Assembly: GCF_000763385.1 (NCBI RefSeq) | Contig: NZ_JQFA01000002.1 | Coordinates: 3,100,001-3,164,000 of the forward strand | DNA: 64,000 nt | DNA from: Leptolyngbya sp. KIOST-1 | GTDB lineage: Bacteria; Cyanobacteriota; Cyanobacteriia; Phormidesmidales; Phormidesmidaceae | Reading direction: 5' to 3' | In this document: positions 1 through 64,000 of the stretch, piece by piece | Numbering within the stretch: position 1 is the stretch's first letter | Layout of the letters: each line of letters begins with the position of its first letter | The notes under the pieces: model-generated | What the model was told of the DNA's origin: nothing | The model's input: only the letters and a program-made list of their open reading frames with translations | Databases searched by the model: none | Position numbers and translations under genes: made by a program

Positions 1-434
1 GTCAGCTCGGCGTTGAGCTTGGCTGCCGCCGCCTGATAGGCGCTGATGCCCGGTACCACCTCAAAGGGCACCTCCGCCTCTACCAGGGCCTGTATCTGCT
101 CGTGGATGGCGCTGTAGAGGCTGGGATCCCCTGATTGCAGGCGAACGACGGATTTTCCGGCCCGTACATGCTCCACCATCAGCGGCAGGATGCGCTCCAG
201 AGTCATGGTGGCGGTACCAATGCGCTCAGCGTCGGGGCGGGTCCATTCCAGAATTTGCTGGGGTACCAGGGAGTTGGCGTAGAGAATCACATCCGCCTGG
301 CTCAGCAGCCGCTGCGCCTTCACCGTCAGCAGTTCCGGGTCACCTGGCCCGGCCCCCACAATATAGACCGCTGGGGCCAGGGGACTGTTAGCGGGAAAAT
401 CTTGGATTTTAGGCGAGGTCACAGGCTGAGCCAT
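1..434 (-). CDS. cobM: Precorrin-4/cobalt-precorrin-4 C11-methyltransferase, partial
   Basis: The gene reads leftward and runs off the window, so only about 144 N-terminal residues are present. It begins MAQPVTSPKIQDFPA, then VYIVGAGPGDPELLTVKA, the SAM-binding start of the tetrapyrrole (corrin/porphyrin) methylase fold, followed by LYANSLVPQQILEW and the SGDPSLYSAIHEQ segment typical of CobM/CbiF. The family methylates C11 of the corrin ring during cobalamin synthesis. The 10-20 residue extension before VYIVGAG is common in cyanobacterial homologues. A fragment of another cobalamin gene, cbiD, lies inside the element at 42 kb but is not linked to this locus. Assignment to CobM rather than a sister methylase is by overall motif pattern. 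Confidence 0.85.
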   Translation of the reverse strand, partial: MAQPVTSPKIQDFPANSPLAPAVYIVGAGPGDPELLTVKAQRLLSQADVILYANSLVPQQILEWTRPDAERIGTATMTLERILPLMVEHVRAGKSVVRLQSGDPSLYSAIHEQIQALVEAEVPFEVVPGISAYQAAAAKLNAEL

Positions 435-567
435 AGGGGATGGGCGAAGAATTTACACAAGCCCACTGATCATAGCCACTTTGTTTCAAGTATCTATGAA
501 CTCCAGGTATTTCCCCGGAAATTCGCCGCCTGCCCAGGAGATGGGAGTGGTAGATGCACCCTGATTC

Positions 568-604
568 AGACCCCTGAGGATAGCTAACTCAGGGGTCTTT
601 TTTT
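568..604 (+). terminator. Rho-independent terminator without an upstream gene
   Basis: An 11-bp perfect stem (AGACCCCTGAG at 568-578, CTCAGGGGTCT at 588-598) with a 9-nt loop is followed by a T run. It points rightward, but the only gene to its left (cobM) reads the other way, so it must end a short transcript starting between about 435 and 567, or act as an attenuator for the gene at 718. I see no credible reading frame in 435-567. Confidence 0.8.
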
Positions 605-717
605 GCAAAGGCGGTGAGGCGGTGGGGAGGAGCTAGAAAACAGATTTTGGAGTGCGGATTTTGGAGCTTGGCTGGTTAGGATAGGGGGGACACAGGTCTG
701 CTGGGGCGCTGGACGGT

Positions 718-1494
718 ATGACGCCACATCTAGCTCGCATTGACATTTTTCCGGTCAAGTCGCTGGATGGGGTTTCGGTGTCCCAGGCCACGGTGCTGGG
801 CAGTGGAGCGCTGAGGGGCGATCGCACCTACGCCCTCTTCGACCGCCAAAACCGGTTTGTCAACGCCAAGCGCACCGCCGCTATTCAACGGCTGCGATCG
901 ACGTTCTCGGAGGCTGGCGAATCCATCACCCTGGCCATCGCGGGCGATCGCCCCACCGCCACCTTTCACCTACACCAGCAGCGACCCGCCCTAGAAGCCT
1001 GGTTCAGCGACTACTTTCAGCAACCCGTCACCCTGCAAGAAAACCGCGACCTGGGCTTTCCCGACGATACCCACGCCGCTGGCCCCACGGTGATCAGCAC
1101 CGCCACCCTCCAAACCGTGGCTGATTGGTATGGCCTGAGCCTGGAGGAAACCCGCCGCCGCTTCCGCACCAACCTGGAGATCGACGGCGTCCCCGCCTTC
1201 TGGGAAGATCAGCTCTTTAGCGCCAATGGCACCTCTGTTCGCTTCACCATTGGCGATGTGGTGCTAGAGGGCATCAACCCCTGCCAGCGCTGCGTTGTCC
1301 CCACCCGCGACAGCGACACCGGCACCGCCACCGCCAGCTTTCAAAAGACCTTCGCCCAGCAGCGCGCCGCCACCCTGCCCGCCTGGGCCCCGCCCAAGCG
1401 GTTCAACCATTTCTACAAGCTGGCGGTCAACACCAACATCGTGGGCCAGGGCGGGCAAATCCTCAAACTCGGCGATAGTGTTAGCCTGCTCTAA
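718..1494 (+). CDS. MOSC domain protein (YcbX-like)
   Basis: 258 residues. The N-terminal MOSC beta-barrel domain is seen in IDIFPVKSLDGVSVSQA and GDRTYALFDRQNRFVNAKR. The C-terminal MOSC domain holds RFRTNLEIDG and the conserved cysteine region GINPCQRCVVPTRDSDTG (around residue 185), the motif expected to bind sulfur or a molybdenum-cofactor ligand. Family members (YcbX, mARC) reduce N-hydroxylated bases or handle Mo-cofactor sulfur. This protein lacks the C-terminal 2Fe-2S ferredoxin domain of YcbX, so electrons would have to come from a separate partner. The ATG at 718 directly precedes the first domain strand. A second molybdenum-related protein is at 19524. Substrate unknown. Confidence 0.85.
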   Translation: MTPHLARIDIFPVKSLDGVSVSQATVLGSGALRGDRTYALFDRQNRFVNAKRTAAIQRLRSTFSEAGESITLAIAGDRPTATFHLHQQRPALEAWFSDYFQQPVTLQENRDLGFPDDTHAAGPTVISTATLQTVADWYGLSLEETRRRFRTNLEIDGVPAFWEDQLFSANGTSVRFTIGDVVLEGINPCQRCVVPTRDSDTGTATASFQKTFAQQRAATLPAWAPPKRFNHFYKLAVNTNIVGQGGQILKLGDSVSLL

Positions 1495-1705
1495 CACAGG
1501 TCAAATCCATGCAAATGAGCGATCGCCCCACCGATCACCTACAAGCCGCGACCGATGCGAAGCGCGACCCGCCGCCTACAGATCAAACCTTCCGCGAGGT
1601 CCAGGGCGGCGGAACGCCCTGGTCGAGGGGGTCTGGGGACAATCGAAATGTCCCCAGCGGCAGATCTGGCTCTGCCCCTAAGTCTCTCGCTGGGAGGCTC
1701 TGGCC

Positions 1706-2935
1706 ATGACCCAGAACCCCCCAGATCTCAACCCTCCAACGTCCGCCTACATCCACATTCCCTTCTGCCGCCGCCGCTGCTTCTACTGCGACTTCCCGAT
1801 CTCCGTCCTTGGCAACCAGCAACGGGGCGAAACCTCCGGCACCGTTGAGGGCTATGTAGAACTGCTCTGCACAGAAATTGCAGCCACTCCCAAGCTCAAC
1901 CCTCACCCCCTACAAACCGTTTTCTTCGGCGGTGGCACCCCCTCCCTGCTCTCGGTGCCCCAGCTTGAAACCATCCTCGCCCATCTCGATCGCCGCTTCG
2001 GCATCGCCCCCACCGCCGAAATCTCCATGGAAATGGACCCCGGCACCTTTGATCTGGCCCACCTCCAGGGCTATCTGGCCGCAGGCATCAACCGCATCAG
2101 CCTGGGGGTGCAGGCCCTGGACGATGCCACCCTGGAGCGCTGTGGCCGCTTTCACCGCACCGCCGACGTGTACCGGGCCGTGGACTGGCTGCACCAGGTC
2201 GCCATGGCCAACTGGAGCCTGGATCTGATCTCTGGGTTGCCCCACCAGACTCTGGAAACCTGGGAAACCGGGCTATCTAAAGCCGTCGCCCTCCAGCCCC
2301 ACCACCTCTCCATCTACGACCTCACCATTGAGCCCCAAACCGTCTTTGCCAGGCGATACCAACCGGGCGATGCCCCCCTGCCCACGGACGACCAAACCGC
2401 CACCATGTACCGCACCGCCCAGGCATTCCTCACCGACCAGGGCTACGACCACTACGAAGTCTCTAACTATGCCCAGCCAGGGCACCAGTGTCAGCACAAC
2501 CTGACCTACTGGCGCAACCAGTCCTACTACGGGTTTGGCCTCGGGGCCACCAGCTACACCCAGCACCAGCGAGTCAGTCGCCCCCGCACCCTAGGCACCT
2601 ACGGCGAATGGGTGGAGGCGTTCCGGCAATCGGGCGGAGTCCACACCGAACCGCCCACGCCCCCGAAGGAGCAACTGCTGGATCGGCTGATGGTGGGGCT
2701 GCGGCTGCGGGAGGGGATTAGCGGGGAGGACCTGCGATCGCACTGTGCACCGCAAACCTGGGCCATTCTCCAGCAAACCCTCAAGCCCCACATTGAACAG
2801 GGGTTTGTCATCCTTGAGGGCGACGCCTGGGACAATCTCCACTGTTTGCGCCTCAGCGATCCCGAAGGTTTTCTGTTTTCTAACGTGGTGCTATCTGACT
2901 GCTTTCGGGCGCTAGAAGACTGGGGCGATCGCTGA
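1706..2935 (+). CDS. hemW: Radical SAM heme chaperone HemW-like
   Basis: 409 residues. The start YIHIPFCRRRCFYCDFPIS carries the CxxxCxxC radical-SAM cluster motif followed by the DF typical of HemW and HemN. GGGTPSLL, EMDPGTFD and the SLGVQALDD segment are the SAM-barrel strands. The protein lacks the longer N-terminal region of true coproporphyrinogen dehydrogenase HemN, so HemW (heme delivery to membrane enzymes) is the better name; many databases call it 'oxygen-independent coproporphyrinogen oxidase-like'. The C-terminal HemN_C-like part (LRLREGISGEDL) is present. A GGGAGG ribosome site lies about 8 nt before the ATG. A hairpin repeat and a heptad repeat follow the stop. Confidence 0.88.
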   Translation: MTQNPPDLNPPTSAYIHIPFCRRRCFYCDFPISVLGNQQRGETSGTVEGYVELLCTEIAATPKLNPHPLQTVFFGGGTPSLLSVPQLETILAHLDRRFGIAPTAEISMEMDPGTFDLAHLQGYLAAGINRISLGVQALDDATLERCGRFHRTADVYRAVDWLHQVAMANWSLDLISGLPHQTLETWETGLSKAVALQPHHLSIYDLTIEPQTVFARRYQPGDAPLPTDDQTATMYRTAQAFLTDQGYDHYEVSNYAQPGHQCQHNLTYWRNQSYYGFGLGATSYTQHQRVSRPRTLGTYGEWVEAFRQSGGVHTEPPTPPKEQLLDRLMVGLRLREGISGEDLRSHCAPQTWAILQQTLKPHIEQGFVILEGDAWDNLHCLRLSDPEGFLFSNVVLSDCFRALEDWGDR

Positions 2936-2940
2936 GCAAT

Positions 2941-2964
2941 GGTGCATCGCTGCGCCGATGCACC
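2941..2964. repeat. Intergenic hairpin repeat GGTGCATCG...CGATGCACC
   Basis: A 9-bp perfect stem (2941-2949 with 2956-2964) and a 6-nt loop, followed by CTAC. A degenerate copy is at 31224-31247 and a half copy at 60776-60785. It lies six bases after the hemW stop, so it may help end transcription, although there is no T run. Confidence 0.7.
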
Positions 2965-2978
2965 CTACAGCCCACGTC

Positions 2979-3040
2979 TACCCACCCACCCGCCTACCCA
3001 TCTACCCACCCACCCGCCTACCCATCCACCCATCCACCCA
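2979..3040. repeat. C-rich heptad repeat (CCCACCY/CCTACCCAT)
   Basis: Short degenerate tandem units such as CTACCCACCCACCCGC and CATCCACCC fill the space between hemW and serA. The same family recurs at 30820-30901, 51881-51938, 58310-58340 and 60847-60906, always at or just after a stop codon. It resembles the short tandem heptanucleotide repeats known from cyanobacteria. Confidence 0.8.
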
Positions 3041-3116
3041 AAAGTACTCCCCACACTAATGCCCCGCTCCGCCTTTGCAGTAAAGTAGATCCCTGTGACA
3101 TTTTTATGGCTGACCC

Positions 3117-4697
3117 ATGCCCAAGGTTCTAGTTTCCGACCCCATCGATCAGGCGGGCCTCGACATTCTCTCCCAAGTCGCCCAGGTTGACGTCAACACC
3201 AGCCTTTCGCCTGAAGACCTGGTGGCGGCCATTGGCGAGTACGACGCGCTGATGATTCGCTCTGGCACCAGGGTCACCAAAGAGGTCATTCAGGCGGGCC
3301 AGAACCTGAAGATCATCGGTCGGGCCGGGGTCGGAGTTGATAACGTCGACGTGCCCGAGGCCACCCGCCGGGGCATTGTGGTGGTCAACTCCCCCGAGGG
3401 CAACACCATCGCCGCCGCCGAGCACGCCCTGGCGATGATGATGGCCATGTCCCGCTACATTCCCAGCGCCGATCGCTCCGTCAAGGCTGGGGAATGGAAG
3501 CGCAAGGACTTCACCGGGGTCGAGATCTATAAGAAAACCCTGGGCGTCGTCGGCCTGGGCAAAATTGGCTCCCACGTGGCCACCGTGGCCCGGGCCATGG
3601 GCATGAAGCTACTGGCCTACGACCCGTTTATCTCCGCCGATCGCGCTGAGCAGCTGGGCTGCCGCCTGGTCGAGCTGGACCTGCTGTTCCGCGAGGCCGA
3701 TTACATCACCCTGCACCTGCCCAAGACCCCCGAGACCACGCACCTGGTGAATGAGCAGGCCCTGGCCACCATGAAGCCCACGGTGCGGATCATCAACTGC
3801 GCCCGGGGCGGCATCATTGACGAAGCGGCCCTGGCTAAGGCCCTGCGGGAGGGCACCATCGGCGGTGCGGCCCTGGACGTGTACGAGTCCGAGCCCCTGG
3901 GCGAGTCGGAGCTGCGGGACCTGGGCAAAGAGATCATTCTCACCCCCCACCTGGGAGCCTCCACCGAAGAGGCCCAGGTGAATGTGGCCATCGACGTGGC
4001 GGAGCAGATCCGCGATGTGCTGCTGGGGCTGCCGGCCCGCTCAGCGGTGAATATCCCCGGCCTGCGCCCCGAGGTGATGCAAAAGCTGCGCCCCTATCTG
4101 CAGCTGGCCGAAACCCTGGGCAACCTGGTGGGGCAGTTAGCTGGGGGCCGGGTGGAGGAACTCACCGTGCGGCTCCAGGGCGACATCGCCGGGGGCGACA
4201 CCCAGCCGATCATGGTGGCGGCGCTCAAGGGCCTGCTCTCCCACGCGCTGCAGGAGCGGGTCAACTACGTCAACGCCTCGATTGAGGCCAAGGAGCGCGG
4301 CATTCACGTGATCGAAACCCGCGACGCCGACATCCGCGACTACACCGGCTCGCTCAACCTCACCGCCAAGGGCAGCCTGGGTGAGCACTCCGTCACCGGG
4401 GTGCTGCTGGGGGGCAGCGAAATTCGCGTCACCGACATCGACGAGTTCCCGATCAACGTGCCGCCCACCCAGCACATGCTGTTTACCCTGCACCGCGACA
4501 TGCCGGGCATCATCGGCAAGATTGGCTCCCTGCTGGGCAGCTTTAACGTCAACATTGCCAGTATGCAGGTGGGCCGCAAAATTGTCCGTGGCGATGCGGT
4601 GATGGCGCTGAGCCTCGATGACCCGCTGCCGGAGGGTATTTTGGAAGAGATTCTCAAGGTGCCGGGAATTCGCGATGCCTATACGGTTAATCTGTAG
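3117..4697 (+). CDS. serA: D-3-phosphoglycerate dehydrogenase
   Basis: 526 residues, the usual length of the long SerA form. It oxidises 3-phosphoglycerate to 3-phosphohydroxypyruvate, the first step of phosphorylated serine synthesis. Visible in order: the substrate domain with [12 protein letters not shown]; the Rossmann NAD domain with [13 protein letters not shown]; the catalytic [10 protein letters not shown] and the [10 protein letters not shown] histidine segment; the ASB domain with [15 protein letters not shown] and [14 protein letters not shown]; and a C-terminal ACT domain ([27 protein letters not shown] type) that in relatives senses serine. prmA follows 26 bp downstream, suggesting one transcript. 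Confidence 0.97.
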
Positions 4698-4723
4698 GAT
4701 GGGCAAAGGGTAGGGCGTTCAAA

Positions 4724-5623
4724 ATGGCTGTGGTCAACACCTGGTGGGAAGTAAAGGTACTGTGCGATCCAGCCCTGGAGGATACGGTCTTTTGGCGGTT
4801 TGACAGCTTTGGCAGCCAGGGCACCTCGACCCAAAAGCGCGGCTCCTCCTGCATTGTGCAGGCCTATTTCCCCCAGCACCGTATGGAATTGCTGGATCTT
4901 TCTGCTCTAGCGCTTCTGATCAAGCAAGATGCCCTCTGTAGCGACCAGGTGCCGCCTCGTATCAGCTGGCAGCTAATCGATGAGGAGGACTGGTCGAAAA
5001 GCTGGAAAGACCACTGGCAACCGGAGCCGATCGGCGATCGCTTTCTCATCACCCCCGCCTGGCTGGAGCCCCCCGCCGACAACGATCGCCTGGTGCTGCG
5101 ACTCGACCCAGGGGTTGCTTTTGGCACCGGCAACCACCCCACCACCCAGCTCTGCCTTGAGTCGCTGGAAATGAGGCTAACCTACGAAAAGACCGACGTC
5201 ACCATCGCCGATATTGGCTGTGGGTCCGGTATTCTCTCCATTGGGGCGCTGCTGCTGGGGGCGAAAAAGTCCTACGCAGCCGATATCGACGATCTGGCCG
5301 TGCATTCTGCGGTGGGCAACCGTACCCTCAACGGGCTGACGGAGGAGCAGCTGCCGCTGATCCACGGCAGTTTGGATGCGATCGCGGCCAAGCTCACGGC
5401 TCCGGTCGATGGCATTGTGTGTAACATTCTGGCGGAGGTGATCATGGACCTGATTCCTCAAATGCACACCATTGTCACCGCTGATGGCTGGGGCATTCTC
5501 AGCGGCATTCTGCTGGAGCAGTCGAAGCTGGTAGCCGATACCCTGGAGCAGCACGGCTGGGTGGTGGCCACGCTGTGGCGGCGGCAGGAGTGGTGTTGTC
5601 TCAACGTGCGGCGATCCGCGTAG
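4724..5623 (+). CDS. prmA: Ribosomal protein L11 methyltransferase
   Basis: 299 residues. PrmA trimethylates ribosomal protein L11. The N-terminal substrate-recognition domain ([20 protein letters not shown]) is followed by the linker with [19 protein letters not shown], a hallmark of PrmA, and the class I SAM fold with [34 protein letters not shown] corresponds to the NPPY-like NILA motif of the family. It follows serA closely and is followed by a small membrane protein gene and a DUF39 gene in the same direction. Confidence 0.95.
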
Positions 5624-5678
5624 GGGGACTCGTCTGGGGTTGCTTCCCGAACGCTGGGCAAATTCTAGTCTTGGGCCC

Positions 5679-5888
5679 ATGAATTCTTCTAACCTTAGTT
5701 TTGCGGCTAAAGTGATTGTGTTCTCGGCGGGTATCGGTGCCGGGATCAAGTACGCTTTGCCACTCCTGCTGGTCGATGTCCCGGCCGGGCAGAACAATCC
5801 CGCCCTCGGGGTGGTTGTGGCGCTGCTGCTGGCTCCCTCGGCAATTATGGGGAGTCTGTTCTGGCTGCGGCGCAGCTCTAACTCCTAG
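5679..5888 (+). CDS. Small two-helix membrane protein, unknown
   Basis: 69 residues from the ATG at 5679; a TTG 39 nt upstream would add 13 unlikely residues. Two hydrophobic segments are visible: FAAKVIVFSAGIGAGIKYAL and LGVVVALLLAPSAIMGSLFW, separated by a short polar loop with a Pro (VDVPAGQNNPA). The C-terminus RRSSNS is basic, suggesting both ends face the cytoplasm. I recognise no family beyond small cyanobacterial inner-membrane proteins. It is packed between prmA and the DUF39 gene (8 bp gap), so it is probably co-transcribed. Confidence 0.7.
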   Translation: MNSSNLSFAAKVIVFSAGIGAGIKYALPLLLVDVPAGQNNPALGVVVALLLAPSAIMGSLFWLRRSSNS

Positions 5889-5896
5889 GCCCGCCC

Positions 5897-7084
5897 ATGC
5901 GCACCATCGACGGCATCAATGACAAAATTCGCCAGGGCACGGTGGTGGTACAGACTGCTGAAGCCTTCAAGGCCCATGCCAAAGAGCAGGGCGTTGCCGC
6001 CGCTGCCCAGGCCGTAGATGTAGTGGTGACCGGCACCTTTGAACCCATGGAGTCGTCGGGTGCCATGCTCAACCTGGGGCACACCGACCCACCGATCAAG
6101 CTGCTGGAGTGCTACCTGGATGGAGTGCCTGCCTACGCTGGCTTTGGGGCAGTGGATGTGTGCCTAGGGGCCAGTCAGCCCGCCGTAGCCGGACGCGGTG
6201 GGACCGATTTGGGCGACCCCGACGTCGTGCGCGAGCACGGCGGCGGCCATGTGATTGCCGATCTGGTCGCGGGGCGCAGCGTTCCGCTTCAGGCTACGGG
6301 CCACAGTACCGACTGCTATCCGCGCACCGCCCTCGAAACCACCATTACCCGCGACAGCATCAACCAGTTCTACCTGTTTAGCCCCCGCGGGCTATATCAA
6401 AACTTCATTGTGGGCGTCAATGGGGGCGATCGCACCCTCTCCACCTACCTGGGGCCGCTCCAGCCGCGTCTGGGCAATGCGGTCTACGCCAATCCAGGGG
6501 CGCTGTCCCCCCTGCTGAATGACCCAGATCTGGAGGCGATTGGCATTGGGAGCCGGATTTTCTTTGGCGGCGGGGTGGGCTACGTGGCCTGGGAAGGTAC
6601 CCAGCACTTTCCGCTGCAGCGACGGCTGCCCAACCGCACCCCGATTGGCCCCGCCGCCACCCTGGCGCTCATTGGCGACGCCAAGCAGATGCGCCCTGAG
6701 TGGGTGCGGGGCTGCTACTTCAAGGGCTACGGCCCCTCGCTCATGCTGGGGGTGGGAGTGCCCATTCCCATCCTCAACGAGCGGGTGGCGGCCTACTGCG
6801 CAGTCCAGGATGCCGACATTGTGGCTCCGGTGATGGATTTCTCGATTCCCCGGCGGGTACGGCCCACCTTTGGCCTGGTTAGCTACGCGCAGCTCAAGTC
6901 AGGCAGCATCACCATTGAGGGGCAATCCGTGCGCACAGCCCCCCTGGCCAGCGTTTACCTGGCTCGCCAGGTGGCCAACGAACTCAAGAGTTGGATTGAA
7001 GCAGGCCAGTTTGAGCTGGCGGCTCCGGTGGCCGCCCTGCCTCGCGATCGCGCGTTTTTACCCCAGGACGCTCAGGGGAAATAG
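5897..7084 (+). CDS. DUF39 homocysteine biosynthesis protein
   Basis: 395 residues, matching COG1900/DUF39. Diagnostic segments are TIDGINDKIRQGTVVV, TGTFEPMESSGAMLNLGHTDPP, VCLGASQP and LIGDAKQMRPEWVRGCYFKGYG. In methanogens the family (MA1821 type) works with a ferredoxin-like partner to convert aspartate semialdehyde to homocysteine using sulfide-derived sulfur. Here the DUF39 domain stands alone, without the CBS or ferredoxin domains. In cyanobacteria its role in homocysteine synthesis is assumed from the family name rather than known. It ends 15 bp before the end of the convergent gene at 7100. Confidence 0.85.
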   Translation: MRTIDGINDKIRQGTVVVQTAEAFKAHAKEQGVAAAAQAVDVVVTGTFEPMESSGAMLNLGHTDPPIKLLECYLDGVPAYAGFGAVDVCLGASQPAVAGRGGTDLGDPDVVREHGGGHVIADLVAGRSVPLQATGHSTDCYPRTALETTITRDSINQFYLFSPRGLYQNFIVGVNGGDRTLSTYLGPLQPRLGNAVYANPGALSPLLNDPDLEAIGIGSRIFFGGGVGYVAWEGTQHFPLQRRLPNRTPIGPAATLALIGDAKQMRPEWVRGCYFKGYGPSLMLGVGVPIPILNERVAAYCAVQDADIVAPVMDFSIPRRVRPTFGLVSYAQLKSGSITIEGQSVRTAPLASVYLARQVANELKSWIEAGQFELAAPVAALPRDRAFLPQDAQGK

Positions 7085-7099
7085 GAGCTGCGATCGGCT

Positions 7100-8209
7100 T
7101 TAGCTCGACGGTTCAGCGCTGCTATCGCGGTTTTCCTCCCGCTTTTTGGGGCGACTCGCCGTCCGGTCCGCACTGGCATCGCTGCCTTTACTCCCCGTAG
7201 GACGACGGCTGGGCATAGGCGGTCTGCTGCCGCCCGGGCCACCGCGCATACCCGGCTTGCCCCGCCGAGGGCCACCGCCACCGCTGCCCTTGGCGCGCTT
7301 TTTGGGTGGCACAATGCCCACCATCGTCGCCTCGCTCAGCACCAGCACCTTGGCTTCGCGCCTGACCTTAAAATCCCAAAAGTACCCGACGGTACGACCT
7401 TCAATGGTGCCGTGAAGCAGGAGCTTGAAAGGCTTGGACGAGCCTGGGGTACGCTTTACCCCCTGCAAAATTTTGACCGCAATACACTGGTCCTCGGGGG
7501 TATACTTCACCACCTCGCCGCGAATGGAGAAGAAATTGTCGTCCACAGGGGGCAGATCTTTCAGATCTGGTTTTTCGCCAGGATCGGCTTGGTCGGCGTC
7601 CGTATCGCCATCGTCGCTGGCGGGAGCTTCCCCTGGCAAACCCAGAGTTTCAGGCTCCCAAACCCCGACAATTTGCAGGTGCAAATCCTGGTCGTCGTTG
7701 TCTAGTTCGCGGCGGGTGCGAGGATAGACCACCCACAGGTGGGGAGCGGAGAGATCGATGTGTTTCTTCACCAGGCTGGTGATGCGGCCCAGCAGCACTG
7801 CATCAATTACGTGGCCGTCTTCCGTGGTGAGGTTGCCCCGGTTGAGCTGGTCGGCCTCGCTGGGCTCGTAGGTACCCCGCACCAGGCCAATGGCCCGGTA
7901 CTGCATGGGCTCGCTGGGGGGAGCAATGGGCTGATAGCGGTAGGCCTCAGGGTCTGGGGCGGGGGGCTCCACCACCGCCACTGCACTGGCCGCTGGGGCG
8001 GCAGAGGCCTTGGCTGGGGCTTTGACGCTGGCGGTAGCGGGCTTCTCTGGGGCCCCGGCGGGGCGTACCGGACGCACCGGGCGCTGGGGAGGAGACATTA
8101 GCGATGGCCGGTCTGCAGCCGATGTCGTCCCCTGGTCGATGCCATTTTTATCGATGCCATTCTTAGCGTTAACGTCGCTTTTAAAAGCGTCCTGCTCTGT
8201 AGAACCCAT
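7100..8209 (-). CDS. Conserved cyanobacterial protein with low-complexity ends
   Basis: 369 residues from the ATG at 8209 (MGSTEQDAFKSD); a longer frame exists upstream but its residues look non-coding. The first about 115 residues are Pro/Ala/Lys-rich. The middle (YRAIGLVRGTYEPSEADQL to ILQGVKRTPGSSKPF) is a folded, beta-rich region with LWVVYPRTRRELDNDDQDL and acidic DDGDTDADQAD inserts. The tail is basic and glycine/arginine-rich (GSGGGGPRRGKPGMRGGPGG), as in RNA-binding proteins. That suggests nucleic-acid contact, but no named domain is recognised. Members of this kind are annotated only as hypothetical in cyanobacteria. Confidence 0.75.
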   Translation of the reverse strand: MGSTEQDAFKSDVNAKNGIDKNGIDQGTTSAADRPSLMSPPQRPVRPVRPAGAPEKPATASVKAPAKASAAPAASAVAVVEPPAPDPEAYRYQPIAPPSEPMQYRAIGLVRGTYEPSEADQLNRGNLTTEDGHVIDAVLLGRITSLVKKHIDLSAPHLWVVYPRTRRELDNDDQDLHLQIVGVWEPETLGLPGEAPASDDGDTDADQADPGEKPDLKDLPPVDDNFFSIRGEVVKYTPEDQCIAVKILQGVKRTPGSSKPFKLLLHGTIEGRTVGYFWDFKVRREAKVLVLSEATMVGIVPPKKRAKGSGGGGPRRGKPGMRGGPGGSRPPMPSRRPTGSKGSDASADRTASRPKKREENRDSSAEPSS

Positions 8210-8648
8210 GACACCACCGATCTCCCTCTCAACATCAACTAGCCACCCCGCGCAACGGTACTTTGCGCATGACTTAGCCTGTAAGCCTAGCGTAACATTC
8301 GCCTTCTCATATACATGGGTGGGGCAAATATTTAAGCGGTTTACGCAACCTACTGAGGACTTTACGGTCTGACCAAATACGGCCAAAAGTCGGGTTCCTC
8401 AGGGCTAACCACAGCGGCTTAAGCGACTATTCTCATTTTCCAACGCAGACGGTTAGCAATCCGTATTGTTTCTGAGCTTTTTGGCAACTTCTTTGCTACT
8501 GTAACCCTGGTTCTGCCCCTGGCTCGTCCCAGGCCAAACCCGGCTTGGGGCCGAAGCGCTAGAATCATTTACCTGAAGCACCGTTGAACCCGCGCGATCG
8601 CCCTCTGGTGGGTATCGCGCTCCTGCCGCTCCCTGATGAGGTAAACCC
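8210..8648. other. Divergent intergenic region, no gene seen
   Basis: 439 bp between the divergent genes at 8209 and 8649. It must hold both promoters, but no convincing -35/-10 pair or operator stands out. GATGAGG just before the GTG at 8649 is the ribosome site of the right-hand gene. Confidence 0.6.
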
Positions 8649-9518
8649 GTGACCGCAAACCGCAATCGTTGGCTCGTTGGTACTGTCTTGACGCTGGCCC
8701 TGGCCGCCTTCTTGTCGCTGTCGTTGCTACCAATCCTGGGCAGCAACGACAACCGCCGGGCCGGCAGTACACCCGATGCCAGCCCACCGGCTGACCCCGC
8801 TGCCATGCAGGCGGAACTTGAGGCCCAGGCCAGAGGCTACGAACTGGTGCTGGAGCGCGAACCCGAAAACCAGACCGCCCTCCAGGGCCTGGTGGATACG
8901 CGCATTCAGCTAGGCGATATCAACGGCGTGGTTGGCCCTCTAGAAAAACTGGTCGAGCTCAACCCTGGAGTGCCCGACTATGCCGTACTGCTGGCCCAAA
9001 CCAAGCAGCAGCTGGGCGATTTAGAAGGAGCCGCCCAAACCTATCGGCAGGTGCTCGATCAGCAGCCCGGCAACATGAACGCACTGCAGGGGCTGACCGT
9101 GCTGCTGGTGCAGCAGGAGCGTCCCCAAGCCGCCATTGGCCTGCTGCAAGACACCCTCAGAACCGCCGATCGGCTGGAGGCGGAGGGCGGAGCCGCGGGA
9201 ATTGACGTCACATCGGTGAAGCTGCTGCTGGCCCAGGTACATGTAGAGGTCAACCGCCCCGATCAGGCCATTGCCCTCTATGACGAAACCATTGAAGCGG
9301 CACCGGAGGACTTTCGTCCGGTGCTGGCCAAGGCACTGGTGCTTCAAGATCAGGGGGATGTCGATACGTCCCAGGCCCTCTTTGCCCAGGCTACGGCGCT
9401 GGCTCCCGCCCAATTCAAAGATCAAATTGAGCTAATGTCTACCCAGGGCCAGGCAGTCCCAGAAGGCAGCGACGGCGGGGCAGGCCTTGTCGAACCAGCA
9501 CCTGCCCCAGCGGAGTAG
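8649..9518 (+). CDS. Membrane-anchored TPR protein
   Basis: 289 residues, GTG start with GAGG about 8 nt upstream. An N-terminal hydrophobic segment (WLVGTVLTLALAAFLSLSLL, residues about 8-27) acts as signal or anchor. It is followed by a Pro-rich linker and about five tetratricopeptide units, seen in REPENQTALQGLVDTRIQLGD, NPGVPDYAVLLAQTKQQLGD, QQPGNMNALQGLTVLLVQQ and RPDQAIALYDETIEAAPE. The tail is Gly/Ala/Pro-rich. Such proteins usually act as periplasmic or thylakoid-lumen scaffolds in complex assembly. The particular partner cannot be told from the sequence. Confidence 0.85.
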   Translation: MTANRNRWLVGTVLTLALAAFLSLSLLPILGSNDNRRAGSTPDASPPADPAAMQAELEAQARGYELVLEREPENQTALQGLVDTRIQLGDINGVVGPLEKLVELNPGVPDYAVLLAQTKQQLGDLEGAAQTYRQVLDQQPGNMNALQGLTVLLVQQERPQAAIGLLQDTLRTADRLEAEGGAAGIDVTSVKLLLAQVHVEVNRPDQAIALYDETIEAAPEDFRPVLAKALVLQDQGDVDTSQALFAQATALAPAQFKDQIELMSTQGQAVPEGSDGGAGLVEPAPAPAE

Positions 9519-9523
9519 GCGGC

Positions 9524-9832
9524 CTACGCCCGAGCCGGAGAGGTGGAGCTAACCGTTCTTTCGGGCCGGTTAGGGGAGGACTGACTGACCTCGACCGGCT
9601 CAAACTCTATGTGGTTGAACAGCGTGGTGACAAAGGCAAACAGCAAAAACGGCAGCGACAGCACCAAAATCAGTCCAACGGCAGCCAGGGCAACCACGGG
9701 CTGCCGCGCCCCCATCAGCGCCAGGGATGCCGCCAGGCTGATAAACAAAATCACCAGCCAGGCAATAATTTGGCCATAGATGTCGCCGAAGGTGAGGGTG
9801 CAAGAGAAGCGATACTTATTCCCGAATTCCAT
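9524..9832 (-). CDS. Two-TM hypothetical membrane protein
   Basis: 102 residues. Two long hydrophobic helices (GQIIAWLVILFISLAASLAL and VVALAAVGLILVLSLPFLLF) are joined by the short loop MGARQP, followed by a polar tail EFEPVEVSQSSPNRPERTVS. The N-terminus MEFGNKYRFSCTLTFGDIYG is conserved-looking. No family is recognised. It converges on the TPR gene with only 5 bp between stops. The tail is rich in Ser/Pro and may be exposed in the cytoplasm. Confidence 0.75.
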   Translation of the reverse strand: MEFGNKYRFSCTLTFGDIYGQIIAWLVILFISLAASLALMGARQPVVALAAVGLILVLSLPFLLFAFVTTLFNHIEFEPVEVSQSSPNRPERTVSSTSPARA

Positions 9833-9999
9833 GGTGTTGTCCTGCCACGATCAGTCCTATAGAGTTCAGCATATCGGTCTCACCCTGACCGCTGTGGTTT
9901 CTCAACATTTCCACAAGAGCTGCAACATTTCATTGCAACTCTTAGGGTGTGTGATCAATTTCATCGGGCACAGCCCCTTGGCCGCCCGGAGCTAACGCC

Positions 10000-10611
10000 G
10001 TGGCATACCAGTACATCCTTTTCTATAAGCCCTACAACGTGCTCAGTCAGTTCAGTCAGGGGAGTACTCCCCCTGCCACCGCTGCTGAGCCTCGCCCCAC
10101 TCTCAAAGACTTTATTCCCGTCGCGGAGGTCTACCCGGTAGGACGCCTCGATCGCGACAGCGAAGGCCTGATGCTGCTGACCAACGACCGTCAGGTACAG
10201 CATCGGCTGAGCGATCCACGCTTTGCTCACCCGCGCACCTACTGGGTTCAGGTCGAGCAGACACCGCCCGCTGCTGCCCTGGATCACCTGCGAGGCGGGG
10301 TCACTATTCAGGGATATCGCACCCGACCCTGCCAGGTGCAACTGCTGACGACAGACCCAGCCCTGCCACCGCGAAACCCGCCTATTCGCGTTCGCCAAAG
10401 CATTCCCACCGCCTGGCTGGAGATGACCCTGCGGGAGGGCAAAAACCGTCAGGTCCGGCGCATGACTGCGGCGGTAGGACATCCGACGTTGCGTCTGGTG
10501 CGCGTGGCGATCGCCCACCTGCAGCTGGGTACCCTGGAGCCAGGCCAGTGGCGCTCGGCTACAACCCAGGAGCGGCAGCGACTGCTGCGCCTTAAAAGCG
10601 GTAGAAGCTGA
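10000..10611 (+). CDS. RluE-like 23S rRNA pseudouridine synthase
   Basis: 203 residues from a GTG at 10000. It belongs to the RsuA/RluB/RluE group: [15 protein letters not shown] at the start, the catalytic-Asp motif [17 protein letters not shown], and [25 protein letters not shown] at the C-terminus. There is no S4 domain, which fits RluE (modifying U2457 of 23S rRNA in E. coli) better than RsuA or RluB. A short insert ([13 protein letters not shown]) between the first strand and the catalytic loop is usual for the group. The exact target in this organism is inferred. Confidence 0.9.
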
Positions 10612-10901
10612 TTATCAGAAAGCTGCCTACGCAGTCTGGCTGAGAGCAGGTCAAGAATCGATGGTGAAGCAGGTTAGGGTAGAGGCAGTAAGTTACCATG
10701 AGCTTGCAATAGGGCAGCTTTGGGCTTTACCCATGTCATACTTAACATGCTGTACCCATGCCGTTTGGCCAGTAGGGTGTATTTGTATATGTTGTCTAAC
10801 CGCCTGTTCTAGCCCTACCGAAATGGTCGAATTTCGGGTTTTTGATGGAGGGAATATCCCTGTGGGCTGGCTGACTGGCCTCATTTTGGATCGTCGCTAG
10901 G

Positions 10902-12785
10902 ATGTTAACCTGCCCCTTTTGTGAGTTTGAAAACCCCGATTCACAGCGGTCCTGCGAACAGTGTGGCCAGCCCCTTGAACGGTGGCGGGTGATTGATATT
11001 CCCGCCCCCGGGGCGCCAGCCCTTGGTCTTGCCGATCTCTACGATGATAAGTACCTCGACAGCGATCGCCGCTACCGACTCACAAACCCCTCTGCGGCTC
11101 TAGGGGCAGCCAGTTCCACCCCCTGGGTTGTCATCGATTGCCAACCCGAGGCTGACTCCCCCCTCCAAGACCTGCAGGCGGCCTGGCTCGAAAACCCCAC
11201 CCTCGATCCCACAGTTCATCCCCTGGCGGTGGGAGTCCCCCCTGCGGCCTATCCCTATCTGGCGCTTCAGGCCGATTATTTTCCGGCCATTCCCGAGCTG
11301 CACCACGCCTGGCAAACCCCCGAGCGCACGCTGCTGCTGATCGAAGATCGCGCCATCTGGCTGCCCTTCTCGACGGGGTGGATAGCAATTGACGACCCGC
11401 TTCAGCACCTCCAGTGGCTGTTTGAAACGACGCTGCTGTGGCAGGCTTTGGCCCCATGGCAGGGGCAGGCCACACTGCTCAATCCCCAGCGATTGACTCT
11501 CAACGAAAATAGCCTGATCTGCCTGACTGAAATCGACGCTGCGGAGTCTTCGTCGCCGCTGCCGCTCCAGGCTCTGGGACGGATGTGGCAAACTCTGCTA
11601 ATCAGCGGCCAAACCGAACTACCACTTCAGGTGCAAACCCTGGTGGACGGCCTGGTGGAAGGAACAATCACCGATGTTGAGCAGATGCAGGCGACCCTGG
11701 CCGAAGCGGCCCAAGACTACTCCATGCCTGGGGTCGAAGGGGGAATGCCCGCCTGGGTTGACGAGTATAACGACACTGACAGCACCAGCGACATCGGTGT
11801 TGATCTCCTGATCAAAGAAACTGATCGCGCGATCGCCAAAGAAGCCGCGATCGATCCTTTTGACCTGGAGGTTGACGCGGCCTTTGACACCCAGGAACTG
11901 ACCGACGACGACGGCAACGGCCCCATCGAAGCGCCCACCATGGTGCTGCCGATGAAACTGGCTCTCCTTGACGACGCCGGTCAAAGCCACGTGGGTCAGC
12001 AGCGTCACCACAACGAAGACTGGTTTTTCACCCAGACCCAGCTACACCGGGTCAGCGGTCCCCAGGGCACTATTCTGAGGGCGAAGGGACTCTATATTCT
12101 CTGCGATGGCATGGGCGGACATGCCTCTGGAGAAGTGGCTAGCCAGCTGGCGGTACGCACCCTGCGGGAGTACCTGACCCAGCACTGGGGGGGCGATCGC
12201 CTGCCCGACCACGACACACTGACCCAGGCGGTAGTCACAGCCAACCAGGCCATCTTTGACATCAATCAGTCCAACGCTACATCCGGCGTCGGTCGCATGG
12301 GGACTACCCTGGTCATGGTGCTGGTCCACAACCTCTCTGTCGCTGTTGTGCATGTCGGCGATAGTCGCCTTTACGGCTACAGCAAACGTCTGGGGTTGCG
12401 GCAGCTCACCCTAGATCACGAGGTGGGGCAGCGCGAAATTAACCGCGGGGTAGAGCCAGCCCTCGCCTATGCTCGCCCTGATGCCTATCAACTGACCCAG
12501 GCCCTCGGCCCTCGGGGTAAGGAAGACCTGGTACCCAGCATTGCATACCACGAGATTACCGAAGACACGCTGCTGGTGTTGTGCTCCGACGGGCTGAGCG
12601 ACAACGATTTGCTTGAGCGCCACACCAGTTCCCACCTTGCGGGACTGTTGAGCGCCAAGGCCAACCTGTCCGATGGAGTAGCTCAGCTAATCGATCTGGC
12701 TAACGAAAAAAATGGCCATGACAACATCACGACCATTCTTGTCCGGATTAAGCTACAGCCCGACCTGTCAACTATTACAAGTTAA
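10902..12785 (+). CDS. Zinc-ribbon protein with C-terminal PP2C phosphatase
   Basis: 627 residues. It starts with a zinc ribbon (Cys4, Cys7, Cys18, Cys21 in MLTCPFCEFENPDSQRSCEQC). The middle 330 residues look like a degenerate kinase-like or pseudo-enzyme region (TLLLIEDRAIWLPFSTGW; LLWQALAPWQGQ) with no clear catalytic motifs. From about residue 345 there is a PP2C-type Ser/Thr phosphatase: VGQQRHHNEDWFF, LYILCDGMGGHASGEVAS, VVHVGDSRLYGY, LLVLCSDGLSDNDL and NGHDNITTILV, which supply the metal-binding aspartates. It probably reverses Ser/Thr phosphorylation made by Hanks kinases. The 290 bp upstream (10612-10901) shows no credible gene. Confidence 0.88.
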   Translation: MLTCPFCEFENPDSQRSCEQCGQPLERWRVIDIPAPGAPALGLADLYDDKYLDSDRRYRLTNPSAALGAASSTPWVVIDCQPEADSPLQDLQAAWLENPTLDPTVHPLAVGVPPAAYPYLALQADYFPAIPELHHAWQTPERTLLLIEDRAIWLPFSTGWIAIDDPLQHLQWLFETTLLWQALAPWQGQATLLNPQRLTLNENSLICLTEIDAAESSSPLPLQALGRMWQTLLISGQTELPLQVQTLVDGLVEGTITDVEQMQATLAEAAQDYSMPGVEGGMPAWVDEYNDTDSTSDIGVDLLIKETDRAIAKEAAIDPFDLEVDAAFDTQELTDDDGNGPIEAPTMVLPMKLALLDDAGQSHVGQQRHHNEDWFFTQTQLHRVSGPQGTILRAKGLYILCDGMGGHASGEVASQLAVRTLREYLTQHWGGDRLPDHDTLTQAVVTANQAIFDINQSNATSGVGRMGTTLVMVLVHNLSVAVVHVGDSRLYGYSKRLGLRQLTLDHEVGQREINRGVEPALAYARPDAYQLTQALGPRGKEDLVPSIAYHEITEDTLLVLCSDGLSDNDLLERHTSSHLAGLLSAKANLSDGVAQLIDLANEKNGHDNITTILVRIKLQPDLSTITS

Positions 12786-12930
12786 CTAAGGAGCTGTTAA
12801 CTGAGGAGCTGCCTGGAATCGGATGGATTGCAGCCACCGTAGGTGGCATGACCTCAGAGGTTGATAAGTCACGGCAAGGACATGACTCCCTGGGCATTCC
12901 AATACTGCCCAGAGTATTCCGCCCCCTGCC

Positions 12931-13167
12931 CTAGTCTTCTTCCCAGGACTGTACCGCCAGCAGGTCTTGAATCGGATCTTGGGTCGAAAAGTCGAATTCT
13001 TCCAGTTCTTGCTTCCAATGGGCCCAGTCATCGCCAAAGAGAAAGGCAATTTTCCAGATTGGGTCGCTGGGGCGAACAACTTTGGACTTCTTAACTAAAG
13101 ACTCAACTTGGCGCTGAAATTTCACCATGGGGTGAGCGACAACTAAGTCGGCGATTGCTTCAGTCAT
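12931..13167 (-). CDS. Small conserved acidic protein, unknown
   Basis: 78 residues: starts MTEAIADLVVAHPMVKFQRQ, has a helical N-terminal half and a Trp-rich C-terminal half (PIWKIAFLFGDDWAHWKQEL), and ends in acidic residues SWEED. It is recognisable as a type of short cyanobacterial hypothetical protein, but no domain can be named. It converges on the phosphatase gene with about 145 bp between. Just downstream of the phosphatase stop is a short direct repeat (GTTAACTAAGGAGCT, then GTTAACTGAGGAGCT at 12781-12810). Confidence 0.65.
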   Translation of the reverse strand: MTEAIADLVVAHPMVKFQRQVESLVKKSKVVRPSDPIWKIAFLFGDDWAHWKQELEEFDFSTQDPIQDLLAVQSWEED

Positions 13168-13501
13168 ATTTTCGATTTAAAAAGCTCTTCAGAACGTTGA
13201 ATCGGGAGAAGCTGCACACCCTTGAAACTTGCGCAGGCATTAACCCTGGATTCAGGAACACAGCATAGCACAAGACGGCAAAAGCGCAATTCTTGTCTAA
13301 AACTTATCCTGTTGACAACAGCCGCAGATCACTTACACCGGGCCGTTGCCTCTCTAGTGTACCTAAGCGAGGGGCAAACTGAGTGGGGTATTTCCCCTAT
13401 CGAAGGGCAGATTACCGTACTCTCCAGCGCTAGCCCAATCTTGGGTTGAGCCAATAGTCGCTAAACTAGAGGTCAAACCTTTTTGCCTTCAGCGTTGACC
13501 A
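13168..13501. other. Intergenic region upstream of thrS
   Basis: 334 bp between divergent genes. It presumably contains both promoters and the thrS leader. I see no T-box features (not expected in cyanobacteria), no clear hairpin, and no convincing gene; a 75-codon frame at 13222-13449 has no coding character. Confidence 0.6.
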
Positions 13502-15325
13502 ATGGCTCAAACTGACCTGTCTGCCCCTCAGCCCACTGCGCCCGTTGCCCTACCTCGCACCAGCGAGTCAGAGGCGTTGAAACGCATTCGCCACACCTTT
13601 TCCCATGTGATGGCGATGGCGGTGCAGAACCTGTTTCCCAAGGCGCAAGTCACCATTGGTCCCTGGATTGACTACGGCTTTTACTACGACTTCGACAGCC
13701 CGGAGCCCTTCACGGAGCAAGATCTGAAGGCGATTAAAAAGGAGATGATCAAGATCATCAACAAAAAGCTGCCGGTCACGCAGGAAACCGTGAGCCGGGC
13801 GGAGGCCCAGCAGCGCATTGAGGCCCTGGGGGAGCCCTACAAGCTGGAGATTTTGCAAGACCTGCAAGAGCCCATTACCCTCTACCACCTGGGCGACCAG
13901 TGGTGGGACCTGTGCGCTGGCCCCCACGTGGCCAGTACCGCTGACCTCAACCCCAAGGCCTTTGAACTGGAGAGTGTGGCCGGGGCCTACTGGCGCGGCG
14001 ACGAGAAACGGGCGCAACTCCAGCGCATTTACGGCACCGCCTGGGAAACGCCAGAGCAGCTCCAGGAGTATAAGCGCCGCCGCGAGGAGGCCAAGCGCCG
14101 CGACCACCGCAAGCTGGGCCGGGAACTGGGGCTATTTATCTTTGCTGACGATGTGGGGCCGGGACTGCCCCTCTGGACCCCGAAGGGGACGGTGCTGCGC
14201 TCTACGCTAGAAACCTTCCTCAAGGAAGAGCAGACCAAGCGGGGTTATCTGGGGGTTGTGACTCCTCACATTGCCAGGGTGGATCTATTTAAGACCTCGG
14301 GCCACTGGCAAAACTACCGGGAGGACATGTTCCCGTTGATGGCGGACGATGATGACGCCCGCTCCGCCGAAGAAGGGTTTGTCATGAAGCCGATGAATTG
14401 CCCCTTCCACATCCAAATCTATAAGAGTGAGCTGCGCTCCTACCGGGAGCTACCCCTGCGACTGGCGGAGTTTGGCACGGTCTACCGCTACGAGCAGTCC
14501 GGGGAACTGGGGGGGCTGACCCGAGTGCGGGGCTTTACGGTGGATGACTCCCACCTGTTTGTGCGCCCGGAGCAGCTCGACGATGAGTTTCTCAAGGTGG
14601 TGGATCTGATCCTCACCGTGTTCCGCAGCCTGAAGCTGAAGAACTTTAAAGCCCGCCTCAGCTTCCGCGACCCGGAGTCCACCAAATACATCGGCGGCGA
14701 CGCGGTGTGGGAGGCCTCCCAGAATGCGATTCGTCGAGCGGTGCAGACCCTGGGTATGGAGTACTTTGAAGCCCCCGGTGAGGCGGCCTTCTATGGCCCG
14801 AAGCTGGACTTTATCTTCCGCGATGCCCTGGAGCGCGAGTGGCAGCTGGGCACGGTGCAGGTGGACTACAACCTGCCGGAGCGCTTTGACCTGGAGTATG
14901 TGGCCGAGGATGGCTCGCGCCAGCGCCCGGTGATGATTCACCGCGCCCCCTTTGGCTCCCTGGAGCGACTGATCGGCATTTTGATCGAGGAGTACGCCGG
15001 GGACTTCCCGCTGTGGCTGGCTCCGGTGCAAATGCGGCTGCTGCCGGTCACCGAGGAGCAGCTGGGCTATGCTCAGTCGGTGGCTGACCAGCTTTTGACC
15101 CAGGGCGTGCGGGTGGAGGTGGACGCCAGCGGCGATCGCCTCGGTAAGATGGTCCGCAATGCCGAAAAGGCCAAGGTGCCGATCATGGCGGTGGTGGGGG
15201 CAAAAGAACTAGAGGATAATGCCCTCAGTATTCGCACCCGGGCCCAGGGGGAACTGGGGGCGCTACCGGTGGCGGAGGTGCTGGAGCGGGTGACGGGGGC
15301 GATCGCCGCCAGGGCAGATTTCTAG
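13502..15325 (+). CDS. thrS: Threonyl-tRNA synthetase
   Basis: 607 residues. It charges tRNA-Thr. It lacks the N-terminal TGS (N1) domain of the 640-residue bacterial enzyme, as is usual in cyanobacteria, and starts almost at once with the N2 editing domain: zinc-site histidines in HTFSHVMAMA and Cys/His in DLCAGPHVA. The catalytic core shows motif 2 (FGTVYRYEQSGELGGLTRVRGF), zinc-binding FVMKPMNCPFH and motif 3 (MIHRAPFGSLERLIGILIEE). The HGTP anticodon domain follows (LWLAPVQMRLLPV to the end). Homoserine kinase, needed to make threonine, is encoded 700 bp downstream in the same direction, beyond a terminator and a reverse gene. Confidence 0.96.
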   Translation: MAQTDLSAPQPTAPVALPRTSESEALKRIRHTFSHVMAMAVQNLFPKAQVTIGPWIDYGFYYDFDSPEPFTEQDLKAIKKEMIKIINKKLPVTQETVSRAEAQQRIEALGEPYKLEILQDLQEPITLYHLGDQWWDLCAGPHVASTADLNPKAFELESVAGAYWRGDEKRAQLQRIYGTAWETPEQLQEYKRRREEAKRRDHRKLGRELGLFIFADDVGPGLPLWTPKGTVLRSTLETFLKEEQTKRGYLGVVTPHIARVDLFKTSGHWQNYREDMFPLMADDDDARSAEEGFVMKPMNCPFHIQIYKSELRSYRELPLRLAEFGTVYRYEQSGELGGLTRVRGFTVDDSHLFVRPEQLDDEFLKVVDLILTVFRSLKLKNFKARLSFRDPESTKYIGGDAVWEASQNAIRRAVQTLGMEYFEAPGEAAFYGPKLDFIFRDALEREWQLGTVQVDYNLPERFDLEYVAEDGSRQRPVMIHRAPFGSLERLIGILIEEYAGDFPLWLAPVQMRLLPVTEEQLGYAQSVADQLLTQGVRVEVDASGDRLGKMVRNAEKAKVPIMAVVGAKELEDNALSIRTRAQGELGALPVAEVLERVTGAIAARADF

Positions 15326-15344
15326 CCTGCAAAACCTTTCTCGC

Positions 15345-15413
15345 AGAACTCCGAGTTTGAGTTTTCCTGGTGGCCCCAGACTGGCTGGCTTACGCACCAG
15401 AACTCGGAGTTCT
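15345..15413. terminator. Large bidirectional terminator-like hairpin
   Basis: A 13-bp perfect stem (15345-15357 with 15401-15413; AGAACTCCGAGTT and its complement) encloses a second stem (CTGGTG 15367-15372 with CACCAG 15395-15400). It sits between the convergent thrS and SLH gene stops. Only a weak T tail (TTTCT) follows, so the strength of termination is uncertain. Confidence 0.7.
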
Positions 15414-15421
15414 TTCTGGCC

Positions 15422-15871
15422 CTAGGGCAGTTCCGGCAGGTCGGATTCGAGTTGGCGGAGTTCGCTTAGGGATTGTTCCATGGACTGGATCAGGGACTGG
15501 ACCTCGCGATCGCGCGCTTCCGCCTGCTGGGCCGCCATACCCGCCACTACACTCAGGCAGGAGTCCATGCCCGCCGCAAACTCAAACCGGGTGACGGCGT
15601 TTTCACCGCGAAAGGTGCCGTCAGGGTAGCCGCTGATGCAGCCGTAGGTGCCAGCCAGGTTGAGCAACGCCTCGTAGGCCCAGTGGTCGGGGGAGACATC
15701 GGTGAAGGGCAGCACCCGCTGGGGCGGGGCGGCCTGGGCCTGGGCGGCGGGAATCGCGATCGCGGGGTCGGCGGGACCTGGGTTAGCCCAGGCAGGGGCG
15801 ATCGCTGTCGCCGCTACAGTCCCTACCGTCACCGCCGAGCCGACTTGCATCCACCGTTTCATCCGTGTCAT
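15422..15871 (-). CDS. Short secreted SLH-domain protein
   Basis: 149 residues. A signal peptide (MKRWMQVGSAVTVGTVAATAIAPAWA) is followed by one S-layer homology domain: FTDVSPDHWAYEALLNLAG, GCISGYPDGTF and AVTRFEFAAGMDSCL, matching the SLH domain that anchors cyanobacterial OprB-type porins to peptidoglycan. A coiled-coil stretch (AEARDREVQSLIQSMEQSLSELRQLES) follows and then the stop. The 350-400-residue porin barrel normally found after it is absent, and no barrel remnant lies downstream. It is either a stand-alone SLH protein or a shortened porin. Confidence 0.8.
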   Translation of the reverse strand: MTRMKRWMQVGSAVTVGTVAATAIAPAWANPGPADPAIAIPAAQAQAAPPQRVLPFTDVSPDHWAYEALLNLAGTYGCISGYPDGTFRGENAVTRFEFAAGMDSCLSVVAGMAAQQAEARDREVQSLIQSMEQSLSELRQLESDLPELP

Positions 15872-16024
15872 TGCTTCCCCCCCAGTTCTGCTGTGTCGTT
15901 GCCATGCCCCTTAACCGTAGCGAATCCGCAGGCAAGTCACCACTGCCCCGGCCCGGATCACCCGCACCCCCAAAGGTGCTACTATCCTTGACCTGATTGT
16001 CCCTTGTCTGCCGGAGGTGTGGCG

Positions 16025-16951
16025 GTGTCTCGATCCATTTTGGTAACTGTCCCAGCGACCACTGCCAACATTGGCCCCGGCTTCGACTGCTTGGGAGCGG
16101 CATTGACCCTCTACAATCACTTTAAATTCACACCCCTCGACCAGGCTGCAGGGACGGTCACGATTACTGTGCAGGGGAAAGAGGCGGAGCGGGTAGTCAC
16201 AGACAGCTCCAATTTGGCCTACAAAGCCTTTGCTCACTACTTCCGCAGTCGAGAACTGGTGGTACCGGCAGTGGCGATCGCCATTGACTTAGATTTACCC
16301 CTGGCCCGGGGGCTGGGCAGTTCCTCCACCGCCATAGTCGGCGGGCTGCTGGGGGCCAATGGGCTCTGTGACGAACCATTGAACCAAGCGGCATTGGCAG
16401 AACTGGCGATCGCGATCGAAGGCCACCCCGACAACGTGGTGCCCGCCCTGGTGGGGGGCTGCCAACTGGCGGTAGCCGGGGAGGACGGTTCCGCCACCCT
16501 CTGCCCGATTCCCTGGCACAGCGACGTGGTGCCCGTGGTGGCCATCCCGGACTTTGAGCTGTCCACCGCCGAGGCCCGCCGGGTGCTGCCCGCCACCTAC
16601 AGCCGCACCGATGCGATCTTTAATACCGCCCACCTGGGGCTGCTGCTGCGCGGTCTGGAGAGCGGCAACGGCGACTGGCTGCGGGTGGCCCTAGCGGATC
16701 GGATCCACCAGCCCTACCGGCAAACCCTGATTCCCGGCTACGCTGCCGTGGCCGAGGGGGCGATCGCCGCAGGGGCCTACGGCCTGGTGATCAGTGGAGC
16801 GGGGCCAACGCTGCTGGCCCTGGCCCCAGCGACGGCAGCTCCAGCGGTCGCTGAGGGGATGACCACTGCCTGGCAAAGGGAGGGGCAAAGCGTTACCGCC
16901 CTGGCCCTGGCTCTAGAGACCCGGGGAGGGCGACTGGAAACGGTTGCCTAA
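16025..16951 (+). CDS. thrB: Homoserine kinase
   Basis: 308 residues from the GTG at 16025, chosen because GGAGG at 16013-16017 lies 7 nt upstream; a GTG at 16019 is also in frame. GHMP kinase fold: VPATTANIGPGFDCLGAALTLY at the N-terminus, the ATP-binding LPLARGLGSSSTAIVGGLLGA and the C-terminal YGLVISGAGPTLLAL. It phosphorylates homoserine for threonine synthesis. It follows the SLH gene divergently and ends before a hairpin at 16981. Confidence 0.95.
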   Translation: MSRSILVTVPATTANIGPGFDCLGAALTLYNHFKFTPLDQAAGTVTITVQGKEAERVVTDSSNLAYKAFAHYFRSRELVVPAVAIAIDLDLPLARGLGSSSTAIVGGLLGANGLCDEPLNQAALAELAIAIEGHPDNVVPALVGGCQLAVAGEDGSATLCPIPWHSDVVPVVAIPDFELSTAEARRVLPATYSRTDAIFNTAHLGLLLRGLESGNGDWLRVALADRIHQPYRQTLIPGYAAVAEGAIAAGAYGLVISGAGPTLLALAPATAAPAVAEGMTTAWQREGQSVTALALALETRGGRLETVA

Positions 16952-16980
16952 TTGTCACACCCCTTACCAGCGGGCGATCG

Positions 16981-17005
16981 TAGCGCCGGAAGGCTCCCGG
17001 CGCTA
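16981..17005. terminator. GC-rich hairpin after thrB
   Basis: A 9-bp perfect stem TAGCGCCGG/CCGGCGCTA with a 7-nt loop, 29 bp after the thrB stop. It has no T run, so it may be a processing or stabilising element rather than an intrinsic terminator. Confidence 0.5.
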
Positions 17006-17077
17006 GCAAATTAGGCATTTCACACTATTGACATCTCTAAATGTGAGTAATCACTTTTATTTAATTAAATGATTTTT

Positions 17078-17116
17078 GACCCAAAACCGTTGTATAGCAA
17101 CGGTTTTGGGTCTTTT
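17078..17116 (+). terminator. Strong intrinsic terminator (second after thrB)
   Basis: A 15-bp perfect stem (17078-17092 with 17098-17112; GACCCAAAACCGTTG) with loop TATAG and a TTTT tail. It lies 127 bp after thrB, behind an AT-rich stretch that contains TTGACA (17028-17033) and the short palindrome GTGAGTAATCAC (17043-17054). It may simply back up thrB termination or end an independent short RNA. Confidence 0.85.
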
Positions 17117-17430
17117 AGCGAAAAGTTCTCGTTATCTTTACCGGAAATTACGTATCAAATGTTTATTAAGTTTCCTATACTGGAAACGAGCGCAAAGATA
17201 GGTATATCTCTCTATCCATCTTTCACTCCGGTTCCTCCGTCGTGCTTTTGGGCAACGACTTGTGCGCTGAAATCCTCCGACCTTCTCGCCTAGGGTAGGC
17301 CGCCGCGAACAGCAGAGGTCAGCCATTTTACCGATGGCCCCTCCAGGGTATATGTCCGCTTCGTGTCAGACACTCAAACCGGAACCTCAATGCGCTGGCT
17401 GTTTTGTTCTATATACTCACGCAAATTCTC
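17117..17430. other. Leader/promoter region of ndhD
   Basis: 314 bp without a credible gene. A pyrimidine-rich stretch and a TATATACTC box just before the ndhD start are visible, but I could not assign a promoter with confidence. Confidence 0.5.
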
Positions 17431-19041
17431 ATGCTGACCGAGCAATTTCCGTGGCTGACGACCCTAGTTATCCTGCCGCTGCTGGCCATCCTGCCCATAC
17501 CGGTGCTGCCCAACCGCAATGGGCAAACCCTGCGCTGGTACGCCCTGGGGATTGGCTTCATCGAATTTTCTTTAATTCTCTACACCTTTGCCAACTTCTA
17601 CGACCTCAATCAGCCTGGTCTACAGCTGGTTGAGCAGTATAGCTGGGTACCCCAGGTGGGTCTCACCTGGTCCCTGGGGGCCGATGGTTTGGCCATGCCC
17701 CTGGTTGTGCTCAGCGGCCTGGTCACCACTCTGGCAATTCTGGCCTCCTGGAACGTCACCAAACGGCCCCGCCTCTACTTCAGCCTATTGCTGGTGATGT
17801 ACAGCGCTCAGGTTGGGGTATTTCTGGCCCAGGACCTGGTCATGTTCTTCCTGATGTGGGAACTGGAACTGGTGCCTGTGTACCTCCTGATCTCCATCTG
17901 GGGCGGTCAGAAGCGTCTATATGCCGCTACTAAATTTATTCTCTACACCGCGATCGGCTCTATCTTTATTCTGGTCGGGGCTCTGGCCATGGCCTTCTAC
18001 GGCGACACCGTCACCTTCAACCTGACGGAGTTAGCCCAGAAAGATTATTCGCTGACCTTCCAGCTGCTGGTATACGCGGCGTTTCTGGTGGCCTTTGCGG
18101 TCAAGCTGCCCATCTTTCCGCTGCACACCTGGTTGCCCGATGCCCATAGTGAGGCACCTGCGGCCGTGTCAATGATTTTGGCAGGGGTGTTGCTCAAGAT
18201 GGCGGGCTATGGCCTCATCCGCATGAACATTGAGATGCTGCCCGATGCTCACCTCTACTTTGCGCCATTCCTGGCCATTCTGGGCGTGGTCAACGTCATC
18301 TACGCCTCAATGACGGCCTTCGGTCAGGACAACCTGAAGCGTCGCATGGCCTATTCCTCGGTGGCCCACATGGGATTTGTGCTGATTGGCTGCTCGGCAT
18401 TCACCACCCTGGGCATGAGCGGAGCCATGCTGCAGATGATCTCCCACGGCATGATTGCGGCGGTCATGTTCTTCCTGTCTGGGGTGACCTACGAACGCAC
18501 TCACACCCTCGACATGGACGTCATGGGTGGAATGGCTCGCAAAATGCCAACTACCTTTGCCTTCTTTACAGCGGCTGCCATGGGCTCGCTGGCCCTACCC
18601 GGCATGAGCGGTTTTGTCAGCGAAATCGCAGTATTTCTGGGTATGGCCACCAGCGACGTCTACAGCACAACCTTCAAAACCGCCATCATCATCGGCGCTG
18701 CGGTTGGCGTAGTGCTGTCCCCCATCTATCTGCTCTCGATGCTGCGGCGGATCTTCTACGGAGATGCCGGGCAGGTGGTGGCCAAGGTGCCCAACATGCT
18801 AGACATCCGGCCACGGGAAGCCTTTGTGGCCCTCTGTCTACTGGTGCCCATCATCGGGATTGGCCTGTATCCAAAATTGGCAACCCAGGTTTACGATGCT
18901 AAAACCGTCGCGGTGGCCAGTCGCGCCCAGACGACAGTGCTGGCAGCTGGGCAAAACCCCCCCCTCTACGCTCACATTATGGTTGCTCCCAGGGTGACGG
19001 TGGCTGAACTGGCTACTGCCACGTCCCCTCAAATCGACTAG
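17431..19041 (+). CDS. ndhD: NAD(P)H-quinone oxidoreductase subunit 4 (NdhD)
   Basis: 536 residues from the ATG at 17431 ([19 protein letters not shown]), which matches the usual NdhD start; an upstream ATG would add nine odd residues. It is a membrane subunit of the NDH-1 complex, an antiporter-like proton channel in thylakoids. About 14 hydrophobic helices are seen, with the conserved [18 protein letters not shown], the lysine-bearing [22 protein letters not shown] and [13 protein letters not shown]. Which paralogue it is (D1 for respiration/cyclic flow, D2, or the CO2-uptake D3/D4) cannot be fixed from sequence alone; the start resembles D1/D2. It stands alone, without ndhF beside it. Confidence 0.93.
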
Positions 19042-19067
19042 GCAGAACCGGTCCATACAGCTTGTTT

Positions 19068-19106
19068 AGCTGCACTCTGGCGCAGGTCAGGGTGCAGCTC
19101 TTTTTT
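19068..19106 (+). terminator. Intrinsic terminator after ndhD
   Basis: An 8-bp perfect outer stem (AGCTGCAC 19068-19075 with GTGCAGCT 19092-19099), an inner CTG/CAG extension, and CTTTTTT. It lies 27 bp after the ndhD stop. Confidence 0.88.
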
Positions 19107-19262
19107 GGGCTGAAATTTAGGCTTTAAAGACGATTGAGACACTGTCTCTGGGCACTCTAAGAGCCAGGCGCAGCGCGTCACAATGATAAATATCGGCAGG
19201 GCTTGTCCCCCAATGCCTCTCTAGGGGTAAAGCCCGCTGATGCAGATTTTCTTCAAATCGCT

Positions 19263-19415
19263 ATGGCTCAGCAACATCACTGTCCTCACTGCAACAGTAA
19301 ACATCTACTTCGGATTGGAGTAAGTGGCATTCGTCAATGCGCTCACTGCAAAGCGTTTGTGGATGTGCGATCGCGCCACTGGCTCAAGCGCTTGATTCGA
19401 GATTTAGCCGCTTAG
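19263..19415 (+). CDS. Small zinc-ribbon protein
   Basis: 50 residues from the ATG at 19263 (MAQQHHCPHCNSKHLLRIG). Two CxxC knuckles, CPHC and CAHC, about 20 residues apart, form a zinc ribbon. The basic C-terminus (RSRHWLKRLIRDLAA) suggests nucleic-acid or membrane contact. A start 60 nt upstream is also open but has no ribosome site. It resembles the short transposase-like or IS1-type zinc ribbons sometimes left as free proteins, but nothing else of a transposase is present. Function unknown. Confidence 0.65.
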   Translation: MAQQHHCPHCNSKHLLRIGVSGIRQCAHCKAFVDVRSRHWLKRLIRDLAA

Positions 19416-19523
19416 GTTGGGCCGCTGCGGAGTCTACGCTTTGCACCGCAACCCTGCCTGTAGACGCTTGCGGTCCATCTGAGTTAGGCGACAATGGGGG
19501 TGCCCTGACGTGCAAGGTACCCT

Positions 19524-20117
19524 ATGGCCGGCAAGTATTTCCAAAAACCAGGTCCAGAACTGGCCGATCGCGTGCCGCCGGGGCAGCATCTGGCCAAGGG
19601 CTTTCCGGTGCTGACCTATGGCGATACCCCACACCTCACCCAGGCGGACTGGTCCCTGGCCATTACCGGGCTGGCCACGCCTAAAACCTTCGGCTGGTCG
19701 GACATGATGGCGCTGCCCCAAACCGACTTTACCGCTGACTTTCACTGCGTTACCACCTGGTCAAAGCTGGATGTGACCTGGCGGGGAATTCGCGTCACCG
19801 ATCTGCTGGCGCAGCTGGAGGTGGACGCAGCGGCCACAGACGTGATGCTGCACTGCTACGGTGGCTACACCACCAACCTGACGCTTGAGGATTTTGCCCG
19901 ACCCGAAAACTTCTTTGCCCACACCCTGGAGGGGGAGCCCCTGCCCCCGGACCACGGCGGCCCAATGCGGCTGGTAGTTCCTCACCTCTACGCCTGGAAG
20001 AGCGCCAAGTGGATCAATGGCGTGGAGTTTTTGGCCAAGCCTGCCCTCGGGTTCTGGGAGCGCAATGGCTACCACCGTCGGGGTGAGCCCTGGGCCGAGG
20101 AGCGCTACAGCTCCTGA
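19524..20117 (+). CDS. Sulfite oxidase-like molybdopterin oxidoreductase
   Basis: 197 residues, one oxidoreductase molybdopterin-binding domain. ITGLATPKTFGWSDMMALPQ and DFHCVTTWSKLDVTWRGI carry the cysteine (HCVTTWS) that ligates molybdenum in the sulfite oxidase/YedY family. The histidine region VPHLYAWKSAKWINGVEFL is also typical. There is no Tat signal and no heme or dimerisation domain, so it is the short cytosolic form often annotated 'sulfite oxidase-like oxidoreductase'. Its redox partner and substrate are unknown. Its ATG at 19524 lies 108 bp after the zinc-ribbon gene. Confidence 0.88.
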   Translation: MAGKYFQKPGPELADRVPPGQHLAKGFPVLTYGDTPHLTQADWSLAITGLATPKTFGWSDMMALPQTDFTADFHCVTTWSKLDVTWRGIRVTDLLAQLEVDAAATDVMLHCYGGYTTNLTLEDFARPENFFAHTLEGEPLPPDHGGPMRLVVPHLYAWKSAKWINGVEFLAKPALGFWERNGYHRRGEPWAEERYSS

Positions 20118-20172
20118 GTTCAGCAAAGCTGCATGTGACTAACTCAACGCCTAACTTAGTAAGGGGGCTGGT

Positions 20173-20475
20173 CTACCGGTTGCCGTAGCGGCCCCAGCTC
20201 AAAAATGCGGTCACAATGTAGAGCACAATGGCAGAACCAATCACCGAAGGCACGACGGGCACCCCTTGATAGCTCCAGGTCAGCCAGGGGGTGGTGAAGT
20301 TGTACTGCTGAAGCAGGTAGTCCGCAACCCATTGGCCCACCAGGACGCCCACCAGGCCAATCAGTACCAAGCCCAGGAGTTTGCCGGGCACGCGGCGGGG
20401 GATGAGCAGGTTGGCGGCAAAGGCGCAGGCGATCGCAATCAAGACTTGAATGAGCAGGCTGATCAGGTCATCCAT
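20173..20475 (-). CDS. GlsB/YeaQ/YmgE-like small membrane protein
   Basis: 100 residues with three hydrophobic helices: LLIQVLIAIACAFAANLLIP, LLGLVLIGLVGVLVGQWVA and VVPSVIGSAIVLYIVTAFLSW. The glycine-rich GLVLIGLVGVLVGQWVADYLL and the final YIVTAFLSWGRY recall the transglycosylase-associated (YeaQ/YmgE) family, proteins of unclear function found in stress operons. It converges with the molybdoenzyme gene at 20117. Similarity is by pattern only. Confidence 0.6.
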   Translation of the reverse strand: MDDLISLLIQVLIAIACAFAANLLIPRRVPGKLLGLVLIGLVGVLVGQWVADYLLQQYNFTTPWLTWSYQGVPVVPSVIGSAIVLYIVTAFLSWGRYGNR

Positions 20476-20638
20476 AGGATTTGACTCCTGAATTCAGGAG
20501 ACGATGGAGCGCGGGTTGTGGGCTTACTGTACCCACCGAGGGGGAGAACTGAGACAGCCGGGGTGTATGGCTATGGCGCTGTCCCAGGTCTGGCTAAAGC
20601 CAGCGGCAGATGTTCTAGGCGTTAATGGCCATCGCTAA

Positions 20639-22123
20639 TTAAATCCACCCATAGACGGCGGCCTGGTAGACAGCCTGGTAGCGATTTTTAGCTTGCAGCT
20701 TGGCAAGGCTGTTGTTGATGTGGAATTTTACTGTACTTTCGCTGATGTACAGCTGGTTGGCAATGTCGCGATCGCGCAGTCCCTGGGCCAACAACGCTAT
20801 GATCTCGCGCTCCCGCTGGGAGGGCTGAGGCGCACTGGGGAAAGGGATAGCCTCGACCGGCTGGCCTGACTGCACCTGATGGACGGCCCGGCGCAGCTGG
20901 TCAGCCTCTACCCCCCAGTCCAGGGTGCCTGCGACCGATGGCGACGGCTGGCTAGAGGGGCTAACGCGCATCCAGAGCACGCGATCGGCGGTGCTGGCCA
21001 CGGTTTCGCTATCGGTGATGACTACCGCCTCAGCCTCGGAGGCATCGCAGACCGTTAGCCCAGCTTGATAGGCCATCGCGGTAAGGGCCGCCTGGAGCAG
21101 GGCTGTGCGACACTGAATGCTCACTTTCGCGCCGGAGGTGTCGTTGCTGTAGGGGACCCGCAGCAGAACCTGCACCAGCTGCTGCTGGGGACCGGGCTGG
21201 GTTTGCAGACTGCCTCCCAGGCAGGTGGCCATGAACCTCAGCAGGCGACAGCGCGATCGCCAGTGGGCCACGGTAGGCCTAGCGTCGTTCTGTTGAGCGT
21301 CCTCCACGGCCGCCTCGGGCCCACTGCCAGTGGGGGTGGGCAGGGCCACAATGGCCTCCAGGGTAACCTCAGTAGCGCCGTAGACCAGTCGGGCATAATC
21401 GCAGTGAAACGCGTTGAGCAATTCGCCCAGGCGCAAAAAAAGGCAGCTCACAGAATCGAGCAAAGGTCTTTCGGTGCCCACCAGGGCCATCGTTGTTGTG
21501 CTCAACAGGTGGGCCAGTTGATCGGAAAGGGTGGGCCGGGCGATAGGGTTGTGCTTGGCTCCAGGCGGTTGAGCACCGACCTGAAGGGCGGCATCGAGGG
21601 CGATGGTTGCGGTCATGCAGAGCACCTGCAGCACCTCGAGAAACTCCGCCGCCATGGGGCTGTGGCTAAAGGTGGCCAGCACGCCAATCACGCGATCGCC
21701 TGTCATCAGCGGATAGCCCGCAAAGCCCTGAATGTTGTTGGCGATCGCCCAGTCCCGATCTTTGACCCAGGCTTCCTCGGCCAGGCGATTGCTGAGGAAG
21801 GGCACCCGGTTTTGAGCAATTTTGCCGACCTTGTAGGCCCCCATCGGCACCCGCGCAAAGGAGCCGTTGGTGTGGGTGTAGAGCCCCGACGACGCCACCA
21901 GACGCAGCATGGCGCGATCGGGCTCCACTACCCAGATGCGGGCAAAGGCGCAGCCAAACTGATGCACCAGCCCGTCGGTGACCATCCGGGCCAGGGGCTC
22001 GGTTTCAAGACAGCCCGACAGCCGCTGGGCAATTTTGTTTACCCGCTGGAGATCGAGCAGCAGTCGCGCCTGGTTGGGCACACCAACGCCGGGGCTATCC
22101 ACGCCTGGGAGAGCAGCGCTCAC
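20639..22123 (-). CDS. GAF-LuxR transcriptional regulator
   Basis: 494 residues from a GTG with AGGA 8 nt upstream. The N-terminal GAF domain (about 25-180) runs from LLLDLQRVNKIAQRLSG through ARIWVVEPDRAMLRLVASS and GFAGYPLMTGDRVIGVLATFS. The middle is less conserved and includes CDASEAEAVVITDSETV, a Rossmann-like piece. The C-terminal LuxR helix-turn-helix (about 430-494) has LSQ-like QREREIIALLAQGLRDRDIANQ and ISESTVKFHINNSLAKLQ. It is probably a one-component or response-type DNA-binding regulator; no receiver domain is present. It is divergent from the PTPA-CTERM gene at 22466, its most likely neighbouring target. The GAF lacks the cyanobacteriochrome cysteine region. Confidence 0.85.
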   Translation of the reverse strand: MSAALPGVDSPGVGVPNQARLLLDLQRVNKIAQRLSGCLETEPLARMVTDGLVHQFGCAFARIWVVEPDRAMLRLVASSGLYTHTNGSFARVPMGAYKVGKIAQNRVPFLSNRLAEEAWVKDRDWAIANNIQGFAGYPLMTGDRVIGVLATFSHSPMAAEFLEVLQVLCMTATIALDAALQVGAQPPGAKHNPIARPTLSDQLAHLLSTTTMALVGTERPLLDSVSCLFLRLGELLNAFHCDYARLVYGATEVTLEAIVALPTPTGSGPEAAVEDAQQNDARPTVAHWRSRCRLLRFMATCLGGSLQTQPGPQQQLVQVLLRVPYSNDTSGAKVSIQCRTALLQAALTAMAYQAGLTVCDASEAEAVVITDSETVASTADRVLWMRVSPSSQPSPSVAGTLDWGVEADQLRRAVHQVQSGQPVEAIPFPSAPQPSQREREIIALLAQGLRDRDIANQLYISESTVKFHINNSLAKLQAKNRYQAVYQAAVYGWI

Positions 22124-22465
22124 AGAGTTTTCCTGACATGTCTTTCTCTACAGATTGAGTCGAAGGCGATCAATACTCTGTATCGGTGGACACGCCTGGG
22201 CAACTTTCTATTGAATTATTCCGCCCATGTCTTCCTGCCAGCGGCACAGGCGGGTGGTTTCACCCTAGGGGCGATCGCCTTTAAAGTTTGAATGTTTCAT
22301 TAAGGCTTGGTAAACTTTCTGACTCAATCTTGGGCAAGTTTACGTATTTTTTGTTAGAACGTGGGCGGAGTATGAACCGCGTCCTTCCCCCAGGTTTGTC
22401 CGCGAGTCCCCGGATTGTGCATCTGCCTCTCGTAGTTAGTAAAAGCCCCCGTTTCGGAGAAGCAG
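22124..22465. promoter_or_regulatory. Divergent promoter region with an inverted repeat
   Basis: 342 bp between the GAF-LuxR and PTPA-CTERM genes. An 8-bp perfect inverted repeat, GTAAACTT (22310-22317) and AAGTTTAC (22336-22343), is followed by GTATTTTTTG. It could be an operator or a weak terminator. Otherwise no structure stands out. Confidence 0.45.
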
Positions 22466-23134
22466 ATGAAGGAGAGACTTGCAGGCATTGGCCTGACAGT
22501 TGGTACTGCCCTAATTCTGGGCCCAGTTTGGGCCAACTCGGCGCAGGCGTTCTCGTTGGGTAGCCCTGTAATCGTCGAAAACTTTCTCGTGGACTCTGAC
22601 AATCCGTCCATAAGGATTCCTTATGAGGGAACAATACCTATTGTGCAAGGGCCGACGAGGGTTGTAGTCACTCCCCCCAACCCTGATAGCAACGAGCCTA
22701 CTATCGAACTGAAGCAATTTGGTGGCATTTGGGATATCGACCTGGATGACAACTTCATTTCGTTTAGTCTGAATTCTTTATTTACAAACGTCTCTACGGG
22801 CACTGACGTCTATCGATTTATAGGCCCCAATACGGGAAAAATCCCTACAATCAAGATATTTAGCTTTACCCCTTTCTCATCTAAGGAAAATGAAAGGCCT
22901 TACGCAAGGTTCACAGCTGGCGAACAGCTTAGAGTAGACCTTGTTTTCCCCAGACTGTTTGCTCCAGGTGGACTATTACCACCAGAGCCAGGGAGCACAC
23001 CAATGTTTGTTACTAACGTGCAAGTCGAGCCTCACGCAATTCCAACACCTGCACTGCTGCCTGGTCTGGTAGGCATGGGTCTGGCGGCGCTGCGCAAACA
23101 GCGTGGAGAGAAAGAGAAGCACCGGGTGGATTAG
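22466..23134 (+). CDS. PTPA-CTERM exported protein
   Basis: 222 residues. A signal peptide (ERLAGIGLTVGTALILGPVWA, cleaved near SAQAF) leads a beta-rich body with no catalytic motif (DIDLDDNFISFSLNSLF; RPYARFTAGEQLRVDLVF). The C-terminus IPTPALLPGLVGMGLAALRKQR is the PTPA variant of the PEP-CTERM sorting signal: motif, hydrophobic helix, basic end. Such proteins are processed by a cyanobacterial exosortase and placed on the surface or in sheath polysaccharide. The codon choice is less GC-rich than its neighbours. The function of the body is unknown. Confidence 0.85.
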   Translation: MKERLAGIGLTVGTALILGPVWANSAQAFSLGSPVIVENFLVDSDNPSIRIPYEGTIPIVQGPTRVVVTPPNPDSNEPTIELKQFGGIWDIDLDDNFISFSLNSLFTNVSTGTDVYRFIGPNTGKIPTIKIFSFTPFSSKENERPYARFTAGEQLRVDLVFPRLFAPGGLLPPEPGSTPMFVTNVQVEPHAIPTPALLPGLVGMGLAALRKQRGEKEKHRVD

Positions 23135-23143
23135 CCACAGCGG

Positions 23144-24436
23144 CTAAGGATCTGAGGGGGAAGCAGGCGTTGTGTCGAATCCCCCACCCTTGAAGCGATC
23201 CTTAGCCAGGGTGAAGGCTTCCTGCATGGCTGCCTGAATTTTTTCGGGGTCGGGTTTTTTGCCGCCCAGCAGGTCACCGAAGTAGACGCAGGCTCCTTCG
23301 CCCAGTCCCCAGGTGTAGGCGGCGGCCCAGGAGGCGGCAATTACGCTGCCAAAACCGGGAATAAACTTGATCAGCTCTCGGCCTACGGCCTGGGCAAAGA
23401 AGCCGCCCGCGATCGCGCTGATCAGGCCGCCCGCCTGGGAGGGGCTGAGGGTTTGGCCGTAGAGCTTGCCCAGCAGCCCCACCATGGAAACCTGGAGCGC
23501 CGTTAGCACGGGCATGGTGGCAAAGGGCAGGGGCACCGCCGCCAGGGTGGCGGCCATCACCGCAAAAGCAGAAATGTAGTGTCGGCCCACGTCCCGATAC
23601 AGGTTGCCCAGCTGCTCGGCGGCCTCGGCCTGCTCGTCGAGCAGCTGGTAGAGCGCCTGGGACTCCGCCTCGGGCAACAGGTCGGCCAGGGCGTCGCGCA
23701 GCGCCTCTAAGCCGTAAAACACCGGGTCAAAGCCGTCCTCGTCGAGGGTGAAGTCGATCAGCACCGTGCGATCGACGACCCCGTCAAAGTTGGCCTGAAT
23801 GGCCTCGAACGGCCGACGAACGGCGTCCAGGTCGGGGGGGTAGGGGGGATGGTCAGTTTGGGAGGGCGGGTAGACCTCGTGGGCGGAGGTCACCGCCAGC
23901 AGACAGGGCACGGAGGGGAACTGCTGCCGCAGCTGTAGGGCGACCTGCCGCAGGGTATCGGTGGCAAAGTCGTTAATTTTGACCGTCAAGATCAGAATGC
24001 GCGCTTTGCTACTGCGGTTGAGGTCTGCCACCAGCTCGACCACGATGGCATCGGTGGCCTGGGTAATGTCGCCCAGCCCTACAGTGTCGGTGAAAATCAG
24101 CAGGGGCAGGTCTTCGGAGGGGTAGGCGTAGCGCTGAGTGTGCTGGGTATGGGGCTTAAACCCCTGACCGACGATTTCGGCAGAGACGCCGGTTAGCCCC
24201 CGCACAATAGAGCTTTTACCCGCCTGGGGTTTGCCAATCAGCAGGGCCTCGGTGGTGGGCAACTGCTCGCGCACCGCCGCTAAAATGTCGGCTACTCTGT
24301 CGTCATCGACGTTGAACCAGCGGCTCAGCTGCTCGGTGGGCCGCAGCTGGCTGGCGCGATCGCGCAAGTGCTGCCAGGCCTCCGTCAGCGGAGTCGCCCA
24401 CGAGGAGGTCGGTTTTGGTGGTTGGCGATCGCCCAT
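23144..24436 (-). CDS. Dynamin/Era-like GTPase with DUF697 domain
   Basis: 430 residues. The N-terminal GTPase shows the P-loop LLIGKPQAGKSSIVRGLTG (about residue 75), switch region QHTQRYAYPSEDLPLLIF, G3 DTVGLGD and a G4-region LAVTSAHE in place of the usual NKxD. The C-terminal half is DUF697-like, with hydrophobic helices HYISAFAVMAATLAAVPLPF and the glycine-rich AGGLISAIAGGFFAQAVG, suggesting membrane association. Cyanobacteria carry several such proteins, with suspected roles in membrane or stress biology. It ends 9 bp from the stop of the PTPA-CTERM gene. Confidence 0.85.
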   Translation of the reverse strand: MGDRQPPKPTSSWATPLTEAWQHLRDRASQLRPTEQLSRWFNVDDDRVADILAAVREQLPTTEALLIGKPQAGKSSIVRGLTGVSAEIVGQGFKPHTQHTQRYAYPSEDLPLLIFTDTVGLGDITQATDAIVVELVADLNRSSKARILILTVKINDFATDTLRQVALQLRQQFPSVPCLLAVTSAHEVYPPSQTDHPPYPPDLDAVRRPFEAIQANFDGVVDRTVLIDFTLDEDGFDPVFYGLEALRDALADLLPEAESQALYQLLDEQAEAAEQLGNLYRDVGRHYISAFAVMAATLAAVPLPFATMPVLTALQVSMVGLLGKLYGQTLSPSQAGGLISAIAGGFFAQAVGRELIKFIPGFGSVIAASWAAAYTWGLGEGACVYFGDLLGGKKPDPEKIQAAMQEAFTLAKDRFKGGGFDTTPASPSDP

Positions 24437-24530
24437 GCCCGTCCTTTGCCCTGCCTACCGACTACGGCCCCTAACGGGCCATGTCCCTATCCTAACGGTA
24501 GGATGAGATGAGCCAGCTAAACGGATCCGT

Positions 24531-26552
24531 TCAGTCATCGAGGAGTACCGACGGGTTGCCAGGGACGGTAACGGGCTGCTTGGTGCCCGACCGACTGCTG
24601 CGACTGCTGCGACCATCCAGCTTGCCCTGGGCAATGGGAATCGTGAAGTGGAACTGGCTGCCTTTGTTTTTACCCGCCGACTCCGCCCAGATGGTACCCC
24701 CCAGCCCTTCGACAATCTGACGGCACATGGCCAGTCCCAGGCCGGTACCCCCGGTGGTGCGGCGCAGGGCTCCCTCCTCCTGGTAGAAGCGGTCGAAGAC
24801 GGCATTGAGACGGCTGGGCTCAATGCCGCGCCCGGTGTCGGCCACGGTGACCTGAAGGTGGGTGGGGCTGGAGCGGGTGACTTGAATAGTAATTTTGCCG
24901 GTGGTAGGGGTAAATTTTTGGGCATTGTCGAGCAGTTTGGCCAGGACTTCGACCAGCCACTCGCCATCGGCCCGCACCAGGGGCACCTGCTTAGGAATTT
25001 TGACGCTAATGTTCGGGCTTTCGCCGTCGTCCTGGCTGACGTGGATGCTGCTGAGCGCTAAATCAACGCATTCCTGGATTGAGAGCGACTCCAGATTCCA
25101 CTCCACCCGGCCACTCTCCAGCCGCGAGAGGGTGAGAAAGTCCTGCACCAGCTTGCGCATACGCTCGGCGTCTTCGAGGGCCGACTGCAGCATGATTTGC
25201 CGCAGCTCGTTGGGCATGTCGGGCTCGGTGGCCAGGCTTTCGAGGCAGACCTGAATGGTGGAGAGGGGGGTGCGCAGCTCGTGGCCGGTGATGGCGATCA
25301 GGTTGGCGCGGGTGCGATCGAGAGCTTCGAGCTGCTGGTTCAGGTCCTGCAGGTTGGCATAGGCCTCGGCCTGAATAATGGCGACGCTGAGCTGAGCAGC
25401 GATCGCATCGACCAGAGCCGTATCGTCCTCGCTCCACTCGTAGGCCTGGGGCTGGCAGTGGTGCAGTTCGATCAGGCCCACCAGACTGCCCTGGTAGGTC
25501 AGGGGCACAATCAGCCAGGACTGGATCTGCCACTGCTCAATCAGGGGTTGAATCGCCTCTAGTTCCTGACGGAAAGGGGAGTCGCGGGCCTGGGTATCGG
25601 CAATGGCGATGGTCTCTTTGGTGTCCTGCACGTAGTCGAACAGGGGGTTGGTGGCCAGGGGCCAGGTTTCGCCCAGCAGGGAGCCCACGTTGCCATTCAG
25701 GTGCTGATGGGCAATCACCACGGTGGCATCGGTGGCGCTGCAGGGATAGATCAGGCAGCGACACACGCGCATGGCCTGGCCGAGTTCCTGGGCCGCCTTG
25801 GCAAAAATTTCGTCGGCATTGAGGGACTGGCGCACCACCGAGGTAATGGAGTTGACCAGGCGCTCGCGACGCTCCTGGGCGGTGATGGCTTTATAGGCCT
25901 TGAGCAGCTTGTACTGCCCCGCCTGCAGGTAGGTGACCAGGCGCTGGGTGAAGGGGTCAGGGCCGCCGCTGCCGTCCGGACGCTGGGTTGGGGTGAGGGT
26001 TGGGTCGATGTAGCGGTGGCGGGCGATCGCAACTTTGTCGGCCAGATCGGGGCGATACCCCACAATGCGATCGAGCAGCAGCCCCGCCGCCGCCTGGGCA
26101 ACGTAGCGATCCTGGGTCCAGACGCCTTCAAACCGGCGGGTTTGGTCGAGGGGAGGACCATCGGTGGGCGGTACCGATCGCTCCCGGCAGATTAAGCAGG
26201 CGCTGTAGTCCTCCCCAACCACCACCAGATGCCATTCCTGGGTGAGGGCATCGTCGGCCTCAAAGGCAATGGTCTCATAGTTGTCCGAGCGACTGACAAA
26301 GCTGGTGCCCAGGGCTGACAACACGTAGACCTGGTCAGTGAGTTCTGCAATCCGCAGGTAGCGATTGGCCTCCTGGAGATAAAACCGCTCCTGCTGAAAG
26401 CTGGCGATCACCAAAAACTTTGCAGTTCCCGCCAGCACGTGATCCTCCATAGCATGGGACAACGCCGTCAGCGAGGTTTTGAAATAGAGGCTGGGTCTAA
26501 GCTGGGGAATTGCGGTCAGCAATTCTTCCACGACAGATGTGGAATTGCTCAT
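24531..26552 (-). CDS. DICT-GAF sensor histidine kinase
   Basis: 673 residues, no membrane segment. DICT sensory domain at about 15-125 (LRPSLYFKTSLTALSHAMED), a GAF domain at about 240-395 (RVCRCLIYPCSATDATVV; WLIVPLTYQGSLVGLIELH), a coiled coil, the HisKA phospho-acceptor His424 in ITGHELRTPLSTIQV, and the HATPase domain with N box LLDNAQKFTP, G1 VADTGRGIEP and G2 GTGLGLAMCRQIVEG. The Ser/Arg-rich tail after residue 645 is low complexity. DICT domains are often paired with light or redox signalling in cyanobacteria. No response regulator is adjacent; the partner is unknown. Confidence 0.92.
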   Translation of the reverse strand: MSNSTSVVEELLTAIPQLRPSLYFKTSLTALSHAMEDHVLAGTAKFLVIASFQQERFYLQEANRYLRIAELTDQVYVLSALGTSFVSRSDNYETIAFEADDALTQEWHLVVVGEDYSACLICRERSVPPTDGPPLDQTRRFEGVWTQDRYVAQAAAGLLLDRIVGYRPDLADKVAIARHRYIDPTLTPTQRPDGSGGPDPFTQRLVTYLQAGQYKLLKAYKAITAQERRERLVNSITSVVRQSLNADEIFAKAAQELGQAMRVCRCLIYPCSATDATVVIAHQHLNGNVGSLLGETWPLATNPLFDYVQDTKETIAIADTQARDSPFRQELEAIQPLIEQWQIQSWLIVPLTYQGSLVGLIELHHCQPQAYEWSEDDTALVDAIAAQLSVAIIQAEAYANLQDLNQQLEALDRTRANLIAITGHELRTPLSTIQVCLESLATEPDMPNELRQIMLQSALEDAERMRKLVQDFLTLSRLESGRVEWNLESLSIQECVDLALSSIHVSQDDGESPNISVKIPKQVPLVRADGEWLVEVLAKLLDNAQKFTPTTGKITIQVTRSSPTHLQVTVADTGRGIEPSRLNAVFDRFYQEEGALRRTTGGTGLGLAMCRQIVEGLGGTIWAESAGKNKGSQFHFTIPIAQGKLDGRSSRSSRSGTKQPVTVPGNPSVLLDD

Positions 26553-26988
26553 GGTTCAAAATAGGGAACCGTCGATGTGTAGCGTCTCCACCGAGGGGTT
26601 ACCTGACCTGAGGTTCGGCAAGCCCTAATGAACCCTACTCGCATCGGCAGCAGTTACTTCCACCTAGACTACCAGTTGCCCTCTACGCCTAAAGCAACAT
26701 TGTAACCATTTGCCAAGATAGGCTTTTGGCCTCTCCAGCTTGAGTTCCAGGCGTAGTCACGCTGGGCAGGACACCCACAACCCCCAGAATATTCCCATCA
26801 ACGTTCATTTAGAACAGGTCTCAACCGGACTGGCTACAGCTATAGCTGGGTCCCAGAGTTGAGAATTGGGCTCAAAAAACAAGCGGCTGAGGCAATGCCC
26901 CAGCCGCAGATGAATTGACATCGTCCTGAACAAACTTGCCAGAACCGATTAGAACCTAGTTCCCACTAATCAAGACAGGCTGGGGTGA
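26553..26988. other. Intergenic region between amt and the histidine kinase
   Basis: 436 bp. Its left part must hold the kinase promoter; the right part carries the amt terminator (26874-26907). No gene or repeat is seen in the middle. Confidence 0.6.
26874..26907 (-). terminator. Intrinsic terminator after amt
   Basis: On the minus strand an 11-bp stem with one mismatch (26897-26907 with 26883-26893; GCGGCTGGGGC) and loop ATT is followed by TTGTTTTTT. It lies about 80 bp after the amt stop. Confidence 0.88.
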
Positions 26989-28491
26989 CTAGATCACGCC
27001 AGTCATATCAGTGGTGTCCTTCAGGAAGCCGCTGTAGGCTTCCATACCGTGCTCACCGATATCCAGACCTTTCATCTCCTCTTCGGCGCTGACCCGCAGG
27101 CCCAGCACCGACTTGAGAATTAGCCAGAAGATGCTGGAGACAACAACCGTGAACAGGCCAAGGCTGAGAATGCCCAGAATCTGCACGCCCAGCTGACCAA
27201 TGCCGCCGCCGTAGAGCAGGCCAGCAATAGCCTCAGGATCACCCGCCTGGGTGAAGTTGTTGGGGTTAGCAAACAGGCCCACGGCCAGGGTGCCCCAAAT
27301 GCCGCACACCAGGTGCACAGAGGTAGCGCCCACGGGGTCATCAATTTTGATGCTGTCGAAGAAGCCCACCGAGAACACCACGAGGACGCCCGCCAGCAGA
27401 CCAATCCAGAACGCGCCAGCATAGCCCACGACGTAGCAGCCAGCGGTGATACCCACCAGACCGGCCAGAATGCCATTGATGGTCATCGACAGGTCAGGCT
27501 TGCCGCTCAGGGCCCAGGAGGTAAAGGTAGCCGCAATGCCACCCGCAGCAGCGGCGAGGTTGGTAGTAACCGCAATGTAGGGCACAGCCAGGTTGGCAGC
27601 CAGCTCAGAGCCGGGGTTGAAACCAAACCAGCCAATCCACAGAATAAGACAACCCAGCATAGCAATACTGAGGTTGTGGCCGGGCAGCGCGCTGACCTGA
27701 CCCTCAGCGGTGTACTTGCCCATGCGGGGACCCAGGAAGGCTGCACCCATCAGGGCCGCCCAGCCGCCGACGGAGTGTACCACCGTAGAACCGGCAAAGT
27801 CATGGAAGCCCAGGGCACCGAGCCAGCCATCCCCACTCCAGACCCAGTGGCCCGTAATGGGGTAGGCAATCGACGTCAGTAAAACGCTGAAGATGATGAA
27901 GTCAATGATCTTAATCCGCTCAGCAACGGCCCCCGACACAATGGTGGCAGCCGTACCGGCGAAGGCGGCTTGGAACAGGAAGAACGTGTCCTTGGTCAGG
28001 CCAACGCCGGTTTCCAGTCCATAAAGCTCAGCATCGCCGCCGAGGAAGAAGTTCCCCCAGCCGACCCAGCCATTGCCGCCGCCGAACATGAGAGAGAAAC
28101 CGATAAACCAGTAGGAAATGGTGGCCAGGGCAAAGACGATCAGGTTTTTGGTGAGAATGTTAACGGCATTCTTCTGGCGGCAAAACCCGGTCTCCAGCAT
28201 GCCAAAGCCGGCATTCATGAAGATAACGAGGAAAGCGGCAATCAGCACCCAGATGTTATCGAGGGTGGTTTGCAGATCATCTACGGTCAACTCCTCTTGA
28301 GCGTGAGCAGCAACTCCCCAGGTGGCCAAAATCACCAAAGTCAGAGGAATGCAGGCTACCCAAGCCCAGCCGCCAACGCGACCAAACAGGCGCTTAATCG
28401 CCTGATCGAAGGGTGGCACGCTGGTGTTCCAAAAGCCGGTCTTAGACCGCTTTCGGAACCTAGAACGATTACGCAACACTAGATTAGACAT
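26989..28491 (-). CDS. amt: Ammonium transporter (Amt/MEP)
   Basis: 500 residues. A basic N-terminus and a signal-like helix ([20 protein letters not shown]) are followed by eleven predicted helices. Family motifs: [19 protein letters not shown], the second pore region [20 protein letters not shown] with the twin-His His, and the C-terminal [14 protein letters not shown], where the second conserved His sits in VHLVCG. The cytoplasmic tail ([20 protein letters not shown]) is the PII/GlnK-responsive tail common to cyanobacterial Amt1. A canonical NtcA-type palindrome lies about 300 bp upstream. It imports ammonium under nitrogen limitation. Confidence 0.96.
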
Positions 28492-28923
28492 CTCAACAGA
28501 CGTTCCTTCAACACAATCAGACAGTGAACACGGCCGATGTATCTAGACCTGAACCCTCAGCCCTGTGGCCGCGAGACAGACCCGTATGGGAGCTAAAGCT
28601 CACAGAAAAGATGAATTCTGCGAGCCGCGATGCAACTGCAGCAAGTTCCTGACAACAACCAAGGGAGCCGAATGCCTGGAAAACTTCTGCTAATCTGCCC
28701 GAGCATTGTTTTGACGCTAGTAGGCAGAGGAATTTGCGTAAAGACAGAACAAATTGATTCCATCAATTCTGAGGCAGTCAATCTGTATCAGGCGATACAT
28801 AGCGTTCGGAGAGACCGCTACATTCCCCGTATAGCTTCAAAACATAGGCTTAATTAACCACAAATTTCTGGATCGTTAAAGCCGCTTTGAGGGAAGAGAC
28901 TTTCATTCTATGAGTACAAATAC
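28492..28923. other. Region between amt and purE, holding the amt leader
   Basis: 432 bp. It contains the NtcA-like palindrome at 28784-28799 and an expected long amt leader (about 255 nt). The leader has GAAGGAACG near the start codon, serving as ribosome site. I see no credible gene; an open 75-codon frame at 28630-28857 on the plus strand lacks coding character. Confidence 0.6.
28784..28799 (-). promoter_or_regulatory. NtcA binding site (TGTA-N8-TACA) for amt
   Basis: TGTATCAGGCGATACA matches the full NtcA consensus GTA-N8-TAC with the flanking T and A. Read toward amt, the hexamer TGGAAT (4 of 6 matches to TATAAT) begins 22 bp after the site, the spacing of class II NtcA-activated promoters. 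This predicts a start near 28749 and a leader of roughly 255 nt. Read the other way, the nearest TAN3T box is 20 bp away and no plus-strand gene follows. Confidence 0.75.
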
Positions 28924-29445
28924 TCATAGCTGGTCGTATAGGTAGGCCTGGGGACCAAGGCGATCGAGGTTTTGCTGCTTGGCCATCACCGATGCCTCTA
29001 GCTCGTGACGATACTGGGCGACCCGGTCGATGAGGGCAGGGCGATCGGTAGCCAGGATCTGTACCGCCAGCAGCCCGGCATTTTTGGCGTTGCCGATCGC
29101 CACCGTGGCCACCGGAATGCCGGCAGGCATTTGCACAATGGAGTAGAGCGAGTCGAGCCCCTGCAACGTGCGACTGACCACCGGCACGCCAATCACCGGC
29201 AGGGGGGTGAGGGCGGCAACCATGCCCGGCAGGTGGGCGGCTCCGCCTGCTCCAGCAATAATTACCCTGAGGCCGCGATCGCGGGCGGTCTTGGCATAGC
29301 TGACCATGCGATCGGGGGTGCGGTGGGCCGACACAATTGCCACCTCATGGGTCACCCCAAACTCGGCGCAGACCTCAATGGCAGCCGCCATAGTGGGCAG
29401 GTCGGAGTCGCTGCCCATAATGATGCCAATTTCGGGAGTAACCAT
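28924..29445 (-). CDS. purE: N5-carboxyaminoimidazole ribonucleotide mutase
   Basis: 173 residues, the normal class I PurE length. It moves the carboxyl group from N5-CAIR to CAIR in purine synthesis. Signature [27 protein letters not shown] (catalytic His), [28 protein letters not shown] and [19 protein letters not shown] are all intact. Divergent from chlM, with 175 bp between. No purK is adjacent. Confidence 0.97.
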
Positions 29446-29620
29446 AGCCTTTTAGTGCGATCGAAACGTGCTTTCCCATCATGCCACTGGTGATGTCCCG
29501 GGCGGGTTCTGGCTGAGGCCTGCCAAGGGATTGGGGAAGATTGAGTTTCATTGCGGAGGGTTTTGGTGCAGCAAAACATCATAGAATTTTACAGAAGTTC
29601 GCAAACCTCGAAGCCAGCCC

Positions 29621-30319
29621 ATGACTGTCACTGACGATAAGACCGTGGTCCGTGAGTATTTTAATGCCACTGGATTTGACCGCTGGCAGCGCATCTACGG
29701 CGATGGCGAGGTCAACAAAGTTCAGCTCGACATTCGCAAGGGCCATCAGCGCACCGTGGATACCCTGCTGGGCTGGCTGGAGGCCGACGGCAACCTGGCC
29801 GGGCTGACCTGCTGCGACGCTGGCTGCGGCGTGGGCAGTCTCTCGATTCCGCTGGCCCAGGCTGGGGCCAAGGTTTACGCCAGCGATATTTCTGCCAAAA
29901 TGGTCGAGGAGGCCCGGCAGCGGGCCGAGGCCACCCTGGGGGGCGAAAACCTGCCTACGTTTGAGGTCAAGGACCTGGAGGAGTTGGGCGGGCGCTACCA
30001 CACGGTCATTTGCCTGGACGTGCTGATCCACTACCCCCAGGACAAGGTGCAGGCCATGATCAGCCACCTGAGTTCCCTGGCTGAATCGCGTCTGATCATG
30101 AGTTTTGCGCCCAAAACTCTGTGCTACAGCGCCCTGAAGCGGGTGGGCGAGTTCTTTCCAGGCCCCAGCAAGACCACCCGGGCCTACCTGCATCGGGAGG
30201 CCGATATTGTCAAAGCCCTGGAAGCGGACGGCTGGCACATTGAGCGGCGGGCGATGACCAAAACGCGATTCTACTTCTCTCGCCTGGTGGAAGCGGTACG
30301 AGAACCTTCAGCCAACTAG
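29621..30319 (+). CDS. chlM: Magnesium protoporphyrin IX O-methyltransferase
   Basis: 232 residues, the usual ChlM length. It methylates the 13-propionate of Mg-protoporphyrin IX in chlorophyll synthesis. The N-terminus VVREYFNATGFDRWQRIYGDG is diagnostic, followed by the SAM motif CCDAGCGVGSLSIPLAQAG and the ChlM-specific LIMSFAPKTLCYSALKRVG and FFPGPSKTTRAYLH. This gene alone marks the host as phototrophic. Confidence 0.97.
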   Translation: MTVTDDKTVVREYFNATGFDRWQRIYGDGEVNKVQLDIRKGHQRTVDTLLGWLEADGNLAGLTCCDAGCGVGSLSIPLAQAGAKVYASDISAKMVEEARQRAEATLGGENLPTFEVKDLEELGGRYHTVICLDVLIHYPQDKVQAMISHLSSLAESRLIMSFAPKTLCYSALKRVGEFFPGPSKTTRAYLHREADIVKALEADGWHIERRAMTKTRFYFSRLVEAVREPSAN

Positions 30320-30431
30320 TACGGGTTGTCAGAAATAGGGCAACCATTGCTGAGGGTTTCAGGTGCTGGGTTTCAGGTTTCAGGAACAGTTGGCTGACTT
30401 ACGCCGTAGGGCACTAGATGAAAGGGTAACT

Positions 30432-30830
30432 ATGGGGACGGCTCGACTTTTTGTGGCGATCGCGGCGGTACTGGGCGGTACAGCGGTGGCGGCAGGAGCT
30501 TTTGCCACCCACGCCCTCCGACCGCAGCTCAGCGATCGCCTGCTGACCATCTTTGAGACCGGCGCTCGCTACCAGATGTACCACGCCCTGGCCCTGCTGC
30601 TGGTCGCCGTGGTGCTGGCCCAGGGGCTGGGCGCACCAGGGCTGCTGATCGCAGCGGGTTGGGCGTTTGTGGTGGGTACCGGAATTTTTTCAGGCAGTCT
30701 GTATGCCCTGGCTCTGACTGGGCAAAACCTGCTGGGGGCCGTGGCTCCCCTTGGGGGTGCGGCACTGATCGCTGGCTGGGGCTGTGTAGCGGTGGCGGCG
30801 CTGCTGGGGGCGGGGGAAGTAGGTGGGTAG
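30432..30830 (+). CDS. DUF423 membrane protein
   Basis: 132 residues from the ATG at 30432; upstream in-frame residues look non-coding and overlap short repeats of GGTTTCAGG. Four hydrophobic helices (LFVAIAAVLGGTAVAAGAFA, ALALLLVAVVLAQGLGA, AGWAFVVGTGIFSGSLYAL, VAPLGGAALIAGWGCVAVAALL) match DUF423, with the family motif GAFATHALRPQLSDRLLTIFETG and ARYQMYHALALL. Inner-membrane protein of unknown function. The stop codon TAG is supplied by the G-rich repeat GGTGGGTAGG. Confidence 0.88.
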   Translation: MGTARLFVAIAAVLGGTAVAAGAFATHALRPQLSDRLLTIFETGARYQMYHALALLLVAVVLAQGLGAPGLLIAAGWAFVVGTGIFSGSLYALALTGQNLLGAVAPLGGAALIAGWGCVAVAALLGAGEVGG

Positions 30831-30901
30831 GTGGGTAGGCGGGTAGGGAACTCGCCCACCCTCCAACTCCCTCACCCTCCCACCCTCCAACTCCCTCCCC
30901 C
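30820..30901. repeat. Heptad repeat with G-rich and C-rich arms
   Basis: GTAGGTGGGTAGGTGGGTAGGCGGGTAGGG-type units (30819-30847) are followed by two copies of CCCACCCTCCAACTCCCTC. The two arms could fold back on each other. The repeat overlaps the end of the DUF423 gene. Confidence 0.8.
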
Positions 30902-30942
30902 TGGCCAAAAGGCTATGATGAGCCTAGACGCTCCAGAGGGCT

Positions 30943-31170
30943 ATGTTTGAATACCTAAGGCCGCGATCGCTGGCGACCTCTCAGGAAATAATCGAGTACC
31001 TGGAGCTGCATCAGGCCGCCCAGGAGTTTCGCCTGGAGCTGGAGCATCGGGCCAGCCTGGAGGACTACTGCCAGTGGTACTACCAGGTGGCGGCTGAAAA
31101 CCAGCAAGACCTTGAACACATGCGATCGGAGCTGAACCTGCTGAGCTGGTTCAACCGCCGCCCGATCTAG
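30943..31170 (+). CDS. Small acidic helical protein, unknown
   Basis: 75 residues: MFEYLRPRSLATSQEIIEYL, then a Glu/Gln/aromatic-rich helical stretch (LELHQAAQEFRLELEH; EDYCQWYYQVAAENQQDLEH) ending SELNLLSWFNRRPI. The pattern is one amphipathic helical hairpin. It looks like a real cyanobacterial small protein by codon usage and a clear ATG, but I cannot name a family. It is followed by an intergenic repeat region. Confidence 0.6.
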   Translation: MFEYLRPRSLATSQEIIEYLELHQAAQEFRLELEHRASLEDYCQWYYQVAAENQQDLEHMRSELNLLSWFNRRPI

Positions 31171-31223
31171 GGGTTTTAACCCTAAACCTGGCTGGATAGC
31201 TGCTCCTGGTATAGCCCCTAGTC

Positions 31224-31247
31224 GGTGCATCGCTGCGCGGATACACC
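31224..31247. repeat. Degenerate copy of the GGTGCATCG hairpin repeat
   Basis: GGTGCATCGCTGCGC then GGATACACC; the right arm has two changes compared with the copy at 2941-2964. Confidence 0.6.
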
Positions 31248-31339
31248 CTACGGGTAGCTGATGGATGACAGTCTCCAATAGTCGGAATTAGGGGGTTTAT
31301 AGAAAATCGGATTTGGTAACCCCGATTCATAACCAGGAA

Positions 31340-31375
31340 CCCCGTAGGGGCGTAGCATGCTACGCCCCTACGGGG
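31340..31375. repeat. 36-bp perfect palindrome
   Basis: CCCCGTAGGGGCGTAGCA (31340-31357) is followed directly by its exact complement (31358-31375). It lies between two convergent genes and after a hairpin repeat. A related shorter form, CCCCTGTAGGGGC, is at 55782-55794. It has no T run, so it is more likely an interspersed cruciform repeat than a terminator. Confidence 0.75.
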
Positions 31376-31401
31376 CAGGTGTATACAACTGGGATTCGGG
31401 A

Positions 31402-31638
31402 TTAAACGCTCTCTAGTTCGTCACGCTTGAGGTGGGCGCGCATGGGGCGCTTGGCTCCCTCAACCTCAAACTCGACTTGCACCGGAAAGTTAGGGCTGAT
31501 GGGACGGCCCTTGTAGTCGGTGAGGATATTGATAATCACACCCTCCAGGCCCTTGGCATCGAAGGCTTCGTTGCGGTGCAGCGGGTGGTGATAAAAAATC
31601 ACGGATTCTTTGATTCGGACGCGATCGCCAACATTCAT
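31402..31638 (-). CDS. ftrV: Ferredoxin-thioredoxin reductase variable chain
   Basis: 78 residues from MNVGDRVRIKESVIFYHHP; three upstream codons (MCV) are open but not needed. It is the alpha (variable) subunit of FTR, an SH3-like barrel that caps the catalytic FtrC subunit and lets ferredoxin reduce thioredoxin in the light. RNEAFDAKGLEGVIINIL and GRPISPNFPVQVEFE match the family; RAHLKRDELESV is the usual end. It is found only in oxygenic phototrophs. FtrC is not in this window. Confidence 0.92.
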   Translation of the reverse strand: MNVGDRVRIKESVIFYHHPLHRNEAFDAKGLEGVIINILTDYKGRPISPNFPVQVEFEVEGAKRPMRAHLKRDELESV

Positions 31639-31750
31639 AACACACACTCGCTCTTACTCAATCCTCCCTAGCGCCTGGTACCCAGGTGGGAACATTCTGT
31701 TTGCAATCCTCTTATCTTTGCACAGGATGGACGCCTGCACGTGGTCCCTG

Positions 31751-32191
31751 TCAATCAGGGGTGTCGGGGTTAGCCTCAGGGGCGTAGGGCTGCATCAGTT
31801 CGTCCATGCGCTGGGCCATGGCGGCCATTTCGGGGTTATGGCGGGCTACGGACTCGGTGCGGTCTTGAAAAACCTGGCCAATTTCGGTGTCGTGCAGCAG
31901 ATGGCGGGCCTGGTTGAGTAGTTCGGGGGCGCGCTCTACGGGCTGGGGCTGCTTCGACATCAGCACCTCGTCGATCTGCACAATCAGCTGAGAGATGGGC
32001 CGCAGCCAGCTAAACTGCTCGTGGCTGAGCACCAGCCGCAGGTAGTCACCCTTGGTGGCGATCGCCCCGTGGCTGGCTTCGTAACGGTCTTTCTCGGCGT
32101 CCATCAAAATTTTGTGGGCCTTCAGCAACAGGGGTCGAAAGTCGCGTAGGGAGGCAAAGGCCGGATCGGAAGCGGGTATACCAACAGTCAT
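31751..32191 (-). CDS. Conserved helical protein, unknown
   Basis: 146 residues, all predicted helix. Conserved-looking segments are FRPLLLKAHKILMDAEKDRYE, GDYLRLVLSHEQFSWLRPISQLIVQIDE and LLNQARHLLHDTEIGQVFQD. It resembles hypothetical proteins found across bacteria without a known role. No signal peptide or membrane segment. It sits between ftrV (minus) and a plus-strand binding-protein gene. Confidence 0.7.
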   Translation of the reverse strand: MTVGIPASDPAFASLRDFRPLLLKAHKILMDAEKDRYEASHGAIATKGDYLRLVLSHEQFSWLRPISQLIVQIDEVLMSKQPQPVERAPELLNQARHLLHDTEIGQVFQDRTESVARHNPEMAAMAQRMDELMQPYAPEANPDTPD

Positions 32192-32364
32192 TCAGAACTC
32201 GCGCAGGCTTGCAGTACTGTCTTCACCATTCCATGAATGGTGGGCGATTTCAAGGGATGGCCGGGGCCCGGCACCGGGGGATGGTCAGCGGAGGGCGACA
32301 GCCCTCTAAGGCCGACCAGGTTTGGTGTCACAATAGCGGATAACTATGGTTGTTCGCACCGTTT

Positions 32365-33072
32365 ATGGATTTCACCACCGTTCGCCCTGCTCAGCTAACG
32401 ATTGTCGCCAGCGATTTTGACGCTCGACCCATGAGTTTTATCCAGGAGGGGGAACGCTTGGGCTACGAACCCGCCGTGGCGCGGGCCGTTGGCGAGGTGC
32501 TGGGGCTGGAGCCCGTCTGGGTGGATATTGCCCCCGACCAGTTTTACCCCGCCCTCAGCACCGGCAACTACGACGTGGTGTGGTTTAGCCAGGCGATTAC
32601 CCAGGATCGCCGCGCCTGGGCCGACTTTACCCGTCCCTATGGGCGGTTTGATGAGGCGGTACTGGTGCGCGAAGACAGCCCCATCCACACGGCCGCAGAC
32701 CTGGCGGGCAAGCGCCTCGGCATCCTAGCGGGCACCACCTCGATCGCCCTGCATGAAGCGCTACCCGACCTGGAGTGGGTAACTTTTGTGGGTGCAGATC
32801 AGACCCTGTCAACCCTGCTAGCGGCCCTGGGAGAGGGCGCGATCGACGCGCTGGTGGGCGATGCCCTGCCCCTACTGACGACCGAAGCCGATACCGGTAC
32901 CCTGCGGGTAGCCTTTCAGCTACCCACCCAGCATCCCTTTGGCATCGGCGTTTTGCCAGGCAACCGGGAGTTGCTAGAGGCCCTCAACCAGGCCCTCAAT
33001 CAGCTGATTGTCAACGGCACTCTGGCCAAGCTGTGGGCCCAGTGGCTTCCCTATAAGCCGTTTCCGTTCTAG
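32365..33072 (+). CDS. Family 3 solute-binding protein without signal peptide
   Basis: 235 residues from the ATG at 32365; a TTG 15 nt upstream is also open. SBP_bac_3 fold: LTIVASDFDARPMSFIQEGERLGYEPAVARAV, NYDVVWFSQAITQDRRAWADFTRPYG, DLAGKRLGILAGTTS and GIGVLPGNRELLEALNQAL. Proteins of this kind bind amino acids in the periplasm, but here there is no signal peptide and no permease beside it, and the ribosome site is weak. It may be a cytoplasmic relict or a sensor piece. Its last 62 bp overlap the convergent GGDEF/EAL gene. Confidence 0.75.
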   Translation: MDFTTVRPAQLTIVASDFDARPMSFIQEGERLGYEPAVARAVGEVLGLEPVWVDIAPDQFYPALSTGNYDVVWFSQAITQDRRAWADFTRPYGRFDEAVLVREDSPIHTAADLAGKRLGILAGTTSIALHEALPDLEWVTFVGADQTLSTLLAALGEGAIDALVGDALPLLTTEADTGTLRVAFQLPTQHPFGIGVLPGNRELLEALNQALNQLIVNGTLAKLWAQWLPYKPFPF

Positions 33073-36000
33073 GCCGGAGGGCCGAGCGGTTGAGCTGGCC
33101 GATCAGGGCCGTGGCCGCCTCTACCGACAGGGGCGGAAAGAAATGGTAGCCCTGCCCACCCTGGCAGTGGTGCGATCGCAGGTAGTGGGCCTGCTCGGCG
33201 GTTTCAATCCCCTCGGCAATGACGCTGAGGTGGAGGTTGGCGGCCAGGCTCAGAATGGCTTTGACAATCTCGTCGTTGCCCTGGTTCTGGGTAGGACTGT
33301 TCAGCGTGGTGACAAAGGATTTATCGATTTTGAGCACGTCGATGGGAAAGCGATGCAGGTAGCTGAGGGAGGAATAGCCCGTGCCAAAGTCATCCATACA
33401 GATTTGAATGTGGCGCTGGCGCAGCTGCTGAAGCAGATCGATGGCCAGCTGGGCGTTTTGAATCAGCACACTTTCGGTAATTTCGACCTTGAGATGCCGT
33501 CCCTGGAGACCATTGCGAACCAGGGCCCCGTCGATCTGCTGGATCAGGTCGGGGCGCACGAACTGCTTGCCGGAGAGGTTGACGCTGACGCTGAGCGCCT
33601 GGCTGGCGGCGAACTGCCGGTGCCACTGGCTGAGCTGACAGCAGGCCTGATTGAGGGTCCTGCGATCGAGCGCGGTGATCAACCCTAGATTCTCGGCCAT
33701 GGGAATAAAGTCCAGGGGCGGCACCAGCCCCCGCTGGGGGTGCTGCCAGCGCACCAGGGCCTCAAACCCCTGGGGAATCCCGGTGACCAGATCGACGAGG
33801 GGCTGATAGAACAGCCTCAGCTCTGAGCGCTCCAGGGCACGGCGCAGGTCGTTTTCGAGCTGCATTTGCTGGACGACCAGGGCGTGCATGGGGGCATCGA
33901 AAATGGCGTACTCGCGGTTGCTGCCCTTGGCTTTGTACATGGCGATGTCGGCGTCGCGCAGGATCTGGTTGGGGTCCGTGTAGGCGGGTGAACTCAGGGC
34001 AATGCCAATGCTGGTGTGGATGAAGACCTCGTGGCCCTCCAGCAGCACCGGGGCTTCGAGAATGGCATGAATGCGGTGGGCCATAGCGATGGCATCGGTG
34101 GCATCGCTGAGGTCGGCCAGCAGCACCACAAATTCGTCGCCCCCCAGACGGGCAGCCAGATCCGCTGAGCCCAGGCAGGTCTGCAGGCGCTGGGCCACCA
34201 CCTGGAGCAGCTGATCGCCAATGGTGTGGCCCAGGCTGTCGTTGATGACTTTGAACCGGTCGAGGTCGAGAAACAGCAGGGCAAACTGGCGATTCGCAGA
34301 GCGTTCTGTCCCGGCATCGCCGCAGGAATCGATCGGGCCATCTGAGGACCAGGAGCCTGGAGCAGTGCTGGACTGGCCCTGGTCATGCAGCCGATCGAGC
34401 GCCTGGGCCAGCCGTTCCAGGAATAAAGTCCGGTTGGGTAGGCCGGTGAGGCGATCGTGGGAGGCATCGTAGCGCAGCTGGGCCTCCAGCCGCTTGCGCT
34501 CGGCCAGCTCCCCCTGGGCCTGGGCGTACAGCTCGGCCTGGTGAATGGCGATCGCCAGGTGGTCGGCCACCCGCTTGATCAACTTGACTTCATCCTGGCT
34601 CCACTGCCGGGCATGGGGGCACTGGTGCACGCTCAAAATGCCTTTGACCACGCCCCGGTAGCGAATGGAGACCGCCAGTATGGCCCCAATTTCGAGTTTT
34701 AGGGCCAGGCCTAGCTGTGGGACCAAGACGGGCTCCTGGGTGACATCGTTGACGACCACCGGGGCTTCCTGTTGCAGCACTTTCCGGGCGTGGGGGTTGC
34801 CCTCGATCGGGATAATCTGCCCCTCTAAGTTGTCGCAGCCCGGCACGCTGGCCGTGCTGGTGTGGGTTAGGTAGGCGTCGGTGGCCTGGCAGAGCACCAC
34901 CAGGCTCCGGCTAGCCTGAAACGTCTGCAGCATTTCGGTTGCCGTTCGCTGCAGTAGGGTGTTGAGCTCCAGGCTGTCGCTGATGGCGCTGATGATATTG
35001 TTGAGCAGCGTTTCCTGGCGGGCCAGGGTGGCGGTTTGATCCAGCAGCTGACTCTGCTGCAGGGCAATAGCCACCTGGTCGGCCAGCTGAACCAGCAGGG
35101 CGATCTCCTGGGACTGCCACTGGCGTGGGCCTCGGCAGTGGTGAACACACAGCAACCCCCACAGCTCGCTGCCGCAGTTGATCGGGACAACCAGGTTGGC
35201 CTGCACCTGAAACCGCGCCAGCAACGCTCGGTAGCAGGGGGCGATATCGGCCTGACTGACATTGCCGATAGGGTGGGTACGGCCCTGGCGGTAGCTGTGG
35301 ACCAGCTCAGGGCTGGTCAGAAAGCAGGTATCTTCGACGGTGAGGCCCAGGGTGGCGGCCCAGGGGGGCAGCACCGCCTCGACTACCATGGTGCCGCTGA
35401 AGTCAGGGTTGAAGCGGTAAATCAGCACCCGATCGGTCTGCAAGAACTGCCGGATTTGGGTCACGGTGGTCTGCAAAATTGCGTTCACATCCAGCGACTG
35501 ATGGATGTGCTGGGTCATGGTGCGAATCAGGCGCTCCTCTTCGGCCTGGCGGCGCAGAACCGTTTGGGCTTCGACCAGGAGCGTGATGTCGGTGGCAACG
35601 GAACCAAAAATGGGGCTGTTGTCGCCATCGGTGCCCACCGGAAACAGCACGGAACGGTAGACCTTTTGCCGATCGCCCAGCTGCAGCGTATCTTCGACCG
35701 TCAGTGGAGTCTGGGTTTTCACCAGCTGCCGCACTCGGGCCATAAAGGTGTTGGCGATCACCGCTGGCAGCAGGTCGACAAAGGCTTTGCCGACGATCTC
35801 CTCGGGCCTCAGCCCAAACTGGTCAGCGGTGGCCCGGTTGACCCGCAGGTAGCGCCCATCGATATCAAAGATATTGACCAGGGCCGGGGTGTTGTCGATA
35901 AAGGCCTGCATTTGCTGGTGGGCGTCGACCAGGGCCTGATCGGTCGGCCTGCGATCGCCCAGGTCGAGCCCAACGCCGTGCAGCGATTGCTGGGCCTGCC

Positions 36001-36451
36001 GCTGCTCGCTGAGGTCCTGGCCCAGGCTGGCGATCTGCCGGACCTGGCCCTCAGGGCTGGCCCAGACGGTATAGTTCCAGGCAATCAGACGTCGATCGCC
36101 GCTGCGGGTTAATACTTCGCCGCTGTGGTGGGTGGGGCACTGCCTGCGGGCGATCGCCGCCGCAAAGAGCGCTTGTTGCTCCTGCCGCTGCTCAGCGGGA
36201 ACAAACAGCTCAAACCAGCTGCGGCCGACGACGTCCTGGCTTTGCCAACCGATCAGCTCGAGCAGGTAGTCGTTGCAAAAGACGATGTTGCCCCCGGTAT
36301 CGGTAATCAACCCGGCCAGAGCCATACTGTTCAGCAGGGTGCGAAAAGGCTGCTCAGGGGCTTGCGGCTCACTGATGGGGTCAGTCGTTGCGGTTTGTGC
36401 CCGCCCTGCGGGCGAGGGGTCGGGGGCAATCGACATCCCATCATCGTTCAT
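33011..36451 (-). CDS. PAS-PAS-GAF(CBCR-like)-GAF-GGDEF-EAL protein
   Basis: 1146 residues, no membrane segment. Domains in order: PAS at about 35-150; PAS at about 180-295; a GAF at about 305-465; a second GAF at about 490-640; GGDEF at about 660-840 with intact GGDEF (770-774); EAL at about 860-1120 with intact EAL (897-899), so both cyclic-di-GMP synthesis and breakdown are possible. The first GAF looks like a DXCF cyanobacteriochrome: DTCF at 374-377 and a candidate bilin cysteine, Cys406, in PCYRALLARFQVQANLVVPI, with Tyr where His is usual. The second GAF lacks these cysteines. Probably a light- or redox-tuned c-di-GMP switch for motility or attachment. The gene's 3' end overlaps the convergent binding-protein gene by 62 bp. 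Confidence 0.93.
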   Translation of the reverse strand: MNDDGMSIAPDPSPAGRAQTATTDPISEPQAPEQPFRTLLNSMALAGLITDTGGNIVFCNDYLLELIGWQSQDVVGRSWFELFVPAEQRQEQQALFAAAIARRQCPTHHSGEVLTRSGDRRLIAWNYTVWASPEGQVRQIASLGQDLSEQRQAQQSLHGVGLDLGDRRPTDQALVDAHQQMQAFIDNTPALVNIFDIDGRYLRVNRATADQFGLRPEEIVGKAFVDLLPAVIANTFMARVRQLVKTQTPLTVEDTLQLGDRQKVYRSVLFPVGTDGDNSPIFGSVATDITLLVEAQTVLRRQAEEERLIRTMTQHIHQSLDVNAILQTTVTQIRQFLQTDRVLIYRFNPDFSGTMVVEAVLPPWAATLGLTVEDTCFLTSPELVHSYRQGRTHPIGNVSQADIAPCYRALLARFQVQANLVVPINCGSELWGLLCVHHCRGPRQWQSQEIALLVQLADQVAIALQQSQLLDQTATLARQETLLNNIISAISDSLELNTLLQRTATEMLQTFQASRSLVVLCQATDAYLTHTSTASVPGCDNLEGQIIPIEGNPHARKVLQQEAPVVVNDVTQEPVLVPQLGLALKLEIGAILAVSIRYRGVVKGILSVHQCPHARQWSQDEVKLIKRVADHLAIAIHQAELYAQAQGELAERKRLEAQLRYDASHDRLTGLPNRTLFLERLAQALDRLHDQGQSSTAPGSWSSDGPIDSCGDAGTERSANRQFALLFLDLDRFKVINDSLGHTIGDQLLQVVAQRLQTCLGSADLAARLGGDEFVVLLADLSDATDAIAMAHRIHAILEAPVLLEGHEVFIHTSIGIALSSPAYTDPNQILRDADIAMYKAKGSNREYAIFDAPMHALVVQQMQLENDLRRALERSELRLFYQPLVDLVTGIPQGFEALVRWQHPQRGLVPPLDFIPMAENLGLITALDRRTLNQACCQLSQWHRQFAASQALSVSVNLSGKQFVRPDLIQQIDGALVRNGLQGRHLKVEITESVLIQNAQLAIDLLQQLRQRHIQICMDDFGTGYSSLSYLHRFPIDVLKIDKSFVTTLNSPTQNQGNDEIVKAILSLAANLHLSVIAEGIETAEQAHYLRSHHCQGGQGYHFFPPLSVEAATALIGQLNRSALRPRTETAYREATGPTAWPECR

Positions 36452-36627
36452 ACAGGCGGCTCTTGGAGGGCAAACGGGACGGAGGACTTCACGCTTTGGC
36501 CGTTTAGGGACAGATTAACCAGGGGGAAACAACTTATTTTTCCCCACCTGGCCCCATCCTTTGGAGCCGCGATTTACAGCTCTTAATGCTTCTTTCTTAA
36601 TGCTCTTTATCGTAGCGACCTACCCAC

Positions 36628-36664
36628 AAAAATTTGGGGATGGTGCGATCGCACCATCCCCAAA
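36628..36664 (-). terminator. Intrinsic terminator built on a HIP1 palindrome
   Basis: A 32-bp perfect palindrome (36633-36664) centred on GCGATCGC; on the minus strand it is followed by TTTTT (36628-36632), 25 bp after the lysozyme stop. Confidence 0.85.
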
Positions 36665-36688
36665 CCCGCATACCAAATTCAGCGGGGT

Positions 36689-37402
36689 CTACATAAACTG
36701 CTGCCAGTTTTCGCTGCGGTAGAGGGCCCGTTCGGCCCGGCGCCGTCGCTGCAGGCCGGGCATCACGTTGCCCCCGGCGTAGACCCAGCGGCCAAATTCT
36801 TCGGCAGCCCCAGCAAAGTCGCCCGCATTGTGTTTCTTCAGCAGCGTCGAGGTCTGCAAATTGCCGGGACCAACATTGAAGGTAAAGGACACCAGGGCCG
36901 AAAACTGATCGCTGGTGGGAGTGCGGGTGACCGCGTTGGCCACCACCTTTTCGTACTTGGCCAGGTCGCGCTTGAGAATGTCTTCAGCCTCGGCTCGGGT
37001 GATGGTCAGCCCCCGGTACACCTGGGGTGGCCCGGCGGCAGAGGTGTGACCGTAGCCAATGGTCCAGGGTTCGCCGCCGGTACCGGGGTCGGGGTAGGCA
37101 CTGAGACTCAGTCCCTCAAACCCTTTCACAATTTCTAAGCCAGCGGCGTTGATGGTGTTGCCCGGTGGGGGCGGTGGGGGTGGCGGCGGCGGCAGGGGCT
37201 GTGGCTCCGGTGCTCCGGTACCGATGGACACCGTCATGGCGCGGGGGTAGTCGCTGCGCAAAAACCAGGTTCGGATGCTGCCAATATTGACCACCTGCTC
37301 TTTGGGGTTGGTGCTGGAGGGGTATTTGGTAATTCGAGAGATCCAGTAGCCTCCCTGCATCAGGTAAATCGCAATGTCTGTTTCTTTGATCCAGGTGCCC
37401 AT
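36689..37402 (-). CDS. GH24 lysozyme-like protein with proline linker
   Basis: 237 residues from the ATG at 37402, preceded by GGGGAG; a longer frame is open but unlikely. An N-terminal unknown domain of about 65 residues (MGTWIKETDIAIYLMQGGYW) leads to a proline-rich linker (about 10 Pro) and then a phage-type lysozyme domain: IVKGFEGLSLSAYPDP (catalytic Glu), TIGYGHTS, SDQFSALVSFTFNVG and RRRAERALY. It would cleave peptidoglycan. No signal peptide is visible and no other phage gene is near, so it is not obviously prophage-derived. The N-terminal domain may give cell-surface or substrate binding. Confidence 0.85.
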   Translation of the reverse strand: MGTWIKETDIAIYLMQGGYWISRITKYPSSTNPKEQVVNIGSIRTWFLRSDYPRAMTVSIGTGAPEPQPLPPPPPPPPPPGNTINAAGLEIVKGFEGLSLSAYPDPGTGGEPWTIGYGHTSAAGPPQVYRGLTITRAEAEDILKRDLAKYEKVVANAVTRTPTSDQFSALVSFTFNVGPGNLQTSTLLKKHNAGDFAGAAEEFGRWVYAGGNVMPGLQRRRRAERALYRSENWQQFM

Positions 37403-37655
37403 GAAATCTCCCCGGAATAGGCCGCATACCAGGAATTTACAATACTTTCGCCAGAATGGGACACTGAATTCTGCCATTTTGGCCCGGACACGAAACCCTG
37501 TCTCCCGCTACGGGCGCAACATTGCTCTGCGGTTGGCTGGAGAAACGGTCAGGGCGTCAGGGTATGGATGTGCCAGGCAGGCGATTCAGTCGTTAAGATG
37601 TTCTAAGGTTTGCGTTTTTCAGGCTTAATGTTTTTTCAGGTTGCGAATTTTTGCT

Positions 37656-38972
37656 ATGGCTTTGCTCTCAGCGACCGCTGATCTGCCTTCTCGCCTGGTT
37701 TCTCCCACCATTCGTCGCCTGCCCAACGGCCTGACGGTCATTGCTGAGCAAATGCCTCTGGAGGTCGTCAACCTGAGCCTCTGGCTGCGGGTGGGCTCGG
37801 CGGTCGAAAGCGACGCCATCAACGGCATGGCCCATTTTCTGGAGCACATGATTTTTAAGGGCACCCAGCAGTTGCAGTGCGGCGAGTTTGAGCGCCGGGT
37901 GGAAGAGCGCGGGGCCTTTACCAATGCCGCCACCAGCCAGGACTATACCAAGTACTACATCACCACCGCCCCCCAGGACTTTGTCGCCCTGGCGCCGCTA
38001 CAAATTCAGATGGTGATGACCCCCCGCCTCAGCGACGATGACTTTGAGCGCGAGCGCCCGGTGATTCTAGAAGAAATTCGCCGCGCCGACGACAACCCCC
38101 GCCGCCGCACCTACGCCCGCACCATGGAACTGGTGTTCGACCGCCTGCCCTACCGTCGCCCGGTGCTGGGCCCGGCCTCGGTGGTGGAAACCTTGACCCC
38201 GGCACAGATGCGCACCTTCCACAGCACCTGGTACCAGCCCCAGAGTATGACGGCGGTGGCGGTGGGCAACCTGTCGGTGGAAACGCTGATTGCCACGGTG
38301 GCCGAAGGATTTGACCGGGCCATGGCCCAGCGCACCCCCCCCGCTACTCCTGCCGTAATGGAGCGATTTAAGCCCCTGGTGCCCGGCGACCTGGAGCCCC
38401 CCTTCGAGTCGGTGCGGCGGGCTGTCCACATTGACCCAGCCCTGGCCCAGGCGCGCCTGCTGATGGCCTGGCGAGTGCCTGGAATAGCCCAGCTCGACGA
38501 CACCTATGGCCTGGATATTGTGGCCTCAATTTTGGGGCGGGGGCTGACCTCGCGGCTGGTGCGCGACCTGCGCGAAGACCGCAAGCTGGTGACCAGCATT
38601 AGCTGTAGCAACATGACCCTGGCCCACCAGGGGGTGTTTATGGTGTCGGCCCAGCTGCCAACAGAGAATCTGGCGGTGGTCGAGGCCGCGATCGCCCAGC
38701 ACATTGCCACCATCACCCAGGTGCCGGTGAGCCAGGCCGAGCTGCGCCGGGTGCAGACCCAGGTGGCCAATCGGTTTGTGTTTGCCAACGAAACCCCCAG
38801 CGATCGGGCCGGGCTCTACGGCTACTACCACACCCTGACTGGCGACATCGCCGAAGGCCTCAACTACCCGGCCTACATCCAGAAGCTCTCCGTCGAAGAT
38901 GTGCTGCGGGCAGCCCAGAGCTACCTCTCGGCTGAGGCCTACGGCGTGGTTGCCCTCCAGCCAGCAGCTTAG
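37656..38972 (+). CDS. M16 family zinc peptidase
   Basis: 438 residues from the ATG at 37656; a TTG 15 nt upstream is open. The inverse zinc motif HFLEH in GMAHFLEHMIFKG and the downstream glutamate in ERPVILEEIRRADDNP define M16. The C-terminal inactive half (RRAVHIDPALAQARLLMAWRVPG) holds the usual domain pair. Cyanobacterial members often come as two-gene heterodimers, but only one subunit is seen here. It is probably a cytosolic or periplasmic processing peptidase. The fructosamine kinase gene follows 12 bp downstream, so the two are probably co-transcribed. Confidence 0.93.
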   Translation: MALLSATADLPSRLVSPTIRRLPNGLTVIAEQMPLEVVNLSLWLRVGSAVESDAINGMAHFLEHMIFKGTQQLQCGEFERRVEERGAFTNAATSQDYTKYYITTAPQDFVALAPLQIQMVMTPRLSDDDFERERPVILEEIRRADDNPRRRTYARTMELVFDRLPYRRPVLGPASVVETLTPAQMRTFHSTWYQPQSMTAVAVGNLSVETLIATVAEGFDRAMAQRTPPATPAVMERFKPLVPGDLEPPFESVRRAVHIDPALAQARLLMAWRVPGIAQLDDTYGLDIVASILGRGLTSRLVRDLREDRKLVTSISCSNMTLAHQGVFMVSAQLPTENLAVVEAAIAQHIATITQVPVSQAELRRVQTQVANRFVFANETPSDRAGLYGYYHTLTGDIAEGLNYPAYIQKLSVEDVLRAAQSYLSAEAYGVVALQPAA

Positions 38973-38984
38973 GGCGGGTTGAGT

Positions 38985-39845
38985 ATGTGGACTGCGATCG
39001 CTCAGCATATTGCCGCCAAAACTGGCACCGCCTTTACCGTGGCCGACCGGCGATCGGTGGGAGGTGGCTGCATCAATCAGGCCTACCAGCTCAGCGACGG
39101 CCGCCAGTCGTTTTTCATTAAGCTCAACCAGGCGTCGCAGGTGGCTATGTTCGAGGCCGAGGCCCTGGGCCTGAAGGAGATGTACGACAGCCAGACCATT
39201 CGCGTGCCCAAACCGATCGCCTGGGGCATAGTGGATGGCTCGGCCTACATTGCCCTGGAGTGGCTGGATCTGGGCGGCGGCGGCGAGGCCTGGGGCCGCA
39301 TGGGCGAGGCGCTGGCCGCCATGCACCGGGTGACCCACGATAAAGGCTTTGGCTGGCACCAGAACAACACCATTGGGGCCACCCCCCAGCCCAACCCCTG
39401 GACGGCCACCTGGCTGGAGTTTTACCGCGAGCACCGGCTGCGCCACCAGTTTCGCCTGGCGGGCCGTCGCGGCGGGCGGTTTCCGCGTCAGCACGAGCTG
39501 CTGATGGTGCTGGGCGATCTGCTGGCAAACCACGACCCGGCCCCCAGTCTGGTGCACGGCGACCTGTGGTCGGGCAATGCGGCGGTGACGACGGAGGGTG
39601 AGCCGGTGATTTTGGACCCGGCGACGTATTACGGCGATCGCGAGGTGGACATCGCCATGACCGAACTATTTGGCCGCTTCCCTGCTGCCTTTTATGACGC
39701 CTACAATGCTGCCTACCCGCTCGATGCAGGCTACAAGACCCGCAAAACGCTCTACAACCTGTACCACATCCTCAACCACTTCACGCTATTTGGCGGCAGC
39801 TACGAATCACAGGCCAACCGCATGATCGATCAGCTACTGCGGTGA
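38985..39845 (+). CDS. Fructosamine kinase family protein
   Basis: 286 residues from the ATG at 38985 (MWTAIAQHIAAKTG); a TTG six nt upstream is also open. The aminoglycoside-phosphotransferase-like kinase fold shows SVGGGCINQAYQLSDG (nucleotide loop), FFIKLNQAS (ATP-binding Lys), catalytic LVHGDLWSGNAAV and ILDPATYYGDREVDIAMTELFG. The family phosphorylates fructosamine or ribulosamine adducts on proteins and so repairs glycation, relevant in a sugar-rich phototroph. It follows the M16 gene closely; its end overlaps the convergent hydrolase pseudogene by 12 bp. Confidence 0.93.
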   Translation: MWTAIAQHIAAKTGTAFTVADRRSVGGGCINQAYQLSDGRQSFFIKLNQASQVAMFEAEALGLKEMYDSQTIRVPKPIAWGIVDGSAYIALEWLDLGGGGEAWGRMGEALAAMHRVTHDKGFGWHQNNTIGATPQPNPWTATWLEFYREHRLRHQFRLAGRRGGRFPRQHELLMVLGDLLANHDPAPSLVHGDLWSGNAAVTTEGEPVILDPATYYGDREVDIAMTELFGRFPAAFYDAYNAAYPLDAGYKTRKTLYNLYHILNHFTLFGGSYESQANRMIDQLLR

Positions 39846-40879
39846 CGTGTTGGGGGTATTGGCAGGCCCGGTGGACTGCTCTAAAAACTCAACCGACCGC
39901 TCTAGGGCGAGCTGACCCGCCTCGCTGTCTAAAACAAACTGGTACTCGTGGCCCAGCCCCGGTTCGTGATCGGTGGGAAAGAATAGGGTATTGACTGGCA
40001 CCCCCAGTTGCTCCAGGCGATCGGCCAGGGGCAGCGAATGGGGCAGCAGCGGGTCGGCATTGCCTGCCGAGATAAACGATGGCGGAAAGTTGGCGGTAAC
40101 GTAGTCGGTCACGTTGGCCAGAGAAAAGTAGGCGTTTTCTGAAAAATTTTTGTCGCCGCTGTAAGACCACAGCACGGTAGTCATGAACCAGCCAAAGGCC
40201 CCGCTGAGGTTAGCCGCATGGATGTTGTAAGGTCCGCAGTAGAGCACCATGCCCGCAATCTGCTCGGGAGTCACCGTGGGAGTAATGCCGAGCGCCTGGG
40301 CGTAGGTGGGCTCGGTGATCGCCACGGCGAGCTGAGCTGAGATGTGAGACCCCGCCGAGTCTCCGGCCAAAAATAGGCGGTTGGGGTCTACATGCAGGCG
40401 ATCGCTGTGCTTGACCAAATACCCCAGCGCCTGGTTGACCTGGCGAATGGGGGTGGGAAACGTGGCCCTCGGCGCGATGGAATAGCCGACGCTGACGACG
40501 GTAAAGCCGCGAGCAGCCAGCACCTGGGCATAGTTGCCGATCTGTTCTTTGTCGCCTGAAATATACGCGCCGCCGTGGCTCCACACTACCGTCGGCAGCG
40601 TCTCGCCCTCGGCCAGGTCGGCGGGAAAGTAGACATCGAGGTAGGCATTGCGATCGCCTACCGCATAGTTCTCATCGAGAATCGACGATACGGTATCTGG
40701 CAAGTGGGATTCGAGGGCCGCAGAAATGTCTGCCGCACCGGCATCAAAGGCTCTGCGAATCAGCAGCGCTGAGGGCCAGGGGCTGAGGCGAAAGGCGGCA
40801 TAGGGCCAGCACCAGCCACCACCAACAGCCCCAGCGCCGAGGCCAGCCCCACCGCCAGCGCTTTGCCGTAGCGTTTTAG
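39834..40879 (-). pseudogene. Alpha/beta hydrolase, IS-interrupted and frameshifted
   Basis: The main body keeps a BD-FAE/HSL-like hydrolase: VVWSHGGAYISGD (oxyanion), FLAGDSAGSHISAQ (nucleophile Ser), ADPLLPHSLPL (Asp) and a His in the final region (DHEPGLGHEY). The 5' end is broken in two ways. The mobile element at 40880-42668 splits it after codon 11 (those codons are at 42669-42701). In addition the signal-anchor (RYGKALAVGLASALGLLVV, 40873 downward) is one frame off from the body, with the shift near 40802-40805. An ATG inside the left terminal repeat (40884-40886) opens the body frame, so a short or odd N-terminus could still be made. Probably non-functional. Confidence 0.85.
40874..40879. 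repeat. Target site duplication TTTTAG, left copy
   Basis: TTTTAG directly outside the left inverted repeat; the identical copy is at 42669-42674. Together they mark a 6-bp duplication, the size usual for IS1634/IS4-type insertion. Confidence 0.88.
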
Positions 40880-40900
40880 CCGACATTCCGCAGGTTGACA
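40880..40900 (+). repeat. Left terminal inverted repeat, 21 bp
   Basis: CCGACATTCCGCAGG continuing to GTTGACA; exact inverted match to 42648-42668. Confidence 0.92.
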
Positions 40901-40904
40901 GGAG

Positions 40905-41942
40905 TTAATTTAGGAGATAGTACCGGCAGGCCGGGAAGCCCATAAGGCGAACGATTTTGTTGCGTTCTTCTGAGAGGTTGCTGACCTGCTGAGAAGAGCC
41001 GATAGAGACCAAGTGAATGGCCTGAAACTTCTGCAAAATCCAGCGAAAGGTCGGATTGCGAGTGGGGCGCTGCTTTTGGTCGAGCACCGTGTCATCGGCT
41101 TGGGCGAGCTGCGCTCTGAGTTTGCGCTGGCCAAGACTGTAGACCAGCAGCGTCAAGGCCATGACGAGGGCGAGGGCCTCAACCCGCTGCGGTTTTTTGA
41201 CAAAGACACTGCTGGTGAAGAAGAGGGGGTCTTTGAGAAAGCGAAAGCCGCGCTCAACGTGCTGCTGAGCTTTGTACTCTTGCAGCAGGCGCTGGGCCGG
41301 GTAGGTGTCGTCATCCAGGACGTTGGTAGCCAGAATGAAGCGACGATAGCGCTGTTGGCACTGGGCCTCATACTCAGCGGTGCGTTCCAGGGTCGCCTGC
41401 CATTGATAGCCTAACGTCGGTGAGTCTGAGGGTTGAGAGCGCTTGGGCCGACCGGGGGGACGCTTAGCAGCGACCGAGACCAGCGCCACCTGAGTCAGGG
41501 TGTAGCCGGTGAGGGAGTCTTGAAAGCGCAGGAGTGCATCCATGGCATCGGGCTTACAGGCAAACACCTGGCTACAGAGTTGGCGCAACGACCGTTGCAG
41601 CCCCTTTTCCTGCTTTTCGAGGGGTTTGAGCCAATCCTCTGACTCGCGTCGGTGCGGGCTTTCCACCAGAATCCAGCGCTGTTCCACCCCAGCGTAGCGC
41701 TGCCGTTGTTCCCACAGCCGATAGCCGTCGAGGTCACAGGGCCTCTCGCTCAGCGAATCGGGGGCGCTATCCACCAGGGTTTGAGCCGCTTTGAGGGTTT
41801 GTGGCACTCGGCTCAACCAGGGCAAACTCCCCACCTGCTGGAGGTTGGGTTCACTGTAGAACGCCGCATCGGCCACCATCAAAGCGGGCGTCTGCCACTG
41901 CTAGATCTGACCGTAGAAACAGTCAAAGCTCTGCCGGTTTGG
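40905..41942 (-). pseudogene. IS1634-family transposase, N-terminally truncated
   Basis: The open part (40905-41882, 325 codons) matches the C-terminal half of DUF4277-type IS1634 transposases: MVADAAFYSEPNL (second catalytic Asp), RWILVESPHRRES, and YKAQQHVERGFRFLKDPLFF (catalytic Glu, Y-R-E-K signature). Homology continues upstream of the ATG (QWQTPALMVADAAF) across an in-frame TAG at 41904-41906 to about 41942, where it stops abruptly. The N-terminal about 200 residues, including the first Asp, are missing and replaced by host gene fragments. The protein cannot transpose its own DNA. Confidence 0.88.
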
Positions 41943-41976
41943 GATCAGTTTAGATAGCATCGGGCTAGATAAATAG

Positions 41977-42085
41977 ATGGTAGAAGGCGTATCCATACCA
42001 CCGCGTCCCGGCTACACCCTGCCGGTGTTTGCCTGTGCCGGGGCGATCGCCGCCCTGCGGCACCTGCTCAACCCAGGCGATCGCC
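41977..42085 (+). pseudogene. cbiD 5' fragment
   Basis: Encodes [20 protein letters not shown] and [15 protein letters not shown], matching only the first 35 residues of cobalt-precorrin-5B methyltransferase CbiD, whose start is normally [20 protein letters not shown]. It includes the gene's own start codon. The match ends at a HIP1 octamer (42077-42084), and the frame then runs straight into the tldD fragment, giving a chimeric open frame of 118 codons. Not a functional gene. Confidence 0.8.
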
Positions 42086-42295
42086 CCCACTCATCCATTG
42101 GCCAGCGGGCAGGGGACACCAGTGACCCGGCCTTTCTGCGCAATTGGGACTTTCGCTCGGCCTCGGCGGATGTGGCCGAGTCGGCGGGCAAAATGCTCTA
42201 TGCCGACTACGTGGAGTCGGGCACCTACCCCGTGATCATGGCCAACAAGTTTGGCGGCGTGATTTTCCACGAAGCCTGCGGCCACCTGCTGGGCA
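42086..42295 (+). pseudogene. tldD internal fragment
   Basis: Encodes [20 protein letters not shown], then [15 protein letters not shown] and [13 protein letters not shown], the zinc HExxxH region of the TldD/PmbA peptidase family. Only about 65 residues are present, fused in frame to cbiD on the left. The match breaks right after GHLL, where the reverse gyrA piece begins. Confidence 0.85.
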
Positions 42296-42573
42296 TCCCC
42301 CGCGAGGCGCGGGAGCCCTCGGCGATCTGGTAGGCCCGCAGGGCGTAGGTGACGCCGCGATCGCTGAAGAACAGCAGGTAGTCGTGGGTGTAGCAGGTGA
42401 TGAAGTGCTGCACGCCATCGTCTTCCTTCATTTTGGCCCCGGCCTTGCCCCGAGTGGCGCGGCTCTGGGCCTCAAAGGTGGCCACGGGCATGCGTTTGAT
42501 ATAGCCCTGGTCGGTGACCAGAATCACCACCTGCTCGTTGGCGATCAGCGAAATGTCGGTGAGCTCCGCTGAT
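42296..42573 (-). pseudogene. gyrA C-terminal fragment, reverse orientation
   Basis: Encodes ELTDISLIANEQVVILV, GYIKRMPVATFEAQSRATRG and [19 protein letters not shown], one to two blades of the DNA gyrase A C-terminal beta-pinwheel, with the GyrA-box-like QSRATRGKAG. About 92 residues only. It ends near RASRGMP at the tldD junction and starts next to a copy of the element's end motif (42548-42559). The long open frame through this region (to 42734) is an accidental fusion of this fragment, the terminal repeat and the split hydrolase start. Confidence 0.85.
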
Positions 42574-42647
42574 CTAGATTCTCTATCTCCAAGACGCGAT
42601 CCCATGGCTTGCCCTGAGCTTACCTCAGCCCCGCCAAATATTCTTTT

Positions 42648-42668
42648 TGTCAACCTGCGGAATGTCGG
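42648..42668 (-). repeat. Right terminal inverted repeat, 21 bp
   Basis: Exact inverted copy of 40880-40900. On the minus strand it reads CCGACATTCCGCAGG...TTGACA, so a TTGACA -35-like box points into the element toward the lost transposase start. Confidence 0.92.
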
Positions 42669-42701
42669 TTTTAGCCTCAAATCTTTTGAGCTATTGGCCA
42701 T
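42669..42701 (-). pseudogene. Separated first 11 codons of the hydrolase gene
   Basis: On the minus strand ATGGCC...CTAAAA encodes MANSSKDLRLK with AAGG about 8 nt upstream. Removing the element and one TTTTAG copy joins it to CGC TAC GGC AAA at 40873, giving MANSSKDLRLKRYGKALAVG, a proper basic start before the signal-anchor helix. The last six bases are the right copy of the target duplication (42669-42674). Confidence 0.82.
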
Positions 42702-42871
42702 AGAAACCTTGTCGCCACTCAAGGGCCACACCAATAGTATCAGGCCTGCTTTTGAGGCTCAAAACGTCTGGCTTGCCACGACAGCAGGAGTTCGGCCATG
42801 GGGCGATCGCGCTTTTGTCAGAGGTCGATAGGTGATTTCCACCATTGCTTGGGCAAGGTTGCCTGATCAAA

Positions 42872-43165
42872 CTATCCGAGGCGCGATCGCCAGTACCCTG
42901 GCCTCTGCTTGCCGTGGGTAACTGCCAAAATCAAAATAGAATCTGCCTCAACCATGTATAAAATGCTGTACGGAAATTTGCGAACTATACACCGCCTGAT
43001 GCCTGGAGCAACGCTAGGATAACGGTTTGGGGCTTCTCGCAAGCGGTAGACAGCATTCTCAACCGCATCAATAAAAGCCTGTGCCAGGTCAACCCGCTGT
43101 TCGGCATAGTACTGGATAGCTTGTGAATATTCAGCCAGTGCCTCTGGATGAAAAACGTACTTCAT
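42872..43165 (-). CDS. RelE/ParE-family toxin
   Basis: 97 residues. KYVFHPEALAEYSQAIQYYAEQ, AFIDAVENAVYRLREAPNRYPSV, IRRCIVRKFPYSILYMVEAD and ILAVTHGKQRPGYWRSR match the RelE/ParE plasmid-stabilisation fold, a beta-sheet toxin that cuts mRNA on the ribosome (RelE) or poisons gyrase (ParE). The C-terminal R..YW pattern fits the ParE-like group. The gene overlaps its antitoxin by 4 bp (ATGA), the antitoxin coming first. It lies beside the mobile element in an accessory area. Confidence 0.9.
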   Translation of the reverse strand: MKYVFHPEALAEYSQAIQYYAEQRVDLAQAFIDAVENAVYRLREAPNRYPSVAPGIRRCIVRKFPYSILYMVEADSILILAVTHGKQRPGYWRSRLG

Positions 43166-43386
43166 TGATTCAGAAGATTTCTCGCTTGAGCAAGTGCTTC
43201 ATCCCCAGGAATGGTTTGTACGGTGCCAGCCAAAATTTCATCCCGCCGCCTCTGGGCTTCAGCAATCCATTCGGCTTGAATAGCCCCATCTACTGTTTCT
43301 AAACTTGCCAACAACTCCTCCACAAGCTGAATTTTGAGATTGTCAGGAAGAGCAAGCGCTTCAGTCATTAATTGATCAATTGACAT
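43162..43386 (-). CDS. Addiction-module antitoxin
   Basis: 74 residues from MSIDQLMTEALALPDNLKIQ; the upstream MVLA codons are not needed. The LPDNLKIQLVEELLASLE and EAQRRRDEILAGTVQTIPGDEA motifs match the 'putative addiction module component' (Unstab_antitox) family, which neutralises RelE/ParE toxins by its flexible C-terminus. Starts the TA operon. A 107-bp inverted-repeat element begins directly in front of its start codon and probably contains the promoter. Confidence 0.88.
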   Translation of the reverse strand: MSIDQLMTEALALPDNLKIQLVEELLASLETVDGAIQAEWIAEAQRRRDEILAGTVQTIPGDEALAQARNLLNQ

Positions 43387-43389
43387 AGC

Positions 43390-43496
43390 TAATACCAATC
43401 CAATGTGAAGCGAGCGGAAAAACCAAAACTAGAATCATTGAGTAGCAAGGCTCTTAGGCGTTGGATTATGATCATCTTTATCAAATATTGGTATTA
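43390..43496. repeat. 107-bp MITE-like inverted repeat element
   Basis: Ends are 10-bp perfect inverted repeats TAATACCAAT (43390-43399) and ATTGGTATTA (43487-43496), consistent with 8-bp repeats plus a TA target duplication. It separates the antitoxin gene from the DUF3226 gene; the right end supplies the DUF3226 stop codon (43494-43496). The interior is AT-rich with no gene. Confidence 0.6.
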
Positions 43497-44144
43497 CAGG
43501 TCATATAGCTCTTTAAACCAACTCACAAAGTTCTGAGCCTCTATGTGTGTTGGCTCCAGTATCCTTTCTGTAACGGCGTTGTGTAATTGTCTGCCTGGTG
43601 GAGATTGCCAAGCTAGCCAAGTATATATACAAGCCTTATCATAATGAGCCTCAATATAAGAGGCTCCTTTTCTTGAAGCCTCTTGGGATACTTCTTTCGC
43701 ATACTCCCATAACAGTTGGCTAGTTGTAGGAATCATATATGTTAAAAAAGTCTCAAGCATGCCTTGAGTTTTATTGTCTGGCATGATCCAGACTCCAAAT
43801 TTTATCCCAGAACCTGTAGTATGAATCAAGCCTGATTCCGGCAAATATTCAGGAATATCAGGAATGCTTTTCAGGCAAGCATTTCTAATACTCCCCCAAC
43901 GCGCATCTAGATTATCATCAGCGTCTACAACCATACCTAAGGCTATCAAGCCAGAAGCTTTAAGTTCTGTGGAAATAAAATCTGTATTAATAAACCCATC
44001 GCTACCATAATCTTCTATATAAACAACTGCGTTGCTTGCTGATTCCCCCCAATCAACTCCGTTTGCCTCCATTAGTTTTGGAATTACTCTCTTGTCTTGA
44101 CTTCCTTCAACAATTAGTTTCTTGGTTGTGTACTTACTTATCAT
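43494..44144 (-). CDS. DUF3226 TOPRIM-like protein (defence pair partner)
   Basis: 216 residues. KKLIVEGSQDKRVIPKLMEA holds the TOPRIM glutamate (Glu13), MVVDADDNLDARWGSIRN the DxD (Asp74, Asp76), and GVWIMPDNKTQGMLETFLTY is the DUF3226 signature. The fold suggests a nuclease or nucleotide-acting effector. It starts 2 bp after the ATPase stop, so the two genes are one operon. Such ATPase-TOPRIM pairs (for example PARIS AriA/AriB, with DUF4435) act in phage defence. DNA here is markedly more AT-rich than the surrounding chromosome, a sign of transfer. Confidence 0.82.
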   Translation of the reverse strand: MISKYTTKKLIVEGSQDKRVIPKLMEANGVDWGESASNAVVYIEDYGSDGFINTDFISTELKASGLIALGMVVDADDNLDARWGSIRNACLKSIPDIPEYLPESGLIHTTGSGIKFGVWIMPDNKTQGMLETFLTYMIPTTSQLLWEYAKEVSQEASRKGASYIEAHYDKACIYTWLAWQSPPGRQLHNAVTERILEPTHIEAQNFVSWFKELYDL

Positions 44145-44146
44145 TG

Positions 44147-45289
44147 CTATCGAACCTCAATGCCCCTTTTGGCAGCAATGACAATTTCTGACTCACTAAA
44201 TGCAACGCTTACGCTTTGGTCTCGTTCTATTCTCTGAATTGTAATTCCATCCTCTGACAAGATATCTTGGTCAACGATGGTAGCTAAGCTAGTCCAGCAA
44301 TCACTGCTATGTGTGGTCGCAAAAACTTGTACATCGAGTCTTTTCGCTGTTTCCCATATTAATTTCCACATATCGGACATTGCAGTAAAATGCAGGCCAG
44401 TATCAATTTCATCAACAAACAAAACACCGCTAGTTGAACTGACTGTTGATAGTGCGAGTCCTAGCATACGCCATATGCCATCTCCCATACTTCCAATAGG
44501 CACCCTTTGTTCACCATCAGACAAATTCACTACAAACCCTCCGCGTGCTTCGGAGCGACGAAACCTTTCAGATCCAAGTGATGCAATTCGCTCGATTCTA
44601 GGTTCGATAACTTGAAGAGCCTCCTGTACCAGATTTTCTTCAGGAGTTAGCACAATCTGCTCAAATAGCTCTATCGTCCTTTCAGATGTAAGTGCCGATG
44701 ACGTGACGAACTGAGTTTTTGTGTCCAAGCCTTTTGCACGTCCTATTGGTCTTAACCGACGGATATAGTCTTCCGTTAACTTTCCATCGCTTGACAATGG
44801 TCGTTCCCAGGCATCTTGCTCATTTCCATAAAGCCATTTGATAGTAAGATCTAGGACATTGAAATCGTTTGGACTATCTTCAAAAACGTAATCGTCAAGC
44901 ATTTTTAGCTGTTCACCATTGTCAGAAGTCTTTTCGTAAAGTCTTCTAAGTGGTCGCAACCCTACTTTTGCCGTGAGCTTTTCTAGTCTACTTTCACCTG
45001 TGCCTAACACTGAAAACTCGCTACCTGGTTCAATCTGATGCCCATGGAAAAGATGGCAAACATCTAGCTCCCTGTACCTTTTTCGTTCATCCCAGGAGTA
45101 TTCACCTCGACTGACCATTGAATCTCTAAGGGGCTCAAGATTATTCCTCGAGCACAATAGTTGAATGGCCTCTAAAACTGATGTTTTTCCACTATTGTTA
45201 GTGCCTACTAACAAATTTAATCTGCCGAGATTACGAAGCTCGAAAGACTTGAAGCTACGAAAATTTTCGATTTTTATTTCTCTCAGCAT
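44147..45289 (-). CDS. AAA/ABC-type ATPase (OLD/AriA-like), defence pair partner
   Basis: 380 residues. Starts MLREIKIENFRSFKSFELRN, the typical SMC-like AAA_15/AAA_21 start. Walker A GTNNSGKTS at 29-37, signature region SMGDGIWRMLGLAL at 267-280, Walker B GVLFVDEID at 288-296, H-loop ATTHSSD at 325-331. No TOPRIM domain is fused, unlike OLD or GajA; it is encoded by the next gene instead. AT-rich with its own AT-rich promoter region (45290-45445). Likely senses phage or DNA ends and activates the DUF3226 partner; this is inference from the family. Confidence 0.85.
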   Translation of the reverse strand: MLREIKIENFRSFKSFELRNLGRLNLLVGTNNSGKTSVLEAIQLLCSRNNLEPLRDSMVSRGEYSWDERKRYRELDVCHLFHGHQIEPGSEFSVLGTGESRLEKLTAKVGLRPLRRLYEKTSDNGEQLKMLDDYVFEDSPNDFNVLDLTIKWLYGNEQDAWERPLSSDGKLTEDYIRRLRPIGRAKGLDTKTQFVTSSALTSERTIELFEQIVLTPEENLVQEALQVIEPRIERIASLGSERFRRSEARGGFVVNLSDGEQRVPIGSMGDGIWRMLGLALSTVSSTSGVLFVDEIDTGLHFTAMSDMWKLIWETAKRLDVQVFATTHSSDCWTSLATIVDQDILSEDGITIQRIERDQSVSVAFSESEIVIAAKRGIEVR

Positions 45290-45445
45290 TGTATTTTCGT
45301 CTTGCAGTACCAGTAATTGAATGAAACCTAAACGCTCTTTAATGCTGTGATATCCTCGTTAGTCTGATGCTATACCGCTAAGACAGTTAGTTGAGTGTTC
45401 TTTCTTGGAAAAATTATTGATAGAACCATATTAATAGCAACTAGA

Positions 45446-47821
45446 TCATTCCTGGCGCAGCAGAAGGGAGTTAACCACCACCGCCACCGAGCTAAATGCC
45501 ATCATGCCGCCTGCGGCGGCGGGGGTCAGGCTGACTCCGGCGGTGGGGAGCAGCACCCCTGCAGCGAGGGGGATCGCCACCAGGTTGTAGGCAAAGGCCC
45601 AGGCCAGGTTTTGGCGAATTTTGTTAAACGTAGCGCGGCTGAGAGTGAGGGTTTCGAGCAGGGCGGAGAGTTGGTCGCCCATAAGAATGACGTCGGCGGT
45701 TTCCATGGCGATGTCGGTGCCGGAGTGGAGGCTGATGCCGACATCGGCTTGAGCCAGGGCTGGGGCATCGTTGATGCCGTCGCCCATCAGCGCTACGGTG
45801 TGGCCACTGTCTTGGAGCTGGCGGATCGCATCGACTTTGCCCTGGGGGGAAACTTCGGCGGTGACCTGGTCGGGGTTGAGGTGGATCTGGGCGGCGATCG
45901 CACCCGCCACTTCCTTTCTATCCCCCGTCAGCACCCGCACCTGTAGCCCCTGGTCTTGCAGGTCTTTGACTACGGCGGCGGCATCGGGGCGGAGCTGATC
46001 GGCGATCGCAACCAATCCCACCACCGCATCCCCCAGCGCCACATACACCACCGTCTGCCCCGCTTCCGCCCGGGCCTTGGCCTGATCTTGCACGTCGGCA
46101 TCCAACATCATTTCTCGCTCGATCATCCACTGCTGGTTGCCCAGGGCGCAGGGCTGTACGGTGTTTCGCCAGGTAACTTGAGCCGCGACGCCGAGACCGG
46201 GTTGAGTATCAAACTCATCGGCTTGCAGCAGATCCAGTTCTCGCGCTGCTGCTGCCTGGTGAATGGCCTTGGCCAGGGGGTGTTGGGTGCCGCTTTCAAC
46301 GGTGGCGGCCAGTTGCACAATGTCGGCCTCACTCAGGTCATCCGTCAGAGCTTGCACCTCGGTAACGGCGGGCTGGCCCAGGGTGAGGGTGCCCGTCTTG
46401 TCGAACACCACCGTGTCGAGGTGAGCAATGGTTTCGAGGCTGTCGCCGCCGCGCAGCAGCAGACCCCGCTCGGCCCCCAGACCCGAGCCGACCAGAATGG
46501 CGGTGGGGGTGGCGAGGCCCAGGGCGCAGGGGCAGGCGACGACCATGACGGCGATCGCCAATTTTAGACTCACCAGCAGTGTTGAAGAGGTGTAGGTCAT
46601 GGTGTGCCCCATGTGGGCCATACCCAGAGCCGAATGCATCACCTCTGGCCACTGGTGCAGACCGATGAAATACCAAAACAGGAATGTGAGGGTGGCTAAA
46701 GTCATCACCCCGTAGGTGAAGTAGCCCGAGATCACGTCCGCCAACCGCTGGATCGGGGCCTTGCGGCTCTGGGCGGTTTCCACCAGGCGAATCATTTGGG
46801 CCAGCACGGTATTCTGGCCGGTGCCCGTGACCTGGAGGGCGATCGCGCCACTCTGGTTCAGCGTGCCCGCCGTTACCCCGTCGCCAGGCTGCTTCAACAC
46901 CGGCATCGACTCGCCGGTCAGCATCGACTCATCCACGGTGCTCTGGCCCGAAACTATCGTGCCGTCGGCGGGCACTTTTTCGCCGGGCAGCACCTGCACC
47001 CACTCGCCCACCTGGAGGCAGCGGGCGGGCACTTCGACCCCGGTTTGGGCGATCCCAGCGGTGGCGGGGTTGGAGATCAGTCGGGCCACGGCAGGCTGGA
47101 GTTCGACCAGCGATCGCAGCGCGTCCGCCGCCCGGTACCGCGCCCGCTGCTCCAGGGTGCGGCCCAGCAAAATAAACGCCAGCAACATCACCGGCTCGTC
47201 AAAAAAGCACTCCCAGCCCAGGCCGGAGAACACCAGGGCTACCACGCTGGCCAGGTAGGCGCTGACGCTGCCCAGGGCCACCAGGGTATTCATGTTAGGG
47301 GTCAGCCGCCGCAACCCGGTCCAGCCATCCACCAAGATCGCTCGGGCCGGAAATGCCAGCGTCACCGTGGCCAGTACAGCGTGGAACCACAGGTCGCTGA
47401 GCACGGGAACGGTCAGCCAGCCGAAGTGGTTGAGGTGGCCAATGGCGGAGAGAACCAGGAGGGCGATCGCCACCCCCAGCCGCCGCCCCTGCTGCTGCTG
47501 TTCGGCCCGCTTAGCTTCGACCCAGGCCGTCAGGTCGTCGCCATCGCCATCGCTGGTTCTCGGCGTCGCCCCAAACCCCGCCTGGGCCACCTGCTCCGCC
47601 AGGTAGTCCGCCGTTACCGCGCCAATCTTTGTTTCGACTACCGCCACCTCCGTCACCAGGTTGACCGTCGCCGATCGCACCCCTTCTACCTGAGCCAGGC
47701 GATTTTCCACCGCCCGCACACATCCAGCGCACTTCATGCCGCTGATGTTGAGCACCACGGTTTGACTGGGCGATGGTTCTAAGGCGGCGGAATCGGCGGA
47801 TTGGGCAGGGAGAACTTGCAT
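45446..47821 (-). CDS. ctaA: Copper-transporting P1B ATPase (CtaA-type)
   Basis: 791 residues. One N-terminal metal-binding domain with [17 protein letters not shown], then eight predicted helices, the transport motif [20 protein letters not shown], phosphorylation [17 protein letters not shown] and the hinge [17 protein letters not shown]. The length matches CtaA (about 790), the plasma-membrane copper importer that feeds plastocyanin and cytochrome oxidase, better than the shorter PacS; this choice is inference. Seven GCGATCGC-like sites lie in the gene, as in the host. No copper chaperone is adjacent. Confidence 0.9.
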
Positions 47822-48246
47822 GGGGCGAAACGCTAGGTGCAGCAGTAGATCTAGCCTACCAAGCCCTTTTGACCTGTAGGCATCGGCTGATTGAGCTAAA
47901 AAACTATTTTGGCGCTAAATCGTTCGTCCTCTGCCAGGACAAAGCTATCCCTAAAAACCCTAAAAAATCAGGTGTTTGGAACCCTCGGCTACGCTCAGCT
48001 ATGGCTCAAAAATCTCTGCCGCTGTAGCCCCGCGCAGGCTCCAGAAATTTGGGCAATGCTCACAAAGATCATAGAATCCAGTCATGGCCTCTACCTATAG
48101 GCATAGGGATATACCCCCAGGTAGATGCCTACGTAGCTCTGTATACATAGAATTGCTACGTAATGTAACGATCTCTGTTGGAGTTTACACAGCAGCCGTC
48201 CCGCGCGCATTGCCAAAAGCAAACAAGCCAGGAGCAACAAGCCATA
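47822..48246. promoter_or_regulatory. ggpS upstream region with paired TACGTA boxes
   Basis: 425 bp between divergent ctaA and ggpS. An inverted pair TACGTAGC (48130-48137) and GCTACGTA (48155-48162), spaced by 17 bp, with TATACAT between them (48142-48148), lies about 90-120 bp before the ggpS start. It looks like an operator straddling a promoter. AGGAG about 12 nt before the ATG is the ribosome site. No gene is seen. Confidence 0.5.
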
Positions 48247-49761
48247 ATGAAATCCTCTTTAGTCATTCTCTATCACCGCGAACCCTACGACGAGGTCGTT
48301 GAAAACGGCAAAACCGTCTATCGCGAGAAAAAAAGTCCCAACGGCATTGTGCCGACCCTAAAAAGTTTTTTTGCCAACGCCGACAGCAGCACCTGGGTCG
48401 CCTGGAAGCAGGTGGCCGAAGATAAGCAAGAGAGCTTTGACGACCGCGTAACCATGGAAGGCTGGAGCGATCGCGCCGTCATCCGCCGCATTCCCCTCAG
48501 CGCTGAGCGGGTCAAAGATTTTTACTACATCACCGCCAAAGAGGCGATCTGGCCCATCCTCCACTCCTTCCCCGAGCACTTCACCTACGAAAGCTCCGAC
48601 TGGGAAAACTTCAAGTACATCAACAAGCTGTTTGCCGAAGCCGCCTGCGAAGAGGCTGCCGACGACGCCCTGATCTGGATTCACGACTACAACCTGTGGC
48701 TGACGCCCTTCTACATTCGGCAAAAAATGCCCCATGTGAAGATCGCCTTCTTCCACCACACCCCCTTCCCCGCCGCCGATGTGTTCAACATTCTGCACTG
48801 GCGCGAGGCGATCGTTGACAGCCTGCTCTGCTGCGACCTGTGCGGTTTCCACATCCCCCGCTACGTCGAAAACTTCGTCTCCGCCGCCCGCAGCCTGCGC
48901 GATGTCAATATTGTTGAGCGCAAGCCCGTGCCCGAGGCCTTTACCCCCTTCGGCACCGCCCTGGCCGAACCCGACATGACTACCCGGCTCGAATACAAAG
49001 GCCGCGTGGTCAATGTAGACGCCTTCCCCGTGGGCACCAACCCCGGCTACATCCACGAGATGGTCAACAAGCCCTCGGTGCAGCAGCGCGTGGCCGAAAT
49101 TCGCAACGACCTGGGCGACAACAAGATCATCGTCTCGGCGGGCCGGGTTGACTACGTGAAGGGCGCGAAAGAAATGCTGCTCTGCTTCGAGCGGCTGCTG
49201 GAGCGCCGCCCCGAGCTGCGCGGCAAGGTTAACTTGATTATGACCGCCGTCAAAGCCGCCGCCGGTATGCGGGTCTACCGCACCGCCCAGAGCGAAATCG
49301 AGCAGCTGGTGGGGCAGATCAACGGCAAATACTCCACCCTCACCTGGAACGCCATTCAGCTCTTTACCGAGCCGATTCCCTTTGACGACCTGATGGCGCT
49401 GTACAAAACCGCCGACATCGCCTGGATTCCGCCCCTGCGCGATGGCCTCAACCTGGTGGCTAAAGAATACATCGCGGCCCACGGCGGCGAAGATGGGGTG
49501 CTGGTGCTCTCTGAGTTCACCGGCTCGGCGGTGGAGCTGCCCGATGCTATTCTCACCAATCCCTACTCCGACCAGAACATGGACGATTGCATTGACCAGG
49601 CCCTGGCGATGTCGCCCGAGGAGCAGCGTCGCCGCATGACCACCATGCACAACGCCATCACCCAGTACGACGTGCAGCAGTGGGCCAACCACATGTTTAG
49701 GGAAGCCAATGCGATCGACATTGCGGAACCAGAAGGTGAACGGGAACTGGCGATCGCCTGA
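48247..49761 (+). CDS. ggpS: Glucosylglycerol-phosphate synthase
   Basis: 504 residues from the ATG at 48247; upstream in-frame codons have no coding look. Joins ADP-glucose and glycerol-3-phosphate to glucosylglycerol phosphate, the key step of the main compatible solute of moderately salt-tolerant cyanobacteria. GT20 fold: IWIHDYNLWLTPFYIRQKMP, AFFHHTPFPAADVFNILHWR, SAGRVDYVKGAKEMLLCFE and LRDGLNLVAKEYIAAHGG. SLVILYHREPYDEV and the C-terminal region match GgpS rather than OtsA. glpD and gpsA follow in the same direction and probably supply or consume glycerol-3-phosphate. The phosphatase GgpP is not in the window. Confidence 0.93.
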   Translation: MKSSLVILYHREPYDEVVENGKTVYREKKSPNGIVPTLKSFFANADSSTWVAWKQVAEDKQESFDDRVTMEGWSDRAVIRRIPLSAERVKDFYYITAKEAIWPILHSFPEHFTYESSDWENFKYINKLFAEAACEEAADDALIWIHDYNLWLTPFYIRQKMPHVKIAFFHHTPFPAADVFNILHWREAIVDSLLCCDLCGFHIPRYVENFVSAARSLRDVNIVERKPVPEAFTPFGTALAEPDMTTRLEYKGRVVNVDAFPVGTNPGYIHEMVNKPSVQQRVAEIRNDLGDNKIIVSAGRVDYVKGAKEMLLCFERLLERRPELRGKVNLIMTAVKAAAGMRVYRTAQSEIEQLVGQINGKYSTLTWNAIQLFTEPIPFDDLMALYKTADIAWIPPLRDGLNLVAKEYIAAHGGEDGVLVLSEFTGSAVELPDAILTNPYSDQNMDDCIDQALAMSPEEQRRRMTTMHNAITQYDVQQWANHMFREANAIDIAEPEGERELAIA

Positions 49762-50160
49762 CCTGTTCCAGATCCCAGGGTGATCCCAGGCTTTAGATCC
49801 CAGGGTTCTTCCCCAGATCTATCGGTCGCACCCACTGCCTCCGCAAAACCCTGGGATCTCCTCGCGCTATTGGACAGCCCCCTGTGTAGGAGGATCTCAA
49901 CCCACCCAAGTTAAGACCTGTAGCTGAGGCGATCGCCACCCCTGGCCAATCAAAGCTGACTATACCCATGGCTATAGCGCCCAGTGGGTGGCGGGCAGTG
50001 CCCACCCTACCGTGGCTTTTTACCTCAGATCTCGCCTGAAGCCGATGCGTTAGGCTGCCAAGAGAAAGCATGCTGTCAGCAGTTGGGTCGTGCCAGTGCT
50101 GCGCCCAACGGTCTTAGTCCCTGTTTTCTCGCCCCCGTAAACCCCGACCTCCTCACTCCC
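49762..50160. repeat. GATCCCAGG repeats and long stem between ggpS and glpD
   Basis: Three direct copies of GATCCCAGG (49771, 49782, 49796) and a 13-bp perfect inverted pair AGATCCCAGGGTT (49795-49807) with AACCCTGGGATCT (49847-49859). No T run follows. The rest of the 399 bp shows no gene; TGGGTGGCGGGCAGTGCCCACCC at 49984-50006 is a second small hairpin. Confidence 0.6.
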
Positions 50161-51834
50161 ATGCGTAACTTGCAACCCCTCACCACCCAACCCTTCGACC
50201 TGATCGTCATCGGCGGCGGCATCAACGGTGCCGCCACCGCACGGGACGGGGCCCTGCGCGGGCTGCGTACCCTGCTAGTTGAGAAAGGCGACTTTGGGAG
50301 CGGCACCACCAGCTGGTCGAGCCGCCTGATCCACGGGGGCTTGCGGTACCTGGAGTACTTCGAGTTTCACCTGGTGCGGGAGTCCCTGCACGAGCGGGAG
50401 GTGCTGCTGCGGCAAGCGCCCCACCTGGCCAAGCCCCTGCAAATGACGATTCCCATCTACCGCAGCGGCTCGCGCAGCTACCGCATCATTCAGGTGGGCA
50501 TGGTGCTCTACGACGTGCTCAGCTACGACAAGTCGCTGCCCAACCACCGCATGCTGTCGCGCCCCAAGACCCGGCAGCTGTTTCGCGCCGTAGATGCCGA
50601 CGACCTGGCCGGAGCCGCCCAGTACTACGACGCCCAGGCTGAGCACGCCGAGCGCCTCTGCTTTGAAAATGTCCTCGACGCTCAGCAGGCTGGGGCCACG
50701 GTTTTGAACTACGCCCAGGTGGAGGATATTCAGCTGCGAGATCGCCGGATTACCGGGTTGACCTGCCGCGATCTGCTCAGCGACGACACTTTTGAGGTGG
50801 CCACCCACGAGCAAACCGTGGTGGTCAATACCTCTGGCCCCTGGGTCGACGAGGTGTGTGGCCTCAGCAACTCCCCCGTCAGCCGGGGGCAAAAAATTGG
50901 CGGCACCAAGGGCAGCCACATCATCGTCGATGCCTTTCCCGGCGCGCCCAGCTCCGCCCTCTATGTGGAGGCCAAGTCTGACGGTCGGCCCTTCTTCATT
51001 ATCCCCTGGCTGGGCCAGTACCTGATCGGCACCACCGACGAGCGCTACAGCGGTGCCCTGGACAATATCAAGGCCGACGACGCCGAAATTGACTACCTGC
51101 TGAAGGAAACCAACGCGGTGCTGCCCGCCGCCCACCTCACCCGCCAGGACGTGCGCTTTACCTATGCTGGGGTGCGCCCCCTGCCCTACGCCGAGGGCAA
51201 AAAAGCGGGCAGCATCAGCCGCGCCCACATTCTCCACGACCACAGCCAGGAAGGGGCCACCAACCTGATCTCGCTGATTGGCGGCAAACTCACCACCCAT
51301 CGCCAGGTGGGCGAAGAGTTTGTCGATGCGGTTTTCCGCAAGCGGGGTGAGGCGGTGCCCCCCTGCCCTACCCACCAGCGATCGCTGCCCGGAGCCCTTT
51401 TGCTAGACGATCGCCGCGTTGGCCAGTGGCACGATCGCTATCGCCACCGCATTCACACCGCCGTCCTCGACCACCTGATCGGCATCTACGGCGCTCGCAC
51501 CGGCGACCTGCTGGCCCTGGTGGATGAGCACCCCGCCCTGGTCGAGCCCATCGTCGACTACGCCCACGACATCCAGGCCCAAATCGTCTTTGCCGTCCAG
51601 AGCGAAATGGCCTATACCTTTGTCGACATCCTGCGCCGCCGCACCACGGTGGCCATGCACCGCAACTACGGCTTTGATGCGCTCCCCGTAGTGGCTCAGG
51701 TGCTGGGCGAGTACTGTGGGTGGAGCGAGGAGCAGTGCGATCGCAATATCCGCGATTACCACCAGTTTATGGAGACCAACTGCATCCCTGACTACGCCAT
51801 GGGGCAGGAGAGCCCGTTGCTACAAACCGCTTGA
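50161..51834 (+). CDS. glpD: FAD-dependent glycerol-3-phosphate dehydrogenase
   Basis: 557 residues from the ATG at 50161. DLIVIGGGINGAATARDGALRGL is the FAD-binding start, followed by DFGSGTTSWSSRLIHGGLRYLE, the GlpD signature, and FVTYAGVRPL-like RFTYAGVRPLPY. The C-terminal DAO_C domain is present (RSLPGALLLDDRR to MAYTFVDILRRRTTVAM). It oxidises glycerol-3-phosphate to dihydroxyacetone phosphate, passing electrons to quinone. With ggpS upstream and gpsA downstream it sets the glycerol-3-phosphate pool for osmolyte and lipid synthesis. In Synechocystis glpD is also linked to glucosylglycerol turnover. Confidence 0.93.
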   Translation: MRNLQPLTTQPFDLIVIGGGINGAATARDGALRGLRTLLVEKGDFGSGTTSWSSRLIHGGLRYLEYFEFHLVRESLHEREVLLRQAPHLAKPLQMTIPIYRSGSRSYRIIQVGMVLYDVLSYDKSLPNHRMLSRPKTRQLFRAVDADDLAGAAQYYDAQAEHAERLCFENVLDAQQAGATVLNYAQVEDIQLRDRRITGLTCRDLLSDDTFEVATHEQTVVVNTSGPWVDEVCGLSNSPVSRGQKIGGTKGSHIIVDAFPGAPSSALYVEAKSDGRPFFIIPWLGQYLIGTTDERYSGALDNIKADDAEIDYLLKETNAVLPAAHLTRQDVRFTYAGVRPLPYAEGKKAGSISRAHILHDHSQEGATNLISLIGGKLTTHRQVGEEFVDAVFRKRGEAVPPCPTHQRSLPGALLLDDRRVGQWHDRYRHRIHTAVLDHLIGIYGARTGDLLALVDEHPALVEPIVDYAHDIQAQIVFAVQSEMAYTFVDILRRRTTVAMHRNYGFDALPVVAQVLGEYCGWSEEQCDRNIRDYHQFMETNCIPDYAMGQESPLLQTA

Positions 51835-51880
51835 AGAGAGTAGGGGTAGGGAGTAGGGAGTAAGCAATTCATTTACACTA

Positions 51881-51938
51881 CCCCTCCCACCCATCCACCC
51901 CCGACCCCCCACCCGTCCACCCCTTACCCACCCACTCC
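51881..51938. repeat. C-rich heptad repeat before gpsA
   Basis: CCCCTCCCACCCATCC-type units fill the space up to the gpsA start; a G-rich counterpart, GTAGGGGTAGGGAGTAGGGAG, lies at 51840-51860 just after the glpD stop, so the two could fold into one stem. Confidence 0.78.
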
Positions 51939-51939
51939 C

Positions 51940-52929
51940 ATGCTCGCCACCCCCACCCTCGCCCAGGTCTTTGAAGACTACAAACATCGCCAGATCACCC
52001 TCACCATCCTCGGCTCCGGTGCCTGGGGCAAAGCCCTGGCCCACATTGCCAACAGCAATGGCCATACGGTGCGGGTATGGTCGCGCAGCGGCGATCTTTC
52101 CCTGGAGGATGCCGTCGCTGGGGCTGAGGTGATCATGTCGGCCATCTCGATGAAGGGGGTGCCGGAGCTGGTGCAGCGGCTGCGGGGGCTAAACATTCCT
52201 GAAACCACCATATTTGTGACCGCCACCAAGGGCCTGGATCCTGAGACAACCCTTACCCCTTCGGTGATTTTTCAGCAAGCGTTTCCGCACCACGCGGTGG
52301 CCGTACTCTCAGGCCCCAATCTCTCAAAAGAAATTGAGGCGGGGCTGCCCGCCGCTACGGTAATCGCCTGCGCCAATGAAACCGCTGCTGAGGCGGTGCA
52401 GCACCTGTTTGCAGGGGAAAACTTTCGCACCTACCGCAGCAGCGACCCCCTGGGGGCCGAGCTGGGCGGCACGCTCAAGAACGTGATTGCGATCGCCGTC
52501 GGGGTCTGCGAAGGGCTGGAGCTGGGTTCAAACGCGCGATCGGCGCTGATCACCCGCGCCCTGCCCGAGGTGATGCGGATCGGCACCCACCTGGGCGGCC
52601 AGCCCGAAACCTTTTTGGGCCTCTCGGGGCTGGGTGACATGCTCGCCACCTGCACCAGTGCCCTCAGCCGCAACTATCGCGTCGGCTACGGTCTGGCTCA
52701 GAGCAAGCCCCTGGAGCAAATTTTGGCGGAACTGGGCAGCACCGCTGAGGGGGTCAACACCGCCTACGTGCTCCACGACATTGCCCAGCGCGAGCAAATT
52801 TCGGTGCCGATCGCCCAGCAGGTGTACCTGTTGCTCAAGGGTGACATTTCTGCCGAAGAAGCGGTCGCCGCCCTAATGGAGCGCAAGCTCAAGGCCGAAG
52901 ACTATCAAGAAATTTTGCAGTGCGATTGA
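51940..52929 (+). CDS. gpsA: NAD(P)-dependent glycerol-3-phosphate dehydrogenase
   Basis: 329 residues. Makes glycerol-3-phosphate from dihydroxyacetone phosphate. Begins with an extra 17 residues, then LTILGSGAWGKALAHIANSNG (NAD loop), AVLSGPNLSKEIEAGLPAA, GTLKNVIAIAVGVCEGLELG (catalytic Lys) and FLGLSGLGDMLATCTSALSRN. Lies 105 bp after glpD. Opposite direction to GlpD chemically, so the pair can buffer the substrate of GgpS. Confidence 0.95.
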   Translation: MLATPTLAQVFEDYKHRQITLTILGSGAWGKALAHIANSNGHTVRVWSRSGDLSLEDAVAGAEVIMSAISMKGVPELVQRLRGLNIPETTIFVTATKGLDPETTLTPSVIFQQAFPHHAVAVLSGPNLSKEIEAGLPAATVIACANETAAEAVQHLFAGENFRTYRSSDPLGAELGGTLKNVIAIAVGVCEGLELGSNARSALITRALPEVMRIGTHLGGQPETFLGLSGLGDMLATCTSALSRNYRVGYGLAQSKPLEQILAELGSTAEGVNTAYVLHDIAQREQISVPIAQQVYLLLKGDISAEEAVAALMERKLKAEDYQEILQCD

Positions 52930-53036
52930 GCAGCCAGCCATTGCTAAACGTTGTTTGTTGCTCCTTTGGCAATGGTAAGTGCTGTACTTGCTAGACTTGT
53001 GCTGTTGAATATCTTGGTGTCTTGCAGGGCTGCAGA

Positions 53037-53297
53037 GTGCAATTTGAGTATGATGTTAATAAGAGTCGAAGCAACCTAGCTAAACACGGCATTGACTTTG
53101 AAACAGCTAAGTTACTCTGGCGCGATCAATACCGGGTGGAGTTAGAGGCTACATCAAACGTGGAACCCCGTTCTTTGGTGATTGGCGCGATTGAGGGGAA
53201 GATCTGATCTGCAATTATTACCTATCGAGGGGCAAGTATTCGGATTATTTCTGTTCGTCGTTCTCGTGACAATGAGGTATTTCTCTATGAACGCTGA
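53037..53297 (+). pseudogene. brnT toxin with premature stop
   Basis: From the GTG at 53037 the frame reads MQFEYDVNKSRSNLAKHGID and VIGAIEGKI, then a TGA at 53205-53207, then continues in the same frame SAIITYRGASIRIISVRR and NEVFLYER to a TGA at 53295-53297. The whole matches BrnT (KHGIxF...IRIISxRR...E..Y). The TGA sits where Trp or another residue is expected, so a single base change (for example TGG to TGA) disabled the toxin. The end overlaps brnA by 11 bp as in intact brnTA operons. Confidence 0.82.
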
Positions 53298-53529
53298 AGA
53301 CCTAGATCACAAGTTTGACGAAGGCGAAGACGTTCTAGAGTATTTTGATCTTTCTACCCTTAGACGGCCTGGACTAGAGCCTCAAGCCATTGAAATTACT
53401 TTTCCTCAGTGGATGTTAGCTGCCTTAGATAAGGAAGCCAGGCGTTTAGGCGTGCAGCGCGAGGCTATCATTAAGCTTTGGTTGGCAGAACGTTTAGATG
53501 CAACCCTCGCTATCAAAACAGAAGCATAA
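53287..53529 (+). CDS. brnA: BrnA-type antitoxin
   Basis: 80 residues from [40 protein letters not shown] and [28 protein letters not shown] form the ribbon-helix-helix DNA-binding part of BrnA (COG3514). It neutralises BrnT and represses the operon. Here it appears intact although its toxin is broken, a stage seen when a TA system decays. DUF188 gene follows 4 bp downstream. Confidence 0.82.
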
Positions 53530-53533
53530 AACT

Positions 53534-53989
53534 ATGCAGATCTGGGTTGATGCTGACGCTTGCCCGAATGTGATTAAAGAGATTCTGTTTCGGGCTGCTA
53601 AGCGTGTGCAGGTGAAAACCACGCTGGTGGCAAACCAGGAACTGCAAATTCCTGGGTCTGACTACATTGAGGCAGTGCAGGTGCGATCGGGCCTAGATGT
53701 GGCCGACAACTACATTGCCCAGCAGCTACAGCCTGGCGATTTGGTGGTTACGGCAGATATTCCCTTGGCGGCAGATGCGATTGCAAAGGGAGCCTATGCC
53801 CTCAACCCGCGCGGCGAATTTTACGACCAGGGCAACATTCGCGAGCGCCTATCGATGCGAAATTTTTTAGATGAACTCCGCAGCGGCGGGGTAGAAACCG
53901 GTGGGCCGCGACCGTTTAGCCAGCGCGATACCGAAGCCTTTGCCAACCAACTCGATCGCTTTTTGACAAGGCAAAAACATCAGCTTTAG
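53534..53989 (+). CDS. YaiI/YqxD family (DUF188) protein
   Basis: 151 residues from the ATG at 53534; an upstream start would overlap brn[23 protein letters not shown] is the family start (PIN-like Asp residues), with [36 protein letters not shown] and [20 protein letters not shown]188 proteins are a PIN-like nuclease group of unknown function. GC content is closer to the core genome than brnTA. Possibly co-transcribed with brnA. Confidence 0.9.
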
Positions 53990-54034
53990 GGTTGGTCGAA
54001 CTCTAGCTTCTTCGGTTTATAAGTACGGGTAGTT

Positions 54035-54400
54035 TTAAGAAGCTTGCTGATTTTGCCAGCGCTCTTGCAGCTTTGTCATCCAAGCACGGGTGCCAAACAC
54101 TCCATTGAGCAGCCCTGATACAGTAAAATCGGCATCTAGCTTTTCCCAATGCAACCCTGTGCCACTAGGTGTAACTTCTACCATAGCTAAGTCTTCTGGT
54201 GCAGCACCACTTAACCCTTGAGCGATATCAGGGGGAAAACTAAAAATGGCTCCATTATTTAATCGCACCATGATCGATCGGTTCTGTGCATCGTAACTGG
54301 CGTCTATTGCCCGTGGCTCTACTCTAGCTGCTTGTACCGCAGTATCTCTAGCTCTTCGGAGATCTGCCAAAAACTGAGCTTCATCTATTTGATCAACCAT
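54035..54400 (-). CDS. DUF2442 domain protein
   Basis: 121 residues from the ATG at 54400. VEPRAIDASYDAQNRSIMVRLNNGAIFSFPPDIAQGL and GTGLHWEKLDADFTVSGLLNGVFGTRAWM match DUF2442. It overlaps the preceding DUF4160 gene by 8 bp. This two-gene arrangement is common in cyanobacteria and other bacteria and is suspected to be a toxin-antitoxin-like pair; the role of either protein is not established. Confidence 0.88.
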   Translation of the reverse strand: MVDQIDEAQFLADLRRARDTAVQAARVEPRAIDASYDAQNRSIMVRLNNGAIFSFPPDIAQGLSGAAPEDLAMVEVTPSGTGLHWEKLDADFTVSGLLNGVFGTRAWMTKLQERWQNQQAS

Positions 54401-54635
54401 GAATCTCCATCCAACGCTGTAATAACTCAACTTGGTGCTCAAAAACGATCTCTAGCGCTTTTCTAGCATCTTTATTACTCATATCGTACAGTTCTACGAG
54501 TTTAGGATTAGCTAAGCTGTCTCCCAGGTCTATCTTGGCTTCGCCACCGCCCTTAAAAACATGAACATGGGCTGGAATGTGGTCATCGGAATAGATGCGA
54601 AAGCTAAACCCGTCTTTTCTTAGAACCGTTGGCAT
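54393..54635 (-). CDS. DUF4160 domain protein
   Basis: 80 residues. MPTVLRKDGFSFRIYSDDHIPAHVHV, then KGGGEAKIDLGD and KDARKALEIVFEHQVELLQRWMEIHG: the DUF4160 pattern, with the HVHV histidines conserved in the family. First gene of the DUF4160-DUF2442 operon. Lower GC than neighbours. Suspected TA-like partner of the DUF2442 protein. Confidence 0.88.
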   Translation of the reverse strand: MPTVLRKDGFSFRIYSDDHIPAHVHVFKGGGEAKIDLGDSLANPKLVELYDMSNKDARKALEIVFEHQVELLQRWMEIHG

Positions 54636-54846
54636 AGCTTCATAGTACGAAATTTGCCTTGTAATTTGCTTGTCCTGTCATAGCTTCTTATCAATACGGT
54701 TGAGCTTTTAGAGCATATTTAGTACATTATTTCTTGCGGGGAATGGTTTAGGCGGGGAATGAGAGAGCTGGTACCTCTCCCAAACCCCTAATCATTCCGG
54801 ACTTATCGTAGCTAAGCCGAAATGCCTGAACCTATTTTAGGTCAAG

Positions 54847-54906
54847 CCTTCGGTACGGCACCCTTACGGGATGCCCTAGGCGGTTCCCCGTTTTCTTTAC
54901 CGAAGG
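54847..54906 (+). promoter_or_regulatory. Structured leader that can cover the ribosome site
   Basis: CCTTCGGTA (54847-54855) pairs perfectly with TACCGAAGG (54898-54906), and the right arm contains GAAGG, the ribosome site 9 nt before the ATG at 54916. Between them GGCACCC/GGATGCC (54857-54875) forms a second stem with one mismatch, and GGCGG/CCCCG repeats lie nearby. The layout is that of a cis-regulatory RNA. Confidence 0.6.
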
Positions 54907-54915
54907 TGAACACCC

Positions 54916-55125
54916 ATGACTTACGAATTTCAACTGCCCGTGCGTAACCAAGAACTGGTGCGCCTGATTGCGATCGGTGACCACGGGGCCGTGCGCGATA
55001 CCATTCACCAGCTCGGGGCTCTTGGCTATGCCGACCCCGATCGCTGGTCCAAGCTCACACCCACAGGCCGCGAGGACGAGTATCTCGCCATCCACACCCG
55101 CCGCTACGCCCCAGCGGCAGAGTAA
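54916..55125 (+). CDS. Small cyanobacterial protein behind a structured leader
   Basis: 69 residues: MTYEFQLPVRNQELVRLIAI, GDHGAVRDTIHQLGALGYAD and DRWSKLTPTGREDEYLAIHT. Predicted mixed helix/strand, soluble. It resembles cyanobacterial hypothetical proteins of about 70 residues. No catalytic motif. The leader and terminator make this a single-gene unit, probably tightly controlled. Not similar to the glutamine-synthetase inactivating factors, which are Arg-rich. Confidence 0.75.
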   Translation: MTYEFQLPVRNQELVRLIAIGDHGAVRDTIHQLGALGYADPDRWSKLTPTGREDEYLAIHTRRYAPAAE

Positions 55126-55126
55126 G

Positions 55127-55162
55127 CAAAAGCCCCGGAGCAAGATTGCTCCGGGGCTTTTG
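55127..55162. terminator. Bidirectional intrinsic terminator
   Basis: A 16-bp perfect stem (55127-55142 with 55147-55162; CAAAAGCCCCGGAGCA) with loop AGAT; the A-rich and T-rich ends serve both the small gene and the convergent DUF4079 gene. Confidence 0.9.
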
Positions 55163-55178
55163 ATCAACAAAGAAATAA

Positions 55179-55664
55179 CTAAATCGACAGGCCCAGGCGC
55201 AGGCCCAAAAAGGCGTGGACAAACATCACCGCCAGGGCCACGCTGCCCAGGTAGGCGTGGGCGGTGCGGAGAGCAGGCTTGCCGCCGCCAAACTTGCTAA
55301 ACGAGATTGCCCCATTCAGCCCTAGCAGGGCAATCACCAGGCTGCCCGTCCAGAAGTGGGGGCTTTGAAAAATGTCTTGCTCCTGCATGACCAGCGACAG
55401 CACGCCGCCGGTATAGCCCAGGCTAATAAAGGTAAACATCCACAGGGCCAGACGCTTGTGGGTGTGGCGGTTTTCGGCTTTTTTCTGGGGGTCGTCGTTG
55501 CCAATGCGGCCCTTCCAGCCCAGGTAGGCGGTAAAGCTGCCCATCACAAAAATAACGATGCCCATCATCAGCGGGTGGCCCCAGTGGACGATCGGCTCGG
55601 GGGTGCCAAACCCGGCAAAGAAGTCGGCAATGGGCTGTAGGTAGCCGCGAATTGTAGAAACCAT
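55179..55664 (-). CDS. DUF4079 membrane protein
   Basis: 161 residues with four hydrophobic helices: HPLMMGIVIFVMGSFTAYLG, RLALWMFTFISLGYTGGVLS, FWTGSLVIALLGLNGAISF and RTAHAYLGSVALAVMFVHAF. Conserved histidines at helix ends (HWGHP, HTHKRL, RTAHAYLG, FVHAFLG) suggest heme or quinone ligation, as in cytochrome-b561-like proteins. DUF4079 is found mainly in cyanobacteria and plastids, with no proven function. Confidence 0.9.
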   Translation of the reverse strand: MVSTIRGYLQPIADFFAGFGTPEPIVHWGHPLMMGIVIFVMGSFTAYLGWKGRIGNDDPQKKAENRHTHKRLALWMFTFISLGYTGGVLSLVMQEQDIFQSPHFWTGSLVIALLGLNGAISFSKFGGGKPALRTAHAYLGSVALAVMFVHAFLGLRLGLSI

Positions 55665-55898
55665 GATCCTCTCCCAACAGAGCAGTGAAAAGCGCCATTC
55701 CTAAGGTGCCACATTTTCTCTACCGAAAGGCATAGATGGGGTTTTGGATTGGGGCAGCGGCGCAAGACGGACGGCGAAGACCCCTGTAGGGGCATTGCGT
55801 GCGATACCCTTACAAGAATTTCAGTAAACCACAGGAAACTCTTAACTAGGGATTGGTTTATAAGATTAAAAGCCTCCCAAGAGTACTAAAGTAAGGTT

Positions 55899-56369
55899 AT
55901 GGAACTCGATAGCCTTGACATCAAAACTCTATCTCTGCTTTGTCAGCGGGGGCGCATGACCTGGGCCGAGCTGGCGGGGCAGCTGGGTCTGTCGGCTCCA
56001 GCCGCCGCCGATCGCGTCAAAAAACTTGAAGAACGCGGCCTTATCAAGGGCTACAGTGCCTTGCTCGATGCCGAAGCCCTGGGGCTAGATCTAACGGCGT
56101 TTATCTCAGTGACCCTCGACCAGCCGCGCCATCGTGAGGGGTTTTTGGCAGCGGTGCAGGCCAGTGCCGAAATTTTGGAGTGCCACCACATCACGGGCGA
56201 CGACGACTACCTGCTGAAGGTGCGCTGCTGCCACACCCGCGCCCTGGAGTCGCTGATTACCGATCGCCTCAAAGCCATCGAAGGCGTAGTCAAAACCCGC
56301 ACCCTGATTGTGCTTTCGACGGTGAAAGAGACCCAGGTGCCATCCCTAGACCACTTGCACGAGCCTTAA
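55899..56369 (+). CDS. Lrp/AsnC family transcriptional regulator
   Basis: 156 residues. N-terminal winged HTH (DIKTLSLLCQRGRMTWAELAGQLGLSAPAAADRVKKLEERG) and C-terminal RAM/AsnC effector domain (CHHITGDDDYLLKVRC; GVVKTRTLIVLSTVKE). These regulators form octamers and respond to amino acids. A LysE exporter gene follows 9 bp downstream, the usual regulator-exporter pairing; a likely target is its own operon. Confidence 0.93.
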   Translation: MELDSLDIKTLSLLCQRGRMTWAELAGQLGLSAPAAADRVKKLEERGLIKGYSALLDAEALGLDLTAFISVTLDQPRHREGFLAAVQASAEILECHHITGDDDYLLKVRCCHTRALESLITDRLKAIEGVVKTRTLIVLSTVKETQVPSLDHLHEP

Positions 56370-56378
56370 GGAGGGGCT

Positions 56379-57023
56379 ATGGAAGGCTGGATGTTGCTGA
56401 AAGGAATGGGGCTGGGGCTGGCGATCGCCGCTCCGGTCGGCCCTATTGGTTTGCTCTGCATCCGCAGGTCGCTCACCCAGGGCCAGCGGATGGGGTTGGT
56501 GACGGGGTTGGGGGCCGCCACCGCCGACGGGTTGTATGGCTGCATTGCTGGCTTTGGCCTCACCGCCGTAGCGGATCTGCTGACCAGCCACACCCGCGCC
56601 ATGCAGCTGGTCGGGGGACTGTTTCTCTGTTATCTGGGCCTTACCACCCTGCGGGCCAACCCGGCCACCGAGGCGGCTCAGGTTGACCGCCGGGGGCTGT
56701 GGGGGGCCTACGCCTCCACCCTGGTCTTGACGTTGACCAACCCCGCGACTATTCTTTCCTTCATCGCAATTTTTGCCGGGCTGGGCCTGGTGGGTAGCAG
56801 CCAGTCGTGGGCTGCCTCACTGGCTTTAATTGTGGGGGTGTTTCTGGGATCGGCCCTGTGGTGGTTGTGCCTGAGCTGGGGTGTAACACTTTTTAGCCAA
56901 AGGCTGACACCCGCCCGGCTGAAGTGGTTAAATCGGCTGGCCGGGGCCGCCATTTTGGTCTTTGGGCTGGTAGCGATCGGCTTAGCCATTCGTACCAGCG
57001 GCGCGCCGACCGCCAGGGGTTGA
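56379..57023 (+). CDS. LysE family amino acid exporter
   Basis: 214 residues, six hydrophobic helices. The family start GMGLGLAIAAPVGPIGLLCIRRSLTQG and LTLTNPATILSFIAIFAGLG are diagnostic of the LysE/RhtB type. GGAGG lies 5 nt before the ATG. It exports amino acids or related compounds; the substrate is not predictable. Partner regulator directly upstream. Confidence 0.93.
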   Translation: MEGWMLLKGMGLGLAIAAPVGPIGLLCIRRSLTQGQRMGLVTGLGAATADGLYGCIAGFGLTAVADLLTSHTRAMQLVGGLFLCYLGLTTLRANPATEAAQVDRRGLWGAYASTLVLTLTNPATILSFIAIFAGLGLVGSSQSWAASLALIVGVFLGSALWWLCLSWGVTLFSQRLTPARLKWLNRLAGAAILVFGLVAIGLAIRTSGAPTARG

Positions 57024-57059
57024 GCTTCGAACTCTTCATTCCAGGGACTGCCTGTGACC

Positions 57060-58265
57060 ATGCTGCAAACCGATCGATTCTCCGCCGTGAGCCCCAGGCG
57101 ATCTGGGGGCTGGCGGCGGTGGCTGAGCCTGGGGCTGGCCCTGGTGTTGGTCGGCTGGTTGGGGCTCACGGCGGGAGACCGGGGGGTAGCGACCTCCTCT
57201 GACCTGGTGGCGCAGTCCATCGAGGAGTTGCAGAACAAGCAAAAAACCCTCGAACAGCAGCGCAACCAGCTTCAGCAGCAGCAAAACGAGCTGCAAAACC
57301 GCCAGGCCACCTCCGAATCGACCCTTCAAAGCCTGGAGAACAGCATTGTCTATACCGCCAACCAGATCGCCGAAACCGAGTTTCGCCTCAGCCAGGCGGA
57401 GAAAGAACTCAAGGACTTTGAAGCTCAGCTGAGGCAGGCCGAGGAGGACTACGAAGAGGTCCGCACGGGCACCGTGGCCCGGCTACAGTTCTTGCAGCGG
57501 CAGCAGGGCAGCGAGGGCTGGGCGGTGCTGCTGCAAAGCCAGAACTTTAACGAATTTCTCGATCGCCAGTATCAGCTCAAGCGGGTCTACGCCGCCGATC
57601 GCCAGGTGCTGGCCGACCTCAAGGCCAAAGCCGAAGCCATTCAAAAGCAAAAGGCTGCCGTTGAGGAAAAGCGCAACCAGGTTGCTCTGCTGCGTCAGCA
57701 ACTACTCTCCCAGAAGCAGCAGTACGAGGCCGAGGCCAGCGAAGAGAAACAGCTGATCTCCCGACTCAAAGACCAGCGCAGCGCTCTGGAGGCCGCCGAA
57801 GCCCAGCTAGCCCGCGACTCCGAGCAGATCGCCAACCTGATTCGTCAGAAAATCGCGGCCAGCACGGGGGTGATTCGCGGCACGGGGCGGTTCGTCTTCC
57901 CTGCCAACGGCAGAATCTCCAGCGGCTTTGGCAACCGCCGCCACCCCATTTTGGGCTACAGCCGGTTCCACGCGGGCATCGACTTTGCCGCCAGCCAGGG
58001 CACCCCCATCTACGCCGCCGACTCGGGTCGCGTCATCTTCTCGGGGTGGTACGGCGGCTACGGCCAAACGGTAATCATCGACCACGGCGGCGGCATCAGT
58101 ACGCTGTACGCCCACGCCAGCCGCCTGCTGGTCAGCGAGGGGCAGGCGGTGCAGCAGGGGCAAACAATCGCCGCGGTGGGCTCTACTGGCCTCTCTACCG
58201 GCCCTCACCTGCACTTTGAGGTACGGCAGAACGGGAATCCCGTGAATCCGGCGGGCTATTTGTAG
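57060..58265 (+). CDS. EnvC-like M23 peptidase/murein hydrolase activator
   Basis: 401 residues from the ATG at 57060; a GTG six nt upstream is also open. A signal-anchor helix ([20 protein letters not shown]) is followed by a long Gln/Glu-rich coiled coil (about residues 50-255) and a C-terminal LytM/M23 domain: [35 protein letters not shown] and [12 protein letters not shown]. The metal ligands HxxxD (HAGID) and HLH are present, so it may be an active endopeptidase rather than only an activator as in E. coli EnvC. Role in septal peptidoglycan splitting inferred. The stop TAG lies in a G-rich repeat arm. Confidence 0.92.
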
Positions 58266-58340
58266 GTAAGTGGGCAACGGCCAAACCCAGTGGTTTTACA
58301 AGCGCCAGAACCCGCCAACCCACCCACTCACCTACCCATC
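58262..58340. repeat. Heptad repeat pair flanking the EnvC stop
   Basis: GTAGGTAAGTGGG (58262-58274), containing the stop codon, pairs with CCCACTCACCTAC (58323-58335) with one mismatch. The C-rich part runs from 58310 to 58340. It could fold into a 3'-end stem for the upstream gene. Confidence 0.72.
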
Positions 58341-58347
58341 CACACCT

Positions 58348-58482
58348 CTAGCCCAGGCTCTTCTTGACGTGCTCCATGATCCGCATTTTGCGGGGGTCGT
58401 CGCCTTTGACGGGGACAATGTTGTCGAATTTGATTTTGGTGGTCAGGGCAATGTGCTGCTTGATTTGATCAGAATTGGCCAC
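58348..58482 (-). CDS. 44-residue small protein
   Basis: Minus-strand GTG start at 58482, with GAGG about 8 nt upstream. The sequence VANSDQIKQHIALTTKIKFD, then VPVKGDDPRKMRIMEHVKKS, ends LG. It is basic, with a conserved-looking KGDDPRKMRIM segment. The C-terminus abuts a heptad repeat. Codon usage, ribosome site and clean length suggest a genuine gene, but no family is recognised. Easily missed because of its size. Confidence 0.62.
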   Translation of the reverse strand: MANSDQIKQHIALTTKIKFDNIVPVKGDDPRKMRIMEHVKKSLG

Positions 58483-58705
58483 GGAGATACCTCAGGGTTA
58501 GGAACGACGGGGGAATGCCTGGAGCAATCAGGGCTTGAGCCGCAGAAGCCACCCCTGAATGCGAACCAACCAGGATTATTCTCCCCTTAAACAATTTAAT
58601 GCATGTGCCCAGAGTTACTGCAAGTCCATGGAATCAATGGCTGTATAGCAGTGGCGAGGGTTGGCATTGCCGCTGGTCCTCCTTGCACCTACCTGGAGAA
58701 ACCTT

Positions 58706-60151
58706 TTGTTCAACCTGCGTACTGTTCTATTTGCCTTTGTCCTGCTGGCGCTGCTGCTGCTGCTGGGGCGCTACCTCAAGCAGCGGATTGCCTGGTTCCA
58801 GCGGCTCTATCTGCCGGCCTCCATCGTGGCGGGGGCGCTGGCGCTGCTGCTGGGGCCAGAGGCCCTGGGAGCGATCGCAACGGCCCTGTTTGGCCCCGAC
58901 ACTTTGCTGGCGGGCGGTCTATTTGCCGAAGATATTCGCGCGGTGTGGTCCCAGGCCCCGGGGGTCTTTATCAACGTTGTGTTTGCGGCCCTGTTTTTAG
59001 GCGAAACCATTCCGCCCCCGCGCGACATCTGGCGCAAGGCCGCTCCCCAGGTGGTCTTTGGGCAAACCCTGGCCTGGGGGCAGTACGTGGTCGGCGGCCT
59101 GGCCACCCTGCTGATTTTGGTGCCGCTATTCAACGTCAACCCGATCGCGGCAGCCCTGATTGAAATTGGCTTTGAGGGTGGCCACGGCACCGCCGGGGGC
59201 ATGGCCGACACCCTGGTCAATCTGGGGTTCGACGACGGAGCCGATCTGGCCATTGGGTTGGCCACGGTGGGCATTGTGGCGGGGATCATCTGCGGCACCG
59301 CCCTGGCCGACTGGGGCCGCCGCAAGGGTCACATCGACACCGTCAGCCGTCGGGTGATGGAACCAGAGGAAATTCCCGACCTCAATGTGGTGGCCGAAAC
59401 CCCCGAGCTGCGTCGGGAGCGAGCCCGACTGCTGCGTAACCTGCTGATCGATCCGCTGTCGATCAACTTTGCCATTGTCGGCCTGGCGATCGCGATCGGC
59501 TGGCTGATTCTGTCAGCCTTACAGTGGGTTGAGGCGGCTACCTGGGGGGGTGACGGTGGCTTCGAGTTGTTTAGCTATGTGCCCCTGTTTCCGCTGGCCC
59601 TGATTGGCGGCATTATTACCCAGTCACTGCTCAATCGACTGGGGCTAGGAGCGCTAGTGATTCGCCCCATGGTGCAGAACATCGCCGGAGTAGCCCTAGA
59701 TGTAGTGGTCATATCGGCGATCGCCACGATTTCGCTCAGCGTTATCGGCGGCAACCTGGGGGTTTTTCTTATTCTCAGTGTCGTCGGCATTTTGTGGAAT
59801 GTGCTGGTCTTTTTGTGGTGGGCACCGCGCCTGTTTCCCAGCTTCTGGTTTGAAAAAGGCGTTGGCGACATGGGTCAGTCGATGGGGGTGACGGCCACGG
59901 GCATTTTGCTGCTGCGCATGGTCGATCCTGACAACAGCACCGGAGCGTTTGAGGGTTTTGCCTACAAACAGCTCTTCTTTGAACCGATTGTTGGGGGTGG
60001 ACTGTTTACTGCCGCAGCCCCGGCCCTGATCGCTCGCCTGGGCCTGCTGTCCGTGCTGGCCATCACCAGTGGGCTGCTAATTTTCTGGTTGGCAGTCGGC
60101 TATTTGTTAATTCGACAAGAGCGTCAACGCCCCTCAGCCAGCGGCGTGTAG
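58706..60151 (+). CDS. Sodium/glutamate symporter family (GltS-like)
   Basis: 481 residues from the TTG at 58706, chosen because GGAG lies 7 nt upstream; another TTG at 58661 is open. Hydrophobic throughout with about twelve helices. EGGHGTAGGMADTLVNLGFDDGADLAIGLATVG is the GltS glycine-rich hairpin, with the matching C-terminal repeat FWFEKGVGDMGQSMGVTATGILLLRMVDP. Imports glutamate with sodium in relatives; the exact substrate is inferred. Followed by a 13-bp terminator stem. Confidence 0.88.
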   Translation: MFNLRTVLFAFVLLALLLLLGRYLKQRIAWFQRLYLPASIVAGALALLLGPEALGAIATALFGPDTLLAGGLFAEDIRAVWSQAPGVFINVVFAALFLGETIPPPRDIWRKAAPQVVFGQTLAWGQYVVGGLATLLILVPLFNVNPIAAALIEIGFEGGHGTAGGMADTLVNLGFDDGADLAIGLATVGIVAGIICGTALADWGRRKGHIDTVSRRVMEPEEIPDLNVVAETPELRRERARLLRNLLIDPLSINFAIVGLAIAIGWLILSALQWVEAATWGGDGGFELFSYVPLFPLALIGGIITQSLLNRLGLGALVIRPMVQNIAGVALDVVVISAIATISLSVIGGNLGVFLILSVVGILWNVLVFLWWAPRLFPSFWFEKGVGDMGQSMGVTATGILLLRMVDPDNSTGAFEGFAYKQLFFEPIVGGGLFTAAAPALIARLGLLSVLAITSGLLIFWLAVGYLLIRQERQRPSASGV

Positions 60152-60160
60152 CCACTTTAC

Positions 60161-60194
60161 AGAATAGTTGGCGTGCCTACCCGCCAACTATTCT
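60161..60194 (+). terminator. Hairpin after gltS-like gene
   Basis: A 13-bp perfect stem AGAATAGTTGGCG (60161-60173) and its complement (60182-60194), 8-nt loop, weak T-rich tail TCTGTTG. Ten bp after the stop. Confidence 0.75.
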
Positions 60195-60361
60195 TCTGTT
60201 GTGCCAAAATCAACCTCTAAATTTTGTTTAAGGAAAATCTAATATCTGATATAAGTATTTTTAATAAGAAGGATAGGTAATTTGTGAGCTAGTTTTCCCT
60301 TAATTTGAGGTTCTAAAGGTAAAATTTAGCTTGTTTTTAGCTTTGGACGGCATCATGCGTT

Positions 60362-60643
60362 ATGGCAGACTCTGGAACTTCTCCGATTAGCGAAAGCTTT
60401 GATTCTTTACCGCGCGAGGTTAGAGTTGATAACCTCCGCAACGTGCTCGAAACGCTGCAAATTGCCGATGAAATTGCTAAGCAGGGCTATTTGATCACCA
60501 GTTCCGAGCTGGCCGATCTCATGGATGTGAACGCCAGCGCCGTGACCAGCCGGGGCGAATTTTGGGCCTGGCGTAACTGGTCAGTGTCGCGGGTGCGGCG
60601 GGAAGGAAACCAAATTCTCTGGCAAATCGAGCGGATCGATTAG
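60362..60643 (+). CDS. Small HTH-like protein, unknown
   Basis: 93 residues. PREVRVDNLRNVLETLQIADEIAKQGYLITSSELADLMDVNASAV reads as a winged-helix-type helix-turn-helix, and RGEFWAWRNWSVSRVRREGNQILWQIERID as its wing. It is probably a small DNA-binding or adaptor protein conserved in cyanobacteria. The region before it (60195-60361) is AT-rich and may hold its promoter. Confidence 0.72.
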   Translation: MADSGTSPISESFDSLPREVRVDNLRNVLETLQIADEIAKQGYLITSSELADLMDVNASAVTSRGEFWAWRNWSVSRVRREGNQILWQIERID

Positions 60644-60846
60644 CGGTTTTGGATTTGCGATTTTGGACTTTGGCGGGGTGAGCTGTGGCTTACCCCCCTA
60701 TATCCCTACACAGGGCTCCGGTTTGGACTCGGAGGTTAGGTGACTCGGCTTTGCCAAAAAAATAGCCCTGGCAACGGTGCATCGCTGGCGCGACACAGAG
60801 GATTGGTATGGGCAGACCCCTGCTGGTATTGCCAGACCCCTGCGTC

Positions 60847-60906
60847 TACCCGTTACCCCTACCCATCCACCCATCCCCCCATCCACTCACCTCCCCACCC
60901 ACTCCC
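60847..60906. repeat. C-rich heptad repeat at the helicase 3' end
   Basis: CTACCCGTTACCCCTACCC- and CATCCACCC-type units. On the minus strand they are G-rich and overlap the end of the helicase gene. A half copy of the GGTGCATCG repeat is at 60776-60785. Confidence 0.75.
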
Positions 60907-63181
60907 CGAGCACCGCCACCGCCGGGCAAGGACTCGCCGCCTGCACATTCTCCGGCTTGCTCCAGGTAAAGGGGGCCTGCTGGGCCGCCGACATCCACAA
61001 CAGGCGCTTGGCGCGGGTCATGGCGACGTAGAGCAGGCGATACTCTTCGGCGGTTTTGAGGCGTTTGGCCTGCTCCCAGGCGCTCAGAATGTCGGGAATG
61101 GCGCCGTCTGCCCCGTGGGCGTGGGCGCGGATCTGGGCGCGGGCCACCTCCGCCAGGGTGAAGTCGCCCAAAAATTCGCCCTGGGGCGGTACCCACAGGG
61201 TGCCGGGGATGGTTTTATCGTGGAGAAAGGGCAGAAACACCACGTCCCAGTCGAGGCCCTTGGCCTTGTGCATGGTGATCAGCGTCAGCTGGCCGGGGCG
61301 GGTGTAGAGGTCGTCAGTGTCTTCAGTATCGACGGCGGTAAAGCGCTCGGAGCCAACGATGTCTTGCAGCACGGCGATCGCGGCTGGCAGCGTGTTTTCG
61401 CTGCGAATTTGCTGGCTGACCCGGGCGGCCAGCTTGTCAGCGGTGGCCAGCTCGCTCTGGTTGTAGCCCAGGGTGAGGCCAATGAAGGAAAACAGGCTGT
61501 AGGGGGGCAGTTCGAGGCGCGATCGCAGCAGGCCGGTGCAGTAGCGCCGCGCCGCGCGGGCGGCCTCGGTGTCGGGGGGCGCATCCAGCGGGCCGGGATA
61601 GAGAAACTGCTCTGGAGCCTGGGCCAGGGCATTGAGATCCTGGGTGGGAATGCGCTGGCGATCGACCAGCACCCGCAGCGCTCCCTTGAGGCGATCGGCG
61701 GAGTGGGGCCGCTCGATAAATTGCAGCAGAGCCAGCATGTCTTCGGGCACCCTGGTCTGGCGGTCCTGCTCGCCCACGTCGTAGAACTTGAGCCCCAGCA
61801 CCGCCAGGTCTACCCCCACCTGCTCGGGATCGCGCAGCAGGTCGCCCACATACCTGCCCTGGCGACCCTCCCGCACCAGAATGGCAAAGCTGGTGTCAGG
61901 GTTTTCGGTAAACAGGTCCCTGACCCGCTGGACGATCAGCCTGACCGCATCCAGCGTGGTGGGCGGCGAGAGAATTTCCACCCCGGCCCCCAGGGGGTCT
62001 GGGTTGGCCCCCGGCTGGGGGTCGTCGGGGGGCACCGGGGCGATCGCCTGGTCGCGAAAGGGGGTCTCTGGCCCAGCCACCTGCGCCTGGTTCACCCAGG
62101 CCAGCATCCGGTTGGCGGCGGCCATGATCACCCCGCTGCTGCGCCCCGCCTGATCCATGGTCACCAGCCGGTTCTCTGTCCGACAGGCATCGCAGAACTG
62201 GTTGAAGAAAACCGGATCCGCTGGGGTAAAGGTTGAGTTGATCGCCTGGTTAGGATCCCCCACCCGCACCAGGTTAGGTTCAGCCATGGGATCCTCAGGG
62301 TCCCCCGCCAGCAGCGTCAGTAATCGACTCTGCAAGGGCGACGAATCTTGCGCTTCGTCTTCAAACACAGCAAAGGTGCGCCCTTGCCAAAAACGACGGC
62401 TATCGGGGTCGTCCAGGGTCCGCAGGGCACCCAGGATCATGTCGTCGTAGTCGATCCAGCCCCGCTGCTGAAGCAGGGTCTGGTAGCGATCGTACAGCCC
62501 CGCCGCAATGGTGAGCACGTCGTAGTCTGCCCCATCCGTTGGTCGAGTGTAGTGGACGTTTTGGGCCAGGTCCAGTAGTTCACCCGGCATCAGCCCGGAA
62601 CTCTTGGCTTCGCGGATCACGGTGTGGGCCAGGCTGGGCAACACCTCAGTCCGCAGCACTGACTGCCGCCGGAGCTGTTCGGTCTCCTCCCCGTCAAACT
62701 GGCGGCCATCGACGAGGCGGTAGTAGCGGTCGGGGTTAGCCACAATCCACTGCTCTACGCAGGCCCGCAGAATGCGGTTGTTCTGGGCCGGGGAAACCAG
62801 CGTTAGCGTATCCAGGCTCAGGTTGGAAAGTTCAGGGTTGCGGGTAGCAATGGCCAGGGCCAGACCGTGTAGGGTAGAGACGGTAAAGCTGGTCTGGGGC
62901 AGGCCCAGCGCCTTGAGGTGGCCGCGCACCTTGGCCTTGAGGTTGGCCGCCGCCGATCGCGTAAAGGTGACCAGCACCAGCTGGCGGTTCAGGTGGAGCT
63001 GGTGGCGGGCGATCGCGATCGCCGCCGCCGCCGCCATCCCGGTCGATTTGCCCGACCCCGGCACCGCCGACACCGCCAGCCGTCCCCCGGCCCAGTCGGC
63101 CAGCTCTTGCTGCCCCCGCCTGAGCCCGGCGCGAATCTCGGTCAGTACTGTCTCTCGATCGACGGGTGTAGCTGCCACCAT
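60887..63181 (-). CDS. UvrD/Rep-like ATP-dependent DNA helicase
   Basis: 764 residues from the ATG at 63181; a longer frame adds residues without coding look. SF1 motifs: I SAVPGSGKST, Ia VTFTRSAAANLKAKV, II FAVFEDEAQDSS, III LVRVGDPNQAIN, V-VI TMHKAKGLDWDVVFLP and LLYVAMTRAKRLLWM. The C-terminal part is shorter than in PcrA, and no RecB nuclease domain follows. Probably a repair or recombination helicase; not assignable to UvrD, PcrA or Rep individually. The last codons fall in a heptad repeat. Confidence 0.9.
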   Translation of the reverse strand: MVAATPVDRETVLTEIRAGLRRGQQELADWAGGRLAVSAVPGSGKSTGMAAAAAIAIARHQLHLNRQLVLVTFTRSAAANLKAKVRGHLKALGLPQTSFTVSTLHGLALAIATRNPELSNLSLDTLTLVSPAQNNRILRACVEQWIVANPDRYYRLVDGRQFDGEETEQLRRQSVLRTEVLPSLAHTVIREAKSSGLMPGELLDLAQNVHYTRPTDGADYDVLTIAAGLYDRYQTLLQQRGWIDYDDMILGALRTLDDPDSRRFWQGRTFAVFEDEAQDSSPLQSRLLTLLAGDPEDPMAEPNLVRVGDPNQAINSTFTPADPVFFNQFCDACRTENRLVTMDQAGRSSGVIMAAANRMLAWVNQAQVAGPETPFRDQAIAPVPPDDPQPGANPDPLGAGVEILSPPTTLDAVRLIVQRVRDLFTENPDTSFAILVREGRQGRYVGDLLRDPEQVGVDLAVLGLKFYDVGEQDRQTRVPEDMLALLQFIERPHSADRLKGALRVLVDRQRIPTQDLNALAQAPEQFLYPGPLDAPPDTEAARAARRYCTGLLRSRLELPPYSLFSFIGLTLGYNQSELATADKLAARVSQQIRSENTLPAAIAVLQDIVGSERFTAVDTEDTDDLYTRPGQLTLITMHKAKGLDWDVVFLPFLHDKTIPGTLWVPPQGEFLGDFTLAEVARAQIRAHAHGADGAIPDILSAWEQAKRLKTAEEYRLLYVAMTRAKRLLWMSAAQQAPFTWSKPENVQAASPCPAVAVLGEWVGR

Positions 63182-63713
63182 AGGGTTCACCGTGCATCCT
63201 GCGGTTGCCTGCATTAGCCCATTATGTGCCAGCCCTGCTGTGATCCCCACATTTGTCCAGGCTTGAAAACAGGGATTGTTGTAGGGTGCATAACGCTAAG
63301 GCGAGGCTTCGGCAACGCACAGCAATGCACCGCGCAGGGATTATGCCAGAACTGATCGTAGTGGGGCCAAGGGTACGTAAGCAATGGTAGTTGGTGAAAG
63401 CCTGACTTGCCGCCGGGGCCATTTCGCTGGCCCCAGCCCCCCGGCTTCGCACGTCCTGCGGCCTACGAGAATGGCGTCGCCCCTACTGGGGCGCAAACAA
63501 GTATTGGCCGCCCTTCACCCCACGGAAAGGACTGGCCGATCATCGGTTTAAACCTCTGTCCTGCAAAGGAGTGGGTAGGGATCTTTAGACCCTGAGGCGG
63601 CAGTTGCGGAATTTTAGACATACTAAACCGGCGTTCTAGCGCCTTTTCCGTTTCCTGTCTCAATTCAGCAATGTTGGCGTAGTAAGCAGAGTCGATTTTG
63701 GTTGAGGGGGAAC
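63182..63713. other. Repeat-rich intergenic region
   Basis: 532 bp between the helicase start and the hydrolase end. It contains a GTAGGGTGCAT piece related to the GGTGCATCG repeat (63281-63291), a hairpin GGGGCCATTTCGCTGGCCCC (63416-63435) and GTCGCCCCTACTGGGGCG. An open minus frame at 63463-63663 is not convincing as a gene. The helicase promoter should lie at the left side. Confidence 0.55.
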
Positions 63714-64000
63714 CTACTCCGGAATGATCGGCAGAATCAGCTGGGAGACGGCGGCGGCGTGGTGGTAGACCGTTTGAGTTGCGCTGACCGGCTGGCGCTC
63801 GGTGGGAATGTTGCCGCCCGTGTTGGGGTTGCGATCGAAGCGGGGGTAGCTGCTGCTAGATACCTCCAGACGCAGGCGATGGCCTGGGAAAAAGACCTGG
63901 CTGGTGGGCCACAGGTCGATCGCGATTTCGGTAGGGGTCTGGATGTCCTCCAATCCATCGCTGTCGATCGCGCCCTCGTAGCCCCGCCGCAGAATGCCTT
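63714..64000 (-). CDS. CocE/NonD family hydrolase, C-terminal part
   Basis: Only the last 95 residues are in the window; the gene starts beyond 64000. GILRRGYEGAI, EIAIDLWPTSQVFFPGHRLR and LEVSSSSYPRFDRNPNTGGN match the C-terminal jelly-roll domain of X-Pro dipeptidyl-peptidase/CocE hydrolases (acyl or dipeptide esterase). The catalytic part is outside, so activity cannot be judged. Confidence 0.82.
   Translation of the reverse strand, partial: GILRRGYEGAIDSDGLEDIQTPTEIAIDLWPTSQVFFPGHRLRLEVSSSSYPRFDRNPNTGGNIPTERQPVSATQTVYHHAAAVSQLILPIIPE

Follow-up and report, generated by a model that had tools for sequence, protein, structure and literature searches.

The gene at positions 33011–36451 (minus strand) of a 64,000-nucleotide stretch of the Leptolyngbya sp. 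KIOST-1 genome, hereafter the window, raises the question of whether a cyanobacteriochrome of the DXCF type here sets c-di-GMP by light colour. The open reading frame starts with ATG and encodes 1146 amino acids, in which Pfam recognises the order PAS-PAS-GAF-GAF-GGDEF-EAL (models PAS, PAS_4, GAF, GAF_2, GGDEF and EAL), with E values of 2.1e-41 for GAF (a whole-protein figure), 5.5e-46 for GGDEF and 3e-73 for EAL. The first PAS domain (PF00989) covers residues 36–146 (36014–36346, minus strand, as are all domains given here) and the second (PAS_4) residues 186–277 (35621–35896); two orthologues of about 1250–1290 residues, L011 and L024, carry three PAS domains, one of which is absent from the window protein and from the rest of the short forms, leaving two. 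A plasmid search returned no full-length match and mainly GGDEF-EAL similarity. The original prediction had described a DTCF motif containing Cys376, with Cys406 30 residues on, followed by Tyr407, ANLVVPI, GGDEF and EAL, and all of these are in place, the motifs starting at residues 374 (DTCF), 405 (PCYRA), 418 (ANLVVPI), 770 (GGDEF) and 897 (EAL).

GAF1 (residues 321–464, 35060–35491) finds its closest solved matches among cyanobacteriochromes, with phmmer E values of 7.4e-47 for 6oap and 2e-27 for TePixJ (3vv4), and a GAF1 profile matches TePixJ 3vv4 at E = 1.1e-46. Alignment with TePixJ, proposed at the outset as a check, sets its DPCF-REHWVEAYRQGR...LTECH, with 28 residues between the cysteines, against the corresponding part of GAF1 (TePixJ IEDPCFREHWVEAYRQGRIQATTDIFKAGLTECHLNQL; GAF1 VEDTCFLTSPELVHSYRQGRTHPIGNVSQADIAPCYRALL). 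Cys376, in the DTCF motif (residues 374–377, 35321–35332) and the second cysteine expected to bond to bilin C10, aligns with the DPCF cysteine, and Cys406, the canonical bilin-attachment cysteine that precedes Tyr407 (35231–35236) where His is commoner, aligns with the CH cysteine. The two domains have in common the Asp, both cysteines, YRQGR, a Leu at +5 after the second cysteine, ANLVVP and a later His; the expected spacing of about 28 holds for TePixJ, with GAF1 longer by two residues inserted directly after DxCF. GAF1 thus departs from two usual, though not defining, DXCF traits, having a spacing of 30 in place of 28 and Tyr in place of His after the canonical cysteine. It does not look like a red/green (XRG) domain, which has WxDxxL and no DxCF cysteine, since Val372 stands at the Trp place and Cys376 is present, nor like an insert-Cys domain, whose second cysteine lies in a loop insertion, since here the paired cysteine sits in DTCF. 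In an AlphaFold model built from 20 relatives (mean pLDDT 88), DTCF and CY each lie at the beginning of a helix or next to it. The evidence from Pfam, solved structures and alignment therefore supports the assignment of GAF1 as a DXCF-lineage cyanobacteriochrome domain in a GGDEF-EAL protein, and likewise supports a position of the cysteine pair at the chromophore pocket rather than away from it. A blue/green photocycle is plausible. Met355 of the window protein occupies the alignment position of the β2 Phe in 6bhn, which we take to be the conserved Phe of the trapped-twist model. Photoproducts of DXCF domains range from teal through orange, and the trapped-twist model, of which the conserved β2 Phe is part, also explains the teal ones (PMC5578081). 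Because of Met355 at this place, we lean faintly towards a green rather than a teal photoproduct.

A search of 65 family genomes yielded 20 Nodosilinea orthologues, so classed because most have neighbour genes in common (a hypothetical protein, a solute-binding protein, a lysozyme and, where the sequence extends far enough, an M16 peptidase); L028 is counted among them on sequence alone. The solute-binding protein gene (family 3; 32350–33072, plus strand) lies convergent to the photoreceptor gene, its 3' end overlapping it by 62 bases, and the pairing is conserved across the genus. About 6.5 kb from the photoreceptor gene, the window also encodes a DICT-CHASE6_C-GAF-histidine kinase sensor (24531–26552, minus strand). 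Asp374, Cys376, Tyr387, Cys406, Leu411 and His437 are invariant in all 20 orthologues and in all 25 relatives that have both cysteines, and within the genus the Phe of DTCF is retained in 19 of 20. The presence of both cysteines in all 20 orthologues, together with the matches to solved cyanobacteriochromes, rules out chance as the source of the GAF1 motifs. Judged against the chromophore-site residues of miRFP670nano3 (Asp56, Phe59, Tyr67, Arg71, Tyr87 and His117; PMC10357936), most invariant pocket residues of GAF1 are, by analogy, chromophore contacts, and Leu411 corresponds to Leu527 of TePixJ, which lies near the bilin D-ring (PMC7504144). Two relatives outside the orthologue set, L029 and L033, have lost both cysteines while retaining the rest of the protein (L029 also lacks Asp374 and Tyr387), and none of the 27 relatives has lost just one, a joint loss from which Cys376 and Cys406 appear to behave as a pair. 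In L033, the catalytic DDFG of EAL is replaced by DGFG. Elsewhere, a cyanobacteriochrome GAF with DSCF (L057) occurs in a contig of coverage 2 binned as Chloroflexaceae, which is probably misbinned cyanobacterial DNA. Bilin-less versions do survive in proteins of this sort, as in L029, L033 and the GAF2 of the window protein (residues 494–637, 34541–34972; without cysteines at the bilin positions), and their survival would be compatible with a GAF1 that has given up bilin binding and serves only in transmission or dimerisation, with the PAS domains sensing something else. We consider this highly improbable, given that both cysteines and the pocket residues of GAF1 are invariant in the 20 orthologues and that GAF1 is nearly as conserved (0.85) as GGDEF and EAL (0.87), whereas the first PAS domain scores much lower (0.60).

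The original prediction had ascribed an unusual chromophore pocket to Tyr407, and this part of it finds no support and is for the most part mistaken. DNA patterns for DxCF, 28 residues, Cys-Tyr or Cys-His, xxx and Leu were scanned across 146 phylum genomes, and counts summed over 64 Cyanobacteriia gave 57 raw matches with Cys-Tyr (reversed-pattern control 2; a few of the 57 carry in-frame stops and are chance) and 240 with Cys-His (control 0). Cys-Tyr hence makes up about one fifth of the matches to these patterns in the 64 genomes. On a tree of 98 DxCF GAF domains (169 columns, position 407 among them), 22 changes between Tyr and His are needed, and branches with good support make at least 11 of these unavoidable; the 50:48 ratio of the two states in this tree is not a frequency, as its sampling was balanced by design. 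The window genome itself holds at least five further DxCF-Cys GAF domains (L002, L003, L004, L007 and G000:C4:1225523-1225629), three of them with Cys-Tyr. Pattern counts and repeated switches on the tree make Tyr a recurrent minority state and dismiss Tyr407 as the oddity of this protein. Its rare feature is instead the spacing: a search for the 30-residue pattern gave 8 raw matches in Cyanobacteriia against 6 in the control, and the GAF domains among them are confined to the window gene, G142, G159 and G161.

A common residue may still matter for function. In red/green cyanobacteriochromes, Cys-Tyr has been called exceptional and is tied to strong fluorescence and weak or absent photoswitching (PMC9378818), for which reason photoconversion of GAF1 is not to be assumed, and the His-to-Tyr change at this position is a studied engineering step (H87Y in miRFP670nano, chosen by directed evolution, and the CY variant of SPI1085g3; PMC6336887, PMC9378818). 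GAF1 might accordingly bind bilin with Tyr407 stacked on the chromophore and switch poorly, as a sensor that is fluorescent or almost unresponsive to light, like NpF2164g5 or miRFP670nano. The gain of bilin binding and fluorescence in SPI1085g3 H484Y (PMC9378818), the face-to-face stacking of Tyr87 on the bilin in miRFP670nano3 (PMC10357936) and the retention of Tyr407 in 18 of 20 orthologues (His in the other two) all speak for such a sensor. We nevertheless judge it unlikely: the Cys-Tyr cases just named have no DxCF cysteine and bind phycocyanobilin or biliverdin in an unbroken π system, whereas every Cys-Tyr orthologue has Cys376, which would be unexpected were the two-cysteine chemistry idle, and the D-ring lock of miRFP670nano is due to N117H (PMC6336887), the equivalent His437 being already invariant in the family of the window protein. 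A search of the available papers for the effect of Tyr in two-cysteine members found no account of it, and a characterised DXCF member with Tyr may still exist; among 11 independent pairs, no column listed co-evolves significantly with the Tyr/His state. What has been described as a near-unique exception in red/green members is common in two-cysteine ones, where it has arisen repeatedly, and the Tyr/His orthologues L027 and L026 and the tandem GAF domains in L067 and L071 offer natural pairs for asking what the Tyr does. As a speculation, which we hold to be rather doubtful, Cys-Tyr DXCF domains might form a recurrent spectral or kinetic class in which Tyr on the bilin alters the addition of Cys376 to C10 (so that, for instance, the photoproduct is very stable or forms in one direction only, or switching is absent), and through which Nodosilinea, with its DxCF loop two residues longer, would read light dose rather than colour for c-di-GMP.

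With two heme oxygenases and a single bilin reductase, PcyA (NF002760, E = 7e-109), encoded in its genome, the organism has the genes to make phycocyanobilin. At the output end, the GGDEF domain (residues 718–846, 33914–34300) has an intact RLGGDEF and the EAL domain (residues 867–1107, 33131–33853) intact EAL, NLS, EITES, DDFGTG, KIDKSF and AEGIE, in agreement with the earlier reading of both as intact, so that by its motifs the protein joins a cyanobacteriochrome GAF to GGDEF and EAL domains that are both catalytically complete, as in the SesC type. The I-site (residues about 761–764, 34157–34180) reads GSAD, the Arg of RxxD being replaced by Gly; SPAD stands here in L013 and HTTD in L027, and the remaining genus orthologues retain the Arg. 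Its loss should weaken product inhibition of the GGDEF domain. GGDEF-EAL hybrids often act in one direction only, and the best NCBIfam score of the whole protein belongs to the Tlr1612 phosphodiesterase model, over the GGDEF-EAL span only and well below cut-off. It is therefore quite conceivable, if short of an even chance, that EAL alone is active in an otherwise unchanged bilin-binding DXCF photoswitch and that GGDEF binds GTP and plays a regulatory part, making a phosphodiesterase like SesB. Here, however, the GGDEF domain keeps RLGGDEF and its other motifs unaltered, whereas that of SesB lacks residues needed for activity (PMC5871770), and we put a SesC-like bifunctional output only a little ahead of a phosphodiesterase-only one in likelihood. 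No PilZ domain was found in the window genome at E 0.001, whereas the Synechococcus elongatus control gave a match, so the PilZ-cellulose route of T. vulcanus is not the obvious output. Enzymes of c-di-GMP are all the same numerous in this genome, whose receptor is probably of a non-PilZ type.

Domain layout, the alignment of the cysteines with TePixJ, conservation, joint cysteine loss, catalytic motifs and pigment genes together support the protein as a DXCF cyanobacteriochrome setting c-di-GMP by light colour, a reading that we regard as probable and in which we infer both light behaviour and enzyme activity from sequence. Heme oxygenase and PcyA would supply phycocyanobilin, which would be attached via ring A to Cys406 and probably isomerised to phycoviolobilin by the GAF1 pocket, and in the dark 15Z state Cys376 would be added to bilin C10, giving a blue-absorbing form. 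Blue light would then flip the C15=C16 bond and break the bond to Cys376, yielding a 15E form that absorbs green or longer wavelengths, which green light would return to the starting state. The change may reach GGDEF and EAL by way of the GAF2 linker, and there one colour would favour synthesis and the other breakdown in SesC-like bifunctional control, with product inhibition lessened. The two PAS domains and GAF2 could carry other signals.

Cyanobacteriochromes with Tyr immediately after the bilin cysteine offer one comparison: in NpR3784/miRFP670nano and SPI1085g3 C448S_CY the Tyr likewise follows the cysteine and is stacked on the chromophore, but there it is engineered, no DxCF cysteine is present, the pigment is biliverdin or phycocyanobilin and absorption is in the red (PMC6336887, PMC9378818). 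The red-inactive, fluorescent NpF2164g5 class of the XRG lineage, which does not photoconvert, resembles GAF1 in Cys-Tyr, GAF1 having the DXCF and not the XRG motif. TePixJ (3vv4, 4glq), the reference DXCF blue/green switch, is distant from GAF1 on the 98-GAF tree and, for all the residues common to both, differs from it in having His after the canonical cysteine, the shorter spacing and a chemotaxis-transducer output. In Cph2 and in SesA/SesB, as in the window protein, cyanobacteriochrome or phytochrome GAF domains regulate c-di-GMP enzymes, though the domain order differs. SesA only synthesises and SesB only breaks down (PMC8846402), unlike the control expected here. Precedent for cyanobacteriochrome control of c-di-GMP comes from SesA/B/C, and the nearest described working model, compared here by description, is SesC of Thermosynechococcus, which joins a phycoviolobilin-binding cyanobacteriochrome GAF to blue/green-controlled synthesis and breakdown of c-di-GMP and retains RxxD (PMC5871770, PMC8846402). 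From SesC the window protein differs in its two PAS domains, second GAF, Cys-Tyr, 30-residue spacing and missing I-site Arg. It is an ordinary but sound addition to the known kind of DXCF c-di-GMP photoreceptor, whose single rare trait is its loop insertion and whose Tyr407 poses a testable question, and adds for Nodosilinea a candidate light-to-c-di-GMP regulator conserved across the genus.
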